This document shows, in pieces, positions 1-64,000 of a stretch of DNA of 64,000 nucleotides; position 1 is the stretch's first letter; each line of letters starts with the position of its first letter. The notes under the pieces are model-generated. The model was given only the letters and a program-made list of their open reading frames with translations, searched no databases and was not told the DNA's origin. This stretch comes from Verrucomicrobiia bacterium (GTDB taxonomy: Bacteria; Verrucomicrobiota; Verrucomicrobiia; Limisphaerales; UBA1100): NCBI GenBank assembly GCA_014239365.1, contig JAAZZB010000083.1, forward strand, positions 57,089 to 121,088. The letters are read 5' to 3'. The position numbers were made by a program, and so were the translations under genes.

Positions 1-275
1 GCCAGCGCTTTGTATTTTTCGTGAATTTTGATGCTATGCACAAACAACGATTCATTGATCATCTCCGAAAGAATTTGCTCGAGATCCTGCACCGGCTTGC
101 CATTCGCATCGCGGATCCGCCGATACACATTGCCCCGGCGCAGCTCAATATCCCGTTGCGTGATCACCTTGCCGGCCACCACCGCGCGCACACGATTGAT
201 GGTTGGATTCTCCGCCGCCTGCGCATTAAAATTTAACAACAGGCAAGCAGCCAACAAAAGACGAAAAGCGTTCAT
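1..275 (-). CDS. SurA-like peptidylprolyl isomerase / periplasmic chaperone N-terminus (partial, runs off window start)
   Basis: Reverse-strand translation MNAFRLLLAACLLLNFNAQAAENPTINRVRAVVAGKVITQRDIELRRGNVYRRIRD...: signal peptide followed by a SurA-N-like 'VVAGKVITQRDIE' motif. Confidence 0.6.
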   Translation of the reverse strand, partial: MNAFRLLLAACLLLNFNAQAAENPTINRVRAVVAGKVITQRDIELRRGNVYRRIRDANGKPVQDLEQILSEMINESLFVHSIKIHEKYKAL

Positions 276-323
276 ACGGCGGCAACTCTAGCCCCTCGCC
301 CAAACGTGTCAAGAGCGCGCCAT

Positions 324-671
324 TCACAGGTTGCTCCCCGCTGAAACACTGTTGGAAATCCAATCCAAATACCGCGCACTGCCCGCCTCAATCTTCAGCG
401 CCACAAACTCCGGCGTGTCATACGGATGCTCCGCCAACACAAACGCCTCCAACGCCGCCAGCTTTTCCTGCGTGGTTTTCAAGACCATCAACACCTCAGA
501 TTCCTGACACACTTTGCCCTCCCACCAATAATGCGATTCCACCCCCGGCACCAGATTCACACAAGCCGCCAAGCGGTTTTCCAAAACACCCGAAGCCAGT
601 TTGCGCGCCACCCCAATCTCCGGCGCCGTGACGAATATGATGTGATGCATCCGCAAAGCCTCAAATTTCAT
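324..671 (-). CDS. cutA: CutA divalent-cation tolerance family protein
   Basis: Sequence pattern IIFVTAPEIGVARKLASGVLENRLAACVNLVPGVESHYWWEGKVCQESEVLMVLKTT...HPYDTPEFVALKI. Confidence 0.9.
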   Translation of the reverse strand: MKFEALRMHHIIFVTAPEIGVARKLASGVLENRLAACVNLVPGVESHYWWEGKVCQESEVLMVLKTTQEKLAALEAFVLAEHPYDTPEFVALKIEAGSARYLDWISNSVSAGSNL

Positions 672-775
672 TTCTCAACAATCAAGAAAAAATCAAGTTT
701 GGCCCGGTGATTTTCTTGGACATTGGGCTTTGGAAATTAGACATTGGCCGTGTCCGGAAACAAATCGGAAGCGGT

Positions 776-3439
776 ATGATTTTAGCCAAAACATTTCATC
801 AATCGAACGGGCTGATGGCCGTGATGCTCGCCTTGGGCATCGCCTGCGGCGGGGATGCTCCGCCCGCGGTTAAACCACCGGCCGCCACTGTGGTTCGGTT
901 TGCCGATCTCTCGAAGCAACCCGACGGGCACGTGCTGCACAAAGCAACCGGCGTGCGGTTTACCGGCACGGTTTTGGAACATTGGCCCGGAGGCAAACCG
1001 CGCGTGAGTCTCGCGTTCAAGGATGGATGGCAGGAAGGCCCCGCTCGCGGTTGGCACGAAAACGGCACGCGAGGGCTCGTGGGCGAATGGCGCCGAGGTC
1101 AGCCGATCGGGCTGGTTCGCGAATGGTCCACTGATGGGATGGCGGTGCGAGAGGTGGAGCATCGGGATGGCCGCGTTATCCGCGAAGAAACCCTCCCCAC
1201 TCCCCGCGCGCAAAAGCTGATAACGGAAAAACTCCAGCAGCGCGAGGCACTGGATAAACAGGATTGGCGGGCCGAGATGAAGGCACAGGAATATGAGGCC
1301 ACATTCGTAAACCTTTGGGATCGCTTGCGGCACGGAAATCACGCGTGGGATATTTTTAAACAATTTTCATTTGAATCCATCCGCTTGCGCAAACTCGGCC
1401 CCGCTGAGAAATGTGATTGGGGGATTGAAAAAAAACAGGCGACGCTTCCCGGAGCCACCCTTACCTTCGCGCAATGGAAAGAACACCTCGCCGACTGGAG
1501 CGCAACCCATCGCGTGCTCGAGACGGAATGGCATCAGGAACAATTTAACCCGGACTCCGAAGACAACCCGGACGCGCACTCCCTGTTCAAAATAGTAATT
1601 CACGCCGAAGCCAATGACGCCTCGGAGCGCGTGATCATACGCGCTGCAGTACGGGTGAATTGGTCGGACAAAAAAGATGAAGCCGGCCATTGGCTGCCAA
1701 AGAAACTTGAAGTGACCCAGCTCACCCTCTTACGGCGGCGCGGTGCCATTCCATTCAAGGCCGGGGGTGAACTGCGGGTTCGCCGGGATAACCCCCAGTT
1801 AACCGTGGAGCGTTTCCCAACCACGGTCGATCCCGCGCCCCTGATTGTGCGCGACTTGAATGGCGACGGGTTGCCTGAAATCATCACCACCGGTTCAAAC
1901 CTGATTTACTGGAACCGAGGCGGCTTGAAATTTCGCCCCGAACAATTGATCAACGGAATGTCCGGCCTATTTCCAAACGCAGCGGCCATCGCGGATTTCA
2001 CCGGCGACGGCAAGCCGGATTTTCTCACCATCGGCCCCTCCGGCAAGCCATTGTTGTTTCACGCGAATGCCCGAAACCGCTTCCCCGGCCCACCCACGGT
2101 GGGGCTGCAAAAAAACCAAAACGCCCAGCTCACCGATGCCTCTGCGATGGCCGTGGGCGATGTGGATGGCGATGGCGACCTCGATTGCTTCGTCCCCCAA
2201 TACCTCTTCCCCTATGCCAACGGCCGCACGCCCACACCTTATTACGATTCCCGCGATGGATTGCCCGCCTATTTATTAATCAATGATGGTAAGGGAAACT
2301 TCACCGACGGCACCGACGCCGCCGGGCTTGCCCCCAAACGACACCGCCGAACTTACAGCGCATCGTTCATCGACTTTGATGAAGATGGCGATCTGGATTT
2401 ACTCGTCGTCAGCGATTTCGCCGGGCTCGACCTCTACCTGAATAATGGCCAAGGCAAATTCACCGACATCACCGCGCGCCTTGGCGACTCCCGATATTCA
2501 TTTGGAATGAGCCACGCCCTCAGTGATTTCGATGGCGACGGCCATCTGGATATTTATATGGTCGGCATGGGCTCCACCACCGCACGCCGGTTGGAGCACC
2601 TCGGGCTGGGGCGAAAAGGCTTCGACTCCATTCAAGCCGCCCGAATGAAAATGGGCTACGGCAACCGCCTCCTGCTCGGCGATGGCAAAGGCAACTTCCG
2701 GCAAACACCCGGCAACGATCGCATAGCCCGCACCGGCTGGGCCTGGGGCTGCACGCAATGGGATTTTGATAACGACGGCGACCGCGACCTCTTCATCGCC
2801 AATGGCCATCTCAGCGGGAAATCCGCCAAAGACTACTGCAGCACATTTTGGCGGCACGACATTTATACCCCAAAAATCCCGCAATCCGGCTTCGTGATGA
2901 ACGGCCTGTTCAACGCCTGTAAAACTAATTTAGGCGGAAACGAATCGTGGAACGGCTTCGAACATAACGTCCTCTTCCTAAACGAAGGCAAAGGACGCCA
3001 CACCAACATCGCCTTCCTAATGGGGCTCGCCTCCGAGGCCGATTGCCGCTCTGTCGTCTCCGCCGATTTGGATCTCGATGGTCGCCCCGATTTGTTAGTC
3101 GTGGAAATTGAAAACCAAAGCGGACGCCGCGATGGTCACGTCCGCATATACCACAACCAGTTGAACACAAAAAACAACTGGATCGGCGTGCATTTACAAT
3201 GCGCCCCCGGCACAGCACTCTTTGGCGCAAAAGTCACCCTCCATCACCCGAACACCTCCCAAACCCTACCCGTCATCACCGGCGATTCCTGGAAAGCACA
3301 GCACCCAACCACCCTCCATTTCGGGCTGGGCAAATCAAAAACCATCAACGCCATCGAAGTACGCTGGCCCAACGGAAAAACCACCCGACTGAACACGCCC
3401 GAAATCAACCGCTACCACATTATAAAAGCCGGCCAATGA
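776..3439 (+). CDS. FG-GAP/VCBS repeat protein with C-terminal ASPIC/UnbV domain and N-terminal MORN-like repeats
   Basis: Multiple DxDGDGxxD repeats; C-terminal 'NNWIGVHLQCAPGTALFGAKVTLHH...LHFGLGKSKTINAIEVRWPNGKTTRL'; N-terminal 'HWPGGKPRVSLAFKDGWQEGPARGWHENGTRGLVGEWRRGQPIG'. ORF opens at 707; ATG at 776 precedes a hydrophobic leader. Confidence 0.85.
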   Translation: MILAKTFHQSNGLMAVMLALGIACGGDAPPAVKPPAATVVRFADLSKQPDGHVLHKATGVRFTGTVLEHWPGGKPRVSLAFKDGWQEGPARGWHENGTRGLVGEWRRGQPIGLVREWSTDGMAVREVEHRDGRVIREETLPTPRAQKLITEKLQQREALDKQDWRAEMKAQEYEATFVNLWDRLRHGNHAWDIFKQFSFESIRLRKLGPAEKCDWGIEKKQATLPGATLTFAQWKEHLADWSATHRVLETEWHQEQFNPDSEDNPDAHSLFKIVIHAEANDASERVIIRAAVRVNWSDKKDEAGHWLPKKLEVTQLTLLRRRGAIPFKAGGELRVRRDNPQLTVERFPTTVDPAPLIVRDLNGDGLPEIITTGSNLIYWNRGGLKFRPEQLINGMSGLFPNAAAIADFTGDGKPDFLTIGPSGKPLLFHANARNRFPGPPTVGLQKNQNAQLTDASAMAVGDVDGDGDLDCFVPQYLFPYANGRTPTPYYDSRDGLPAYLLINDGKGNFTDGTDAAGLAPKRHRRTYSASFIDFDEDGDLDLLVVSDFAGLDLYLNNGQGKFTDITARLGDSRYSFGMSHALSDFDGDGHLDIYMVGMGSTTARRLEHLGLGRKGFDSIQAARMKMGYGNRLLLGDGKGNFRQTPGNDRIARTGWAWGCTQWDFDNDGDRDLFIANGHLSGKSAKDYCSTFWRHDIYTPKIPQSGFVMNGLFNACKTNLGGNESWNGFEHNVLFLNEGKGRHTNIAFLMGLASEADCRSVVSADLDLDGRPDLLVVEIENQSGRRDGHVRIYHNQLNTKNNWIGVHLQCAPGTALFGAKVTLHHPNTSQTLPVITGDSWKAQHPTTLHFGLGKSKTINAIEVRWPNGKTTRLNTPEINRYHIIKAGQ

Positions 3440-3500
3440 ACAATTCTCAATTTCCAACAAAGCCAAACCCACTTGATCATTGAAAATTGAAAATTCCAAA

Positions 3501-3713
3501 ATGACCCGCCCCGAAGCCAGCGAAAAAATTAAGACCCACTGCAAAACCATCGCCCTCGAAATGATGGAACTCAACCCCACCATCGCCTCGCTCGACGACA
3601 CCGAAACCCAGGAAGCCCTCTACGAAGCCAGCTACGCCCTCACCAAGCAATTGGAGATCATCAAGAAAAAGGTCATCCAACTCGAACGCCGCGACGGCTC
3701 CACCGACGTGTAA
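3501..3713 (+). CDS. Small hypothetical protein (~70 aa), function unknown
   Basis: ORF 3480-3713; likely start MTRPEASEKIKTHCKTIALEMMELNP. Confidence 0.5.
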   Translation: MTRPEASEKIKTHCKTIALEMMELNPTIASLDDTETQEALYEASYALTKQLEIIKKKVIQLERRDGSTDV

Positions 3714-3715
3714 TC

Positions 3716-3763
3716 GGTAGGGACGCGCTGCGCGCGTCCGGACACGCACAGCGTGTCCCTACC
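3716..3763. repeat. Intergenic bipartite palindrome GGTAGGGACGCGCTG...CAGCGTGTCCCTACC
   Basis: Outer arms complementary; each half is itself a hairpin (GGACGCGctGCGCGCGTCC and GGACACGcacaGCGTGTCC). Confidence 0.8.
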
Positions 3764-4733
3764 AGCCCAACACGTGCGCGAAAATCAACGGCGCCACAAT
3801 CGTCGCATCACTTTCGATGACGTACTTGGGCGTGTCTACTTCCAGCTTCCCCCACGTGATTTTTTCGTTAGGCACAGCGCCGGAATAGCTGCCGTAGCTG
3901 GTGGTCGAATCACTGATCTGGCAGAAGTACGCCCACTTGCACACGCCTTCGCGCTGCACATCCTGTTCCAACATTGGAACGACGCAAATCGGAAAATCGC
4001 CTGCGATGCCGCCGCCGATTTGGAAAAACCCAAGCGGTGCTTCCGCCGTGGTGGCCTCGTACCAGCGCGCGAGTTCCACCATATATTCGATGCCGCCACG
4101 CACCGCGCGCGGGTCAGTCAGATTTCCCAGAATAATTTCGCTGGCGAACATATTGCCCATCGTGCTGTCTTCCCAGCCGGGCACGAACATCGGTAAATTT
4201 TTTTGCGCCGCCGCCAGCATCCAACTGTCCGCCGGATCAATTTGATAAAATTCCTCCAACTCGCCGCTCAATAAACTTTCAAACAAAAACTCGTGCGGAA
4301 ATTTGCCTTCACCGGCATCGGCTGCCGCGTGCCATCGCGGGCGGATTTTGGATTCCAACCGACGCATCGCTTCTTCCTCGGGGATGCACGTATCGGTCAC
4401 GCGATTGAGTTGGCGGTCGAGCAGCGCCTGTTCGTCCTGCGGGGAAAGATCGCGATAGTGCGGCACGCGCTCATAAAAATCGTGCGCCACGAGGTTATAC
4501 AAATCCTCCTCAAGATTCGCGCCCGTGCAGCAAATGCCGTGCACTTTGTCGCGCCGAATCATCTCCGCCAGCGACAGCCCCAACTCCGCCGTGCTCATTG
4601 CCCCGGCCAACGTGACCAACATTTTGCCGCCGCCATCCAGCAATTGCGCGTAGCCCTCCGCCGCGTCCCCCAGCGTGGCCGCGTTGAAATGGCGGTAGTG
4701 GCGCTGGATGAATTGGCTGATGGGGCCGCTCAT
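3759..4733 (-). CDS. Deoxyhypusine synthase family protein
   Basis: DHS-like motifs: KMLVTLAGAMSTAELGLSLAEMIRRDKVHGICCTGANLEEDLYNLVAHDFYERVPHYR; EKITWGKLEVDT retains the WGK lysine context. Confidence 0.85.
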   Translation of the reverse strand: MSGPISQFIQRHYRHFNAATLGDAAEGYAQLLDGGGKMLVTLAGAMSTAELGLSLAEMIRRDKVHGICCTGANLEEDLYNLVAHDFYERVPHYRDLSPQDEQALLDRQLNRVTDTCIPEEEAMRRLESKIRPRWHAAADAGEGKFPHEFLFESLLSGELEEFYQIDPADSWMLAAAQKNLPMFVPGWEDSTMGNMFASEIILGNLTDPRAVRGGIEYMVELARWYEATTAEAPLGFFQIGGGIAGDFPICVVPMLEQDVQREGVCKWAYFCQISDSTTSYGSYSGAVPNEKITWGKLEVDTPKYVIESDATIVAPLIFAHVLGW

Positions 4734-5959
4734 TTTTCGTCTTCAGGAAAAAATGCCTCGTGCAACACGCGCGTCGCTTCCTCGCCTTGGCCGGCCTCCA
4801 CCACCACCGAGATTTTAATTTCGCTGGTGGAAATCATTCCGATATTGATATTTGCAATGCCGAGCGTTTCGAACACCTTCGCCGCCACACCCGGATGCGT
4901 GCGCATTCCCACGCCCACCACGGAAACTTTTGCAATCGTCTCATCGCCTTCCACGGAAGCGTAGCCGATTTCCTCCTTAAGATCGGCGATCACTTGCCGC
5001 GCGCGCGGGAGGTCCGGCGCATCGGCGGTGAACGAAATATCCGTCGCCGGCGTGGCCGTGCCGTGGCTGACGTTTTGCACAATCATATCCACATTCACCG
5101 ACGCCTCCGCCAGCGCGGTGAACACCCGCGCCGCGTGCCCCGGTTTATCCGGAACCGCCGTCACGGTCATCTTCGCCTGATTACTATCCAGCGACACGCC
5201 GCGCACGACCACCGCTTCCATACTTTCTGTTTCTTCCATCACAATAGTTCCCGGGTTGTTATTGAGGCTCGAGCGCACTTCAAATTTTACATTAAACTTT
5301 TTGGCAAATTCCACTGACCGACTTTGCATCACCTTCGTGCCGAGGCTGGCCAGCTCCATCATTTCGTCATAAGAAATCTCATTCAACTTCCGCGCATTTG
5401 GCACCACGCGTGGGTCCGCCGTGTACACCCCGTCCACGTCCGTATAAATCTGACACAAATCCGCCTTCAACACCGAAGCCAACGCAATCGCCGTCAAATC
5501 CGATCCCCCGCGCCCAAGCGTGGTAATGCGTCCGTCACTCGTCTGCCCCTGAAACCCGGCCACGATCACCACGTTCCCTTTTTCCAGCATCGCGTGCACT
5601 TGCCCCGGCGTGATGTTTTGAATTTTTGCCTTCGAGTGCACGCCATCGGTCACAATGCCCGCTTGAGCACCTGTCAACGAAACTGCCGGCATATCCAGCG
5701 AATGCAAAGCCATCGCCAACAGCGAAATCGTGGTCTGCTCGCCAGTCGCTAACAGCATATCCATCTCGCGATCATTGGGCATTGGATTAATTTCCCGTGC
5801 CATCTTCACAAGATTATCCGTCACTCCGCCCATCGCCGAGACAACCGTCACAACTTTATCACCCCGAAGCCGGAACGTACCAACACGTGCCGCAACGTTT
5901 TTGATCCGCTCAGTATTCTTGACGGAAGAACCGCCATATTTTTGAACAATGAGAGCCAT
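4730..5959 (-). CDS. lysC: Aspartate kinase
   Basis: MALIVQKYGGSSVKNTERIKNVA..., GRGGSDLTAIALA, two C-terminal ACT domains. Confidence 0.95.
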   Translation of the reverse strand: MALIVQKYGGSSVKNTERIKNVAARVGTFRLRGDKVVTVVSAMGGVTDNLVKMAREINPMPNDREMDMLLATGEQTTISLLAMALHSLDMPAVSLTGAQAGIVTDGVHSKAKIQNITPGQVHAMLEKGNVVIVAGFQGQTSDGRITTLGRGGSDLTAIALASVLKADLCQIYTDVDGVYTADPRVVPNARKLNEISYDEMMELASLGTKVMQSRSVEFAKKFNVKFEVRSSLNNNPGTIVMEETESMEAVVVRGVSLDSNQAKMTVTAVPDKPGHAARVFTALAEASVNVDMIVQNVSHGTATPATDISFTADAPDLPRARQVIADLKEEIGYASVEGDETIAKVSVVGVGMRTHPGVAAKVFETLGIANINIGMISTSEIKISVVVEAGQGEEATRVLHEAFFPEDEK

Positions 5960-5961
5960 CG

Positions 5962-7044
5962 TTAAAGTCCAATCGCTGCCCGAACAGCATCCAAATTTGG
6001 CTCCACCGTCGTGGCTTCCACCTTCGCATGCTCCACCGCGTTATCGGGATCTTTCAAACCGTGACCGGTCATCGTCGCTACAACAATGCTGCCTTCGGTG
6101 ATTTTGTTTGCGTTTTGGAGTTTGATAATTCCAGCGAGTGCGGCGGCCGAGGCGGGCTCCACGAAGATGCCTTCTTGCGCGGTGATCATTTGATACGCGG
6201 TTAGAATTTCTTCATCAGTTACTTTGTCAATCGCACCGGCGGAAAATTGCAACGCGGCTTTGGCCGGTTGCCAACTGGCGGGTTTGCCGATGCGGATGGC
6301 GCTCGCGATGGTTTCGGGATCGTCGATGAACGCGTCCTCCACAAACGGCGCGGCGCCGGCGGCTTGGAAACCCATCATCCGCGGCAGCGTATCGCTCTCG
6401 CCGGCGTCGGCGTATTCGCGGTAGCCTTTCCAATATGCAGTAATATTTCCGGCATTGCCCACGGGCAGCACGTGCATATCCGGCGCGTCGCCGAGCGCAT
6501 CGCAGATTTCAAACGCCGCCGTCTTTTGGCCTTCGATACGATGGGGGTTGATGCTGTTCACCACTTCCACCGCGCCATCGGCGCACAACTCGCGCACGAT
6601 CGTCAGCGCGTCATCGAAATTGCCGGGCATTTGCAGCGTGGTCGCGCCGTACATTAACGCTTGGGCAAGCTTGCCGCGGGCGATTTTGCCTTCGGGGATG
6701 AGCACCACGCATTTCATTTTCGCGCGCGCGGCATACGCGGCGGCGCTGGCGCTGGTGTTGCCGGTGCTGGCGCAGGCGATCACTTGCACGCCGCGCGCTT
6801 TGGCTTTGGTGACGGCCATCGTCATCCCGCGATCTTTGAAGGACGCCGTGGGATTGAGCCCTTCGTATTTGAGATATAAATCAAACGCACCGCCGATGGC
6901 CTCCACAAAATTCGGCACGCGAATGAGCGGCGTGTTACCTTCGTGCAAACTGACGATCGGCGTTTCCGGCCCCACGGCAAGGTGCTCGCGATAGCCTTGA
7001 ATGATGCCGCGCCAACCGGCAGCGTTTTTGTGTTCACTGCTCAT
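5962..7044 (-). CDS. thrC: Threonine synthase
   Basis: PLP-type II fold: [43 protein letters not shown]. Confidence 0.93.
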
Positions 7045-8343
7045 TTAATCAAAATTTTCCACGCGAATCATCGTGGGTTTTTTCACCGCCGAAAGTTTGC
7101 GAATTGCTTTAAGCGCTTTCGCCATCGCCGCCTCGGGCGCGGCGTGCAGCATCAGCGCGAGCAAAACATTTTTGCCTTCCTGCCCTTCCGGTTGCAGCAC
7201 GGACGCGATGCTGATTTTGGCTTTGGCTAAAGTGGATGCCACTTGATTGAGCACGCCCGGCCGATCCAACACATTGAGCCGCAAATAATAACTGTTCACC
7301 ACATCATCAATCGCGCCGATCTCACCATTGGCTTCGTGCGGCGTAAAAGCCCGCACGCGCTCAGGCGAATCGTGCTTCAAATCCAACGCAGCATCCGCGA
7401 TGTCGCCCAACACCGCGCTGGCCGTGGCGTCTTGCCCCGCGCCTTGGCCGTAATATAAAGTGTCGCCGAGCACATCGCCTTTCAAATAAATCGCATTGTA
7501 AACACCGCCCACGCTGGCGAGCACGTGATTTTTTGGGACGAGCGCGGGATACATCGTCACCTGCACCGGCGCATTCTTGGCGGCTTTCACCGTGCCAAGC
7601 AGTTTGATGCGGTAACCCAATTGATCGGCAAACGCCAAATCCTGCGGCGTCACGTGGCGGATGCCTTCGGTGTACACGCGCTTGGGCTTCACCCAAAACC
7701 CGTGCGCGAGTGAAGCGAGAATGCCAACTTTGTGCGCGGCATCGTGGCCGTCCACATCCATTGAAGGCTCCGCCTCGGCGAAGCCTTGCGCCTGCGCATC
7801 GGCCACCGCTTCGTCGAAGCCCATTCCGTTCTCCTGCATTTGCGTGAGGATAAAATTGCACGTGCCGTTGAGGATGCCGTAAAGCTCGGTAACGCGATTG
7901 CCGATGAGCCCTTCGCGAAGCAGTTTAATAATCGGAATCCCGCCCGCCACGCTCGCTTCGTAATACAAATTCGCGCCGCTCTTCTCCGAAGCCGCAAAAA
8001 GTTTTTCGCCGTGGAAGGCCAGCAACGCTTTGTTCGCCGTCACCACCGGCTTGCCCGCGCGCAAGGCTGCGAGCACTACGTCCTTGGCCGTCGTCGTGCC
8101 GCCCATCAATTCCACCACCAAATCGATTTTGGGATCCTCAACAATCTCGCGCCAATCGGTCGTTAACAAATCCGTCGGCAACTTCACCGCGCGCTTTTTG
8201 CGAGGGCTGCGCACCGCGATTCGCGCCACGCGCAAGCGCACGCCAAGGCGGCTCGCCATCAGCGCGCCATTACGCCGCAACGCCTGCACCACGCCGCCAC
8301 CCACCGTGCCGCCGCCGATTATGCCTATATTTACCGTTCGCAT
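7045..8343 (-). CDS. hom: Homoserine dehydrogenase
   Basis: MRTVNIGIIGGGTVGGGVVQALRRN; GILNGTCNFILTQM; C-terminal ACT domain; start refined to MRTVNIG. Confidence 0.93.
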   Translation of the reverse strand: MRTVNIGIIGGGTVGGGVVQALRRNGALMASRLGVRLRVARIAVRSPRKKRAVKLPTDLLTTDWREIVEDPKIDLVVELMGGTTTAKDVVLAALRAGKPVVTANKALLAFHGEKLFAASEKSGANLYYEASVAGGIPIIKLLREGLIGNRVTELYGILNGTCNFILTQMQENGMGFDEAVADAQAQGFAEAEPSMDVDGHDAAHKVGILASLAHGFWVKPKRVYTEGIRHVTPQDLAFADQLGYRIKLLGTVKAAKNAPVQVTMYPALVPKNHVLASVGGVYNAIYLKGDVLGDTLYYGQGAGQDATASAVLGDIADAALDLKHDSPERVRAFTPHEANGEIGAIDDVVNSYYLRLNVLDRPGVLNQVASTLAKAKISIASVLQPEGQEGKNVLLALMLHAAPEAAMAKALKAIRKLSAVKKPTMIRVENFD

Positions 8344-8463
8344 CTTGTTTCCAGATTCCCTCCTCATTCTCTTAAGGGCGCGGGAGAATGCCCGCAAATG
8401 GATTATTACTCAAGATTTTTGCCCTTTTGCTGAGGCACCCCCGCCCGTAGACTCAGCAGCGAA

Positions 8464-9762
8464 ATGGCTTGGTACAAAAAATTGCACTGGCAAATCATCC
8501 TCGGTCTCCTGCTCGGCACGCTCTATGGCGTCGCCGCCGCGAATTGGGGTTGGGGCTCGTTCACGGCGGATTGGATCGCCCCCATCGGAAAAATTTTCCT
8601 CAACCTCCTCAAGCTCATCGCGATGCCGCTCGTGCTCGCCTCGCTCGTGTGCGGCGTGGCGTCGTTGTCGGATTTCAAAAAACTTTCCCGAATGGGCGGC
8701 AAGACGATCGGCCTCTACCTCGCCACCACTGCCGTGGCGGTGACGCTCGGTTTGCTTGTCGTCAACACCATCAATCCCGGCAAAAAGTTACCGCAAGAAA
8801 CGCGGGCTCAACTTCAGGAACAATATAAATCCGACGTGGCCAAACGCAGTGAAGTGGCCGAGGAAACTAAAGCACGCGGCCCGCTCCAGCCGTTGGTGGA
8901 TATGGTGCCCAGCAATTTCCTCGAAGCCTCCGGCAACAACCGCGCGATGCTGCAAGTGGTCTTCGCCAGCTTACTCTTTGGCGCGGCACTGGTTTTGGTG
9001 GAAGAACGAAAACGAAAACCCATTTACGATGTGTTCGCCGGCCTGCAAGAGGTCGTCATCAAAGTGGTGCATCTCATTATGCTGATGGCACCCATCGGTG
9101 TCTTCGCGCTGATCGCCGATACCATCAACACGATGGCCAAGGACGACCCTTCGCAAATCATTTCGCTGCTCGGCTCGCTCGGTTGGTATTGCGCCGCCGT
9201 CGTCATCGGCCTCGCGCTGCACGCGATTATTGTTTACCTCGGTTTACTCAAACTCCTCACGCCGCTTTCCATCAAACAATTTTTCAAAGGCATCGGCCAA
9301 GCGCAACTCCTCGCCTTCTCCACCAGCAGCAGCGGCGCCACGCTGCCGGTCACGATGAAATGCGCAGAGGAAAATCTCGGCGCGTCCAAGGAAGTTTCCT
9401 CATTCGTGCTGCCGCTCGGCGCCACCATCAATATGGACGGCACCGCCCTCTACCAAGCCGTGGCCGCCGTGTTCATCGCCCAAGCCAGCGGCATCGAGCT
9501 TACGTTGGCCGCGCAAGTCACCATTGTGTTCACCGCGGTGCTCGCCTCCATCGGCACCGCCGCCGTGCCGGGCGCGGGCATCGTGATGCTCATTGTGATT
9601 CTCGAAGCCATCAATGTCCCCGGCGAAGGCATCGCCCTCATCCTCGGCGTGGACCGCATCCTTGACATGTGCCGCACGGTGGTTAACGTCACCGGAGATT
9701 CCACGGTGGCTTGCATCATCGCGTCGTCTGAAAATCAACTGGATCCCCCTCCGGTAGATTAG
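8464..9762 (+). CDS. Dicarboxylate/amino acid:cation symporter (DAACS/GltP family)
   Basis: AFSTSSSGATLPVTMKCAEENLG...FVLPLGATINMDGTALYQAVAAVFIAQ signature. Confidence 0.93.
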   Translation: MAWYKKLHWQIILGLLLGTLYGVAAANWGWGSFTADWIAPIGKIFLNLLKLIAMPLVLASLVCGVASLSDFKKLSRMGGKTIGLYLATTAVAVTLGLLVVNTINPGKKLPQETRAQLQEQYKSDVAKRSEVAEETKARGPLQPLVDMVPSNFLEASGNNRAMLQVVFASLLFGAALVLVEERKRKPIYDVFAGLQEVVIKVVHLIMLMAPIGVFALIADTINTMAKDDPSQIISLLGSLGWYCAAVVIGLALHAIIVYLGLLKLLTPLSIKQFFKGIGQAQLLAFSTSSSGATLPVTMKCAEENLGASKEVSSFVLPLGATINMDGTALYQAVAAVFIAQASGIELTLAAQVTIVFTAVLASIGTAAVPGAGIVMLIVILEAINVPGEGIALILGVDRILDMCRTVVNVTGDSTVACIIASSENQLDPPPVD

Positions 9763-10089
9763 TTTGCTGAAACCAACTGAACATGGCCGGCTTGAATTCC
9801 ATAGCCGGAGGTATTGGTAATTACCAAGCCTTCCGGATGATGCCGTATCGTACCTTGCGCTTTCCCGGCAGCGAGAACGCGCAGGCGATCCCCGCCGCAA
9901 TGGATCAACGCTTCGGTTACCGCCAGCCCATCGGCCCCATCGCGCAATTCCCCACCCACAGCGCCGTGCTCGGCCTACGCCCTTTCCTCGACCGCGGCCA
10001 TCCCGATCTCACCTACATCAAACACCAAGCCAACCGAGGCGTGGGACCATTCAAATCCGGTTTGGATATTTATGTGTGAATTTTTTTGA

Positions 10090-10147
10090 ACCGCCAAGAC
10101 GCCAAGAATTTTTCCAAGTAAACTTGGTGGCTTTGCGTCTTGGCGAT
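10090..10147. repeat. Intergenic inverted repeat AACCGCCAAGACGCCAAG...CTTGGTGG...CGTCTTGGCG
   Basis: Imperfect palindrome visible by eye between the symporter and enolase. Confidence 0.65.
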
Positions 10148-10217
10148 TCACCCCTTCCACCGCAATCGCCTTGACTACTTCACCCTCTGCCTCAATCATC
10201 GCGCCTCCGTTTTATAA

Positions 10218-11498
<1,281 letters not shown>

Positions 11499-11503
11499 TC
11501 TTC

Positions 11504-11598
11504 ACCACAGAGGCACGGAGAACACAGAGGAATTGGTAGGGCGGTTTCTCCGAAACCGCCGTGGCGCGCTCGGAGAGCACGCCCTACCTCTCTGTGGT
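11504..11598. repeat. Composite intergenic repeat: ACCACAGAGGCACGGAG...CTCTGTGGT arms enclosing a GGTAGGGCG...CGCCCTACC bipartite palindrome (11535-11588)
   Basis: Two nested inverted repeats read directly from the sequence. Confidence 0.75.
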
Positions 11599-11632
11599 AA
11601 AAAACGAGGTGGTGTGGTAAAAAACGAGGTGG
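11593..11632. repeat. Two perfect 20-bp tandem copies of TGTGGTAAAAAACGAGGTGG
   Basis: Direct reading; period 20. Confidence 0.9.
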
Positions 11633-11645
11633 AATTTCCCTCCCG

Positions 11646-11987
11646 TCAACTCACGCCCTCGACGCTGTGTGTGTGGACGTTCAACAGCTTGTGAGTTTGA
11701 AGCAAAGTTCCAATTTTCGGCCACAGACGGGCGAGGGTTTTGTGATAATCTCGGCGGCTCATATTTCCAAATCGTAAATGGACGACCCACGGCGGCGGGG
11801 TGTGCAGAATGATTCTGCCAGAGAAATCAGCGTCTTTGGTGATGATGGCCAGTTCGTTGATTTGCGCGTGTTCCCACACTTGCGAATCGGTGGGGCTATC
11901 GCCCAGTTCTTCAATGTGGAACACAGGCAAGCCCGGCTGGAAGGTGAGCCGACGGGGGAGATTTTCGTCGAGGAGGTAGCCCTTCAT
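11646..11987 (-). CDS. DUF5615 PIN-like protein (putative toxin)
   Basis: MKGYLLDENLPRRL...VWEHAQINELAIITKDADFSGRI: DUF5615 'LLDENLP...IITKDxDF' motifs. Confidence 0.8.
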   Translation of the reverse strand: MKGYLLDENLPRRLTFQPGLPVFHIEELGDSPTDSQVWEHAQINELAIITKDADFSGRIILHTPPPWVVHLRFGNMSRRDYHKTLARLWPKIGTLLQTHKLLNVHTHSVEGVS

Positions 11988-12208
11988 TTTACGGGCACGG
12001 TGGAGAATTGATTCCCCATCACCCGCGAGGCGTAATCAATACACGCCTGCACGTCTTCCGGCTTGAGCGTCGGGTACTCTTCCAGCACGGCTTCGGTTGA
12101 ATCGCCCGCGGCAAGAAATTCCAGCACGCTCTGCACGGTGATTCGCGTGCCCCGCACAACGGGCTTTCCGTTGCACACATCGGGGTTGATTGTGATTCGC
12201 TCTGACAT
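11984..12208 (-). CDS. DUF433 domain protein (putative antitoxin)
   Basis: ITINPDVCNGKPVVRGTRITVQSVLEFLAAGDSTEAVLEEYPTLKPEDVQACIDYA; 4-bp overlap with the DUF5615 gene. Confidence 0.88.
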   Translation of the reverse strand: MSERITINPDVCNGKPVVRGTRITVQSVLEFLAAGDSTEAVLEEYPTLKPEDVQACIDYASRVMGNQFSTVPVK

Positions 12209-12255
12209 GCTGTTAACCTAGCACAAATGCGCGCGGGAACCAAGTGGATTGACCC

Positions 12256-12585
12256 TCACGCGCACTTGACGCACATCACTACGTCGGGGGAAATTTCGAG
12301 CCGTTCTTCGGCGATGGGTTGTTTGCAACGGCCGCAGAGGCCGTAGCGGTTTTGATCCATTCGCTTGAGGGCATTGGCGATGCGTTGGAGTTGTTGCTCT
12401 TGGCGACGGCGCAGTTCGAGGGCCATTTGCTGGTTTTGCATAGCGTCCATCCGCGAGAGGCGGCCGATGGCGGTGTCCAGCTCCACCACGCCGGAGGCAT
12501 CCTTGCTGACAGCGAGGTCGGACTGGATTTCTTTTTCCAACGCGAGTAGGCGTTCGCGGAAATGAGCTTGGCGTTCGGGCGTCAT
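12256..12585 (-). CDS. DksA/TraR family zinc-finger protein
   Basis: C-terminal YGLCGRCKQPIAEERLEISPDVVMCVKCA four-Cys zinc finger after a coiled-coil. Confidence 0.85.
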   Translation of the reverse strand: MTPERQAHFRERLLALEKEIQSDLAVSKDASGVVELDTAIGRLSRMDAMQNQQMALELRRRQEQQLQRIANALKRMDQNRYGLCGRCKQPIAEERLEISPDVVMCVKCA

Positions 12586-12591
12586 TGTTTT

Positions 12592-12657
12592 GACACGGAT
12601 GACACGGATTTACACCGATGGTTTTGAATCCGTGAAAATCCGTGTAATCAGTGTCTC
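12592..12657. repeat. Inverted repeat GACACGGATGACACGGATTTACACCGATGG...TGAATCCGTGAAAATCCGTGTAATCAGTGTC
   Basis: Imperfect palindrome read directly; shares ACGGATT/AATCCGT words with 24015-24068. Confidence 0.7.
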
Positions 12658-13409
12658 ACTTTTTCAAAAAACACCACGTGCTGCCACGGAAGTTTTTTAT
12701 AGGTCCCGATGTGCTTGAGCGGGAAGAGGGCGGCTTCTTTTTTGACCTGCGCCTCGGTCATTTTGTGGAGGCGTTTGATGGGCACTTTGGGGTCTTCGCC
12801 GCGGTATTCAACGAAGGCGATGCGGCCACCCACCTTGAGGCCCTTCACGATGCCGGCCATCATTTCGTAGGGATGGGAAAATTCGTGGTACACGTCGACC
12901 ATGATCACGAGGTCCATGGAATTGGGCGGCAGCTTGGGATCGCTGATCGTGCCGAGCACGCCTTTGACATTTGCAATGCCGGCGGCTTTCATTTTCTTGG
13001 TGAGGAGGGCGAGCATCTCGGGTTGGATATCCACGCCGTGCACGGCACCTTTGGGGCCGATGACTTTGGCCATGTGGCGGGCGATGTAGCCGGTGCCCAC
13101 GCCGATATCAGCCACTTGATCGCCGGGCTGCAGCTTGAGGCTGCGGATCATCTCGGCGGTGTGTTCCTCGCGCTCGCGCTCGGGGCGCTCGAGCCAACGC
13201 GCGGCTTGATGCCCCATCACGTGGGAGATTTGCCGGCCCAAATAAAACTTGCCGATGCCTTCGACGTTGGGCTTGAGCAACTGTTGATACAGCGCATCGG
13301 TGCCGGGCAAGGTAACCGGCCCAAATGGCGCGGGCGCAGGAGGATCATCCTGCGCCACAACTGCCCCGGCGAGGCCGGTGATTAGGATTAATAATTTATA
13401 AGTCTTCAT
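12648..13409 (-). CDS. Exported SAM-dependent methyltransferase
   Basis: Signal peptide MKTYKLLILITGLAGAVVAQ; class I SAM motif VADIGVGTGYIARHMAKVIGPKGAVHGVDIQPEML. Confidence 0.85.
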   Translation of the reverse strand: MKTYKLLILITGLAGAVVAQDDPPAPAPFGPVTLPGTDALYQQLLKPNVEGIGKFYLGRQISHVMGHQAARWLERPEREREEHTAEMIRSLKLQPGDQVADIGVGTGYIARHMAKVIGPKGAVHGVDIQPEMLALLTKKMKAAGIANVKGVLGTISDPKLPPNSMDLVIMVDVYHEFSHPYEMMAGIVKGLKVGGRIAFVEYRGEDPKVPIKRLHKMTEAQVKKEAALFPLKHIGTYKKLPWQHVVFFEKVRH

Positions 13410-13695
13410 CTTGAAACTCACCCAACTGACGGGTGAACGTGTAATGGTACGGGTACATCACGAGGTTGCGCTTGGCTTCCTCCTGCCCGCCCGCGGGAAT
13501 CGTGAATGGCAGCGACACCACATAAAACGCGCTGCCCGCTACAAGCGCGCACAGGCCCAACGGCCGACAGATCACCACGTCGGCCACAATCGCGGGCACG
13601 GACTTGCCGGAACCCGCCGGATTTGCATTTGCTTTTTCAGTCAGCAGAAATATTGCCGCCAACCCCACCACTAGGTATTTGCTAATTTTATTCAT
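13396..13695 (-). CDS. Small exported/membrane protein (hypothetical)
   Basis: MNKISKYLVVGLAAIFLLTEKANANPAGSGKSVPAIVADVVICRPLGLCALVAGSAFYVVSLPFTIPAGG; ORF track start (14175) is an antisense extension. Confidence 0.6.
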   Translation of the reverse strand: MNKISKYLVVGLAAIFLLTEKANANPAGSGKSVPAIVADVVICRPLGLCALVAGSAFYVVSLPFTIPAGGQEEAKRNLVMYPYHYTFTRQLGEFQDEDL

Positions 13696-13749
13696 ATCAA
13701 ACCTCCTTGGAGTTTTGATACGCTTTTTATCAGAAAAGTCAACCACACG

Positions 13750-14178
13750 TTGCCCACCGGCGCGGTTGCGCTTGCCTTCAGCACGGCGCGCGGCTACACC
13801 TGCGCGGTGGAACAAACCGAACAACAAGGCCGAACGGGTGAGGTGCTCTGCCACTTGTCGCCGTTGGTGTTGGTGGTGGGCATTCCATTGGCGAACGTCA
13901 TCGGGCCGCTCATCATTTGGTTCATCCGCAAGGAAGCTTCGCGAAGTGTGGACCGCCACGGCCGCGCGGCATTGAATTTTCAAATCTCGATGACGGTTTA
14001 TTTCGTGGCGCTGTTCATCCTCACCCAAATCCCCCTCGGCCCGGTGACGACGCTGGGCCACATTGGCCTGCGCGCTTGGACGTATCTGAACCTCATCCTC
14101 ATCCTGCGCGCCACCTACCAAGCCACCAAAGGCGAGCTGGCGGTGTACCCCCTTTCCATTCGCTTTCTGCCGCAATAA
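13750..14178 (+). CDS. DUF4870 family membrane protein
   Basis: LCHLSPLVLVVGIPLANVIGPLIIWFIRKEASRSVDRHGRAALNFQISMTVYFVAL. Confidence 0.75.
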   Translation: MPTGAVALAFSTARGYTCAVEQTEQQGRTGEVLCHLSPLVLVVGIPLANVIGPLIIWFIRKEASRSVDRHGRAALNFQISMTVYFVALFILTQIPLGPVTTLGHIGLRAWTYLNLILILRATYQATKGELAVYPLSIRFLPQ

Positions 14179-14226
14179 CGCCGCGCAATGCTTGCGCGAG
14201 CGGGGCGATGTCGATAGCGTTGCCCC

Positions 14227-15033
14227 ATGTCAACACCCACATTAAAAACACTCCCCGCGTGCGTGGCTCTGCTGGTCGCGCCGTTTTTCAACCCATCCTT
14301 GGTTGCTCTGGAACCCGCCCCGCCGGATATGGAAAAGCCCGGCGAACATCACCAACATCTAAAAATGATGGCCGGCACTTGGGATGTGAAATTGAAAATG
14401 CACCACGCCCCCGGCCAAGTGATGAATGGCACCGGCGTTGAAATTGCCAAAATGCAACCCGGCGGGTTTTGGCTCATCAGCAATTTCACCGGCACCTTCG
14501 CCGGCATGAAATTCAGCGGCCACGGCGTGTTCGGCTACGACGCACACAAAAAACGCTACACCGGCGTTTGGACCGATTCGGTCGCTAGCGTAATGCTCAT
14601 CTCCGAAGGCCAATGCGAAAAGAACGGCCGCCTCAACACGATGATTGGCAAAGCCTACGACCCCATGAAAAAGCGCGTGGTCACCTACCTGCAAGTCACA
14701 GAAATCAAAGACGCCGACACCAAGATTTTCAAAATGTACGACACCTCCGGCAAACGCAAAGTCTTGATGATGGATGCCGTCTACAAACGGCGCGTGGAAA
14801 AAATTATTAAGGACGCCAAAGCCCCGGCGAAGTTTACCCACACCATCGTCGGCCTTGGCGGCGTACACTATTACCTCGGCGGCCCGCAGCAAGCGCGCCC
14901 GCCGGAAGGCAAATTCAAACCCGGCACGCGCGTGAAGTTGGTGCGAAAAAACGGCAGCTATTCCGTCATCCAAAGCGAAACCGGCATCACCGCCCACGTC
15001 GCCACCGCCGCGCTAAAGCCAATTGGCAAATGA
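14227..15033 (+). CDS. DUF1579 family protein with C-terminal SH3-like segment
   Basis: EHHQHLKMMAGTWDVKLKMHHAPGQ...GYDAHKKRYTGVWTDSVAS; C-terminal PGTRVKLVRKNGSYSVIQSETGITAHVATAALKPI. Confidence 0.75.
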   Translation: MSTPTLKTLPACVALLVAPFFNPSLVALEPAPPDMEKPGEHHQHLKMMAGTWDVKLKMHHAPGQVMNGTGVEIAKMQPGGFWLISNFTGTFAGMKFSGHGVFGYDAHKKRYTGVWTDSVASVMLISEGQCEKNGRLNTMIGKAYDPMKKRVVTYLQVTEIKDADTKIFKMYDTSGKRKVLMMDAVYKRRVEKIIKDAKAPAKFTHTIVGLGGVHYYLGGPQQARPPEGKFKPGTRVKLVRKNGSYSVIQSETGITAHVATAALKPIGK

Positions 15034-15037
15034 GATT

Positions 15038-15120
15038 ATTTGCCTGAAAGGCAATACCATTTTAGCCGGGGCAACGCCCCCGGAAAACCGCCCCGTACAA
15101 TTGTACCCTGAAGGGGCACT
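15038..15120. repeat. Multi-hairpin intergenic element (TTGCCTGAAAGGCAA; CCGGGGcaaCGCCCCCGG; GCCCCgtacaattgtaccctgaAGGGGC)
   Basis: Three consecutive stem-loops read from the sequence immediately after the DUF1579 stop. Confidence 0.7.
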
Positions 15121-15180
15121 CCAATTCCACTCCATCGAATAAAATCGCCAACCGTCATTCGTAAATTGTAAATTCCGCCG

Positions 15181-16305
15181 ATGCGAGTTGGAATTATTGG
15201 TGGCGGCCTGATGGGGCGCGAAGCGGCGTCTTGTTTCGGGCGGTGGTTTGCGCTGCAGAATTTTCCAGTGCGCGCGGAACTCACCGCCGTGTGCGATCTG
15301 CGCGAGGACTTGCTCGAATGGTTCGGCCAAGTGCCCACCGTGCAGCTGCGCACCAAAGACCACGCCGAACTGCTCGCCAGCGATCAAGTCGATGCCGTTT
15401 ACGTCGCCGTGCCGCATCATTTGCACGAGCCACTTTACTGTGATGTGCTCGCCGCTGGAAAAGATTTGCTCGCCGAAAAACCTTTCGGCATCGACCTCGC
15501 CGCCGCCCGCCGCATTCGCGATGCGGCAAATGCCTCCGGCCGCTTCGTGCGCTGCAGTTCAGAATTCCCATTCGCCCCCGGCGCGCAGCGCGCTATTGAA
15601 TACGTGCAATCCGGCGCGCTCGGTCGCGTGCTGGAAATCCATTCAGGGTTTTTGCACAGCAGCGATCTCGACCCCGCCAAACTCGCCAACTGGAAACGCC
15701 ACTCCAAAACCTGCGGCGAAATCGGCGTCATGGGCGACCTCGGAATGCACACCGTGCACATCCCCTTCCGCCTCGGCTGGAAACCCAAGCGCGTCTTTGC
15801 CCAACTCCAAAAAGGTTTCCCCCAACGCCCCGATGGCCAAGGCGGCACCACCGAATGCGACACGTGGGACAACGCCACCCTCAACTGCGATGTGGACTTC
15901 GACGGCAATGATGGCCAAACCGTCCCGATGCGGCTCCAACAAAAACGCCTCGCCCCCGGCCAAACCAACTCGTGGCATTTTGAAGCCATCGGCACCGAAG
16001 GCGGCGTGCGCTACAACACTCGCGACGCCAACACCATTCACATTTACGAAAAAGAAAAAGACGGCTGGACCCGCATCGACCTCGGCCACGCGATGGCCTT
16101 CCCCGTCATCACCGGCGGAATTTTCGAAGCCGGCTTCCCCGACCTCAACCTCCAAATGTGGGCCGCCTTTGCATCTGAACGCGCCGGAGAATTGGGCAAC
16201 CACTTCGGCTGCGCCACCCCCGACGAAGCCATCCAAAGCCACGAACTCTGGGAAGCCGCGCTGAAGTCACACGCGGAGCAATCGGTGGTCGAGTTAGGAA
16301 TTTAG
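15181..16305 (+). CDS. Gfo/Idh/MocA family oxidoreductase
   Basis: MRVGIIGGGLMGREAASCFGRW...VDAVYVAVPHHLHEPLYCDVLAAGKDLLAEKPFG. Confidence 0.92.
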   Translation: MRVGIIGGGLMGREAASCFGRWFALQNFPVRAELTAVCDLREDLLEWFGQVPTVQLRTKDHAELLASDQVDAVYVAVPHHLHEPLYCDVLAAGKDLLAEKPFGIDLAAARRIRDAANASGRFVRCSSEFPFAPGAQRAIEYVQSGALGRVLEIHSGFLHSSDLDPAKLANWKRHSKTCGEIGVMGDLGMHTVHIPFRLGWKPKRVFAQLQKGFPQRPDGQGGTTECDTWDNATLNCDVDFDGNDGQTVPMRLQQKRLAPGQTNSWHFEAIGTEGGVRYNTRDANTIHIYEKEKDGWTRIDLGHAMAFPVITGGIFEAGFPDLNLQMWAAFASERAGELGNHFGCATPDEAIQSHELWEAALKSHAEQSVVELGI

Positions 16306-16396
16306 CCGCCCCGCTTGACAACGAGCACTTTACCCCTCATATTGTGCGTGGAGGCTGGCCACTGCGTAGCGGGGGTCGGCCATTTTTCTGCAAACT

Positions 16397-17131
16397 TCAC
16401 TTGGGCAAAACCACCAACCCAAACCCCTCGTAATTCCCGTCCCGATCTTTCCGCATTTTTGATTCCACAATACGCCAATCCTCCTTATCCGGTTTGCCCA
16501 ACATATGCCTGCCAATGGGTGAAACCACCAAGTCCGCCAACTGAAGTCCCGCGAGATTAGCATGCTTGTCACGAAGGTTGAGACCCGTCACGCGCTTTTC
16601 AAGATCGCTCGCTGCTAAGAACCGTGTGCCTTTTATTTTCAGATTCAACCAAGCCACCTCCAGTTGACGATCCAGCAAAGAGCCCCGTTTTTCTGCCACA
16701 ATGACACCACCGGATTCCACATCGCCGATCGCCCTGCAAAATCGCTCAGCTAAAATTTCCAAACTCAACAAATATGGATCCAGAGCTGCCGATTGATAAC
16801 GCGCCAAGTGAGCATCTTTCCGAATCACACACGCCACCACTTGAAACTTCAGGGAAGAAATCAGTTCATTAAGTTTCCCATAAAACTCTTCCCGAAAGCC
16901 GGATTCCTTCAGCCGCTCGAACCCGTTCCGATTGCGCGTGATATCCGCTGTATGAAGTACAATTTCATCGTTGCCAAATAGCCCGCGCTTGAATGCTGCC
17001 ATCTGCTGAGTCATAGCGTTATCGGCGTAATCACGATCAACGATGATTCCACCTAAAACAAAAAGAGGATATTTCGGATCAATCAACAAAAGATTATGAT
17101 CACCGGACTCATCAAGAAATAGTGCCTTCAT
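16397..17131 (-). CDS. DUF3800 domain protein
   Basis: MKALFLDESGDHNL...YPLFVLGGIIVDRDYA...GLQLADLVVSPIGRH. Confidence 0.8.
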   Translation of the reverse strand: MKALFLDESGDHNLLLIDPKYPLFVLGGIIVDRDYADNAMTQQMAAFKRGLFGNDEIVLHTADITRNRNGFERLKESGFREEFYGKLNELISSLKFQVVACVIRKDAHLARYQSAALDPYLLSLEILAERFCRAIGDVESGGVIVAEKRGSLLDRQLEVAWLNLKIKGTRFLAASDLEKRVTGLNLRDKHANLAGLQLADLVVSPIGRHMLGKPDKEDWRIVESKMRKDRDGNYEGFGLVVLPK

Positions 17132-17142
17132 AGCCAACAGAA

Positions 17143-20100
17143 TCACTCATTCAAAAACACCACATCCTTTGATTCCAGCCGCAGCACTTTCGGCAATGCC
17201 TTGGCGTCGAGGCGAAGGACGAAGCGGTGTTTGCCGGCGGCGATTTTTGTTTTGAATTGATTGGCCGTGCCCAGCGGTTTGCCGTCGAGCCATGCTTGGG
17301 CTTTCAATCCTTTGGGCAACGCGAAAGTTACGTTGCCGGTTTTTTGCATTTCGAATTTTGTGCCGGCGAAGACGTGGACGAGGCCGACGTTGCGACCGAC
17401 GCTGGCGGTTTGTGCGATGTCCGCCGCGGGCAAATCGCCATTCACGCGGGCGGGCAAAATTTTCCAGCCCGCGCTGTTGCCCGCGCCGAGAATGTGGTTG
17501 GACCATTTCTTTTCAAAATCCGCCTCAACAATTTTGGCAATGCCGTATTGTTCCACGCGATGCGTGCCGGGAAGCAAACGCCAAGTACGTGCTACACCGG
17601 TTTGGGTGGCGTCGAAGGGGCCCGCTTTGCCGAGCTCGGCGAGGAAGCGATAGAGATTCAACTGTTCGTCTTGCGCGAGGCCGGTGATGAGGCCGGGGGT
17701 CATCATTGAAACGGGGGCGGCAGTCTTTTTGCGGATTTGATTTTTCGGGATGGAGATGAGTATGTTGGCGAGGTCGCGCAGGACGAGTTCGCCGCCGGCA
17801 TCGCGGACGACCACGCCCGCGAGGGTGCGGTTGTCTTTGGTCTCCACCACGGTGGTGTGATAGCCCTCTTTGATTTTTCGGTTTGGATACCACAGCGATT
17901 CGATGATGTAATCGGGCTGCGCGCTGGTGCCGAGCGAGGTGAAGTCCGGCCCCACCTTGCCGCCCGCGCCGCCGATGGCGTGGCAAACTGTGCAGGCCAA
18001 TTCCGTGCGCCGATAAATTTTCTCGCCCGCAAACGGGTCGCCCTCTTTCATCGCGCGCGCGGCCAACGCCTTGAGCTCGGCGGCGGTCATTTGCTTGGTG
18101 AGCAGTGTCATATTTTGCGAACGCGCCAGTGCGGTGACGAGTTCTTTTTCGTTGCGACCGCCTTCGCGCGCGGCGCGGATGCCGGCGGTGACGACGGGCT
18201 TGGGCAGTTGCGCGCCCGCCACGCCTTCGGCGAAGGCTGCGCCCGCGCCTTTTTGCTGGAGCAACACGCGCCAAAGTTCCAGCGCTTGTTGGCTGTCCTT
18301 TGTGGCTTTCAAAACGGCGAACACTTGCGGGAGGCTGCCGCGCAGATTAATGACCGCCAACGTGCGGGCGGCTTGTTGACGGAGCGGCAACGGTTGCTTC
18401 TCGGTGGCCAATGCGCGCAAACCGGTAGTGGCCTTGCCGCCACGGATTTGCCCGAGGCTGGCGAAGGCCGCGCTGTTACCGCCCTTGGCCAACGCGAGCA
18501 GCTTGGCCACTTGCGTCTGTTGTTTCCACGCGCCCGCGAGCCGAATGGCCGCATCGCGCGTGGCGGCGTCCTTCGCGTCGATGAAATTTTCAAGCCCTTT
18601 CAAGTCCCCGCGCGGCCGGGCATTGCGCAACCGCGCGGCACTGGCGAGAGCGGTGAGCACCCGCGCGTGCACGGCGGCATCGAAGCCTCCGCTTTTGAGT
18701 TGGCTGAACAAGATGGCCAATTCGTCCGCGCCTCCGGCGGTTCCAACCAATTCAATCAACGGCCCTTGCCCGTTGCGCGGCAGTTTGCGCTGGCGAACGA
18801 GTTTGCTAATGAGGGCAACCGCTTTTCCCGTTTCCAAAGCTCGCAACGCAAATTCGGCGTGCGCGCGATTGTCGCTAAAGTTGAGCGCGCCGTTTTTCAT
18901 TCCACGCACAAACGGATCTGCGAGGTCATTAATTGTCAGCCACAAACTGTAATCAAGAAATTCATCAATCGGCTGATCCAGCACTTGCAACGCGTACTTG
19001 GCGTATTGATGCGCCACGGTGGAATTTTTTAATTCCGCATAAACCCGCATTGCCTCAAGCCGCACACGCGGATGTTTGTCGCGAATACCGGCGGCGGCGT
19101 GCAGCTCGGTGGTGTTCAATCGTTCACGCCACTGACCAAGCACGCGCATCGCGGCGGCACGCACGCGAGCGTCGTTCGCTTCCAGAGCAAGCATCAGCAA
19201 TGTTGCGTTCACGACGCCAATTGAATCGTGCAACCACAGTGCTTCAAGCTGGGCGGTTTCATTTTCATCGTGCCGGGCAAGCCACTTTTTGAGGTCACCC
19301 AAAATTTCCTTCCCTCTTTCCTGCAACACCCGCCGTGCTTGGCGTTTGTCGTATTGGTTGTCGGTTAAGAGGGTGTTGAAGAGGGCTTCGTTTTTTAGTT
19401 TTTTGAAATTTTGTTTTTTGGTGAGGGGGCGGTTTTTAAAAGTGACGCGCCAGATTCGGCCGTGGACTTTGTCGCGGCGGGGGTCACGGAAATCGACTTC
19501 GCCGTGTTGGATGATGGGGTTGGACCAATCGGCAATGTAGAGCGCGCCGTCGGGGCCTTGCTTGACGTCGATGGGGCGAAAGCTGGCGGCGCTGCTGCGG
19601 ATGAAGTCGCCCTCGTGTTTGGCGGCAAAGCCGGCGCCGTTTTCGCTGAGGGTGAAGCGGACGATGCGGTGCGCGCGGAAATCGCAGGTGATGGCCGCGC
19701 CTCGGAATGTTTTGGGGAAGTGCGGGCTGTTTAAAATCTCGAGGCCGGCGAACTTGGGATAGTTGCCGGGGCTGATGCTGTCCATGATGCGGCGCGCGCC
19801 GGCGTAGGTGAAATACATCGCGCCGGGAATGGCGTAGCTGATGCCTTGGAAGCCGGCGCCGTCGGTGACGAAGGCGTTGCCGAAAGCGTCGAAGTGGTGA
19901 CCCCACGGGTTGCACCAGCCGCGATAGGCAATGCCGGCGCGGAGGGTGTCCGGGCGCAAATGCCAAATGCCGCCGCTCTTGAGGCGCACGACGCCGTGCG
20001 GGGTTTCGACGTGGCTGCGAATGTAAATGGATTGATTAAAATAAAGGCGGCCGTCGTGTCCCCAGCGAAGGGTGTGCAGCGTGTGATGGGTGTCCTCGGT

Positions 20101-21540
20101 GCCGAAGCCGGAAAGGACGATGCGTTTTTTGTCGGCGCGGCCATCGCCGTTGGTGTCGGCGAGGTGGAGGAGTTGGGTGCTTTGGGCGACGTACGCGCCG
20201 CCGTCGCCGGGCTCGATGCCGGTGGGGATGAACAGGCCATCGGCGAAGACGGTGGTTTTGTCGGCGCGGCCATTGCCGGTGGTGTCCTCGAGCACAATGA
20301 TTTTGTCATCGGCGACTTGGCCGGGTTTCACCTGCGGATAGACTGAGGAAGTGGCAACCCACAAACGGCCTTGGGGATCGAAGTTCATTTGGATGGGCTT
20401 GGCGAGGGATGGATTTTCGGCGAAGAGATTGATTTCGATGCCGTCCATTGTTTCGAACTCGGGGAGTTTTTGTGGCGTGAAGGGCGCGGGTTGTGCTGGC
20501 GCGGCGGCGGCTTTTTTCGGCGGTTGCTTTTTCAATGGAGGCAAGTCGCGGCGCGCGGCAATTTTCTTTTCTTCCACGGCGATGAGTGGATCGAACTTGG
20601 GGATCTCCACGGCGTTGTTTCCCTGCTCGTGTTTGCGGAAGCCAAAAATGTACGCCATGTTTTGCGGGCGCGAGCGATCGAAGAAGAGTTTGTTTTTGCG
20701 GCGGATGATTTTGCGCAACGCACCGGATTGTGGAGTTTCTAATCGCGGATGTGCCGGCACTTTCAATTGCCTGCAAATTTCGCGCGCGATGGATTTGTAT
20801 CCTTCGGCGGTGGGATGAATGCCGTTTTGGGTAAGTGGCCGGGCATTCAATTGCGCCGGCGCATCGAAGAGCAGCACGAACGCATCACCATCGACCTCGG
20901 CCATTTCGCGCAATTCTTTGGTATGCGCAGCGAGTTGACGATTGTGCGCAGCAGGATTGGGCAATCCGCGACCAAGATGTTCGTGGCGCAAAGGCGACAG
21001 CACAACAAACCGCACCGAGCCGCCCGCTGCTTTGCGAATCGCAGCCTTGAGCACGCGCATGTCCTGACCGAATTGTTCGGGTTGATTCTCGAATGAACTG
21101 GCCATTCCGTAGCCGAGAAAAACCACTGTCGGCTTCACTAGCTCGATTTGTTTTTGCAACTGCTTCCAGCCTTCATCAGCGGGCTCGCGCCCGGCTTGCA
21201 ACAGCGAAAGCCCGCCACGCGAAATGCCGCGTGGCGTGTCGCCACTCCAACCGATGTTGCGGAAAATAATGTCGCGCTTCGGCCACGCGGTGGTGAGGCG
21301 CAGTTCGAGGTGATTGAATTCCTGCATCCGCTCAATGAGCGTGTCGCCCAGGAATGCCACGCGATCGCCGGACTTGAGAGTAAAAGGTGGGGGAGACGCG
21401 GCGGAAATATTGAGAGCTAACAGGAGAGAAACCACCAATGACCCATTGCCAAATTCCAATGTGTGACGAATGACCCATCGATTGAGATTGGAGGGGCGTT
21501 GTTCAGTCTTGGATTTGTGGATTGGGATTTCCTTAGTCAT
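17143..21540 (-). CDS. PVC-type mosaic protein: N-terminal SGNH hydrolase + membrane-bound-dehydrogenase-like beta-propeller + HEAT-like repeats + c-type heme domain
   Basis: SGNH part GDRVAFLGDTLIERMQEFNHLE; propeller EINLFAENPSLAKPIQMNFDPQGRLWVATSSVYPQ; heme motif CTVCHAIGGAGGKVGPDFTSLG. Confidence 0.85.
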   Translation of the reverse strand: MTKEIPIHKSKTEQRPSNLNRWVIRHTLEFGNGSLVVSLLLALNISAASPPPFTLKSGDRVAFLGDTLIERMQEFNHLELRLTTAWPKRDIIFRNIGWSGDTPRGISRGGLSLLQAGREPADEGWKQLQKQIELVKPTVVFLGYGMASSFENQPEQFGQDMRVLKAAIRKAAGGSVRFVVLSPLRHEHLGRGLPNPAAHNRQLAAHTKELREMAEVDGDAFVLLFDAPAQLNARPLTQNGIHPTAEGYKSIAREICRQLKVPAHPRLETPQSGALRKIIRRKNKLFFDRSRPQNMAYIFGFRKHEQGNNAVEIPKFDPLIAVEEKKIAARRDLPPLKKQPPKKAAAAPAQPAPFTPQKLPEFETMDGIEINLFAENPSLAKPIQMNFDPQGRLWVATSSVYPQVKPGQVADDKIIVLEDTTGNGRADKTTVFADGLFIPTGIEPGDGGAYVAQSTQLLHLADTNGDGRADKKRIVLSGFGTEDTHHTLHTLRWGHDGRLYFNQSIYIRSHVETPHGVVRLKSGGIWHLRPDTLRAGIAYRGWCNPWGHHFDAFGNAFVTDGAGFQGISYAIPGAMYFTYAGARRIMDSISPGNYPKFAGLEILNSPHFPKTFRGAAITCDFRAHRIVRFTLSENGAGFAAKHEGDFIRSSAASFRPIDVKQGPDGALYIADWSNPIIQHGEVDFRDPRRDKVHGRIWRVTFKNRPLTKKQNFKKLKNEALFNTLLTDNQYDKRQARRVLQERGKEILGDLKKWLARHDENETAQLEALWLHDSIGVVNATLLMLALEANDARVRAAAMRVLGQWRERLNTTELHAAAGIRDKHPRVRLEAMRVYAELKNSTVAHQYAKYALQVLDQPIDEFLDYSLWLTINDLADPFVRGMKNGALNFSDNRAHAEFALRALETGKAVALISKLVRQRKLPRNGQGPLIELVGTAGGADELAILFSQLKSGGFDAAVHARVLTALASAARLRNARPRGDLKGLENFIDAKDAATRDAAIRLAGAWKQQTQVAKLLALAKGGNSAAFASLGQIRGGKATTGLRALATEKQPLPLRQQAARTLAVINLRGSLPQVFAVLKATKDSQQALELWRVLLQQKGAGAAFAEGVAGAQLPKPVVTAGIRAAREGGRNEKELVTALARSQNMTLLTKQMTAAELKALAARAMKEGDPFAGEKIYRRTELACTVCHAIGGAGGKVGPDFTSLGTSAQPDYIIESLWYPNRKIKEGYHTTVVETKDNRTLAGVVVRDAGGELVLRDLANILISIPKNQIRKKTAAPVSMMTPGLITGLAQDEQLNLYRFLAELGKAGPFDATQTGVARTWRLLPGTHRVEQYGIAKIVEADFEKKWSNHILGAGNSAGWKILPARVNGDLPAADIAQTASVGRNVGLVHVFAGTKFEMQKTGNVTFALPKGLKAQAWLDGKPLGTANQFKTKIAAGKHRFVLRLDAKALPKVLRLESKDVVFLNE

Positions 21541-22207
21541 TGGATTTTGGTTGTTGGGACTTTTTGGGCGCGCGCAGCGCGGCCAAGATGGTTTTTGCCA
21601 TTCGCTTGGCGCCGGCGGCGTTGGGGTGGATTTTGTCGGGGAACATTTCGGGGTGGTCGGAAAGGGCTTTGTGCAAATCGATCACCGGCAATTTTTTGGC
21701 TTTGGCGATTTTTTTGATGACGGGGATGACACCTTCGCTGACGGTTTTTTCGTTGATGCCCCAGCGGTCTTGGTAGACGGGCACGGGGAGGCAGAGGTAG
21801 ATGGCGGGCTTGCTCGGCTGTTTTTGGAAATGATCGATGAGGGCGCGGAGATCAACCTCAAATTCGTTTCCGGCTTTGTTCCAGTTTTGCGGTTTGGTGT
21901 CGTTGGTGCCGAGCTTGATGATGACGATGTTGGGGCCGAAGGCAGTGGCGTCTTTGAAGGCTTTGAGTTTCCAGTAAGGGCGATCGCCTTTTTTGAGTAG
22001 CGTGGCGCCGTTCACGCCGAAGTTGCGGACGGTGTACTCTTTGCCGAGCAGACGGCCAAGCTCGGCGGGGTAGCAATTTTTTGCGCGGTCGGCATTGGCG
22101 GCACCAAAGGTGATGCTGTCGCCGACGCAGGCAATTCGGGTGATGGATTCCGCCGGGCTGAATGTTGCGCTAAGGAGGATTAAAACGCTGGAAAATAAGT
22201 GTTTCAT
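21533..22207 (-). CDS. SGNH/GDSL hydrolase (exported)
   Basis: MKHLFSSVLILLSATFSPAESITRIACVGDSITFGA...NIVIIKLGTNDTKPQN...DKIHPNAAGAKRMA. Confidence 0.9.
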   Translation of the reverse strand: MKHLFSSVLILLSATFSPAESITRIACVGDSITFGAANADRAKNCYPAELGRLLGKEYTVRNFGVNGATLLKKGDRPYWKLKAFKDATAFGPNIVIIKLGTNDTKPQNWNKAGNEFEVDLRALIDHFQKQPSKPAIYLCLPVPVYQDRWGINEKTVSEGVIPVIKKIAKAKKLPVIDLHKALSDHPEMFPDKIHPNAAGAKRMAKTILAALRAPKKSQQPKSND

Positions 22208-22270
22208 GGTGGTTTCTGCGGGAATCAAAGCGGTTTTGGCCGGGGCGCGCAAGTTCTTTGGGATTGAACT

Positions 22271-23113
22271 TTGCCGCCAATTCTGTATCATCCCCGCGTG
22301 CACACACTTCCTCACGCCCCACTGGGCGCGCTAGGCGCATTGTCGTCTTCCGCTGGCGACAGCCCTTTAGATTGGGTGGCGCTCGTAATGTTGGGTTTGT
22401 TTCTCGGCATCCTTTTGGTGGCGGGAATGTTTTATTTTATGGCGCGGCGGCAAATGAAACAGATGCAAAAAGAACGCGCCCTCGAGCGCCCGCCCTTCGA
22501 ACAAATGATGCCCACCAGCCTAAACCTCCCCGAACAATGGATGGCCATTCGCACCGGCAACGTGGCGGCGGTGCAGGAAACTCTCGGCCTCTCCAACGCA
22601 CGCCGTTGCACGTGGCAGGATGGATTTCAAATCGCTGGTGTGGAGCATCTCTTTATTTCACCGCCGGTGAACGGCTGGATTCTGGTGGTGGGTCCCGCCC
22701 TGCCCGCGCCGGAAGAAGATGTGGATTTTTGTTTTCATTTTCTCAGCCATATTAGCAAGCGCCTCGGGCACGTCCAATACTTCAGCCTCAAACGCGCACT
22801 CGGCCATCACTGCTGGGTGCGCGCCCACACCGGCCGCATCGAGCGCGCCTATGCGTGGTTCGGTGAAACGCTTTGGAATCAAGGCACCTACACCGCGGAA
22901 GAAAAACTTTTAGAGATGGAATGCCATCCTTACGGTCGGGTTGTCGAAGAACTGGATCACCAGTCGATGAGTCGCCTCAACGAAAACACGGAGAACATTG
23001 GACGCCTCGCCGCGCGCTGGAGCCTCAACCCCGCCGCGGTGAAACCCGAAGTGTTTACCGCCACCGCCGGGATTACCGGGGATCTGTTCCCGGAACCCTC
23101 GGAATCCGAATAA
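22271..23113 (+). CDS. Hypothetical membrane-anchored protein (exact start uncertain)
   Basis: One N-terminal TM (WVALVMLGLFLGILLVAGMFYFMARRQMKQMQKE) then a conserved-looking soluble domain; no family recognised. Confidence 0.65.
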   Translation: MPPILYHPRVHTLPHAPLGALGALSSSAGDSPLDWVALVMLGLFLGILLVAGMFYFMARRQMKQMQKERALERPPFEQMMPTSLNLPEQWMAIRTGNVAAVQETLGLSNARRCTWQDGFQIAGVEHLFISPPVNGWILVVGPALPAPEEDVDFCFHFLSHISKRLGHVQYFSLKRALGHHCWVRAHTGRIERAYAWFGETLWNQGTYTAEEKLLEMECHPYGRVVEELDHQSMSRLNENTENIGRLAARWSLNPAAVKPEVFTATAGITGDLFPEPSESE

Positions 23114-23156
23114 CCCAACGCGCGGCCCGCCGCGCCAACCAACCTGCGATTGAATT

Positions 23157-23738
23157 ATGTCTTTTGAATTAGCACTAAAAGAAGTAGCCCGCTCATTTAC
23201 CAGCGACGATGGAGTGGAACTAAAAATCCGCGCCATCGAATCCACCGACTCCAAAGCTCTGCTCGGTTTCTTTAAAAATTTGCCCGCGCCGGAGTTAATG
23301 TTTTTCAAACACCGCGTCACCGATCCCGAAGTCACTGAAGGCTGGTGCAGCAACATCACCCTCGAATCGAACCTCCCCCTGCTCGCCCTCGACGAAGGCA
23401 AAGTAGTCGCCGTTGCCACGCTGCACCAAAACAAAGGCGGCTGGAAACGCCACATCGGCCGCATCAGCTGCAGCGTGTTGCCCAAGTACCGCCAAAAAGG
23501 CATCGCCGGCAAACTCGTCCAGGAACTCGTCGACATCGGTCGCATGGCCGGCCTGCAAAAAGTAGAGGCTGAGTTCATCGACAAACAGGAAGGCGGCCAG
23601 AAAATGTTTGCCCTCCTCGGCTTCACCCACCTCGTTAAGCTCGAGGAATATGTGCAGGACATGCAAGCCATCAACCACGACTATGTGCTGATGGGCATGG
23701 ACCTCAAGACCGACGAAGAATACGCCGGCATGGGCTAA
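23157..23738 (+). CDS. GNAT family N-acetyltransferase
   Basis: GRISCSVLPKYRQKGIAGKLVQELVDIGRMAGLQKVEAEFIDKQEGGQKMFALLGF. Confidence 0.88.
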   Translation: MSFELALKEVARSFTSDDGVELKIRAIESTDSKALLGFFKNLPAPELMFFKHRVTDPEVTEGWCSNITLESNLPLLALDEGKVVAVATLHQNKGGWKRHIGRISCSVLPKYRQKGIAGKLVQELVDIGRMAGLQKVEAEFIDKQEGGQKMFALLGFTHLVKLEEYVQDMQAINHDYVLMGMDLKTDEEYAGMG

Positions 23739-24013
23739 TGCCCGCCCCCCTTTCTCAAACTCCCGATTACTGCGAAAACTGCGGCGCGGCCATCCCGCCC
23801 CGCGCCGCCGCCTGTCCCGAATGCGGGGCTGACGAATCCACCGGCTGGGCCGACACCGAAGCCGAAGACCCCGATGAAGATTTCGATTACGACGATTTCG
23901 TCGCAAGAGAATTTGGCGAAGACAAACCCGAAGTCATTCCCCACGGCCTCCATTGGTTTTGGTGGCTCGTCGGCTTAGGCCTCATCGCCGCGTTGGTTTT
24001 GATGTGGCTTTAA
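23738..24013 (+). CDS. Small zinc-ribbon membrane protein
   Basis: CENCGAAIPPRAAACPECGADES zinc ribbon, acidic linker, C-terminal TM; start overlaps the upstream stop (TAATG). Confidence 0.75.
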   Translation: MPAPLSQTPDYCENCGAAIPPRAAACPECGADESTGWADTEAEDPDEDFDYDDFVAREFGEDKPEVIPHGLHWFWWLVGLGLIAALVLMWL

Positions 24014-24014
24014 G

Positions 24015-24068
24015 AGACACGGATTCGCACGGATTTTTTATCGGGAAACATCCGTGTAATCCGTGTCT
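24015..24068. repeat. Inverted repeat AGACACGGATTCGCACGGAT...ATCCGTGTAATCCGTGTCT
   Basis: Palindrome read directly; same sequence family as 12592-12657. Confidence 0.75.
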
Positions 24069-24121
24069 AAAAAACTCAATCCATCCTTGAAACTTCAAAC
24101 CTCAAACTCAAAACTTCCCCG

Positions 24122-25333
24122 ATGAAACACGCCATCCTCTTTTCACTCCTGATCACCGGATTTCTTTCCGCCGAGGATTGGCCTCAATTTCTTGGCCCTC
24201 GCCGCGATGGCACTTACCAAGGCAAAGCCCTCCCCAAATGGCCCGCCGACGGCCCGAAGCAACTTTGGAAAAAGAACATTGGCGCAGGCTTCTCCGGCCC
24301 CGCCGTGGCCAACGGCAAACTCTTCCTTTTCCACCGCCAAAATAATCAGGAAATCCTAGAGTGTATGAACGCCGCCAACGGCGCAGTGCTGTGGAAATCC
24401 GCCTCGCCCGCGAATTACGATGACGACTTCGGCTTCGACGACGGCCCGCGCGCTGTGCCCACCGTGCACAACGACAGCGTGTACACCCTCGGTGCCAACG
24501 GCGTGCTCCGCAGCACCCAGGCCGCCACCGGACGCCTCAATTGGATCGTCGATTGCCGCAAGACATACGGCGCCGGCAAAGGCTTCTTTGGCATTGCTTG
24601 TTCGCCGCTGGTACACGACAAAAATGTTCTGCTCAATGTCGGCGGCAAAGCTGGCATCGTTGCCATCTATGCCGCCACCGGCAAACTCCGCTGGCAAGCC
24701 ACCAAGGACGAGGCCAGCTATGCTTCGCCAATTATCGCCAACATCAATGGCGCCCCGCAGGCACTGTTTTTTTCCCGCGCCGGATTGGCCTCCATCCATC
24801 CCGCCAAGGGCACCGTAAATTTCACCCACCCGTGGCGGCCCGCCATCCGCGCCAGCGTCAACGCCTGCACCCCCGTCGCGGCGGGCAACCTCATTTTCCT
24901 TTCCACCAGCTACGGCAAAGGCGCTACCGTCCTTGCCGTTAACAAAAATAAACTCGAGACCGTTTGGAGCAACGACACCAGTCTTTCCTGCCATTACTCC
25001 AGCGTCGTCCATCACGAAGGATTTCTGTACGGCTTCCACGGCCGCCAAGAACGCGGCTGCGAACTGCGCTGCGTTGATCTGAAAACCGGCAAAGTCCAAT
25101 GGGGCTTACCCGGTTTGCGCGCGGGCTCGGTGATGATCGCCGGCGATGAACTGCTCGTCTTCACCGAACGCGGCGAGCTCCTGCGCGGCGCGGCCACGCC
25201 GAAATTCTTCCGCGCCACCGCCCGCGTTCAGCTCATGGGCGCAACCGTCCGCGCCTACCCCGCCCTCGCCAACGGCAAACTCTACCTGCGCAACAGTCGC
25301 CAGCTCATTTGCGTACAACTTGCAAACCCGTGA
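24122..25333 (+). CDS. PQQ-binding-like beta-propeller repeat protein (exported)
   Basis: Signal peptide; EDWPQFLGPRRDGTYQGKALPKWP; AANGAVLWKS, AATGRLNWIVD, KTGKVQWGL repeats. Confidence 0.9.
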   Translation: MKHAILFSLLITGFLSAEDWPQFLGPRRDGTYQGKALPKWPADGPKQLWKKNIGAGFSGPAVANGKLFLFHRQNNQEILECMNAANGAVLWKSASPANYDDDFGFDDGPRAVPTVHNDSVYTLGANGVLRSTQAATGRLNWIVDCRKTYGAGKGFFGIACSPLVHDKNVLLNVGGKAGIVAIYAATGKLRWQATKDEASYASPIIANINGAPQALFFSRAGLASIHPAKGTVNFTHPWRPAIRASVNACTPVAAGNLIFLSTSYGKGATVLAVNKNKLETVWSNDTSLSCHYSSVVHHEGFLYGFHGRQERGCELRCVDLKTGKVQWGLPGLRAGSVMIAGDELLVFTERGELLRGAATPKFFRATARVQLMGATVRAYPALANGKLYLRNSRQLICVQLANP

Positions 25334-26605
25334 TCAATTGCCCCGTTTCTTCACGTGTGCCTGCCATTTGGGAAATTCATCTGAGTTGCGATAAGCTTTG
25401 AATGGCTCCGAGCCGTTAAAATTCTCGTCCATCTCCGTGTCGGTGTTTTCCTCCATGGCAATTAAAACTCGCGTGGTTTCAGGATGATCTTCCTCTTCAA
25501 TGCAAATCTCAAGCTGTGTGTTATAAATATCCGCATCCCAAGGACACGCCTTTTCAGCTAAGCGCAGCAAGGGCAGCGCCTGCTCGTTATCGCCCATCAA
25601 ATAATGAGCATTGCCACGCAGCAAATTCAGATACGGATCGCCGCCAATCCGTTTGTCCAACTGATCCACCACATCCAACACTTTTTTGTATTCTTCCTTC
25701 AAAAAATAATAATCCAGAAGCAACAATTCCAAGTTGGATGCATCGGGGTGAGCCATCCGATATTCATCGACAGCTTTGGCATATACACCTTCAGTAGCTT
25801 TACCCGCGCTCGAGCGTTCAACTGCTACGGAGTTGGCCGCGACCACTCTGAGATGCATGATCGACCGCTGTGAACGCATCCGAACACTCAGGCGAGAATA
25901 TTCATCCAGAAATTTGTTATATTGGCCGGAATGAAAAAGCGAACCCAACAGCTTCAAATTCTTCACATTTACTAACTCCTCCTTTGCCGTGGCTTGACTT
26001 GCCTTTCCGGAAATAAGACCGGGCATTAACTGCTGAAACAACCGCCGCTGGCTTTCGCTCAACGTGTCACCTGAAACATAATCCAAATAGTCCACCAACC
26101 GCACCTTGCCCGCACTATTGCGGCTGAGCAAAACATCCATATAGCTGATTCCCTCTCCCACCATTCGAAATCGTATCTTCGTTCCCTCGGCATCTTTAAA
26201 ATGGCGCAACACCTCAACGTGGGTACGGTTCATATTCTGAAACAATTGCTCACCCACCCGTGCGCCCCATGTACTCTTTGCGCTCTTCAACTCCCGATTA
26301 GCATCCACCACACGCTTCGGAAATATCCGGTAAAACATCCCGTCCACATCCAATCGATTTTTGAATAAAACAGGTAATTGCTTGTTTAACGCAGCGGCAA
26401 AAACCCTTCCGAATTCTTTTGCCTCAGCCTCGGTGATATCCGTCGCGGGCTTGACCACGTCGGCTTGCGTGACTTTTGTGGGATCCGATTTGGATTTTTT
26501 TGAACATGCATTGAAAAGCATACTCACCACAATCAAGAGAATAGAAACGAACCGTTGTAATTGCATCAAGCACTTTGGGTTCAATTTCATCGGGCTGTCA
26601 ACCAA
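25334..26605 (-). CDS. Putative lipoprotein with TPR-like C-terminal half
   Basis: Lipobox-like SMLFNACSKKSKS; C-terminal helical repeats with 'NLLRGNAHYLMGDNEQALPLLRLAEKACPWDADIYNTQLEI'. Confidence 0.7.
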   Translation of the reverse strand: MVDSPMKLNPKCLMQLQRFVSILLIVVSMLFNACSKKSKSDPTKVTQADVVKPATDITEAEAKEFGRVFAAALNKQLPVLFKNRLDVDGMFYRIFPKRVVDANRELKSAKSTWGARVGEQLFQNMNRTHVEVLRHFKDAEGTKIRFRMVGEGISYMDVLLSRNSAGKVRLVDYLDYVSGDTLSESQRRLFQQLMPGLISGKASQATAKEELVNVKNLKLLGSLFHSGQYNKFLDEYSRLSVRMRSQRSIMHLRVVAANSVAVERSSAGKATEGVYAKAVDEYRMAHPDASNLELLLLDYYFLKEEYKKVLDVVDQLDKRIGGDPYLNLLRGNAHYLMGDNEQALPLLRLAEKACPWDADIYNTQLEICIEEEDHPETTRVLIAMEENTDTEMDENFNGSEPFKAYRNSDEFPKWQAHVKKRGN

Positions 26606-26650
26606 CTTTAACTTGCACCTGAGCCGTGGGGCAGTATCGTTTCGCGACTC

Positions 26651-27733
26651 ATGAAAGGACTTCTCACAACCTCAATCGCGTGCGTTCTGCTAGCTATCTT
26701 CGGCTGCAATTCGCTCGACGAAACCACCGGAAACAAGAATGACGGTTCGCACACCGTGCTACCCGAAACTCTCCACCCAAGCATCGGCGCAATCGAGCGC
26801 CTTGATCCCGCGTTGGACAAACTCATTGCCCGCGATGCAAACATTGAACAGCTCGCCGACGGCTTCGATTGGTCCGAAGGGCCCGTGTGGGTGCGCACCA
26901 AACAAGGGCGAGAGTTCCTGTTGTTCTCCGACATCCCGCCCAATAAAATTTACAAATGGAGTGAGCAAAGTGGGCTTGAGGAATATTTGCATCCCAGCGG
27001 CTACACCGGCCTCGTCCCGCGCGTGGGCGAGCCGGGCTCCAACGGATTGCTGCTCGATAAAGAGGGCCGACTGGTGTTGTGCCAACACGGCGACCGCCGC
27101 ATTGCGCGTCTCATCAATCCACTCAACAATCCCAAACCCGAATACGAAACGCTGGCCAACACGTACGAAGGCAAGCGCTTCAACAGCCCCAACGACGGCT
27201 GCTTCAACAAAGCCGGCGATTTGTATTTCACCGACCCGCCCTACGGCCTGCCGAAAAACCTGAAAGACCCCGGCAAGGAACTGGCGTTTCAAGGCGTCTT
27301 CCGGCTCAGCAAATCCGGCAAAGTGACTCTGCTCACCGACAAAATTAAATTCCCCAACGGCATCGCCTTCTCGCCCGATGAATCGATTTTGTACGTTGCC
27401 GAAAGCGGCCCCCAAACCCGCATCCACGCCTTCGATGTGCAAGCCGATGGCACCGTGGCCAATCGCCGCATCTTTTTTGATCCCTCGGTACTACGCGCTG
27501 CTGGAGCGCGCGGTGGATGCGACGGGCTTAAGCTCGACCAACGCGGCAACCTCTTTGCCACCGGCCCCGGCGGCGTCCTGATTATTTCCCCCACCGGCAA
27601 ACACCTCGGCACCCTCGCCACTGGCACCCGCATTGCCAATGTCGCCTGGGGCAACGACGGCCGCACACTCTATCTCACCGCCGACAGTTATCTCTGCCGC
27701 ATCCGCACCAAAACCAAAGGCGTCGGGTTTTGA
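26651..27733 (+). CDS. SMP-30/gluconolactonase/LRE family lipoprotein
   Basis: Lipobox AIFGC; EQLADGFDWSEGPVWVRTKQGREFLLFSDIPPNKIYKW; FPNGIAFSPDESILYVAESG. Confidence 0.92.
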   Translation: MKGLLTTSIACVLLAIFGCNSLDETTGNKNDGSHTVLPETLHPSIGAIERLDPALDKLIARDANIEQLADGFDWSEGPVWVRTKQGREFLLFSDIPPNKIYKWSEQSGLEEYLHPSGYTGLVPRVGEPGSNGLLLDKEGRLVLCQHGDRRIARLINPLNNPKPEYETLANTYEGKRFNSPNDGCFNKAGDLYFTDPPYGLPKNLKDPGKELAFQGVFRLSKSGKVTLLTDKIKFPNGIAFSPDESILYVAESGPQTRIHAFDVQADGTVANRRIFFDPSVLRAAGARGGCDGLKLDQRGNLFATGPGGVLIISPTGKHLGTLATGTRIANVAWGNDGRTLYLTADSYLCRIRTKTKGVGF

Positions 27734-29280
27734 AAAACGCCTGCGCAGTTTTGCTGCTGCTGTGCGTCGCCACGCCTGCGGATGATTGGCCGCGTTTCCT
27801 CGGGCCAACGGGCAACAATGTTTCCAAAGAAAAAGGAATCCTCGATGCGTTTCCCAAAGGCGGCCCGCCACAAATTTTTTCCCGCCGCATTGGCACCGGC
27901 TATTCCGCGCCCTCCATTCGCGATGGCAAGGTGGTGGTGTTCCACCGCGCCAGTAAATTATATAAAGTCGAGGAAACCGACACGCCTGCGACGGTCATCA
28001 AATACATCAACGGCGAACTCGCCGCGCTGAAAATAAAAGAACGCCTCACCGAGGCCAGCCTCAAAGCGGCCATCCAAACCACGCGACGACGTGGCTTCAT
28101 CGAATGGCCCGCCGCCATCGCCAAGCATCTCGACGTGGAGGCCATCGATTGTCTCGATGCAAAAACCGGCAAGCTCATTTGGCGCCGCGCTTATCCCACC
28201 ACGTATGAAGATCCCTACGGCTACAACAATGGCCCCCGCTGCGCTCCGTTGCTCACCAAGGATCGCTGCTACACCTTCGGCGCGGAGGGCGTGCTCCTGT
28301 GTCTCGACCTCAAGACCGGTAAACAAATCTGGCGACGCGATACCCACAAAGATTTCAAAGTGCACCCCAACTTTTTCGGTGTCGGCAGCACGCCCGTGCT
28401 CGAGGGGAATTTGTTGCTCACGATGGTCGGCGGCCAACCCGAAAGTGGGATGGTCGCGTTCAACGCCCAAACCGGCAAAACTGTTTGGCAAAGCATCGGC
28501 AAAACCACATGGCACAAAACCCCCAAACTCGGCTGGCCCGGCGAGCCGTTGATGGATTGGAATGGCGCGGAAAAACTCGCCAGCTACGCCTCGCCCGTCA
28601 TCGCCACTGTGCACGGCAAGCGCGTGGCGTTTTGCCTGATGCGGCAGGGCCTCGTGGCGCTCGATCCCAAAACCGGTAAAGTACATTTCAAGCGATGGTT
28701 CCGCGCGCGCTCCAACGAATCGGTCAACGCCTCCAACCCCGTCGTCATCGGCGACCACGTTTTTTGTTCCTCGGCCTATTACGGCGAAGGCTCCTTCGTG
28801 CTCAACATCAAACCCGACCTCAGCGGGTTTACTGAAGTTTGGAGCACCCTCGAGCGACGCGCAAAAAATCGTCGCCACGAAGAAGTGCTCGGCCTCCACT
28901 GGATGACGCCCATCGTTCACAAGGGAAACCTCTTCGCCTTCAGCGGACGCAACGAGCCGGATGGACGATTTCGTTGCGTCACTTTCGCCACCGGCAAACT
29001 GCTTTGGGATCAAGATGAGTCGTGGAATAAATTCGGCCCGCCCACTAAAAAATACGGCCGAGGCTCATTCATCCAAGCCGACGGCAAACTCATCGTGCTC
29101 GGCGAAACCGGCAAGCTCGGCCTCTTCGCCCTCAACGCCAAAAAGCCAACCGAACTTGCCGCGTATCAAGTCCCCCAACTCCGCCCCCCCTGCTGGGCCG
29201 CACCCGCGATGGCCGACCGCCGCGTGTATCTCCGCAGCGAAACGCATTTGGTGTGTTTTGATTTTGCGAAAAAGCGCTAA
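27730..29280 (+). CDS. PQQ-binding-like beta-propeller repeat protein (exported; TTG start overlapping the upstream stop)
   Basis: ADDWPRFLGPTGNNVSKEKGILDAFPKGGPPQ; DAKTGKLIWRRAYPTTYEDPYGYNNGPRCAPL. Confidence 0.9.
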   Translation: MKNACAVLLLLCVATPADDWPRFLGPTGNNVSKEKGILDAFPKGGPPQIFSRRIGTGYSAPSIRDGKVVVFHRASKLYKVEETDTPATVIKYINGELAALKIKERLTEASLKAAIQTTRRRGFIEWPAAIAKHLDVEAIDCLDAKTGKLIWRRAYPTTYEDPYGYNNGPRCAPLLTKDRCYTFGAEGVLLCLDLKTGKQIWRRDTHKDFKVHPNFFGVGSTPVLEGNLLLTMVGGQPESGMVAFNAQTGKTVWQSIGKTTWHKTPKLGWPGEPLMDWNGAEKLASYASPVIATVHGKRVAFCLMRQGLVALDPKTGKVHFKRWFRARSNESVNASNPVVIGDHVFCSSAYYGEGSFVLNIKPDLSGFTEVWSTLERRAKNRRHEEVLGLHWMTPIVHKGNLFAFSGRNEPDGRFRCVTFATGKLLWDQDESWNKFGPPTKKYGRGSFIQADGKLIVLGETGKLGLFALNAKKPTELAAYQVPQLRPPCWAAPAMADRRVYLRSETHLVCFDFAKKR

Positions 29281-29362
29281 TGTGCTGTCGGCATCTTGCC
29301 GGCAGGCCTTGCGTTTACTTTATCCCTCACCTCAAATCTGCCGGCAAGATGCCGGCAGCACA
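29281..29362. repeat. Inverted repeat, 25-bp arms TGTGCTGTCGGCATCTTGCCGGCAG / CTGCCGGCAAGATGCCGGCAGCACA
   Basis: Arms differ at one position when aligned as reverse complements. Confidence 0.85.
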
Positions 29363-29417
29363 CTTCACTTCAGGCTTCCAATCCATCTGAAAAAACCGTT
29401 CCATCTTCCCCAGCTTT

Positions 29418-31130
29418 ATGAGCGATCAAAACGATTCACTGGCCAAGGAGAAGGAATTGCTAACCAGCGTTGAGAACGCTTCCACCTCCGAAAAAATCAA
29501 GACCTACACGAAGCTCTCCGGCCCCGGTTGGTTGCAGGGCGCCATCACGCTGGGCGGCGGTTCGCTGGCGGGCAGCCTTTACCTCGGCGTCATCGGCGGC
29601 ACGCAATTGCTTTGGCTCCAACCGCTGATGATGATCTTCGGCGTGCTGATGCTTTCGGTCATCGGCTACGTCACTTTGTCCACCGGCAAAAGCCCGTTCC
29701 AAGCCATCAACCAACACATCAATCCCGTGCTCGGTTGGGGTTGGCTGATCGCCGCGATGCTCGCCAACCTCGTCTGGGCGATGCCGCAATTCTCACTCGG
29801 CACCGCTGCGCTCCAGCAAAACCTTGGCATCCTCGTTGATGACCCGGAAACCAACAGCCAATCGGGGAAGTACCTTTGCGCAGCGATCCTGTTTATCATC
29901 GCGACGGTCATTGTTTGGATGTACGACACCAAGGCGGCCAAGGTGTTTGACGTGATATTGAAACTTATGGTGGGAGCCATCGTGCTGAGCTTCTTCGGAG
30001 TGGTGGTGGTGATGGCGGGTCAACTCGAATGGGGTGCCATCGCCAGAGGCTTTATCCCGGACTTCAGCCTGCTCCTTCAACCGGCGGATAAATTCAATGA
30101 ATTCATCGCCGCTTCCAGTGCCCCGGATTACTGGAAATCTACCATTCTCAAAATTCAACGCTCCAAAATGGTGACCGCGGCCGCCACGGCCGTGGGCATC
30201 AATATGACCTTTCTGCTCCCCTATTCGATGTTGCGCAAGGGCTGGGGCAAGGAACACAGGGGGTTGGCCAGCTTTGACTTGGGTATGGGATTGTTCATTC
30301 CATTTTTCCTCGCCACCACCTTTGTGGTGATTGCGTCCGCCACTCAATTTCATGGCAAATATGATGAAGGCCTGCTGGATCATTCCAAACCCGCGCCAAC
30401 AGAAAAAACCCTAAAGGCCTATGAGAAAAATCTAGCAGACATTCAAGGCCACCTCGGCGCGCTTGAATCTCCTAACCATCAGGACCGCCAACTCGCCGCA
30501 ATGCTAGTTGAACGGGATGCGAATCAGTTTGCCCTTTCATTGAAAAAACTCGAGGGCCTCGGCAGCGAAAAGACCGGGGCGGCGGAAAAGACAACCGACA
30601 AGAAAACAACCTCCCAAATCATCTTCGGCATTGGCGTACTGGGCATGGCGATTTCCACCATCATCATCCTGATGCTGATCAACGGCTTTTGTCTCACCGA
30701 GGCGATGGGCGCAAAAATGGGCGGCGTGGTGCACCGCACCGGCGCGCTGCTGCCGGGAATCACAGGCGCACTGGGCTTCCTCTTTTTATGGGGCAACTCG
30801 GATGCCAAATTTTTACTGACGCAACCCACTAGCATCTTTGGCATGGTGCTGCTTCCAATTGCGTACTTTACCTTCTTCTGCATGATCAACAGCAAAGAAC
30901 TGATGGGGGACGCGCTGCCCAAAGGCGGCAAGCGCGTGGCCCTCAATCTCGCGATGGGGCTGGCGCTCGTAGCGGCCTCCATTGGCGCGGCGTGGTCTAT
31001 CTGGAGCAAAGCGCAATGGATCGGCGTGGGCGTGGTGGCCGGTTTCATTCTGCTGGTTTGGTTCGGGCACGGCTACCGGAAGCTGAACCAAAAACTCGAC
31101 CGGATTGAGGACAAATTGGGCGGCAAATAA
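29418..31130 (+). CDS. Nramp-family-like divalent metal transporter
   Basis: Polytopic; GPGWLQGAITLGGGSLAGSLYLGVIGGTQLLWLQPLMMIFGVLMLSVIGYVTLSTGK resembles Nramp TM1-TM2; canonical DPGN is not present. Confidence 0.7.
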   Translation: MSDQNDSLAKEKELLTSVENASTSEKIKTYTKLSGPGWLQGAITLGGGSLAGSLYLGVIGGTQLLWLQPLMMIFGVLMLSVIGYVTLSTGKSPFQAINQHINPVLGWGWLIAAMLANLVWAMPQFSLGTAALQQNLGILVDDPETNSQSGKYLCAAILFIIATVIVWMYDTKAAKVFDVILKLMVGAIVLSFFGVVVVMAGQLEWGAIARGFIPDFSLLLQPADKFNEFIAASSAPDYWKSTILKIQRSKMVTAAATAVGINMTFLLPYSMLRKGWGKEHRGLASFDLGMGLFIPFFLATTFVVIASATQFHGKYDEGLLDHSKPAPTEKTLKAYEKNLADIQGHLGALESPNHQDRQLAAMLVERDANQFALSLKKLEGLGSEKTGAAEKTTDKKTTSQIIFGIGVLGMAISTIIILMLINGFCLTEAMGAKMGGVVHRTGALLPGITGALGFLFLWGNSDAKFLLTQPTSIFGMVLLPIAYFTFFCMINSKELMGDALPKGGKRVALNLAMGLALVAASIGAAWSIWSKAQWIGVGVVAGFILLVWFGHGYRKLNQKLDRIEDKLGGK

Positions 31131-31345
31131 CGCTCTTTTTTCCACATTTTTCCTTGTCCAATCCGCTCCTCGCGGAAACAATCGGCCATCCACCATGGAT
31201 TGTTTCCGTACAGGACTGTGTGGGCTTGTGCCGTGCGGGGGCGGAGGAATTTCCTTTGCCGCCCCCACACCCGGCCATTTTTGTGCCTCACCCTTCCCCG
31301 CCCTCCCCCAACCCCCATCCTTCAACCCCTTGTTTATTTGAACCT

Positions 31346-33409
31346 ATGAAAACCTATCCCTCAGAAGACATTCGTAATTTCGCCATCGTGGGCCACGCCT
31401 CGTCGGGCAAGACGATGCTGGCCGAAAGCATCGAGGCCGCCGCGGGCGCCATCAACCGGCTGGGCAGCATTGAGGCCGGCACGACGATGAGCGATTATCA
31501 CGATGCGGAAAAGGAACGCCAAATTTCCATCAACGCCACGCCGCTCTGCGTGGAGTTCGGCGGCAAGAAACTGAACTTCATCGACACGCCCGGCTACCTT
31601 GATTTTATGGCCGAGGCGCTCGGACCGTTGCGCGTGTGTGACGCGGCGCTGGTGGTCATCAACGCCGCCAATGGCGTGGAGGTCGGCACCACCAAAGTTT
31701 GGGACTGGTCGCGTGAACTCGGCGTTCCACACTTGGTGGCAGTGAACGGGTTGGACAAAGAACTCGTGGATTTTGATTCTGGGCTGGCCAGCCTCCGCGA
31801 AAATTTTGGCAACAAGGTCATGCCGCTCACGGTGCCGATGAATGTTGGGCCCGGCTTCAATCAGGTGATGGATGTGTTGAACAAAAAACTCCTCACCTAC
31901 GAGACCGATGGCAGCGGCAAATTCACCGAGGAAGATTGCCCTGAATCGGAAGATTTGCACACGGAACTCATCGAGTTGATTGCCGAGTCGGACGATTCGT
32001 TGCTGGAAAAATTCTTCGAGCAAGGCAATCTCACCGAAGAGGAATTACGCAGTGGCCTCCACAAAGCACTGCAGGCGGAAGGCCTCATCCCGGTGTTCGC
32101 CACTTCATCCATCACCAATGTGGGGGTGACTTGCCTGATGGATTTCATCGCGCGTTATGGTTCTTCGCCCGCGGATCATCCAGTGAGCAAAGGCATCAAG
32201 TCCGATGAATCCGAAACGGAAATCAACCTCACCGACAAAGATCCTGTGTTGTTCATTTACAAAACGATGAACGAAGGGCACGTGGGATCGCAGTCGTTTT
32301 TCAAACTGCACGCCGGCACGCTCTCGCACGGTGCGGATTTGAATAATACCACGCACAAAGCGTCCGAGCGCATCAACCAGATTCACGTGCTCAACGGCAA
32401 AGATCGCACCCCCGTCGACGATCTGTCACCCGGAGATCTTGGCGCGTTGGTGAAGCTCAAGCACACGCACACGTGCGACACCCTCGTGGGCGGCAAACTG
32501 GATGCCGCGCTGCCGCCGATTGAATTTCCCGGCGCAAACATCCACTTCGCGCTGCGCTCTAAAGGCAAAGGCGATGAGGATAAAATTGCCGCCGGCCTTG
32601 CCGCGTTGCACGAGGAGGATCCCACCTTCATTTATCGAGTGGATGGTGATCTACATCAAACAGTCATCTCCGGCCAAGGCGAGCTGCATCTCACAGTGGT
32701 TTGCAAACGATTGGAAGAACGTTATCACGTTGAAATTGAATTGAGCGAACCGCGCGTGCCTTTGCGCGAAGCCATCACCATTCCGGCGGAGAGCAAGTAT
32801 CGCCACAAAAAACAATCCGGCGGGGCCGGGCAATTTGCCGAAGTGTGGATGCGCATCGAACCACGCGAACGCGATTCGGGCGTGGAATTTATCGAATCAC
32901 TCGTGGGCCAAAACGTCAGCCGCAGCTTCGTGCCTTCCGTGCGCAAAGGCGTGGAGCAAGCCTGCCGCGATGGCATCATTGCCGGTTACGGCGTGGTGGA
33001 TGTGAAGATCGATTTCTACGACGGCAAAGAGCACCCCGTGGATTCCAAAGACGTCGCGTTCCAAACCGCCGGCAAGCACGCCTTCCGCGAAGCCTTCAAA
33101 GCCGCCAAACCCTGTTTGCTCGAGCCCATTATGCACGTGGAAATTATGGTGCCCGAGGAATTCATGGGCGCGGTAATGGGCGACCTCAACAGCCGACGCG
33201 GCAAAATCCAAGGGATGGACGCCGACGGCGCGTTCCAAGTGGTCAAGGCCCACGTGCCGCAAATGGATCTCTACAAATATTCCACCAACCTGCGTTCACT
33301 CACCGAAGGCCGCGGCCTGCACACCGAGGCGCTGAGCCATTACGAAAATATGCCGCGCGAGATGGAACAAAAAGTCATCGCCAGTAACCAAAGCAACGGC
33401 GAGGAATAG
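31346..33409 (+). CDS. Elongation factor G-like protein (EF-G paralogue)
   Basis: GHASSGKTMLAESIEAAAG, FIDTPGYLDF, VNGLDKE, C-terminal EF-G domains (GADGAFQVVKAHVPQMDLYKYSTNLRSLTEGRGLHT). Confidence 0.9.
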   Translation: MKTYPSEDIRNFAIVGHASSGKTMLAESIEAAAGAINRLGSIEAGTTMSDYHDAEKERQISINATPLCVEFGGKKLNFIDTPGYLDFMAEALGPLRVCDAALVVINAANGVEVGTTKVWDWSRELGVPHLVAVNGLDKELVDFDSGLASLRENFGNKVMPLTVPMNVGPGFNQVMDVLNKKLLTYETDGSGKFTEEDCPESEDLHTELIELIAESDDSLLEKFFEQGNLTEEELRSGLHKALQAEGLIPVFATSSITNVGVTCLMDFIARYGSSPADHPVSKGIKSDESETEINLTDKDPVLFIYKTMNEGHVGSQSFFKLHAGTLSHGADLNNTTHKASERINQIHVLNGKDRTPVDDLSPGDLGALVKLKHTHTCDTLVGGKLDAALPPIEFPGANIHFALRSKGKGDEDKIAAGLAALHEEDPTFIYRVDGDLHQTVISGQGELHLTVVCKRLEERYHVEIELSEPRVPLREAITIPAESKYRHKKQSGGAGQFAEVWMRIEPRERDSGVEFIESLVGQNVSRSFVPSVRKGVEQACRDGIIAGYGVVDVKIDFYDGKEHPVDSKDVAFQTAGKHAFREAFKAAKPCLLEPIMHVEIMVPEEFMGAVMGDLNSRRGKIQGMDADGAFQVVKAHVPQMDLYKYSTNLRSLTEGRGLHTEALSHYENMPREMEQKVIASNQSNGEE

Positions 33410-33418
33410 CGGATTTGT

Positions 33419-35338
33419 TTACCCCCCAATCTGCGCCACCCACAGCACGATGCCGATGATCGCGAAACATATCGCGAAGCAGGCGATGAACCCCCAGAAA
33501 TCCATCGGCGTGGGGCGTTGGATTTCCAGTTGGGTTTTGGGGAATAGTTTTCGGTCATCAAAACGCGATGGCTCCGCGTAGCTTTTTTCCATCTCGACTT
33601 CATCCTCATCAGGATCAGGCCGCACCGGCGTTTTCATTCGCACGTACAAACGATCCAGCGCCTCCTTGGAATTGGGCCGCGTGAGCAAACTCGCGATGAT
33701 CATCACCAAAAACGGCGCGATAATTTTGAACGGAAACTCCAGCGTCTTCAGCGTCGCATTGCGAACCTTTGTCAAATCATACCCCAACGCCTTGTCGTAA
33801 ATCATCATATCAAAACGGAACGAACCTTCCCCGCGTGAAGTGCCCTCCACTTCCTTCACGCCACCGGTCCAATAAATGGATTTACCGCCCGCAGCGTTTT
33901 CTTCTGTGGGTTGATTCACCTGCGTGAAGGCCGGATTAGTCCGCAAGCTTGGAGCCACGGCAGGAATCACGCGCGGCAGAATAAAAAATGTGAGCAAACA
34001 AAAGACAATCGTAATCCATCCGGCCCTCGTGGTGGCGCGGCGCCAGTACATCCCCAGCCAAAACAATGCGGCGAAGGTCATCGGCACAATCCACGTGAGT
34101 TCCAGTTGCTTGAACATATCGAGCATCGTGACGGAAATCAGCACCGCGCCCAGCACCACGATGCCGCCGGTGATGCGACCGAGGCGAAGGCATTCCCGAT
34201 CTTCCGCTTTGGGGTTGAAATACGGCACGTAAATATTGCGCACCACCAACGCCGAGCACACGAGCATATAACAATCCACACTACTCATCAGCGCCGCCAG
34301 TAAACAGGCGAGCATCAGGCCGACCAAGCCGATGCCCAGCGGGCCGAGCAATTCTTTGGTGGCCACGCCCCACGCCATATCGGCATCTTTGATGAGGGCC
34401 GCGTCGCTGCCGTACAACGTGAGCACAATCAGCGCAGTGATGACCCAGCCGATGGTGCAGAAGCGTTTGATGAAGTTGCCGGTGACAAGGCCCACGCGGG
34501 CGTCGTGTTCGCTCTTGGCGGAGCCGCCGCCGGTGACGATGAAATGCGGCGTGAGTACGATGCCAATCATATTCATAATCACAATGGTGACAATGGCGTA
34601 CAACGGAAATTCACCGGCCGCACCGCCGCCCACAATTTCGAAAGTGGATGCGGGCAATTGCTCGTGCATCACGCGGAAACCATCGGTCCACGTGTCGCCG
34701 GTGGCACCGAATTTTTTGACCACTGCGTTCAGGCCAAATGGAATGAGTAAAATCGAAAGCAAAATAATGCAGATGCCTTGGATGAGATCGGTCCAGTACG
34801 CAGCGGTGAGCCCGCCGAGCACTCCGTAAAGAGTGACGATGATGGCGACCAACGGCACGAGCACGTATTCAGTTTGTATCCCAAAAAGCTCCGGCCCCAT
34901 CAGCGGCACGGCGACTTTGCCGATGGCGGTGAAGAGCATCGCGCCGTAGACCATATAATAAAAGCAGCCGAAGATCGCATAGGCGACGCCCATTGATTTG
35001 GATTCATAGCGTTCGGTGAACCAATCGCCGAGAGTGAGGCAGCGCATGCGACGATACCACACGGCGCTGATCCAATAGATAGGCGTGACGAAGAGCCAAT
35101 ACATCACACCCCACATGCCGCTCATGCCGCTGGCGAAGGTGCCGCGGGCGGTATTGACGGGATCGGCGGAACCGGTGCCCGCGCCAAAGGCGGCGAAGGT
35201 TTGCATGAGCTTGCCGAACTTGCGGCCGCCCATGAAATAATCCTCCTGCCCTTTCACCTGCCGCATCGCCCAGAAACCGATGCCGGCCATGCCGGCGAAG
35301 TAGAGAAATAGAACCAGATAATCCGCGTAATTCATCAC
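33419..35338 (-). CDS. Sodium:solute symporter (SSS) family protein
   Basis: DYLVLFLYFAGMAGIGFWAMRQVKGQEDYFMGGRKFGKLMQTFAAFGAGTGSADPVN. Confidence 0.9.
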   Translation of the reverse strand: MMNYADYLVLFLYFAGMAGIGFWAMRQVKGQEDYFMGGRKFGKLMQTFAAFGAGTGSADPVNTARGTFASGMSGMWGVMYWLFVTPIYWISAVWYRRMRCLTLGDWFTERYESKSMGVAYAIFGCFYYMVYGAMLFTAIGKVAVPLMGPELFGIQTEYVLVPLVAIIVTLYGVLGGLTAAYWTDLIQGICIILLSILLIPFGLNAVVKKFGATGDTWTDGFRVMHEQLPASTFEIVGGGAAGEFPLYAIVTIVIMNMIGIVLTPHFIVTGGGSAKSEHDARVGLVTGNFIKRFCTIGWVITALIVLTLYGSDAALIKDADMAWGVATKELLGPLGIGLVGLMLACLLAALMSSVDCYMLVCSALVVRNIYVPYFNPKAEDRECLRLGRITGGIVVLGAVLISVTMLDMFKQLELTWIVPMTFAALFWLGMYWRRATTRAGWITIVFCLLTFFILPRVIPAVAPSLRTNPAFTQVNQPTEENAAGGKSIYWTGGVKEVEGTSRGEGSFRFDMMIYDKALGYDLTKVRNATLKTLEFPFKIIAPFLVMIIASLLTRPNSKEALDRLYVRMKTPVRPDPDEDEVEMEKSYAEPSRFDDRKLFPKTQLEIQRPTPMDFWGFIACFAICFAIIGIVLWVAQIGG

Positions 35339-35370
35339 GCGAAGGATACCGAATTGAGCTGGCGACCCAA

Positions 35371-35407
35371 TAAAAAACCCGCCCCGTTGTGCGAACGAGG
35401 CGGGTTG
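35371..35407 (-). terminator. Intrinsic terminator at end of alpha operon (after rplQ)
   Basis: Minus-strand AACCCGCC TCGTTCGCACAACGG GGCGGGTT TTTTATT: GC stem and U tract. Confidence 0.85.
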
Positions 35408-35434
35408 GAATTGGGTTGCTGGAAACGCCGGGGG

Positions 35435-36163
35435 TTAGTCCGATTTCTTTTCGTCATCGGACTTGGATTCGTCCTTTGACTCTTCTGATTTGGCTTCCGG
35501 TTCCTCGCTCGTTTCTTCAGTAGCGGCTTCTTCAGTAGCGGCTTCTTCGGTTGATTCTTCCGATGCTTCCTCAGTCACAGCTTCTTCAGTGACTTCCTCG
35601 CTGGAAGCCTCTTCGGTGGGTTCGTCGGTGGTGGATTCTTCAACCACTTCCTCGGTAACTGCTTCGACTTTGGTTTCCTTGGCTTTGGGAGCGTTTTTGC
35701 TTTCGCGGACGGGGCTGTCACCGTCCTGCACCCACTCGAGGATGGCCATTTCGGCGGCATCGCCGCGACGGCGACCGAGCTTGATGACTCGCGTGTAACC
35801 GCCATTGCGCTCGGCAAAGGTGGGTGCGATATCCTCAAAGAGAATGCGAACCACGTCTTCGTTTTGACGCCATTCATCGCGCTGCACTTTACCACTCACG
35901 CCATTGTGTTTGGCAAAATGGTGGCGCGGTTGCTGTTGCAATCGCGCAGCCACGAGCCGGCGGCATTGAATGGTGTTGTCCTTCTCCTGACCTTTTTTGC
36001 CGAGGGTGACCATTTTATCGGCCACCACGCGGGCGGCTTTGGCCTTGGCGAGGGTGGTGCGGATTTTGCGGTGTTTGATAAGGCTGCACACGAGGTTGGC
36101 GAGCAACGCGGTGCGATGCTCACTGGTGCGGCCTAATTTGGCGGTGCGTTTACGGTGGCGCAT
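35435..36163 (-). CDS. rplQ: 50S ribosomal protein L17 with acidic C-terminal tail
   Basis: MRHRKRTAKLGRTSEHRTALLANLVCSLIKHRKIRTTLAKAK...GGYTRVIKLGRRRGDAAEMAILE. Confidence 0.97.
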   Translation of the reverse strand: MRHRKRTAKLGRTSEHRTALLANLVCSLIKHRKIRTTLAKAKAARVVADKMVTLGKKGQEKDNTIQCRRLVAARLQQQPRHHFAKHNGVSGKVQRDEWRQNEDVVRILFEDIAPTFAERNGGYTRVIKLGRRRGDAAEMAILEWVQDGDSPVRESKNAPKAKETKVEAVTEEVVEESTTDEPTEEASSEEVTEEAVTEEASEESTEEAATEEAATEETSEEPEAKSEESKDESKSDDEKKSD

Positions 36164-36175
36164 AGTGCTTGTTCG

Positions 36176-37258
36176 TTAGTCGTCAAACGCGAGGCCGGCA
36201 ACTTCGGAGGCCTCCACGGTTTCTTCTTCCATGGCGCCGAAGTCGTCCACTCCGTTTTGCGGTTGGGCTTCGGCACTGGCATCGTAGATGCCTTCCTCGA
36301 AGGTGAGGCCGAGGCCGAGCTTTAGCTCGACGAGTTTGTCTTTGATTTCGTTGAGTGATTTCTTTCCGAAATTGCGATACTTGAGCATGTCCGCCTCGGA
36401 TTTGGTGGCGAGCTGGCCAACGGTGGTGATGTTGGCGTTGTTCAGGCAATTGGCGGCGCGCACGGAGAGTTCGATCTCGTTGACGCTCATTGCCAGCAGG
36501 CGACGCAGCTCGGATTTTTCCTCGTCCTGATTCTCGTTGGCTTCTTCGAATTCGATGGCTTCCTGATCGTAATCGACGAACACATCGAGGTGATGCTTGA
36601 GAATGGCGCTGGCTTGGGTGAGGGCGTCATCGGGTTTGATGCGGCCGTCGGTCCAGATTTCCAGCTCGAGGCTGTCGTAGTCTGTGCGTTGGCCCACGCG
36701 GGCATCTTTCACATCGTAACGCACCTTGGTGACAGGCGAGAAAATCGAATCGATGGCAATGACGCCGATGGCTTGGTTGGCCTTTTTGTTGTCATCACCG
36801 CTGAGGAATCCGCGGCCGACTTGGACCTCGAGTTCCATCCGGAATTTCTTTTTCTTGTCCAACGTGCAGATGTGCTGCTTGGGATTGATGATCTCGGTGT
36901 TTTGGTTCAGCTCGATGTCGGCGGCGGTGACGGCACCGTCTTTGTTAACGCTGATCATCAACACTTGCGGATCACGCGAGTGGAGTTTGAACTTCACATT
37001 TTTGAGATTGAGAATGATTTCGGCAACATCTTCCACCACGCCTTCCACGGCGGCAAATTCGTGCTGCGCGCCGTCGATTTTAATGGAGGTGATGGCCGAG
37101 CCTTCGAGGCTGCTAAGCAGCACGCGGCGCAGTGAGTTGCCGATGGTGTGACCGTAGCCGGTCTCAAAAGGTTCAGCGACAAACTTGGCGTAGTTTTTTT
37201 CTTCACCTTCCTTGCGGAGGTGCTTTGGTTGTTCGAATCGTCCGAGTCGTATTGGCAT
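36176..37258 (-). CDS. rpoA: DNA-directed RNA polymerase subunit alpha
   Basis: EPFETGYGHTIGNSLRRVLLSSLEGSAITSIKIDG; alpha-CTD RAANCLNNANITTVGQLATKSEADMLKYRNFGKKSLNEIKDKL. Confidence 0.98.
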   Translation of the reverse strand: MPIRLGRFEQPKHLRKEGEEKNYAKFVAEPFETGYGHTIGNSLRRVLLSSLEGSAITSIKIDGAQHEFAAVEGVVEDVAEIILNLKNVKFKLHSRDPQVLMISVNKDGAVTAADIELNQNTEIINPKQHICTLDKKKKFRMELEVQVGRGFLSGDDNKKANQAIGVIAIDSIFSPVTKVRYDVKDARVGQRTDYDSLELEIWTDGRIKPDDALTQASAILKHHLDVFVDYDQEAIEFEEANENQDEEKSELRRLLAMSVNEIELSVRAANCLNNANITTVGQLATKSEADMLKYRNFGKKSLNEIKDKLVELKLGLGLTFEEGIYDASAEAQPQNGVDDFGAMEEETVEASEVAGLAFDD

Positions 37259-37337
37259 GTTTTTCTTTTTCTAAGTTGCAATTTTAATCTGACTGCTGGC
37301 TTCGTTCCCGCGTGCCAGCGGCCCCTATAATTGCAGG

Positions 37338-37365
37338 GTTGTACCGGCCCCGAAAGGCCGGCAAC
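37338..37365 (-). promoter_or_regulatory. Hairpin just downstream of rpsD in the rpsD-rpoA spacer (processing/regulatory candidate)
   Basis: GTTG..CCGGCC TTTCGG GGCCGG..CAAC stem-loop without a U tract. Confidence 0.4.
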
Positions 37366-37367
37366 GG

Positions 37368-37976
37368 TTAGCGGGAATAAAATTCCACAATCGCCTGTTC
37401 GTTGGCGATCGGTTGGATGTCGTCGCGGGTGGGGATGCGTTCCACTACGCCTTCGTAGGCATCCTTGTCGAGGCTCAACCAATCCGGCACATTGCGGCTG
37501 GTGGAATACTCAAGATTTTTATCGGCAAGGTGGCGGCTTTTGTCGGTGTCTTTCACGCCGACTTTGTCACCTTCTTTGATGACGTAACTGGGAGTGCTCA
37601 CGCGGCTGCCGTTCACCAGTACGTGGCCGTGGGTCACCATTTGCCGCGCTTGTGCGCGGGAATAGCCAAAGCCCAGACTGTACACAATGTTGTCCAGACG
37701 GGTCTCCAAAATTTGGAGCATGATTTCGCCGGTCACGCCGCGGCGGCGAATGGCTTTTTCGTACACGCCGCGAAATTGTTTTTCCATCAACCCATAATAG
37801 AAACGCAGCTTCTGCTTTTCGATGAGAGCAAGAGCGTAGTCGGTGGCCTTGCGGCGACGGCTCTGCCCATGTTGTCCGGGTGGGTAATCCTTGCGCTCCA
37901 AGTATTTGGAGGGGCCAAAGACAGGCGTCCGCAAGCGGCGGCTGATGCGAAGTCGGGGTCCAGTGTAACGTGCCAT
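37368..37976 (-). CDS. rpsD: 30S ribosomal protein S4
   Basis: MARYTGPRLRISRRL...SRAQARQMVTHGHVLVNGSRV S4 domain. Confidence 0.98.
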   Translation of the reverse strand: MARYTGPRLRISRRLRTPVFGPSKYLERKDYPPGQHGQSRRRKATDYALALIEKQKLRFYYGLMEKQFRGVYEKAIRRRGVTGEIMLQILETRLDNIVYSLGFGYSRAQARQMVTHGHVLVNGSRVSTPSYVIKEGDKVGVKDTDKSRHLADKNLEYSTSRNVPDWLSLDKDAYEGVVERIPTRDDIQPIANEQAIVEFYSR

Positions 37977-37996
37977 TTTGGTAAAATATTTAGGAG

Positions 37997-38662
37997 TTAA
38001 ACGCGGCGCCGCTTCTTGGGGCGACAGCCGTTATGGGGAATGGGGGTGACGTCTTTGATGGTAGTGATTTCGAGCCCAACCGCTTGCAATGCGCGGATGG
38101 CGGATTCGCGGCCGGAGCCGGGGCCTTTAACGCGCACTTCCACTTCGCGCAGCCCGTGTGCCTTCGCTTCGTTCGCGGCGCGTTGGGCCACTTGTTGAGC
38201 GGCGTAGGAGGTGCTTTTGCGGGAGCCCTTGAAGCCGGCGCGTCCGGCGCTGTACCAACTGATGGGGTTGCCCTGCATATCGGTGATGGTCACCAAAGTG
38301 TTATTAAAAGTAGCCTGAATATGAACAATGCCGTGGGTGACATTTTTCGATTTCTTGGCTTTGATGGTTTTGACGTCATCAACATTGTCGGCCAACAGAT
38401 CTGCGGCGGTGGGGGCGGAGTGATGCCCTTCGGCGGGTTCGGCAGATTCAGCGGGAGCTTCTTCAGCTTTCTTTTCGCCTTCAGCAGCTTCAGCCTTGTC
38501 GCCAGCATCGGCTTTTTCAGCCTTCTCTTTCTTGGCGGGCTTCTCGGCCTTTTCTTCCTTGGCGGGAGCCGCTTCTTTGACTTCGGCAGCCGGTTGCTCT
38601 GCGGCGTCGGTTGCCTTGGGCGCCTCTGCTTCGGTTGCGGGATCTTGTTTTTCTTCAGCCAT
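37997..38662 (-). CDS. rpsK: 30S ribosomal protein S11 with ~98-aa N-terminal extension
   Basis: [48 protein letters not shown]...[15 protein letters not shown]. Confidence 0.98.
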
Positions 38663-38688
38663 AATTCAGTCAGTTAATGAAAATGAAA

Positions 38689-39120
38689 TTAGTCTTTCTT
38701 GCGCTGAGCGCCGACGGTCTTCTTCGGCCCTTTGCGGGTGCGGGCGTTGGTTTGGGTGCGTTGGCCACGGGTGGGTAGCCCGCGCTGATGGCGCTGGCCG
38801 CGATAGCTCTTGATGCTCTTGAGATTTTTGATGTCCTCCGACACTTTCCGGCGCAGATCGCCTTCGACGAGGATGGGGCACAATTCGGTTTCCGGATTGG
38901 GAGCCGTGCGGGTTTGCGAGGGGCGCATCTCGGTGGTCTGGATGGCCTTGGCGATTTGCGCGAGCTGTTCTTCAGTAAGCGTGTGGGCGCGGGTGTCGGC
39001 ATCTATGCCGGCGTTTTCCAAAACCTTGACCGCAACGGCGGGGCCGATGCCATAAATGGAGCGCAGCGCAATGTCGATGCGCTTGGCGGGGGGTACGTCA
39101 ATTCCTAGTATGCGGGGCAT
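38689..39120 (-). CDS. rpsM: 30S ribosomal protein S13
   Basis: MPRILGIDVPPAKRIDIALRSIYGIG...YRGQRHQRGLPTRGQRTQTNARTRKGPKK; start refined. Confidence 0.97.
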   Translation of the reverse strand: MPRILGIDVPPAKRIDIALRSIYGIGPAVAVKVLENAGIDADTRAHTLTEEQLAQIAKAIQTTEMRPSQTRTAPNPETELCPILVEGDLRRKVSEDIKNLKSIKSYRGQRHQRGLPTRGQRTQTNARTRKGPKKTVGAQRKKD

Positions 39121-39124
39121 AAGA

Positions 39125-39238
39125 TTATCCTTGGCGCTGTTTGTGGCGCTTGTTTTTGCAGATGACACGCACGACGCCTTTCCGCCGAATGACCCGGCAG
39201 TGTTCGCACATTTTTTTGACTGAGGCGCGTACCTTCAT
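39125..39238 (-). CDS. rpmJ: 50S ribosomal protein L36
   Basis: Hand translation [37 protein letters not shown] (not in ORF track because of its length). Confidence 0.97.
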
Positions 39239-39246
39239 GTTGTTCC

Positions 39247-39483
39247 TTATTTCGTTGTTGTCTCTAAACTATTTAATTGCACGACCCTTCCCTTGGAAAG
39301 ATCGAAGGTGCTGACTTCCAGCACCACGTTGTCGCCCACCGCCGCTTCCGCCAACAATCCGCTGGTGGCCCGCGTGGTGTGGCCCATCATTCGGTGGCCG
39401 TTTTTCAACTCCACCCGCACCAATCGATGCGTCAATACTTCAACTACGCAACCGCCGACGCGGATGGCTTCTGCTCCAGACAT
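39247..39483 (-). CDS. infA: Translation initiation factor IF-1 (divergent)
   Basis: [31 protein letters not shown]...[21 protein letters not shown]; position in spc operon. Confidence 0.9.
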
Positions 39484-40232
39484 GTTAAAATCTCAGGCTC
39501 CCCATCGGTCACGGCGATCGTATGCTCAAAATGAGCTGACGGACGTCCGTCCCGCGTAACCACGGTCCAGCCATCCGACAAAAATTTAACCTTCATCCCG
39601 CCGACGTTCACCATCGGCTCGATGGCAATCGTCATTCCCGGCCGCAGCTCGGGCGTTTCACCGGCACTCACAAAGTTCGGAATCTGCGGCTCTTCGTGAA
39701 CCGTCCGCCCTACTCCATGCCCCACAAATTCGCGGACGATTGAAAACCCATTGGCTTCCACCCGATTTTGCACCGCACAGGAAATATCCTTCACCCGGTT
39801 TCCCGGTAACGCATGGGAAATTCCATCGTACAGGGCTTGTTGAGTCACATCAATCAATTTTTGCGTCTCTTCGGAACACTCGCCCACGATGACCGTTCGG
39901 GCGGTGTCGCCAATAAATCCATCCACGCGCACGCCGCAATCGAGAGTCACGAGATCGCCCTCTTTCACTTTGCGTTTGCTGGCGAGGCCGTGCACCACTT
40001 CGTCATTCATCGAAATGCAAATGTGGCACGGATACTTCCGGCCGCTCACTTCGTAGCCCAAAAATGCGCTCTTGGCCCCGTGCGCCTTAATGCGGCTGGC
40101 GGCAAATTCGTCAATCTCGCGCGTGGTCACGCCCGCCTTCACCCAAGCCGATGCCTCCGCCAACACCGTGCCCGCCACGCGGCCGGCCTCGCGCATGGCG
40201 TCCAGCTCGTCGGATGTTTTGATCGGGATCAT
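39444..40232 (-). CDS. map: Methionine aminopeptidase, type I
   Basis: MIPIKTSDELDAMREAGRVAGTVLAE...SMNDEVVHGLASKRKVKEGDLVTLDCGV...FVGHGVGRTVHEEPQIPNF. Confidence 0.96.
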   Translation of the reverse strand: MIPIKTSDELDAMREAGRVAGTVLAEASAWVKAGVTTREIDEFAASRIKAHGAKSAFLGYEVSGRKYPCHICISMNDEVVHGLASKRKVKEGDLVTLDCGVRVDGFIGDTARTVIVGECSEETQKLIDVTQQALYDGISHALPGNRVKDISCAVQNRVEANGFSIVREFVGHGVGRTVHEEPQIPNFVSAGETPELRPGMTIAIEPMVNVGGMKVKFLSDGWTVVTRDGRPSAHFEHTIAVTDGEPEILTCLEQKPSASAVA

Positions 40233-40255
40233 GGTGCTACAAATACTCACAGGAA

Positions 40256-41680
40256 TTAATTAAAGCGTCCGCGCACTTTGCCGGTTTTCAGGAAGCCATC
40301 GTAATGGCGCTGGGCCAAATGACTTTCCACCTGTCGCATGGTATCGAGCATCACGCCCACCATAATCAAAACACTGGTACCGCCAAAGAACTGGGCGACG
40401 ATCATCGGGATTTTAAATTCAGTGGTCATAATGGTCGGCAAAATTGCTATGGCGACCAAAAACATTGCGCCCGCCAAAGTGAGCCGACTCATCGCGTGAT
40501 GCAAAAAATCTCGCGTCGCATTGCCGGGCCTCACGCCGGGAATGTAGCCGCCGCCTTTTTTGAGGTCATCGGCAATCTGCGTTTCATTAAACTGCGTGGC
40601 TACCCAGAAATAGCTGAAGAACAAAATCATCATTGCCACCATTATCAGATTCCAAACACTGCCATATTGTAGGGCGTCGCCCATTCTTGTGATGGTATTG
40701 CCCACGGCCAACACAAAGCTTCCGTCATCGCCCTTATCCGCCAACACACGGCCCAAGGTTCCAAATATTTGCGCCGGGAACATCATAATCGCCTGGGCAA
40801 AAATGATGGGCATCACGCCCGCGTAATTGACGCGCAGCGGGAAATAAGTTGAACCGCCCTGATATTGTTTGCGACCCACGGTGCGTTGGGCGTATTGCAC
40901 CGGAATTTTCCGCATCGCCTGAGTGACGGCAATCACCGCACCCACGACTGCAAATAACAGCGCGATCAGCAACACGCCTTTGAACGGATGCGCGCCGTTG
41001 CTGGCGAACATTTCGTAAAACTCGAATACGGCACGGTCGATCCGGGAAATGATGCCCACGGTAATGACCAGTGAAATGCCGTTGCCAATGCCGCGTTCGG
41101 TGATTTGCTCACCCAACCACATTAGAATCACCGTGCCGGTGGTGAGCAACAGAGTGGTGCGCAAATGATACCACCAGTCCGCCGCGCCAATCACCAGACT
41201 TTGATTTTTCAAACTTTCAAAGCCGGGAATGTTGCTGGGGTTTTCCCAACCGAGACTCATCACGAACCCCTGCCCGAGACAAAGCAACACGGTAAGATAG
41301 CGGCCATATTTGATGATTTGTGTTCGGCCGCCTTCCTCGCGGGAAAGTTTGCTGAGCGAAGGCACCACGGCGGTCATCAGCTGGATAATGATCGTCGCAC
41401 TAATATAGGGCATAATGCCCAGCGACCCGAGCGCGCATTGCTCCATCGCGCCGCCGGTGAACATACTGTACATTCCCAACAATGAATTACCTCCTCCATC
41501 GGAAGCTTGATTCGCCAAGTCAGCAAAAGTTTGTGCCAACAACGCCCCGTCCAATCCGGGCACGGGAACCAGAGCAATCAACCGGCACACCAACAGCAAC
41601 AGCAACGTGAATACAATTCGACTCCGGAGTTCCGGAATCTTGAAGCAATTGCTGAGGGTTTGAAAATACCGGGCGAACAT
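40256..41680 (-). CDS. secY: Preprotein translocase subunit SecY
   Basis: ELRSRIVFTLLLLLVCRLIALVPVPGLD...FKIPMIVAQFFGGTSVLIMVGVMLDTMRQVESHL. Confidence 0.97.
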   Translation of the reverse strand: MFARYFQTLSNCFKIPELRSRIVFTLLLLLVCRLIALVPVPGLDGALLAQTFADLANQASDGGGNSLLGMYSMFTGGAMEQCALGSLGIMPYISATIIIQLMTAVVPSLSKLSREEGGRTQIIKYGRYLTVLLCLGQGFVMSLGWENPSNIPGFESLKNQSLVIGAADWWYHLRTTLLLTTGTVILMWLGEQITERGIGNGISLVITVGIISRIDRAVFEFYEMFASNGAHPFKGVLLIALLFAVVGAVIAVTQAMRKIPVQYAQRTVGRKQYQGGSTYFPLRVNYAGVMPIIFAQAIMMFPAQIFGTLGRVLADKGDDGSFVLAVGNTITRMGDALQYGSVWNLIMVAMMILFFSYFWVATQFNETQIADDLKKGGGYIPGVRPGNATRDFLHHAMSRLTLAGAMFLVAIAILPTIMTTEFKIPMIVAQFFGGTSVLIMVGVMLDTMRQVESHLAQRHYDGFLKTGKVRGRFN

Positions 41681-41689
41681 GAGGCGTGA

Positions 41690-42178
41690 TTATTCCTCCG
41701 TTGCCGGTTCGTTTGCCGGAGCAGCCGCGATGAGCGCGGTACAACTGCCGCCCGCCGCCTCGATGGCTGCTTGCGCGGAAGCGCTAAATTTATGCGCGGT
41801 CACGGAAAGTTTTTTCTTCAACTCACCCGTGCCCAGAATTTTCACCTTCACACTGCCTTTGCCATTGGCCAGGCCTTTGGCGATGATGGCTGCGACGTCC
41901 ACGGTGGCGCCTTCGTCAAAATGCGTTTCGAGCGCTTCCAGGTTCACCGCCAAATAATCGATGCGATGGTTGAAGTTATTGAACCCGCGCTTGGGCAGGC
42001 GGCGGATGTAAGGCATCTGGCCGCCCTCGAATGTGGCGCGGGTGCTGCTGCCGGCGCGTGAGTTTTGGCCCTTATGGCCCCGGGTACTGGTTTTTCCCCG
42101 GCCACTGCCGGGCCCGCGGCCCACGCGTTTGCGTCGGGATTTGGAGCCGGGTCGGGGTTTGAGGTCGTGCAATCGCAT
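41690..42178 (-). CDS. rplO: 50S ribosomal protein L15
   Basis: MRLHDLKPRPGSKSRRKRVGRGPGSGRGKTSTRGHKGQNSRAG. Confidence 0.97.
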   Translation of the reverse strand: MRLHDLKPRPGSKSRRKRVGRGPGSGRGKTSTRGHKGQNSRAGSSTRATFEGGQMPYIRRLPKRGFNNFNHRIDYLAVNLEALETHFDEGATVDVAAIIAKGLANGKGSVKVKILGTGELKKKLSVTAHKFSASAQAAIEAAGGSCTALIAAAPANEPATEE

Positions 42179-42198
42179 GATAAATTTCTCCTTAAAAG

Positions 42199-42936
42199 TT
42201 AGTCTGATTTTTTCCCGCGCGCCTTGTACACATCCTCGCGCAACCGCAGGCTTTGCAATGCTTGCATGGTGGCTTTGGCCACATTGGCAGGGTTGTTGGA
42301 GCCGAGTGATTTGCTGAGCACATCGCGTACGCCGGCGCTTTCGAGCACCGCGCGAACCGTCTTGCCGGCGATGATTCCAGTACCGGGCGAGGCGGGCCGC
42401 AGCAACACACGCGCGCCATCAAAAATGGAATACACCTCGTGCGGCAACGTTGCACCATGAAGACGGACTTTCACCATTTCGCGGCGGGCATCTTCGTTGC
42501 CCTTTTGAATGGCGGTGATCACTTCGCGGGCTTTGCCGATGCCCACGCCGACGCCGCCTTTGCGGTTTCCGGTGACGACCAATGCGCTAAACCCAAAACG
42601 CCGACCGCCCTTCACTACTTTGCTGGAGCGGTTAATGAAAATTACTTTCTCGGTCAGCTCGTTTCCTTCGGAATCGGTCACCACGGCTGGCGCGCGACGT
42701 TCGCGAGGGCCTCCGCGACGATTGCCGCCACGTCCACCGGGTCCGCCCGGGCCACGTCCGCCGCCACCGCCGCCACCACCACGATTGCCGCCACCACCTC
42801 CACGAGGGCCACGGTCATTTTGCGGCGCGGGCGCGGGGGTGTTTGCTGCCAGTGCTGCAGGGGCTGCGGGAGCCGCTTCAGCTGGGGATGCAGCTGGTGC
42901 GGGGGGGGTGATTGGTGTTGTTGTTTCCTCTGCCAC
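42199..42936 (-). CDS. rpsE: 30S ribosomal protein S5 with Pro/Ala- and RGG-rich N-terminal extension
   Basis: [44 protein letters not shown]. Confidence 0.97.
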
Positions 42937-42963
42937 GTTGATGATCGTTTAATTCAGGTTAAA

Positions 42964-43533
42964 TTATTTGCCGGCCTCGGCTTTTTCTGTTTCCGCAATC
43001 GGCTCGGTCACTTCAGCCTGCTTGGCCTGCTTGGCCTGCTCGGCCTGTTCGGCCTTTTTTTCTTTTTTGGGTTTCTTTTCCTTTTTCTCCTTCTTCGGCT
43101 TTTCGGCCTTCTCTTCCTTGGCGGCTTTTGCGGCTTTGGCGGATTTCTTTTCTAAATCGAGACCAAAATCTAATCCGGCGCGGGTTGCCGCGTGGGCGAA
43201 GATGTCGATTTTGCCATCCTGCACGTAGCGCGCGCCGCAGCGGTCAAAAATTACTTTGCTGATTCCAGCGGCTTTGGCAGCTTCGCCGGCGGCTTGGCCG
43301 ACCACTTCGGCACCGGCTTTGTTGGCGGCGAGTGATTCGCGACCGGCCTGCGCCTTGTGGCGCGTGGACGCGGAGGCCAGCGTGCAGCCTTCGTCGTCGT
43401 TGATGAATTGCACGTAAATGTTGCGCTCGGTAAAGCGAACGGCCATGCGAGGGCGCGCGGCGGTGCCGTGGAGTTTCTTGCGAATCCGCCAGCGGCGGCG
43501 TTGTGCGATTTTGCGTTTCTGTTCGGGTCTCAT
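42964..43533 (-). CDS. rplR: 50S ribosomal protein L18 with charged C-terminal extension
   Basis: RRRWRIRKKLHGTAARPRMAVRFTERNIYVQFINDDEGCTLASAST. Confidence 0.96.
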   Translation of the reverse strand: MRPEQKRKIAQRRRWRIRKKLHGTAARPRMAVRFTERNIYVQFINDDEGCTLASASTRHKAQAGRESLAANKAGAEVVGQAAGEAAKAAGISKVIFDRCGARYVQDGKIDIFAHAATRAGLDFGLDLEKKSAKAAKAAKEEKAEKPKKEKKEKKPKKEKKAEQAEQAKQAKQAEVTEPIAETEKAEAGK

Positions 43534-43544
43534 CGGAAATTTCC

Positions 43545-44081
43545 TTATTGAACTTGTTTGCCCTGTTTGCGGATGACGTGTTCGTCGCTGTAGCGCACGC
43601 CTTTACCTTTGTACGGCTCCACCGGATAGTAGCTACGCACCTCGGCGGCCATTTTGCCAACGACGGCTTTATCCGCGCCTTCGATCGTGACGTTGGTGTC
43701 GTTTTCCACGGTGACGGTGATGCCTTGTGGAATGACGTGATTGATCTCGTGTGAGTAGCCGAGCAACAGGTTGAGCTTCTGCCCCTTCACGGCGGCTTTG
43801 AAGCCAACGCCGTGGATCTCAAGTTTTTTGACAAACCCTTTGTCCACGCCCATCACCATGTTGTTGATGAGACTGCGCGCGAGGCCGTGCATGGCCTTGG
43901 AGCGTTTCTCGTCGTTTTCGCGGGTGACGATAATTTGATCATCCTCCAGCTTGGCTTCGGTGCGCTCGGGGAGATCCAGCTTGAGACTGCCCTTGGGGCC
44001 TTCCGCTGAAATCGTCCGACCGCTGAGATTGACCTTCACGGTACTCGGCACGGGCACGGGCATTTTACCAATTCTTGACAT
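43545..44081 (-). CDS. rplF: 50S ribosomal protein L6
   Basis: MSRIGKMPVPVPSTVKVNLSGRTISAEGPKGSL...EPYKGKGVRYSDEHVIRKQGK. Confidence 0.98.
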   Translation of the reverse strand: MSRIGKMPVPVPSTVKVNLSGRTISAEGPKGSLKLDLPERTEAKLEDDQIIVTRENDEKRSKAMHGLARSLINNMVMGVDKGFVKKLEIHGVGFKAAVKGQKLNLLLGYSHEINHVIPQGITVTVENDTNVTIEGADKAVVGKMAAEVRSYYPVEPYKGKGVRYSDEHVIRKQGKQVQ

Positions 44082-44105
44082 CGTTGTTCCTCTAAAAAGT
44101 TTTAA

Positions 44106-44492
44106 TTACCAAACGTGAGCCAGCACTTCGCCGCCCACTTTCTTTTCGCGCGCACTGGCGCCGCTCATCACGCCCTCCGACGTGGAAATAATCGCCACGC
44201 CCAAACCGCCCAGCACCCGCGGCATCTCACCGGCACCCACGTACTTGCGCAGGCCGGGCTTGCTGATTTTTTTGATGCCCTCGATCACGCCCTTGCGGCC
44301 GTTGTATTTGAGTGCCACTTCGAGCTGCTTAATGACACCCGATCCGGTGACTTGATAGCTGGTGATGTAGCCTTCTTCCTTGAGAATGTGGGCCACGTTT
44401 TCCTTGAGCTTGGAATAGGGCACGGAACAATCCGGATTAGTCGCCATATTGGCGTTCCGAATACTAGTGAGCATGTCTGCGACGGGATCCAT
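44106..44492 (-). CDS. rpsH: 30S ribosomal protein S8
   Basis: MDPVADMLTSIRNANMATNPDCSVPYSKLKENVAHILKEEGYI...ISTSEGVMSGASAREKKVGGEVLAHVW. Confidence 0.98.
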   Translation of the reverse strand: MDPVADMLTSIRNANMATNPDCSVPYSKLKENVAHILKEEGYITSYQVTGSGVIKQLEVALKYNGRKGVIEGIKKISKPGLRKYVGAGEMPRVLGGLGVAIISTSEGVMSGASAREKKVGGEVLAHVW

Positions 44493-44504
44493 TGTATTAA
44501 ATTA

Positions 44505-44774
44505 TTACCAACTGGCTTTAGTGACGCCCGGAATCATCCCGCTTAACGCCGCCTCACGAAAGGCGATGCGGCTCATGCCGAATTTGCGGATGAAGCCGTG
44601 TCGGCGTCCGGTGACGTGGCAGCGATTCACCACCCGCACGGGGGAGGCATTGCGGGGCAAGAGCGCCAGTCCGGCGTAATCGCCCGCTGCCTTCATCTCT
44701 TTACGCCGTTCGGCATACTTCACCACCGTGCGCTCTTTGCGCTGGTTTCGTTCAATCCACGATTTCTTGGCCAT
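44505..44774 (-). CDS. rpsN: 30S ribosomal protein S14
   Basis: [28 protein letters not shown]...[39 protein letters not shown]. Confidence 0.98.
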
Positions 44775-44792
44775 ATAAAATTTCCTGTTTAC

Positions 44793-45938
44793 TTATTCGC
44801 TGTCTTTACTCTCGGCCGCCGGAGCGTTCTCCTCCGGGGCTTCCAAAATTTTGATGTCCCGTTCGTTCAACGGCTTGAGCACGTGCGTTTCCAAATCCGC
44901 CTCGCTCAATTCATCGTTCAGGCATTTCATCAGATCGCCATTATGAAAATCAGGATGACGCTCCGAAAATGCCGCTACTGCCGCATCCCATTCCTCGCGG
45001 CTTTGGATTTGATACACGGCATCCGTGATGCGTCCCGGATCGGTGCCCGCTCCTTCGCAGGAGGCGGCGATACGATCGGCCACATCTTCCACCTTGGAAA
45101 TTTCCAGAATCTCAATGCCCTTGCCGCGCAGCGGATCCACCACAAAACGCGACAACTCTTTGCCGTTCAATTCCTCGTTCAGGCATTTCATGAGATTGCC
45201 TTCGTAGTAATCAGCGTGCTGCTCCGCGAACGCGGTCACCACGGCGTCCCATTCTTTGCGATTGCTCAGCTGGAACAGAGCATTCCGAATGCCTTCCTCG
45301 TCGGTGCCCGCACCTTTGCAGGCGGTGAAAATTAGCTCGGCCACCTCGTCAGTCTTCGAAAGCTCCTCTGCTTCAGGCCCGGACTCGCCCGCAGCTTTTT
45401 TGCCGGCGAAGGGCATTCCCATGCGGGTGAGCAGATCCAGCGCCTCGTCGTTCGTCCCGGCAGTGGTCACGATGGTGACGTCCATGCCCTGGGTGCGCTT
45501 TACTTTATCCATCTCGATTTCCGGGAAAATCGATTGCTCGGTGATGCCCATGGAATAGTTGCCCTGACCGTCGAATGATTTCGGGTTGATGCCGCGGAAA
45601 TCGCGAATGCGCGGCAGCGCGGCGGCGGTGAGACGATCGAGAAACTCGTACATCACTTCGCGGCGCAGCGTAACGTGGCAACCGATGGGCATGCCTTCGC
45701 GCAGCTTGAAATTCGAAACACTCTTCCGAGCGAGATCAACCACCGGTTTGCGGCCGGTAATCGTTTTCATGTCGTTGATTGCATCTTCCAACGCGGATTT
45801 TTCCAGCGTGGCGTCGAGCCCCATGTGCACGATGATTTTCTCAATGCGCGGCACTTGATGCAGGTTGGTATATTTCCGGTCCTTCTTCAGGCCCGGTTTC
45901 ACTTCCTCGTGATATTTGCTGTAAAGTCTGGGTTTCAT
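44793..45938 (-). CDS. rplE: 50S ribosomal protein L5 fused to two C-terminal annexin-like repeats
   Basis: L5 core MKPRLYSKYHEEVKPGLKK...IFPEIEMDKVKRTQGMDVTIVTTAGTNDEALDLLTRMGMPF, followed by VAELIFTACKGAGTDEEGIRNALFQLSNRKEW... and VADRIAASCEGAGTDPGRITDAVYQIQSREEW... Confidence 0.96.
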   Translation of the reverse strand: MKPRLYSKYHEEVKPGLKKDRKYTNLHQVPRIEKIIVHMGLDATLEKSALEDAINDMKTITGRKPVVDLARKSVSNFKLREGMPIGCHVTLRREVMYEFLDRLTAAALPRIRDFRGINPKSFDGQGNYSMGITEQSIFPEIEMDKVKRTQGMDVTIVTTAGTNDEALDLLTRMGMPFAGKKAAGESGPEAEELSKTDEVAELIFTACKGAGTDEEGIRNALFQLSNRKEWDAVVTAFAEQHADYYEGNLMKCLNEELNGKELSRFVVDPLRGKGIEILEISKVEDVADRIAASCEGAGTDPGRITDAVYQIQSREEWDAAVAAFSERHPDFHNGDLMKCLNDELSEADLETHVLKPLNERDIKILEAPEENAPAAESKDSE

Positions 45939-46234
45939 TGTGCTTTCTTCTGCGCGCGCGCGTTCCAACGGTCGAGCTTCATCACATTAGAAATGTGAAG
46001 GGTCGGATTCAAATGCAGGCGCGTGCCATTTGGAAATTCCGTGCTGCGTTTTTGGTGCTTCACGATCATATCGTCCTCAGCGAGCCCCTCGATCTCCACT
46101 TCCACACGATCGTTATCCGCAAGGATGCGAGTGACTTTGCCCTCGGCATCGCGGTGTTCGCCGGCGAGAATTTTCACCTGATCATCGCGCCGCACGCGGT
46201 TTTGCTTTTTCTTGCCTTGAGTTTTTTCAGCCAT
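45935..46234 (-). CDS. rplX: 50S ribosomal protein L24
   Basis: RRDDQVKILAGEHRDAEGKVTRILADNDRVEVEG-type KOW motif; position in operon. Confidence 0.95.
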   Translation of the reverse strand: MAEKTQGKKKQNRVRRDDQVKILAGEHRDAEGKVTRILADNDRVEVEIEGLAEDDMIVKHQKRSTEFPNGTRLHLNPTLHISNVMKLDRWNARAQKKAQ

Positions 46235-46599
46235 TAGAGGACCTCCGGTGCGAGGGAAATGATTTTCATGAATTTCTTTTCGCGCAGCTCACGGGCCACC
46301 GGCCCAAAGATGCGGGTGCCGCGCGGGTTTTTGTCGGCGTCAATAATGACCACTGCGTTGTTATCAAATCGCAGGTATGAGCCATCGCTGCGGCGAATGG
46401 CTTTCTTGGTGCGAACGATGACGGCGTCAACCACCTCGCTCTTCTTCACCGCACCATCGGGAGCGGCCTCTTTGATGTGGGCCTTCACGACATCGCCGAT
46501 CTCGCCGTAACTCTTGCGTTCGCCGAGCACGCCGATGATGGCGGCACGCTTCGCGCCGCTGTTATCGGCCACTTCACATACTGAACAAAGTTGGAGCAT
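46234..46599 (-). CDS. rplN: 50S ribosomal protein L14
   Basis: [27 protein letters not shown]...[31 protein letters not shown]. Confidence 0.98.
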
Positions 46600-46621
46600 A
46601 ATTCTTTCCTGCTGTCTCGTG

Positions 46622-46876
46622 CTATCGGACGACTTCCACCAACTCCCAGCGTTTCAGTTTGCTGATCGGGCGGGTTTCGCGGATGCGCACGTGATTGCCC
46701 GGCTGGGCGACACTCTCGGCATCGTGCACGTAATATTTCTTAAACTTGGTGATCACTTTTTTGTACAGCGGATGCTTGATGCGGCGCTTCACGCGCACCA
46801 CGATGGTTTGGGTCATCTTGTTGGAGATGACTTCGCCGCTGCGTTCTTTGCGATGTTTTTCTTGGGTTTCGCTCAT
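46622..46876 (-). CDS. rpsQ: 30S ribosomal protein S17
   Basis: [41 protein letters not shown]. Confidence 0.97.
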
Positions 46877-46884
46877 GGATAAAA

Positions 46885-47103
46885 TTAGTTGGCGGCCACG
46901 GTTGCAGCTTCGGCTTGTTTGCGGAGCAGCGTGAGCCGCGTCTCGAGTCGCGCGATTTGTTTGCGCAGTAATGGAATGCGATGGGGCTTCTCCAGACCGC
47001 CGCCCTTTAACAGGGTGAGGCTGAACAGCTCCTGCTTCGTCAGCAGCACTTGCTCGCGCAATTCGGCGGCGGGCATTTCGTTAATTTCTTCTTTCGTCTT
47101 CAT
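46885..47103 (-). CDS. rpmC: 50S ribosomal protein L29
   Basis: KTKEEINEMPAAELREQVLLTKQELFSLTLLKGGGLEKPHRIPLLRKQIARLETRL. Confidence 0.95.
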   Translation of the reverse strand: MKTKEEINEMPAAELREQVLLTKQELFSLTLLKGGGLEKPHRIPLLRKQIARLETRLTLLRKQAEAATVAAN

Positions 47104-47107
47104 TCTA

Positions 47108-47521
47108 CTACAGGCGCGTTACGAATCGAGTCGGGATGGGCAGCTTGGCCGCGGCCAAACGCATGGCGTCGCGGGCGAGGCTTTCGCTCACGCCACCCAC
47201 TTCAAAAAGCATATTGGCCGGACGCACCACGGCGACCCAGCCTTCAACGTTGGCTTTGCCTTTACCCATCCGCACTTCCAACGGTTTCTTGGTGTAAGAT
47301 TTTTGCGGGAACACGCGGATCCAAACTTTGCCGCGCCGTTTCATTTTGCGGGTAATGGTTTGGCGGCAGGCTTCGATTTGCTGGGTGGTAAGCCAGCAGC
47401 GGTCGAGCGCTTGCAGGCCGAATTCGCCGAAGGAAACATTGCTGCCCTTCCACGCAATGCCGGCACGGCTGCCGCGGTGCATTTTGCGGTACTTAACTCG
47501 AGCTGGAATTGTGGCGGCCAT
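47108..47521 (-). CDS. rplP: 50S ribosomal protein L16
   Basis: [67 protein letters not shown]. Confidence 0.98.
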
Positions 47522-47555
47522 TAAATTATTTTTCTAAGCGTTCGGTTTTAAGTTG

Positions 47556-48239
47556 TTATTGTTTGCCCTTGGAGGCGCCGGTCTCGATGACTTCTTCTTC
47601 ACCGGATTTTCCAGGGGAATCTTCGCCCTTACAAATCCAGCATTTAATGCCCAGCAAACCGGCTTTGGTTTTGGCTTCGGTGAAGCCGTAATCAATCGTC
47701 GCGCGCAGCGTGTGTAACGGCACGCGACCTTCAAGGTATTGCTCCACGCGGGCGATTTCCGATCCACCCAAACGTCCGGCGCACCGGATGCGAATGCCTT
47801 CGGCGCCAAAATCCATTGCCGTTTGCACCGCACGCTTCATTGCGCGGCGATAGGCGATGCGGCGCTCCAGCTGCATCTTCACATTCTCAGCAACGAGTTG
47901 GGCGTCAGTTTCGGGTTGACGAATTTCCTGGATGTCCACGTACACTTCCTTGCTGGTCATGCGCGCGAGCTCTTCTTTGATAAGGTCAATTTCCGCGCCA
48001 CGGCGGCCAATGACCACGCCGGGACGGGCGGTGAGAATCTTGATGCGCACGCGTTGGGCGGCGCGCTCGATGAGAATCTTGGTGACCGCAGCGTTCTCGA
48101 GCTTGCCGTAAAGCAGATCTCGAATCGCTCGATCTTCAGCCATGAACGCGGCGAAGTTCTTCTTGTCGGAATACCACTTCGATGCCCAGTCCTTGGTGAC
48201 CGCGGTGCGAAGCCCGATTGGATTGGTTTTTTGTCCCAT
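47556..48239 (-). CDS. rpsC: 30S ribosomal protein S3
   Basis: MGQKTNPIGLRTAVTKDWASKWYSDKKNFA...GAEGIRIRCAGRLGGSEIARVEQYLEGRVPLHTLRA. Confidence 0.98.
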   Translation of the reverse strand: MGQKTNPIGLRTAVTKDWASKWYSDKKNFAAFMAEDRAIRDLLYGKLENAAVTKILIERAAQRVRIKILTARPGVVIGRRGAEIDLIKEELARMTSKEVYVDIQEIRQPETDAQLVAENVKMQLERRIAYRRAMKRAVQTAMDFGAEGIRIRCAGRLGGSEIARVEQYLEGRVPLHTLRATIDYGFTEAKTKAGLLGIKCWICKGEDSPGKSGEEEVIETGASKGKQ

Positions 48240-48240
48240 G

Positions 48241-48771
48241 TTATTGGTCGTCGCTAAAATCGTCGGAAAGGGTGATGCGGATATGCGTGCAGCGTTTGAG
48301 AATAACCGAGCCGCCGCCGCGGGCGCGAGTCATCCAACGGCGCAACGGCGTGGCCGAAGTGGCCATCGCACTTTTGATGCGCAAATTGCCGGTGTTCACT
48401 TTGCCCCCGTTGTCGAGATACGTCTCGAGCTTGGCCAATTTGGTGATCAAATGACGGTGCTTGCGCTGGATGATGCCATTTTCGTCCGAATGATTTTCGA
48501 TGTCCTGCTTGAGCTTGGCCACTTTTTCCTGCACCTCGGTAAGATTCCATTCCGCGCCGATGTGCTCGGCATTGTGCAGGGCGGTGTTGAGGGTCTTCTC
48601 GATGAAGCGCGCGGACTTGCGCGGGATCGCGGAAAGCACAGCCTGCGCCTTGCTCACGAGCATTCCCTCTTTTTCGCCTTTTTTGTTTTTCCTCGGCAAC
48701 AGTTGGCGGGTGACCTCGCGCACTTTCTTGGCCGACATCCGAACGTTGCGGGTGGTGCAGGTAAATTCCAT
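48241..48771 (-). CDS. rplV: 50S ribosomal protein L22 with internal insertion
   Basis: NVRMSAKKVREVTRQLL...KKTLNTALHNAEH [insertion] LRIKSAMATSATPLRRWMTRARGGGSVILKRCTHIRITLSD. Confidence 0.95.
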   Translation of the reverse strand: MEFTCTTRNVRMSAKKVREVTRQLLPRKNKKGEKEGMLVSKAQAVLSAIPRKSARFIEKTLNTALHNAEHIGAEWNLTEVQEKVAKLKQDIENHSDENGIIQRKHRHLITKLAKLETYLDNGGKVNTGNLRIKSAMATSATPLRRWMTRARGGGSVILKRCTHIRITLSDDFSDDQ

Positions 48772-49049
48772 TATTTAGTCTCCCTCTTCACGTGAGCGCT
48801 GTGGCCCTTGAACACGCGGGTGGGTGAAAATTCGCCCAGCTTATGGCCGACCATATTTTCAGTAACGAACACCGGCAAAAATGCTTTGCCGTTGTGGACG
48901 TTAAAGGTGTGCCCCACGAAATCCGGATGGATGGCGCAGCGACGGTACCATGTTTTGATCGGCCGATTTTGGCCTCTCTCTTTTTGGACCTGAACCTTCG
49001 CCATCAGCTTGGGTTCCACGAACCAGTCTTTTTTAATTGAACGTGCCAT
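48771..49049 (-). CDS. rpsS: 30S ribosomal protein S19
   Basis: [20 protein letters not shown]...[52 protein letters not shown]. Confidence 0.98.
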
Positions 49050-49058
49050 GCGATTTAA

Positions 49059-49928
49059 TTATTTGCGTTTCATCGGGCGACCATCACGGCGCACGAGAAT
49101 AAATTTGTTGGAATATTTTTTCTTGGAACGGGTTTTATAGCCACGAGTGATGACGCCCCACGGAGTGACCGGATGACCGCCGCCGGAAGTCTTGGCCTCG
49201 CCGCCACCCATGGGGTGATCGACAGGGTTCTTCGCCACCGCACGGGTGATGGGCCGGATGCCGCGATGCCGCGAGTTACCGGCTTTACCGATGACCTGGT
49301 TTTCGTGGTCGGTGTTGCCCACTTGACCGATGGTGGCCCAGCAAATTTCTTTGACGCGCCGAATCTCACCGGAAGGCAGTTTGATTTGCGCCATGCCACC
49401 GTCGCGGCTCATCAGCGTGGCGGCACCGCCCGCTGCGCGAACGATTTGGCCGCCGCGGCCGGGGGTGATTTCAATGTTGTGAATCGTTGCACCGAGCGGA
49501 ACGTTTTTGAGCGGCAACGCACTGCCGATTTCCGGCTCGGCATTGGGGCCGCTTTGCACAGAATCCCCCACGCCGAGTTTGTGCGGGGCAATAATGTAAC
49601 GCTTCTCGCCGCCTTCATACTCAAGCAACGCAATGCGCGCCGAACGCATGGGATCGTACTCGATGGCGATTACCTTCGCCGTCACCGTGGCGTCTTCGCC
49701 GAACGTCTTACGGGAAAACCTGCGCTTGAAATCGACGTTGCGAATCTTTTGTTTCGCGCCACCGCCGATGCCGCGCATGGTGACGCGGCCGCGGTTGTTG
49801 CGTCCGCCGGTTCTCTTGCGGATTTTCACCAACGCCTTTTCAGGCTTGGTCTTGGTGATCTCCTCGAAGGTCGAGCGCTTGATGTAGCGCATCGAGGGGG
49901 TGGTGGGTTTGTAAGATCGGATAGGCAT
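49059..49928 (-). CDS. rplB: 50S ribosomal protein L2
   Basis: [15 protein letters not shown]...[29 protein letters not shown]...[25 protein letters not shown]. Confidence 0.98.
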
Positions 49929-49942
49929 CGGGAAATTCTTTC

Positions 49943-50263
49943 TTAAACGAGTTCGATGGATTCGCCTTCTTTGAGGGTGACGACAGCTTTTTTCCAGTTA
50001 CCGGTGAAGCCCGCCATCTTGGTGCGGCCGCGTTTCACTTTGCCGCGCACCGTCATCGTGTTCACGTTGGTGACGCCCACTTTGAACAACTCCTGCACCG
50101 CCTTGCGGATTTGGATTTTATTAGCGCGGCGATCCACCACAAATGAGTATTGCGGCGGGCAAGTTTCCTTCATGCCCTCGGTGCGGCGCTGGTTGTACAG
50201 GTCGCGTTGGATTTGGGTTTTCTCCTTGTCCCAAACGCCTTTAATAATAGTAAATGAATCCAT
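49943..50263 (-). CDS. rplW: 50S ribosomal protein L23
   Basis: [27 protein letters not shown]...[40 protein letters not shown]; start refined. Confidence 0.95.
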
Positions 50264-50271
50264 GGCGTTCC

Positions 50272-50904
50272 TTATTTGAGACGGCCGGCGACCGCGTCGA
50301 GGCCGGCTTGGGTGATGACGATGCGATCCGGGCGCAGCACTTGATACGTATTCAAGCTGCTCGCCTCGGCGAGTTCCACCAGCGGAATGTTCCGCGAGGC
50401 GAGGCAAAGATTGTCGTTATTGCTGGCATCAGCATCCACGAGCAAAAGCGTTTTGGCTTCCGTATCAATGGCGTCGAGTTGGGCGCTGAGGGCTTTGGTT
50501 TTTTTGGTCTCGAGTTTGAGATCGGCTACCACGGTCACTTCGCCGTCTTTCAGCCGTTCGCTGAGTGCCTTGCGCAAAGCGAGCGTGCGGGTTTTGGAAT
50601 TCACCTTCTTGGAAAAATCACGCGGCACGGGGCCGTGCACTACGCCGCCGCCAGAGAAAATATTGGTGCGGCGCGAACCTGTCCGGGCGCGGCCGGTGCC
50701 TTTTTGGCGCCACGGTTTTTTGCCGGTGCCGCTCACTTCGCCGCGGTCTTTGGTTTTTGCCGTGCCGCTGCGTTGGGCGGCCATATACGCCACCACTGTG
50801 TCGTGCACGGCTTGCTCGCCTTTTTCGTCTTGAATGACATCGAAGCCGACGGAATACGTTCCCGTTTCCTCGCCGCTTAATGTCTGTACTTTAAGTTCCA
50901 TCAA
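50272..50904 (-). CDS. rplD: 50S ribosomal protein L4
   Basis: VVAYMAAQRSGTAKTKDRGEVSGTGKKPWRQKGTGRARTGSRRTNIFSGGGVVHGPVPRDFSKKVN. Confidence 0.98.
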   Translation of the reverse strand: MMELKVQTLSGEETGTYSVGFDVIQDEKGEQAVHDTVVAYMAAQRSGTAKTKDRGEVSGTGKKPWRQKGTGRARTGSRRTNIFSGGGVVHGPVPRDFSKKVNSKTRTLALRKALSERLKDGEVTVVADLKLETKKTKALSAQLDAIDTEAKTLLLVDADASNNDNLCLASRNIPLVELAEASSLNTYQVLRPDRIVITQAGLDAVAGRLK

Positions 50905-50916
50905 AAATTTCTCCAG

Positions 50917-51564
50917 TTACTTTGTGGCCTTCGGTTTTTTCTTGGCCTCGCGGATGACCACGTAATCGCCATTAGCACCGGGGACGGCGCCTTTCACGAG
51001 CAACAACTGATCTTCCTCGCGCACTTGCACGATTTTCAAATTTTGCACCGTACGCTGGCGTTGGCCCATATGGCCGGGCATCTTTTTGCCTTTGCTCACC
51101 CAACCGGGAGTGGAGCCGGCAGCGATGGAGCCGGGCCGACGGAACCAGCCTTTTTGGCCGTGCGACGCAGGACCGCCACCGAAGTTCCAGCGTTTAACGA
51201 CGCCTTGAAATCCGCGGCCTTTGGTGCGGGCGATGGCGTCCACATGATCGCCCGGCTCAAATACGGTCACCGGCACAGTATCGCCCGGCTGCACTTCGAG
51301 GCTGAAATCGCGAAATTCCTTTACCCATTTAGTGGCTTCGGCGTTGTGCTTTTTGAAGTGTCCCTGCATCGGCTGGGTGACGCGGTTTTTGTGGCTTTGG
51401 TCGTCGTACCCGATTTGCACCGCGTTGTAGCCGTCTTTGCCGTCAGCGGTTTTGCACTGGACGACGCGGTTTTCGCCGGTGTGAATCACGGTGACGCACA
51501 CAGCATTACCGGCGTCGTCGTAGACGCGCGTGGTGCCAATTTTTTTGCCAATCAATCCAACCAT
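50917..51564 (-). CDS. rplC: 50S ribosomal protein L3
   Basis: MVGLIGKKIGTTRVYDDAGNAVCVTVI...GRGFQGVVKRWNFGGGPASHGQKGWFRRPGSIAAGSTPGWVSKGKKMPGHMG. Confidence 0.98.
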   Translation of the reverse strand: MVGLIGKKIGTTRVYDDAGNAVCVTVIHTGENRVVQCKTADGKDGYNAVQIGYDDQSHKNRVTQPMQGHFKKHNAEATKWVKEFRDFSLEVQPGDTVPVTVFEPGDHVDAIARTKGRGFQGVVKRWNFGGGPASHGQKGWFRRPGSIAAGSTPGWVSKGKKMPGHMGQRQRTVQNLKIVQVREEDQLLLVKGAVPGANGDYVVIREAKKKPKATK

Positions 51565-51568
51565 GTTG

Positions 51569-51880
51569 CTAGAAAATTCTAATGTTAATATCCACGCCGG
51601 CGGGGAGGTTTAATTTTTTCAATTCATCGATGGTGTTGGGCGTGGGGGCGAGAATATCGATGAGCCGTTTGTGGGTGCGTTGCTCGAAGGTTTCCTGACT
51701 CTTTTTGTCAACGTGCGGAGAGCGGGTCATGGTGAATCGCTCGCGGCGTGTGGGCAACGGGATAGGGCCGGCCACGCGACTGCCGGTGCGCTTGACGGTC
51801 TCCACAATTTCCTGTGAGGAGCGATCGAGCACGCGGTGGTCGAAGCCTTTGAGTCTGATTCTAATTTGATTTCCGGCCAT
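51569..51880 (-). CDS. rpsJ: 30S ribosomal protein S10
   Basis: [71 protein letters not shown]. Confidence 0.98.
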
Positions 51881-51888
51881 AAAAATAC

Positions 51889-54066
<2,178 letters not shown>

Positions 54067-54080
54067 CGTTGGTTTGGATT

Positions 54081-54116
54081 AAAAAACGCCCCGATAAATC
54101 CACGCTCGGGGCGTCT
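54081..54116 (-). terminator. Intrinsic-terminator-like hairpin between rpsG and fusA
   Basis: Minus strand AGACGCCCCGA GCGTGGATTTA TCGGGGCGTTTTTTAATCC: strong stem and U tract. Confidence 0.75.
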
Positions 54117-54133
54117 CACAATCCAAAATGTTT

Positions 54134-54607
54134 TTACCAGCGGAAATGGGCAAACGCCTTGTTGGCCTGTGCCATCCGGTGGACCTCATCGCGGCGGCGA
54201 ATGCAATTGCCTTCACCGTTATACGCATCAAGAATTTCGTTGGCCAACGCCCGCTTCATCGGCGTGCCTTTTTTGGCCTTGGCAAATCCCACGATCCAAC
54301 GCAGGGCCAATGCTTCGGAACGTTCGCCGGTGACTTCCAGCGGCACTTGATATGTGGCGCCACCCACGCGGCGGCTTTTCACTTCCAAACGCGGCTTGGC
54401 GTTTTCCACGGCGCGTTGCAACACTTCCAGCGGCGTGGCGCCTTCCTGCTTCTCGCTAATTTGGTCGAACGCATCATACACCAGGCTTTGCGCGAGATTG
54501 CGCTTGCCGCATTTCATAATGGTGTTCACCAAACGCCCGATGAGCCGGCTGTGATGGCGGGCGTCGGTGCGTATCGTGCGTTTAACTGCTCTGCGTCTGC
54601 GTGACAT
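54134..54607 (-). CDS. rpsG: 30S ribosomal protein S7
   Basis: MSRRRRAVKRTIRTDARHHSRLIGRLVNTIMKCGKRNLAQSLVYDAFD...RRVGGATYQVPLEV. Confidence 0.98.
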   Translation of the reverse strand: MSRRRRAVKRTIRTDARHHSRLIGRLVNTIMKCGKRNLAQSLVYDAFDQISEKQEGATPLEVLQRAVENAKPRLEVKSRRVGGATYQVPLEVTGERSEALALRWIVGFAKAKKGTPMKRALANEILDAYNGEGNCIRRRDEVHRMAQANKAFAHFRW

Positions 54608-54616
54608 ATAAAATCC

Positions 54617-55003
54617 TTATTTCTTCTTGCCGGCCTTCGGGCGTTTCACGCCATACTTGGAACGGCTGACCCGGCGCTTCTCCACGCCGGCAGCATCGCG
54701 GGTGCCGCGTACCACGTGGTAACGCACACCCGGCAAATCTTTGATCCGACCGCCCCGCACGAGCACGATGGAGTGCTCCTGCAAACTGTGCCCCTCATCG
54801 GGGATGTAGGCGATAATCTCGTTCCCGTTGGTGAGGCGCACCTTACAAACTTTCCGCATCGCGGAGTTAGGTTTCTTCGGGGTACGCGTGTACACCTGCA
54901 GGCACACGCCCTGCCGGAAAGGACAGTTCTCAAGCGCGGGAGAAGTGCTCTTCTCCTTCGTTCGTTTCCGTCCCTTGCGGACCAGCTGATTAATTGTCGG
55001 CAT
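54617..55003 (-). CDS. rpsL: 30S ribosomal protein S12
   Basis: [60 protein letters not shown]...[21 protein letters not shown]. Confidence 0.99.
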
Positions 55004-55180
55004 TATAAAAAATAGTTCGCTTGCCTGCGCGTTGTCCGCGTCGGCAAGCGATTCGGGGGCGGGATAATACCAAAGGAAAATCCCGTTGCAACAAGTTTTA
55101 TGAATTATTTTCGGGAAAATCCCGGGAGGCGTTATGACCCCCCAATTCCGGCCTTTTAGCCGGTTTTTCTTTCAAAAACC

Positions 55181-58100
55181 CTAACTTGCCATTTCTTCTT
55201 CGTCATCGAGCAGCAGATTCGGCGCTTCCACGGCTTCCACTTCCTCGACTTGTGGGTCGAGGCTGAGGTTGCGATGGCCGTCAAATCCCGTGCCGGCGGG
55301 GATAATGTGCCCCATAATTACGTTTTCCTTGAACCCACACAGGGGATCTTTTTTGCCCAAGGTGGCTGCCTCGGTCAACACGCGCGTGGTGTCCTGGAAA
55401 CTTGCGGCGGACAGAAAACTCTCCGTCTCGATGGAGGCCTTCGTGATGCCGAGGAGCACGGGGCTCGCTTCGGCGGGTTGGCCGCCCATTTGTTCGATCC
55501 GCTCGTTTTCTGCCTCAAAGATCAAGCGATCAATTTGTTCGCCCCACAAGAACGTGGTATCGCCGGGCTCAGTGATTTTCACTTTGCGCAGCATTTGGCG
55601 CACGATCATTTCGATGTGCTTGTCGGCGATGGTCACGCCCTGCAATCGATAAACTTCCTGCACCTCGTTGACGAGGAAGGCTTGCAGTGCGCTCACGCCG
55701 AGCACTTCAAGAATGTCATGCGGCACCATGGGGCCTTCAGTAAGTTGCTGGCCTTTCTTCACGATATCGTCTTTGAAAACGATGACGTGTTTGCCGATCG
55801 GAATCATGTGTTCCTCTTCCTCGCCGGATTCCTGATCCTGCACGATGACCGTGCGCTTGCCGCGCACAATGGCACCGAAGTCGACCTTGCCGTCGATCCG
55901 GGCAATCTCCGCAGCATCCTTTGGCTGGCGCGCTTCGAAGAGTTCCGAGACCCGCGGCAAACCGCCGGTGATGTCTTTGGTCTTGGACGTTTTGCGTGGC
56001 GTCTTGGCCAGCAGCGTGCCGGCTTGGATGGTGTCGTTGTCGCCCACCTGCACGTGCGCGCCGGCGGGGATGGGGTAATTGGCAATGACTTCCTTTTTCG
56101 AATCTTCAATAATGATTTGCGGATGCAGATCTTCTTTGTGCTCGATGACGACCATCGAATCCTGGCCGGTGGCTTCGTCCACTTCCATTTCCATGGTGAC
56201 GCCCTCGATGATGTCGTGGAAACGAATGCGGCCTTTTTTCTCTGAAAGAATCGGCACGTTGTACGGATCCCATTGCACGAACGTTTCGCCGGCCTTGACT
56301 TTTTCGCCATTGGCCACGGCGATCACCGCGCCGATGGGGATGTCGTAGGTTTCCAGTTCGGCATCCGTCTTGGCATCGCGTACGATGACAGAGCCGTTTT
56401 TGTTAAGCACAATGTGGCTGCCATCCTGCAGATCCACAATGCGAAGCCCTTCATATTGGACGACACCGGCTTTCTTAGATTTAATTTCCGGCTGCTTAAA
56501 GACCGCCGAAGCGGTGCCGCCAATGTGGAAGGTGCGCATGGTCAGCTGCGTGCCGGGCTCGCCAATGGATTGCGCGGCGATGATGCCCACCGCCTGCCCA
56601 AGCTCGGCGGTGTGGCCGGTGGCGTGGTTGCGGCCGTAGCAATGGGCGCAGACGCCCTGCTTGTTTTCGCAGGTGAGTACGGAGCGCACTTTCACTTTGT
56701 CGATGCCGGCATCTTCAATAGCCTTGGCGTGAGCTTCGTCAAATTCCACGCCGGCTTTGATGAGTTTTTCATCGGGCTTAATGGGGTTGATGATGCTGTC
56801 GCACGAGTGTCGGCCCACCAGACGATCAGCCAAATGCACGACTTCCTCTTCACCCTCTTGAATCGCCTCAACCCAAATACCGTTGTTGGTGCCGCAGTTC
56901 ATTTCCTGAATGATGACGTCCTGCGACACATCCACGAGCTTGCGGGTCATGTAGCCGGAGTCGGCGGTTTTCAGCGCGGTATCGGCCAGGCCTTTGCGCG
57001 CACCGTGTGTGGAGATGAAGTACTCCAGCACCGTGAGGCCCTCGCGGAAGTTTGAGAGGATAGGTTTCTCGATGATGTCGCCGCTGGGCTTGGCCATGAG
57101 GCCGCGCAGACCGGCGAGCTGCCGGACTTGCTGGCGGTTGCCGCGCGCACCAGAGTCCACCATGAGCGCGACGGGGTTGTATTCTTCCTTGCCCTGATTG
57201 GTCTCGAGGGTTTGGAGCATCACGTTGGCAATCTTGTCCGTCGCGTGCGTCCAAACATCGATGATCTTATTGTAACGCTCGCCCGGCGTGATGACGCCTT
57301 TGCGGTATTGTTTCTCCACATCGGCGATTTCTTTTTCGGCGCCTTTGATTTCCTGACCTTTTTCCTTCGGGATGATCATATCATCAATGCCGATGGAAGC
57401 GCCGGATTTGGTGGCCTCGCGGAAGCCAAGTTCTTTGAGGCGGTCGAGAGTCTCCACCGTTTTTTTGTGGCCGGCGGTCTTGTAAGATTCGGAAATGAGA
57501 TCGCCAATTTTGCCTTTGCCGACTTCGAAATTTGCGAAGCCCAGTTCCTCGGGCCAAATCTCGCTGAAAATCACGCGGCCGACGGTGGTCTCGATGACTA
57601 CGTCTTCTGAATTGCCGTAAACCGTTTCCTTGTCGCGATCGGGATTAGCGATGCGAATGGTGGTGTGCGTGTCGACCACACCTTCATCCAACGCGAAGAG
57701 CACTTCGGACTTGCTGCCAAACAACATTTTGCGGCCGTCCTTTTTATACTTCTTCTTGTTCATCTTCTCAGGATTCACCGTGAGATAATAGCAACCGAGC
57801 GTGATGTCCTGCGTGGGCGTCATGATCGGTCGACCGCTGGACGGGCTGAAAATATTATTGGGCGCCAGCATCAACAGCCGCGCTTCCATTTGCGCCTCCA
57901 CTGAGAGTGGCAAATGCACCGCCATTTGGTCGCCGTCGAAGTCTGCGTTGTACGCGGTACACACCAGCGGATGCACGCGGATCGCCTCGCCTTCAATCAG
58001 CACCGGCTCGAATGCCTGCACGGAAAGACGGTGCAAGGTGGGCGCGCGGTTAAGCAATACCGGATGGCCTTTGGTGACCTCCTCGAGCACGTCCCACACT

Positions 58101-59335
58101 TCCGAGGTTTGACGCTCGATGAGTTTTTTGGCGGAACGCACGGTGTGCACGTAACCCAATTCTTTGAGACGGCGGATGATGAATGGCTCGAACAACACGA
58201 GCGCCATTTTTTTGGGTAACCCGCATTGGTGCAGCTTCAGCTCCGGCCCGACGACAATCACCGAGCGACCGGAATAATCCACGCGCTTACCGAGCAGGTT
58301 TTGGCGGAAGCGACCGCCTTTGCCTTTGAGCATATCGGAAAGACTTTTCAATGCGCGATTGCCCGCGCCGGTCACGGCGCGTCCGTGGCGTCCGTTGTCG
58401 AACAACGCATCCACCGCTTCCTGCAACATCCGTTTCTCATTGCGGATGATGACCTCGGGGGTCTTCAACTGCGTCAGATTTTTCAGGCGGTTGTTGCGGT
58501 TAATGACGCGCCGATATAAATCGTTCAAATCACTCGTGGCAAAACGGCCACCTTCCAACGGCACGAGCGGACGCAAATCCGGCGGGATCACCGGCAGCAC
58601 CGTAAGCACCATCCATTCCGGACGCGATCCGGAGGCTTCAAAGCCCTGAAAAAGTTTGATGCGTTTGGCGAGTTTTTTGCGGATTTGCTTGGAGCGCGTT
58701 TTGGTCATCGCTTCCTGCAACTCCACCACGCCCGCGGCGAGGTCAATCTTCTCAAGCGCATCGTGCACCGCCTGCGCGCCCATCGCGGCCTCGAATGAAT
58801 CGTAGCCATAAGTGGCACGCGCCTCGCGGAATTCCTCTTCGGTAAGTAATTGATTTCGCTCCAGTGGCGTTTCGCCCGGATCCACCACGAGATAATCTTC
58901 GTAGTAAATAACGCGCTCGAGATGGCGGCCGGTCATATCCAGCATCAAGCCGAGGCGCGAAGGCATACATTTGAAAAACCAAATGTGGGTGGCCGGCACG
59001 GAAAGATCGATGTGGCCCATCCGCTCGCGGCGCACGCGGGCGAGAGTAACTTCGACGCCGCAGCGATCGCACACGACGCCTTTGTATTTGATGCGCTTGT
59101 ATTTGCCGCACGAGCATTCCCAGTCTTTAACGGGGCCGAAAATGCGTTCGCAAAAGAGGCCGCCTTTCTCGGGCTTGAAGGTGCGGTAGTTGATGGTCTC
59201 GGGATTTTTGACCTCCCCCTTGGACCAGCGCCGAATGGATTCGGGGCCGGCAACGGAGAGGGCAACGTGATCCACAAGGTTCACGCGTTCGAGTCCCAGC
59301 AATTCACGGGCGGATTGATTGGCAGTGTCGCTCAT
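55181..59335 (-). CDS. rpoC: DNA-directed RNA polymerase subunit beta'
   Basis: [53 protein letters not shown]. Confidence 0.99.
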
Positions 59336-59363
59336 ATTTTTTCCAAATTACGTTTGTTACAGA

Positions 59364-62300
59364 TTAGCTGGCGAGAATGGCCAAGGTGTCGTCAGCTTCG
59401 GCTTGGTTGTCGGCGGGGTTGGTGTAGCCCACGCCCACCTCGAGGCCGAGGGATTTCATTTCCTTGACGAGCACGTTGAAGGATTCCGGAATGCCGGCGT
59501 CCAGCGTGTTGTCGCCTTTCACGATGCTCTCGTAAATGCGGGTGCGTCCCTGCACGTCGTCGGACTTGACGGTGAGTAGTTCCTGCAACGTGTAGGCCGC
59601 GCCGTACGATTCCATGGCCCACACCTCCATTTCTCCGAACCGCTGGCCGCCGTACTGCGCTTTGCCGCCCAGAGGTTGCTGGGTGACGAGGCTGTACGGG
59701 CCCACTGCACGGGCGTGAATTTTGTCCGCCACGAGGTGGCCGAGCTTCATCATGTAAATGTAGCCGACCACGATTTCCTGGTCGAACCGATCTCCACTAA
59801 GGCCGTCGTACAAATAAGCCTTGCCGTTTTCGCCGACCAATCGGTCGTTGCTCAATGCCTTCGCCTGTTCGAGGTAACTGCGGATATCTGTTTCCGAAAT
59901 GCCATCGAACACAGGCGTGGCAAAGTGAAGCCCCAACAATTTGGCGGCCCAACCGAGGTGAGTTTCGAGCACCTGCCCCACGTTCATGCGCGAAGGCACG
60001 CCGAGCGGGTTGAGCACGATGTCCACCGGAGTGCCGTCCTTGAGATAAGGCATGTCTTCCTCAGGCACGATCTTGGCGACCACACCTTTGTTGCCGTGGC
60101 GGCCGGCCATTTTGTCGCCAACCGAAAGTTTGCGTTTGGAGGCGATGTAAACTTTCACCTGCTTGACTACACCGGGATCCACATCGGTGCCCGCTTCCAC
60201 GCGGTCCGCTTCATCTGCATGGGCCGTTTTCAAATCCTCAAAACGCTTGAGAAAGGTCCCAAGAATTTCGTTGATCTTGTTGCGGATAGGCGAGGGATCA
60301 ATCTCGATCTTATCATAAACACTCGCCAACTTGCGCAGAAGGGTTTTGGTAATCTTGCGGTTGGCAGGGATGATGATCTCGCCGGTCTCGCTGTTGACCA
60401 CATCGAGCGGGATTTTTTCACCAAGCAAAATGTTCGAGAGCGACTCAGTGAGTTGCTCCTGCAAATCGGTGAGCCGTTTCTTGTATTCATCGGCCACCTG
60501 TTTCTCGCCTTTTTTGCTGGACGTCTTGGTGTCCTTCTCTTTTTTGGAGGAGACCTTCACATCCATCACGATGCCGTAAGTCCCACTGGGAACTTTGAGC
60601 GAGGTGTCTTTCACGTCAGCAGCTTTTTCACCAAAAATGGCGCGCAGCAGACGCTCTTCCGGGGCCAGTTCGGTTTCGCTCTTGGGCGTGATTTTGCCAA
60701 CGAGAATGTCGCCCGGCTTCACTTCCGCGCCCACGCGAATGACGCCATCGGCGCTCAAATCCGCCAACGCTTCCTCGCCGACATTTGGAATGTCGCGCGT
60801 GATTTCTTCCGGGCCAAGCTTGGTGTCGCGCGCGCCCACTTCATATTCCGCGATATGAATGGAGGTGAACACATCATCTTTCACCACGCGTTCGCTGAGC
60901 ATGATGGCATCCTCAAAGTTGTAGCCATTCCACGGCATAAACGCCACGAGCACATTCTTGCCGAGCGCGAGCTCGCCGTCCTCGGTGCAGGGGCCATCGG
61001 CGATGACTTGCCCTTTTTTCAGGGATTCATTGAGGCGCACCAGCGGTTTTTGGTTTACGCAGGTACCGGCGTTGGACCGCATGAACTTGCGCATTTCATA
61101 CACCCACATTCCGGATTCCGGATCGTGTTTGAACTTCCGCTTGTTGACCGGCATTTCGCCATCCTTGGTGATGATAATGCGATCGCCAGTGACCGATGCG
61201 ACTTTGCCGGCCACTTCAGATTTCACCACCGCGCAGGAATCCTCGGCCAATCGCCGCTCCATGCCTGTGGCCACTAAAGGAGCCTCGGTGATCAATAGCG
61301 GCACGGCCTGCCGTTGCATGTTCGAGCCCATCAACGCGCGGTTCGCGTCATCATGCTCGAGGAAGGGAATCAACCCCGCCGCCACGGAAACTAATTGTTT
61401 GGGCGACACGTCCATGTAATGCACGCCCTTGGGCTCCACATCAATGAAGTCACCCCGCCGTCGGCAGGAAACGAACTCGGTCAAAAATTTACCTTTGTCG
61501 TCAATCTTCGCATTGGCCTGAGCCACCGTGAAGTTTTCCTCGGCATCGGCGGTAAGGTAATCGAGCTTATCCGTCACCCGCCCTTTTTCCACTTTACGAT
61601 AGGGGCATTCGAGAAAGCCAAATTCATTCACGCGCGCAAACGTGGCCAAGCTCGCGATGAGCCCGATGTTTGGACCTTCGGGAGTTTCCACCGGACAAAT
61701 GCGTCCGTAATGGCTCGGGTGCACATCGCGCACCTCAAAGCCCGCACGCTCGCGCGACAGGCCGCCCGGGCCAAGCGCGGAGAGGCGCCGCTTGTGCGTC
61801 GTCTCGGCCAACGGATTGATTTGATCCATGAACTGGCTGAGCTGACTGCGCCCAAAGAAATCGCGGATCACTGCCGAAAGCGCTTTCGGGTTCACCAATT
61901 TGGCGGGTGTCATCGTGCCGCTTTCGCGATCGAACAACGTCATCCGTTCTTTCACCAAACGCTCCGTGCGGGCAAGCCCCACGCGGCATTGGTTGGAAAG
62001 TAATTCACCCACGGTACGCACGCGGCGACTGCCGAGGTGATCAATATCGTCCAGCACGCCGTCGCCCATTTTGAGGGTGAGCAAGTAGCGGGTGGCCTCC
62101 ACGAGATCGTGGCGGGTGAGCACGCGGGATTGCTTGGGATCCTCGAAGCCAAGTTTCTGCCCGATCTTGTAACGACCCACGCGACCGAGATCGTAGCGTT
62201 TGGGATCAAAGAACAATCGCTTAAGCAGCGCGCGGCTGTTGGCCACGGTGGGCGGATCTCCGGGGCGCAGACGGCTGTAAATTTCCTTGAGTGCTTCCTC

Positions 62301-63215
62301 CTCGTTATGAGTTGGATCTTTCCTCATGCACTTGATGATGAGCCCTTCATCGCGGGTGGTATCCACCACACGAATTTTGCCCGAGCTCACCGCGGCAATT
62401 TGCTTCAGCACCGCCTTGGACAGCGGCTCGAACGCGCGCGCCACGATCACGTTTTTCTCAGTATCCACCGCGTCCTCCACCAACACGAGGTTGGCCAGGT
62501 TCGCGTGTTTCTCGGCTGCCTTGAGAGAGATTTCTTCGATGTCGTAAAACAGCTCAAGAATTTCTGTGTCCGTGCCCTTGAGGGATTCGTCCTCGAGAAA
62601 ACACAGCGCCCGGAAAAACGTGGTAATCAAAAACTTACGACGCCGTTTCTTGCGATCGAGATACACATACAACAAATCGCTGGTATCATACTGCGCCTCA
62701 AACCACGACCCGCGATCGGGGATGATGCGGAACGAATGCAGCATCTTGCCGTTCGCGTGCTGAGAAGCCTCAAACGCCAGACCCGGCGAACGATGCAACT
62801 GGCTGACCACCACGCGCTCCGCGCCATTAATCACAAAGCTGCCGGAGGGCGTCATCAGAGGCATCTCGCCCATGAACACTTTTTCCTCCTTCACGCCCTT
62901 CCCTTCCTTCAGCTGAAACGTCACGTACAGCGCCGCGCCGTATGTGCCGCCATCCTCGAGGGATTCAAGCCAGGTTTGCTTGGGCGGGGTGATTTCATAG
63001 CTATGAAAATCGAGCATGATATTCCCATCGTAACTTTCGATGGGAAACACTTCTTTGAACACGGCCTGAAGGCCTTCGTTCTTGCGCTTTTCAGGCGCGG
63101 TGTTGATCTGCAGAAAATCGACGTAAGAGTCGCTCTGGATTTCAATGAGGTTGGGCGGTTTAATGACCTCATTAATTTTGCCGAAGTTGATCCGCTCGTT
63201 TTTGTTCGCTGCCAT
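59364..63215 (-). CDS. rpoB: DNA-directed RNA polymerase subunit beta
   Basis: [83 protein letters not shown]. Confidence 0.99.
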
Positions 63216-63315
63216 ATCGCTATTGTTCTGTGCCGGCTACTGGCCGACGGGGTTACCCCCAAATTGTTGTCACGTTAACCCATCCAAGAGCGGCTCCGCA
63301 GATCCGCTTGTGTGT

Positions 63316-63377
63316 GCCCCGGCCAATCGCTTTCGCAATCACCGGGGCGACCGGCGGAGGATGCTCCCCCCGCCGGT
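63316..63377 (-). promoter_or_regulatory. Two consecutive hairpins in the rplL-rpoB spacer (attenuator/processing candidate)
   Basis: Minus strand: CACCGGCGG...CCGCCGGT followed by GCCCCGG TGATTGC GAAA GCGATTGG CCGGGGC (GNRA-type loop). Confidence 0.55.
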
Positions 63378-63395
63378 GCCCGGTAAAAAACCAAG

Positions 63396-63776
63396 CTACT
63401 TGAGCTCGACCTTCGCGCCGGCTTCTTCGAGCGCTTTCTTGGCCGCTTCGGCCTCGTCTTTGCTCACGCCTTCCAGCAGCGGGGTGGGCGCGCTTTCCAC
63501 AAGATCCTTGGCTTCTTTCAAGCCCAGATCGCTCTTGATGGAACGCACCGCTTTAATGCAGGGAATCTTTTTGCCGCCGTCGCCGACGAAGATCACGTCA
63601 AAGGAATCCTTCTCCTCTGCCGCTTCGCCACCGCCTGCGGCGGGGCCGGCCACGGCCACTGCTGCGGGAGCAGCGGCACTGACGTCCCATTTCTCTTCAA
63701 GTTTTTTTACCAGATCGGCGGCCTCAATCACGCTGAGGTCGCTCAAGCTGTCTACAATTTTATCCAGATCTGCCAT
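63396..63776 (-). CDS. rplL: 50S ribosomal protein L7/L12
   Basis: [37 protein letters not shown]...[72 protein letters not shown]. Confidence 0.99.
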
Positions 63777-63800
63777 TTTGTCTTTTCTGTTGTTTTTTGT

Positions 63801-63871
63801 TTTTGAAGTCCAAAGTAATTAGTCCCTTGATATTCAAGCCCTAAGGCTACTCGTTTTATCTTTTTAGGCAT
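63801..63871 (-). pseudogene. Truncated N-terminus of a TruA-like tRNA pseudouridine synthase (artefactual or chimeric fragment)
   Basis: Minus-strand ATG at 63871: [21 protein letters not shown] then loss of homology as the sequence runs into the rplL upstream region. Confidence 0.55.
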
Positions 63872-64000
63872 GAGAAAATTTTTTCAATAGATTCTGAATT
63901 ATCAATCTATTTTCTTCTGACAGATTTTTTTCAGACAATACTTCTTGAAGTAATTCTTGGGCTTTAGCAGTTTGACCCATCTCAAATAAACTTCTCGATA
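63864..64000 (-). CDS. C-terminal end of a FimV-like TPR protein (partial, AT-rich)
   Basis: Minus-strand translation SRSLFEMGQTAKAQELLQEVLSEKNLSEENRLIIQNLLKKFSHA*, resembling the FimV C-terminal motif 'A..yiEMGD.egArelLqEVL.EG'. Confidence 0.5.
   Translation of the reverse strand, partial: SRSLFEMGQTAKAQELLQEVLSEKNLSEENRLIIQNLLKKFSHA

Follow-up and report, generated by a model that had tools for sequence, protein, structure and literature searches.

The ribosomal operon in the relatives of the host studied here runs rplK–rplA–rplJ–rplL–rpoB. A different neighborhood, in which asd is followed by a fimV-like gene and truA, is found in the SAR86 cluster, a gammaproteobacterial lineage (locus L037 of FRAM18_bin302, and loci L038 and L039); there the stop codon of the fimV-like gene overlaps the start of truA. 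A third point of reference is the chimeric DNA that arises in the laboratory. Among the rearrangements produced by multiple displacement amplification (MDA), more than 85% are inversions, more than 70% of the junctions use 2–21 nt of complementarity, and intermolecular events form a minority (PMC1855051). Inverted chimeric reads also arise from ligation-based nanopore libraries (PMC13141652).

The window analyzed here, a stretch of 64,000 nucleotides from a Verrucomicrobiia bacterium (G000:C40:57089-121088), brings the first two of these neighborhoods into contact. Contig C40 is 121,088 bases long, and base 64000 of the window is its last base. The features at this end are collected in Table 1. 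The final stretch, 63780-64000, is almost certainly a foreign SAR86 tail of ~220 bases that was mistakenly joined at the physical end of C40, and thus an artefact rather than biology. This assessment is based on the foreign origin of the tail, the intact host counterpart on another contig (C11), the position at a contig end, and the gene order conserved in relatives.

Table 1. Features at the rpoB–rplL end of the window, in window coordinates.
Feature	Position	Strand	Evidence
Host rpoB, intact, downstream of rplL in the operon	59364..63215	-	1283-aa ORF
Host rplL (ribosomal protein L7/L12), intact	63396..63776	-	Pfam Ribosomal_L12 1.9e-26, Ribosomal_L12_N 1.4e-18
Join, short shared word	63780..63788	-	AGAAAAGAC in the window, AGAAAAAAC in host C11 and SAR86B; three-way comparison
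SAR86 truA first codons, cut by the join	63780..63871	-	85% to L037; TIGR00071 E 0.003
SAR86 fimV-like C-terminus, cut by the contig end	63864..64000	-	TIGR03504 E 7e-4; L037 order asd / fimV-like / truA

Up to ~63780 the sequence is the host rplL–rpoB locus. Its rplL is 91-95% identical to that of same-genus relatives with the whole gene, and the N-terminal 100 residues of RpoB, encoded next to rplL, are 91-96% identical in the same group. Compared with the operon of the relatives, C40 carries rplL and rpoB in the usual order and with the usual spacing, but rplJ is absent from it. GC content then falls from ~0.55-0.60 to 0.31 in the final 200 bases of the window, which makes this tail the sharpest GC outlier among all contig ends sampled from the assembly. 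The abrupt switch described in a sequence-only reading of the window is therefore real, but it lies at ~63780 and not at 63795-63800.

On the minus strand, the tail encodes a 44-residue C-terminal frame that stops after KKFSHA* and overlaps the ATG of a truA-like frame. Taken alone, the tail peptides give only weak hits, under the curated cut-offs, to two NCBIfam models, FimV_Cterm (E 7e-4) and TruA (E 0.003). Across 84,980 species genomes, a search with the two peptides yielded three loci, all gammaproteobacterial; two come from genomes named SAR86 cluster, and the third comes from a gammaproteobacterial genome in the same family set. DNA alignments of the tail with these three SAR86-type loci are free of gaps and extend over 221, 216, and 215 nt at 85, 84, and 82% identity, so that the fimV-like and truA identities are certain. 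L037 provides the 85% match, which includes an A-rich stretch of the tail; its genes are ordered asd, a fimV-like ORF of 114 aa, and truA, the last scoring 1.1e-66. As in the SAR86 locus, the fimV-like stop in the tail overlaps the truA start, but only ~30 codons of truA are present before the sequence gives way to the host rplL leader. The two sides of the join thus come from different organisms, with an rplL like that of same-genus relatives on one side and DNA 82-85% identical to SAR86 on the other. Both the overlapping FimV-like and TruA-like frames and their gammaproteobacterial origin, as proposed from the letters alone, are borne out, with SAR86 as the donor lineage.

Other members of the SAR86 family gave weak or partial matches to the tail, and among 35 genomes of that family no donor closer than 85% over the tail was found. 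The possibility that the tail derives from a phage was rejected, as only chance-level matches were obtained. When a 12.2-kb SAR86 locus was used as the query for wider SAR86 contamination, this tail was the only match in the host assembly. The assembly contains no FimV_Cterm match over E 0.001, and the host's own complete truA is located on C41. As a separate observation, the SAR86 gene in the fimV position (L037:5791-6135) encodes a very short FimV/HubP-like protein of 114 aa that combines a hydrophobic stretch with the FimV C-terminal part.

The half of the operon absent from C40 was assembled as C11, a contig of 6,844 bases in the same assembly. It carries the first ~70 nt of rplL exactly as in C40, followed by the leader and by rplJ (L10, E 5.6e-42), so that an uninterrupted host rplL–leader–rplJ linkage exists elsewhere in the assembly. 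The next ORFs are presumably rplA, rplK, nusG, secE, and the elongation factor Tu gene, named by sequence recognition. Same-genus relatives retain the C11 leader, GACGACACAAAAAGAAAGAAAAAACAAAATGGCAG, with small indels, and rplJ precedes rplL in every related genome with sequence upstream of rplL. The shared rplL start, the conserved leader, and the rplJ–rplL order in relatives indicate that C40 and C11 are the two halves of one normal operon, rplJ–rplL–rpoB. That the fimV–truA fragment stands in place of rplJ on a chimeric contig, and that a different contig would carry rplJ, had been anticipated before this analysis; C11 and the foreign end of C40 agree with both expectations. In one same-genus genome, rplL is likewise split across two contigs (L034 and L018; G001:C341 and C93), the upstream one of which has rplJ.

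The three-way comparison places the join at a word of ~9 nt, in which a single G of the window (AGAAAAGAC) mismatches both references (AGAAAAAAC). This G occupies the third position of a truA codon, giving AAG for AAA, both of which encode lysine. As the change is silent, the G is probably a base of the donor strain; if so, host sequence starts only within the final two bases of the word, AC, the only ones exact in all three sequences. Another A-rich stretch, CAAAAACAAAAAACAACAG, had been proposed as the join, but it occurs in all three SAR86-type loci and is ordinary, native truA sequence; the join is situated slightly nearer to rplL.

It is important to note that C40 is not the only contig of this assembly with an aberrant end. 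The host sample comprised 103 stretches around contig ends, 96 of them readable, and an exact inverted copy (at least 25 nt) of nearby sequence was present at 10 of these 96. No terminal inverted copy of at least 25 nt was seen in two related genomes, where 37 contig ends were readable. Seven of the 10 self-folding ends are possibly natural elements, as they contain interspersed repeats or hairpin-like sequence. The remaining ends, C16-end, C32-start, and C49-start (L092, L070, and L170), fold back over 121, 77, and 46 exact bases, respectively, inside open frames. The frames at C16-end and C32-start are queA and a DUF885 gene, which an inverted copy would break. By eye, the frame at C49-start resembles an SMC-type ATPase.

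The start of C11 is itself irregular (L003:1-125): 50-60 bases there correspond to the 3' end of rplL in inverted orientation, and GGTTTTTTACC marks their junction with the 5' part of the gene. Judged from this arrangement, the rplL end of C11 is a fold-back chimera separate from that of C40 and would constitute a second chimeric break in rplL. With the seven natural-looking ends set aside, the evidence for folding back rests on C11-start, C16-end, C32-start, and C49-start.

Two further peculiarities of contig ends were recorded. A palindromic element with CCCGGGCCACCGGCCCGGGCTAC as its core is interspersed over ~10 sampled stretches, often at contig ends (for example, at L050, L053, L079, and L003, corresponding to the starts of G000:C12, C15, and C41 and the end of C11), and may represent a natural hairpin repeat at which the assembly breaks. 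The start of C55 (L176:1-500) has a GC content of 0.26-0.30, compared with ~0.45 further in, and contains a methyltransferase-like frame recognized by eye; it may be an AT-rich island or else a further contig end of foreign origin.

Based on these data, a simple model would suggest that a DNA end from the host rplL leader became joined to SAR86 truA–fimV DNA through a short A-rich word that both contain. The most likely cause would be amplification, by mispriming or template switching, and otherwise library preparation; the chimeric read or reads would then have been kept by the assembler as the last extension of C40. The pattern fits the chimeras of strand-displacement amplification, a laboratory step that we infer from the sequences. 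As in MDA chimeras (PMC1855051), a short shared word marks the join, and what may be comparable inverted fold-backs, with an intervening gap, occur at other contig ends; in contrast to the predominant inversions, the join in C40 links two organisms and would belong to the rarer intermolecular type. Since ligation libraries yield inverted reads as well, amplification is a probable rather than a certain cause.

Alternatively, no chimeric molecule may have existed, and the assembler may itself have merged correct host and SAR86 paths at the A-rich word they share. Such a merge appears unlikely. AGAAAAAAC is indeed common to both sources at the join, and SAR86 DNA was probably present in the sample, but the shared word spans only ~9 nt and differs from each reference by a mismatch. 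Assemblers commonly require overlaps longer than this, and the tails that fold back elsewhere in the assembly suggest that chimeric molecules were formed.

That SAR86 DNA was recently and genuinely inserted, or horizontally transferred, between host rplJ and rplL can be considered extremely improbable. The uninterrupted rplL–leader–rplJ arrangement occurs in the same assembly and is retained in all relatives with sequence at this position; both genes of the fragment are truncated, and no mobile-element features were seen; and the fragment stops where the contig does, leaving host sequence on one side only. Against this stands the contiguity of the contig and nothing more, and the very recent insertion that the sequence-only reading had kept as its alternative finds no support. 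It is equally hard to credit a host population with two variants, carrying either rplJ or the SAR86 fragment before rplL. Both arrangements do occur in the assembly, on C11 and C40, but the rplL of C11 is itself broken by a fold-back, the two contigs look like halves of one locus rather than alleles, and an essential ribosomal operon is unlikely to lose both the normal rplL leader and the linkage to rplJ. A very recent real SAR86 transfer into the rplJ–rplL gap in part of the host population is accordingly given next to no credence.

More generally, the chimeric end of C40 is a warning that foreign or folded-back tails, up to ~220 bases long, can terminate the contigs of this assembly, and that gene neighborhoods or transfer events called from contig ends need checking. 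Positions 63780-64000 should be trimmed and have no bearing on the biology of the organism.
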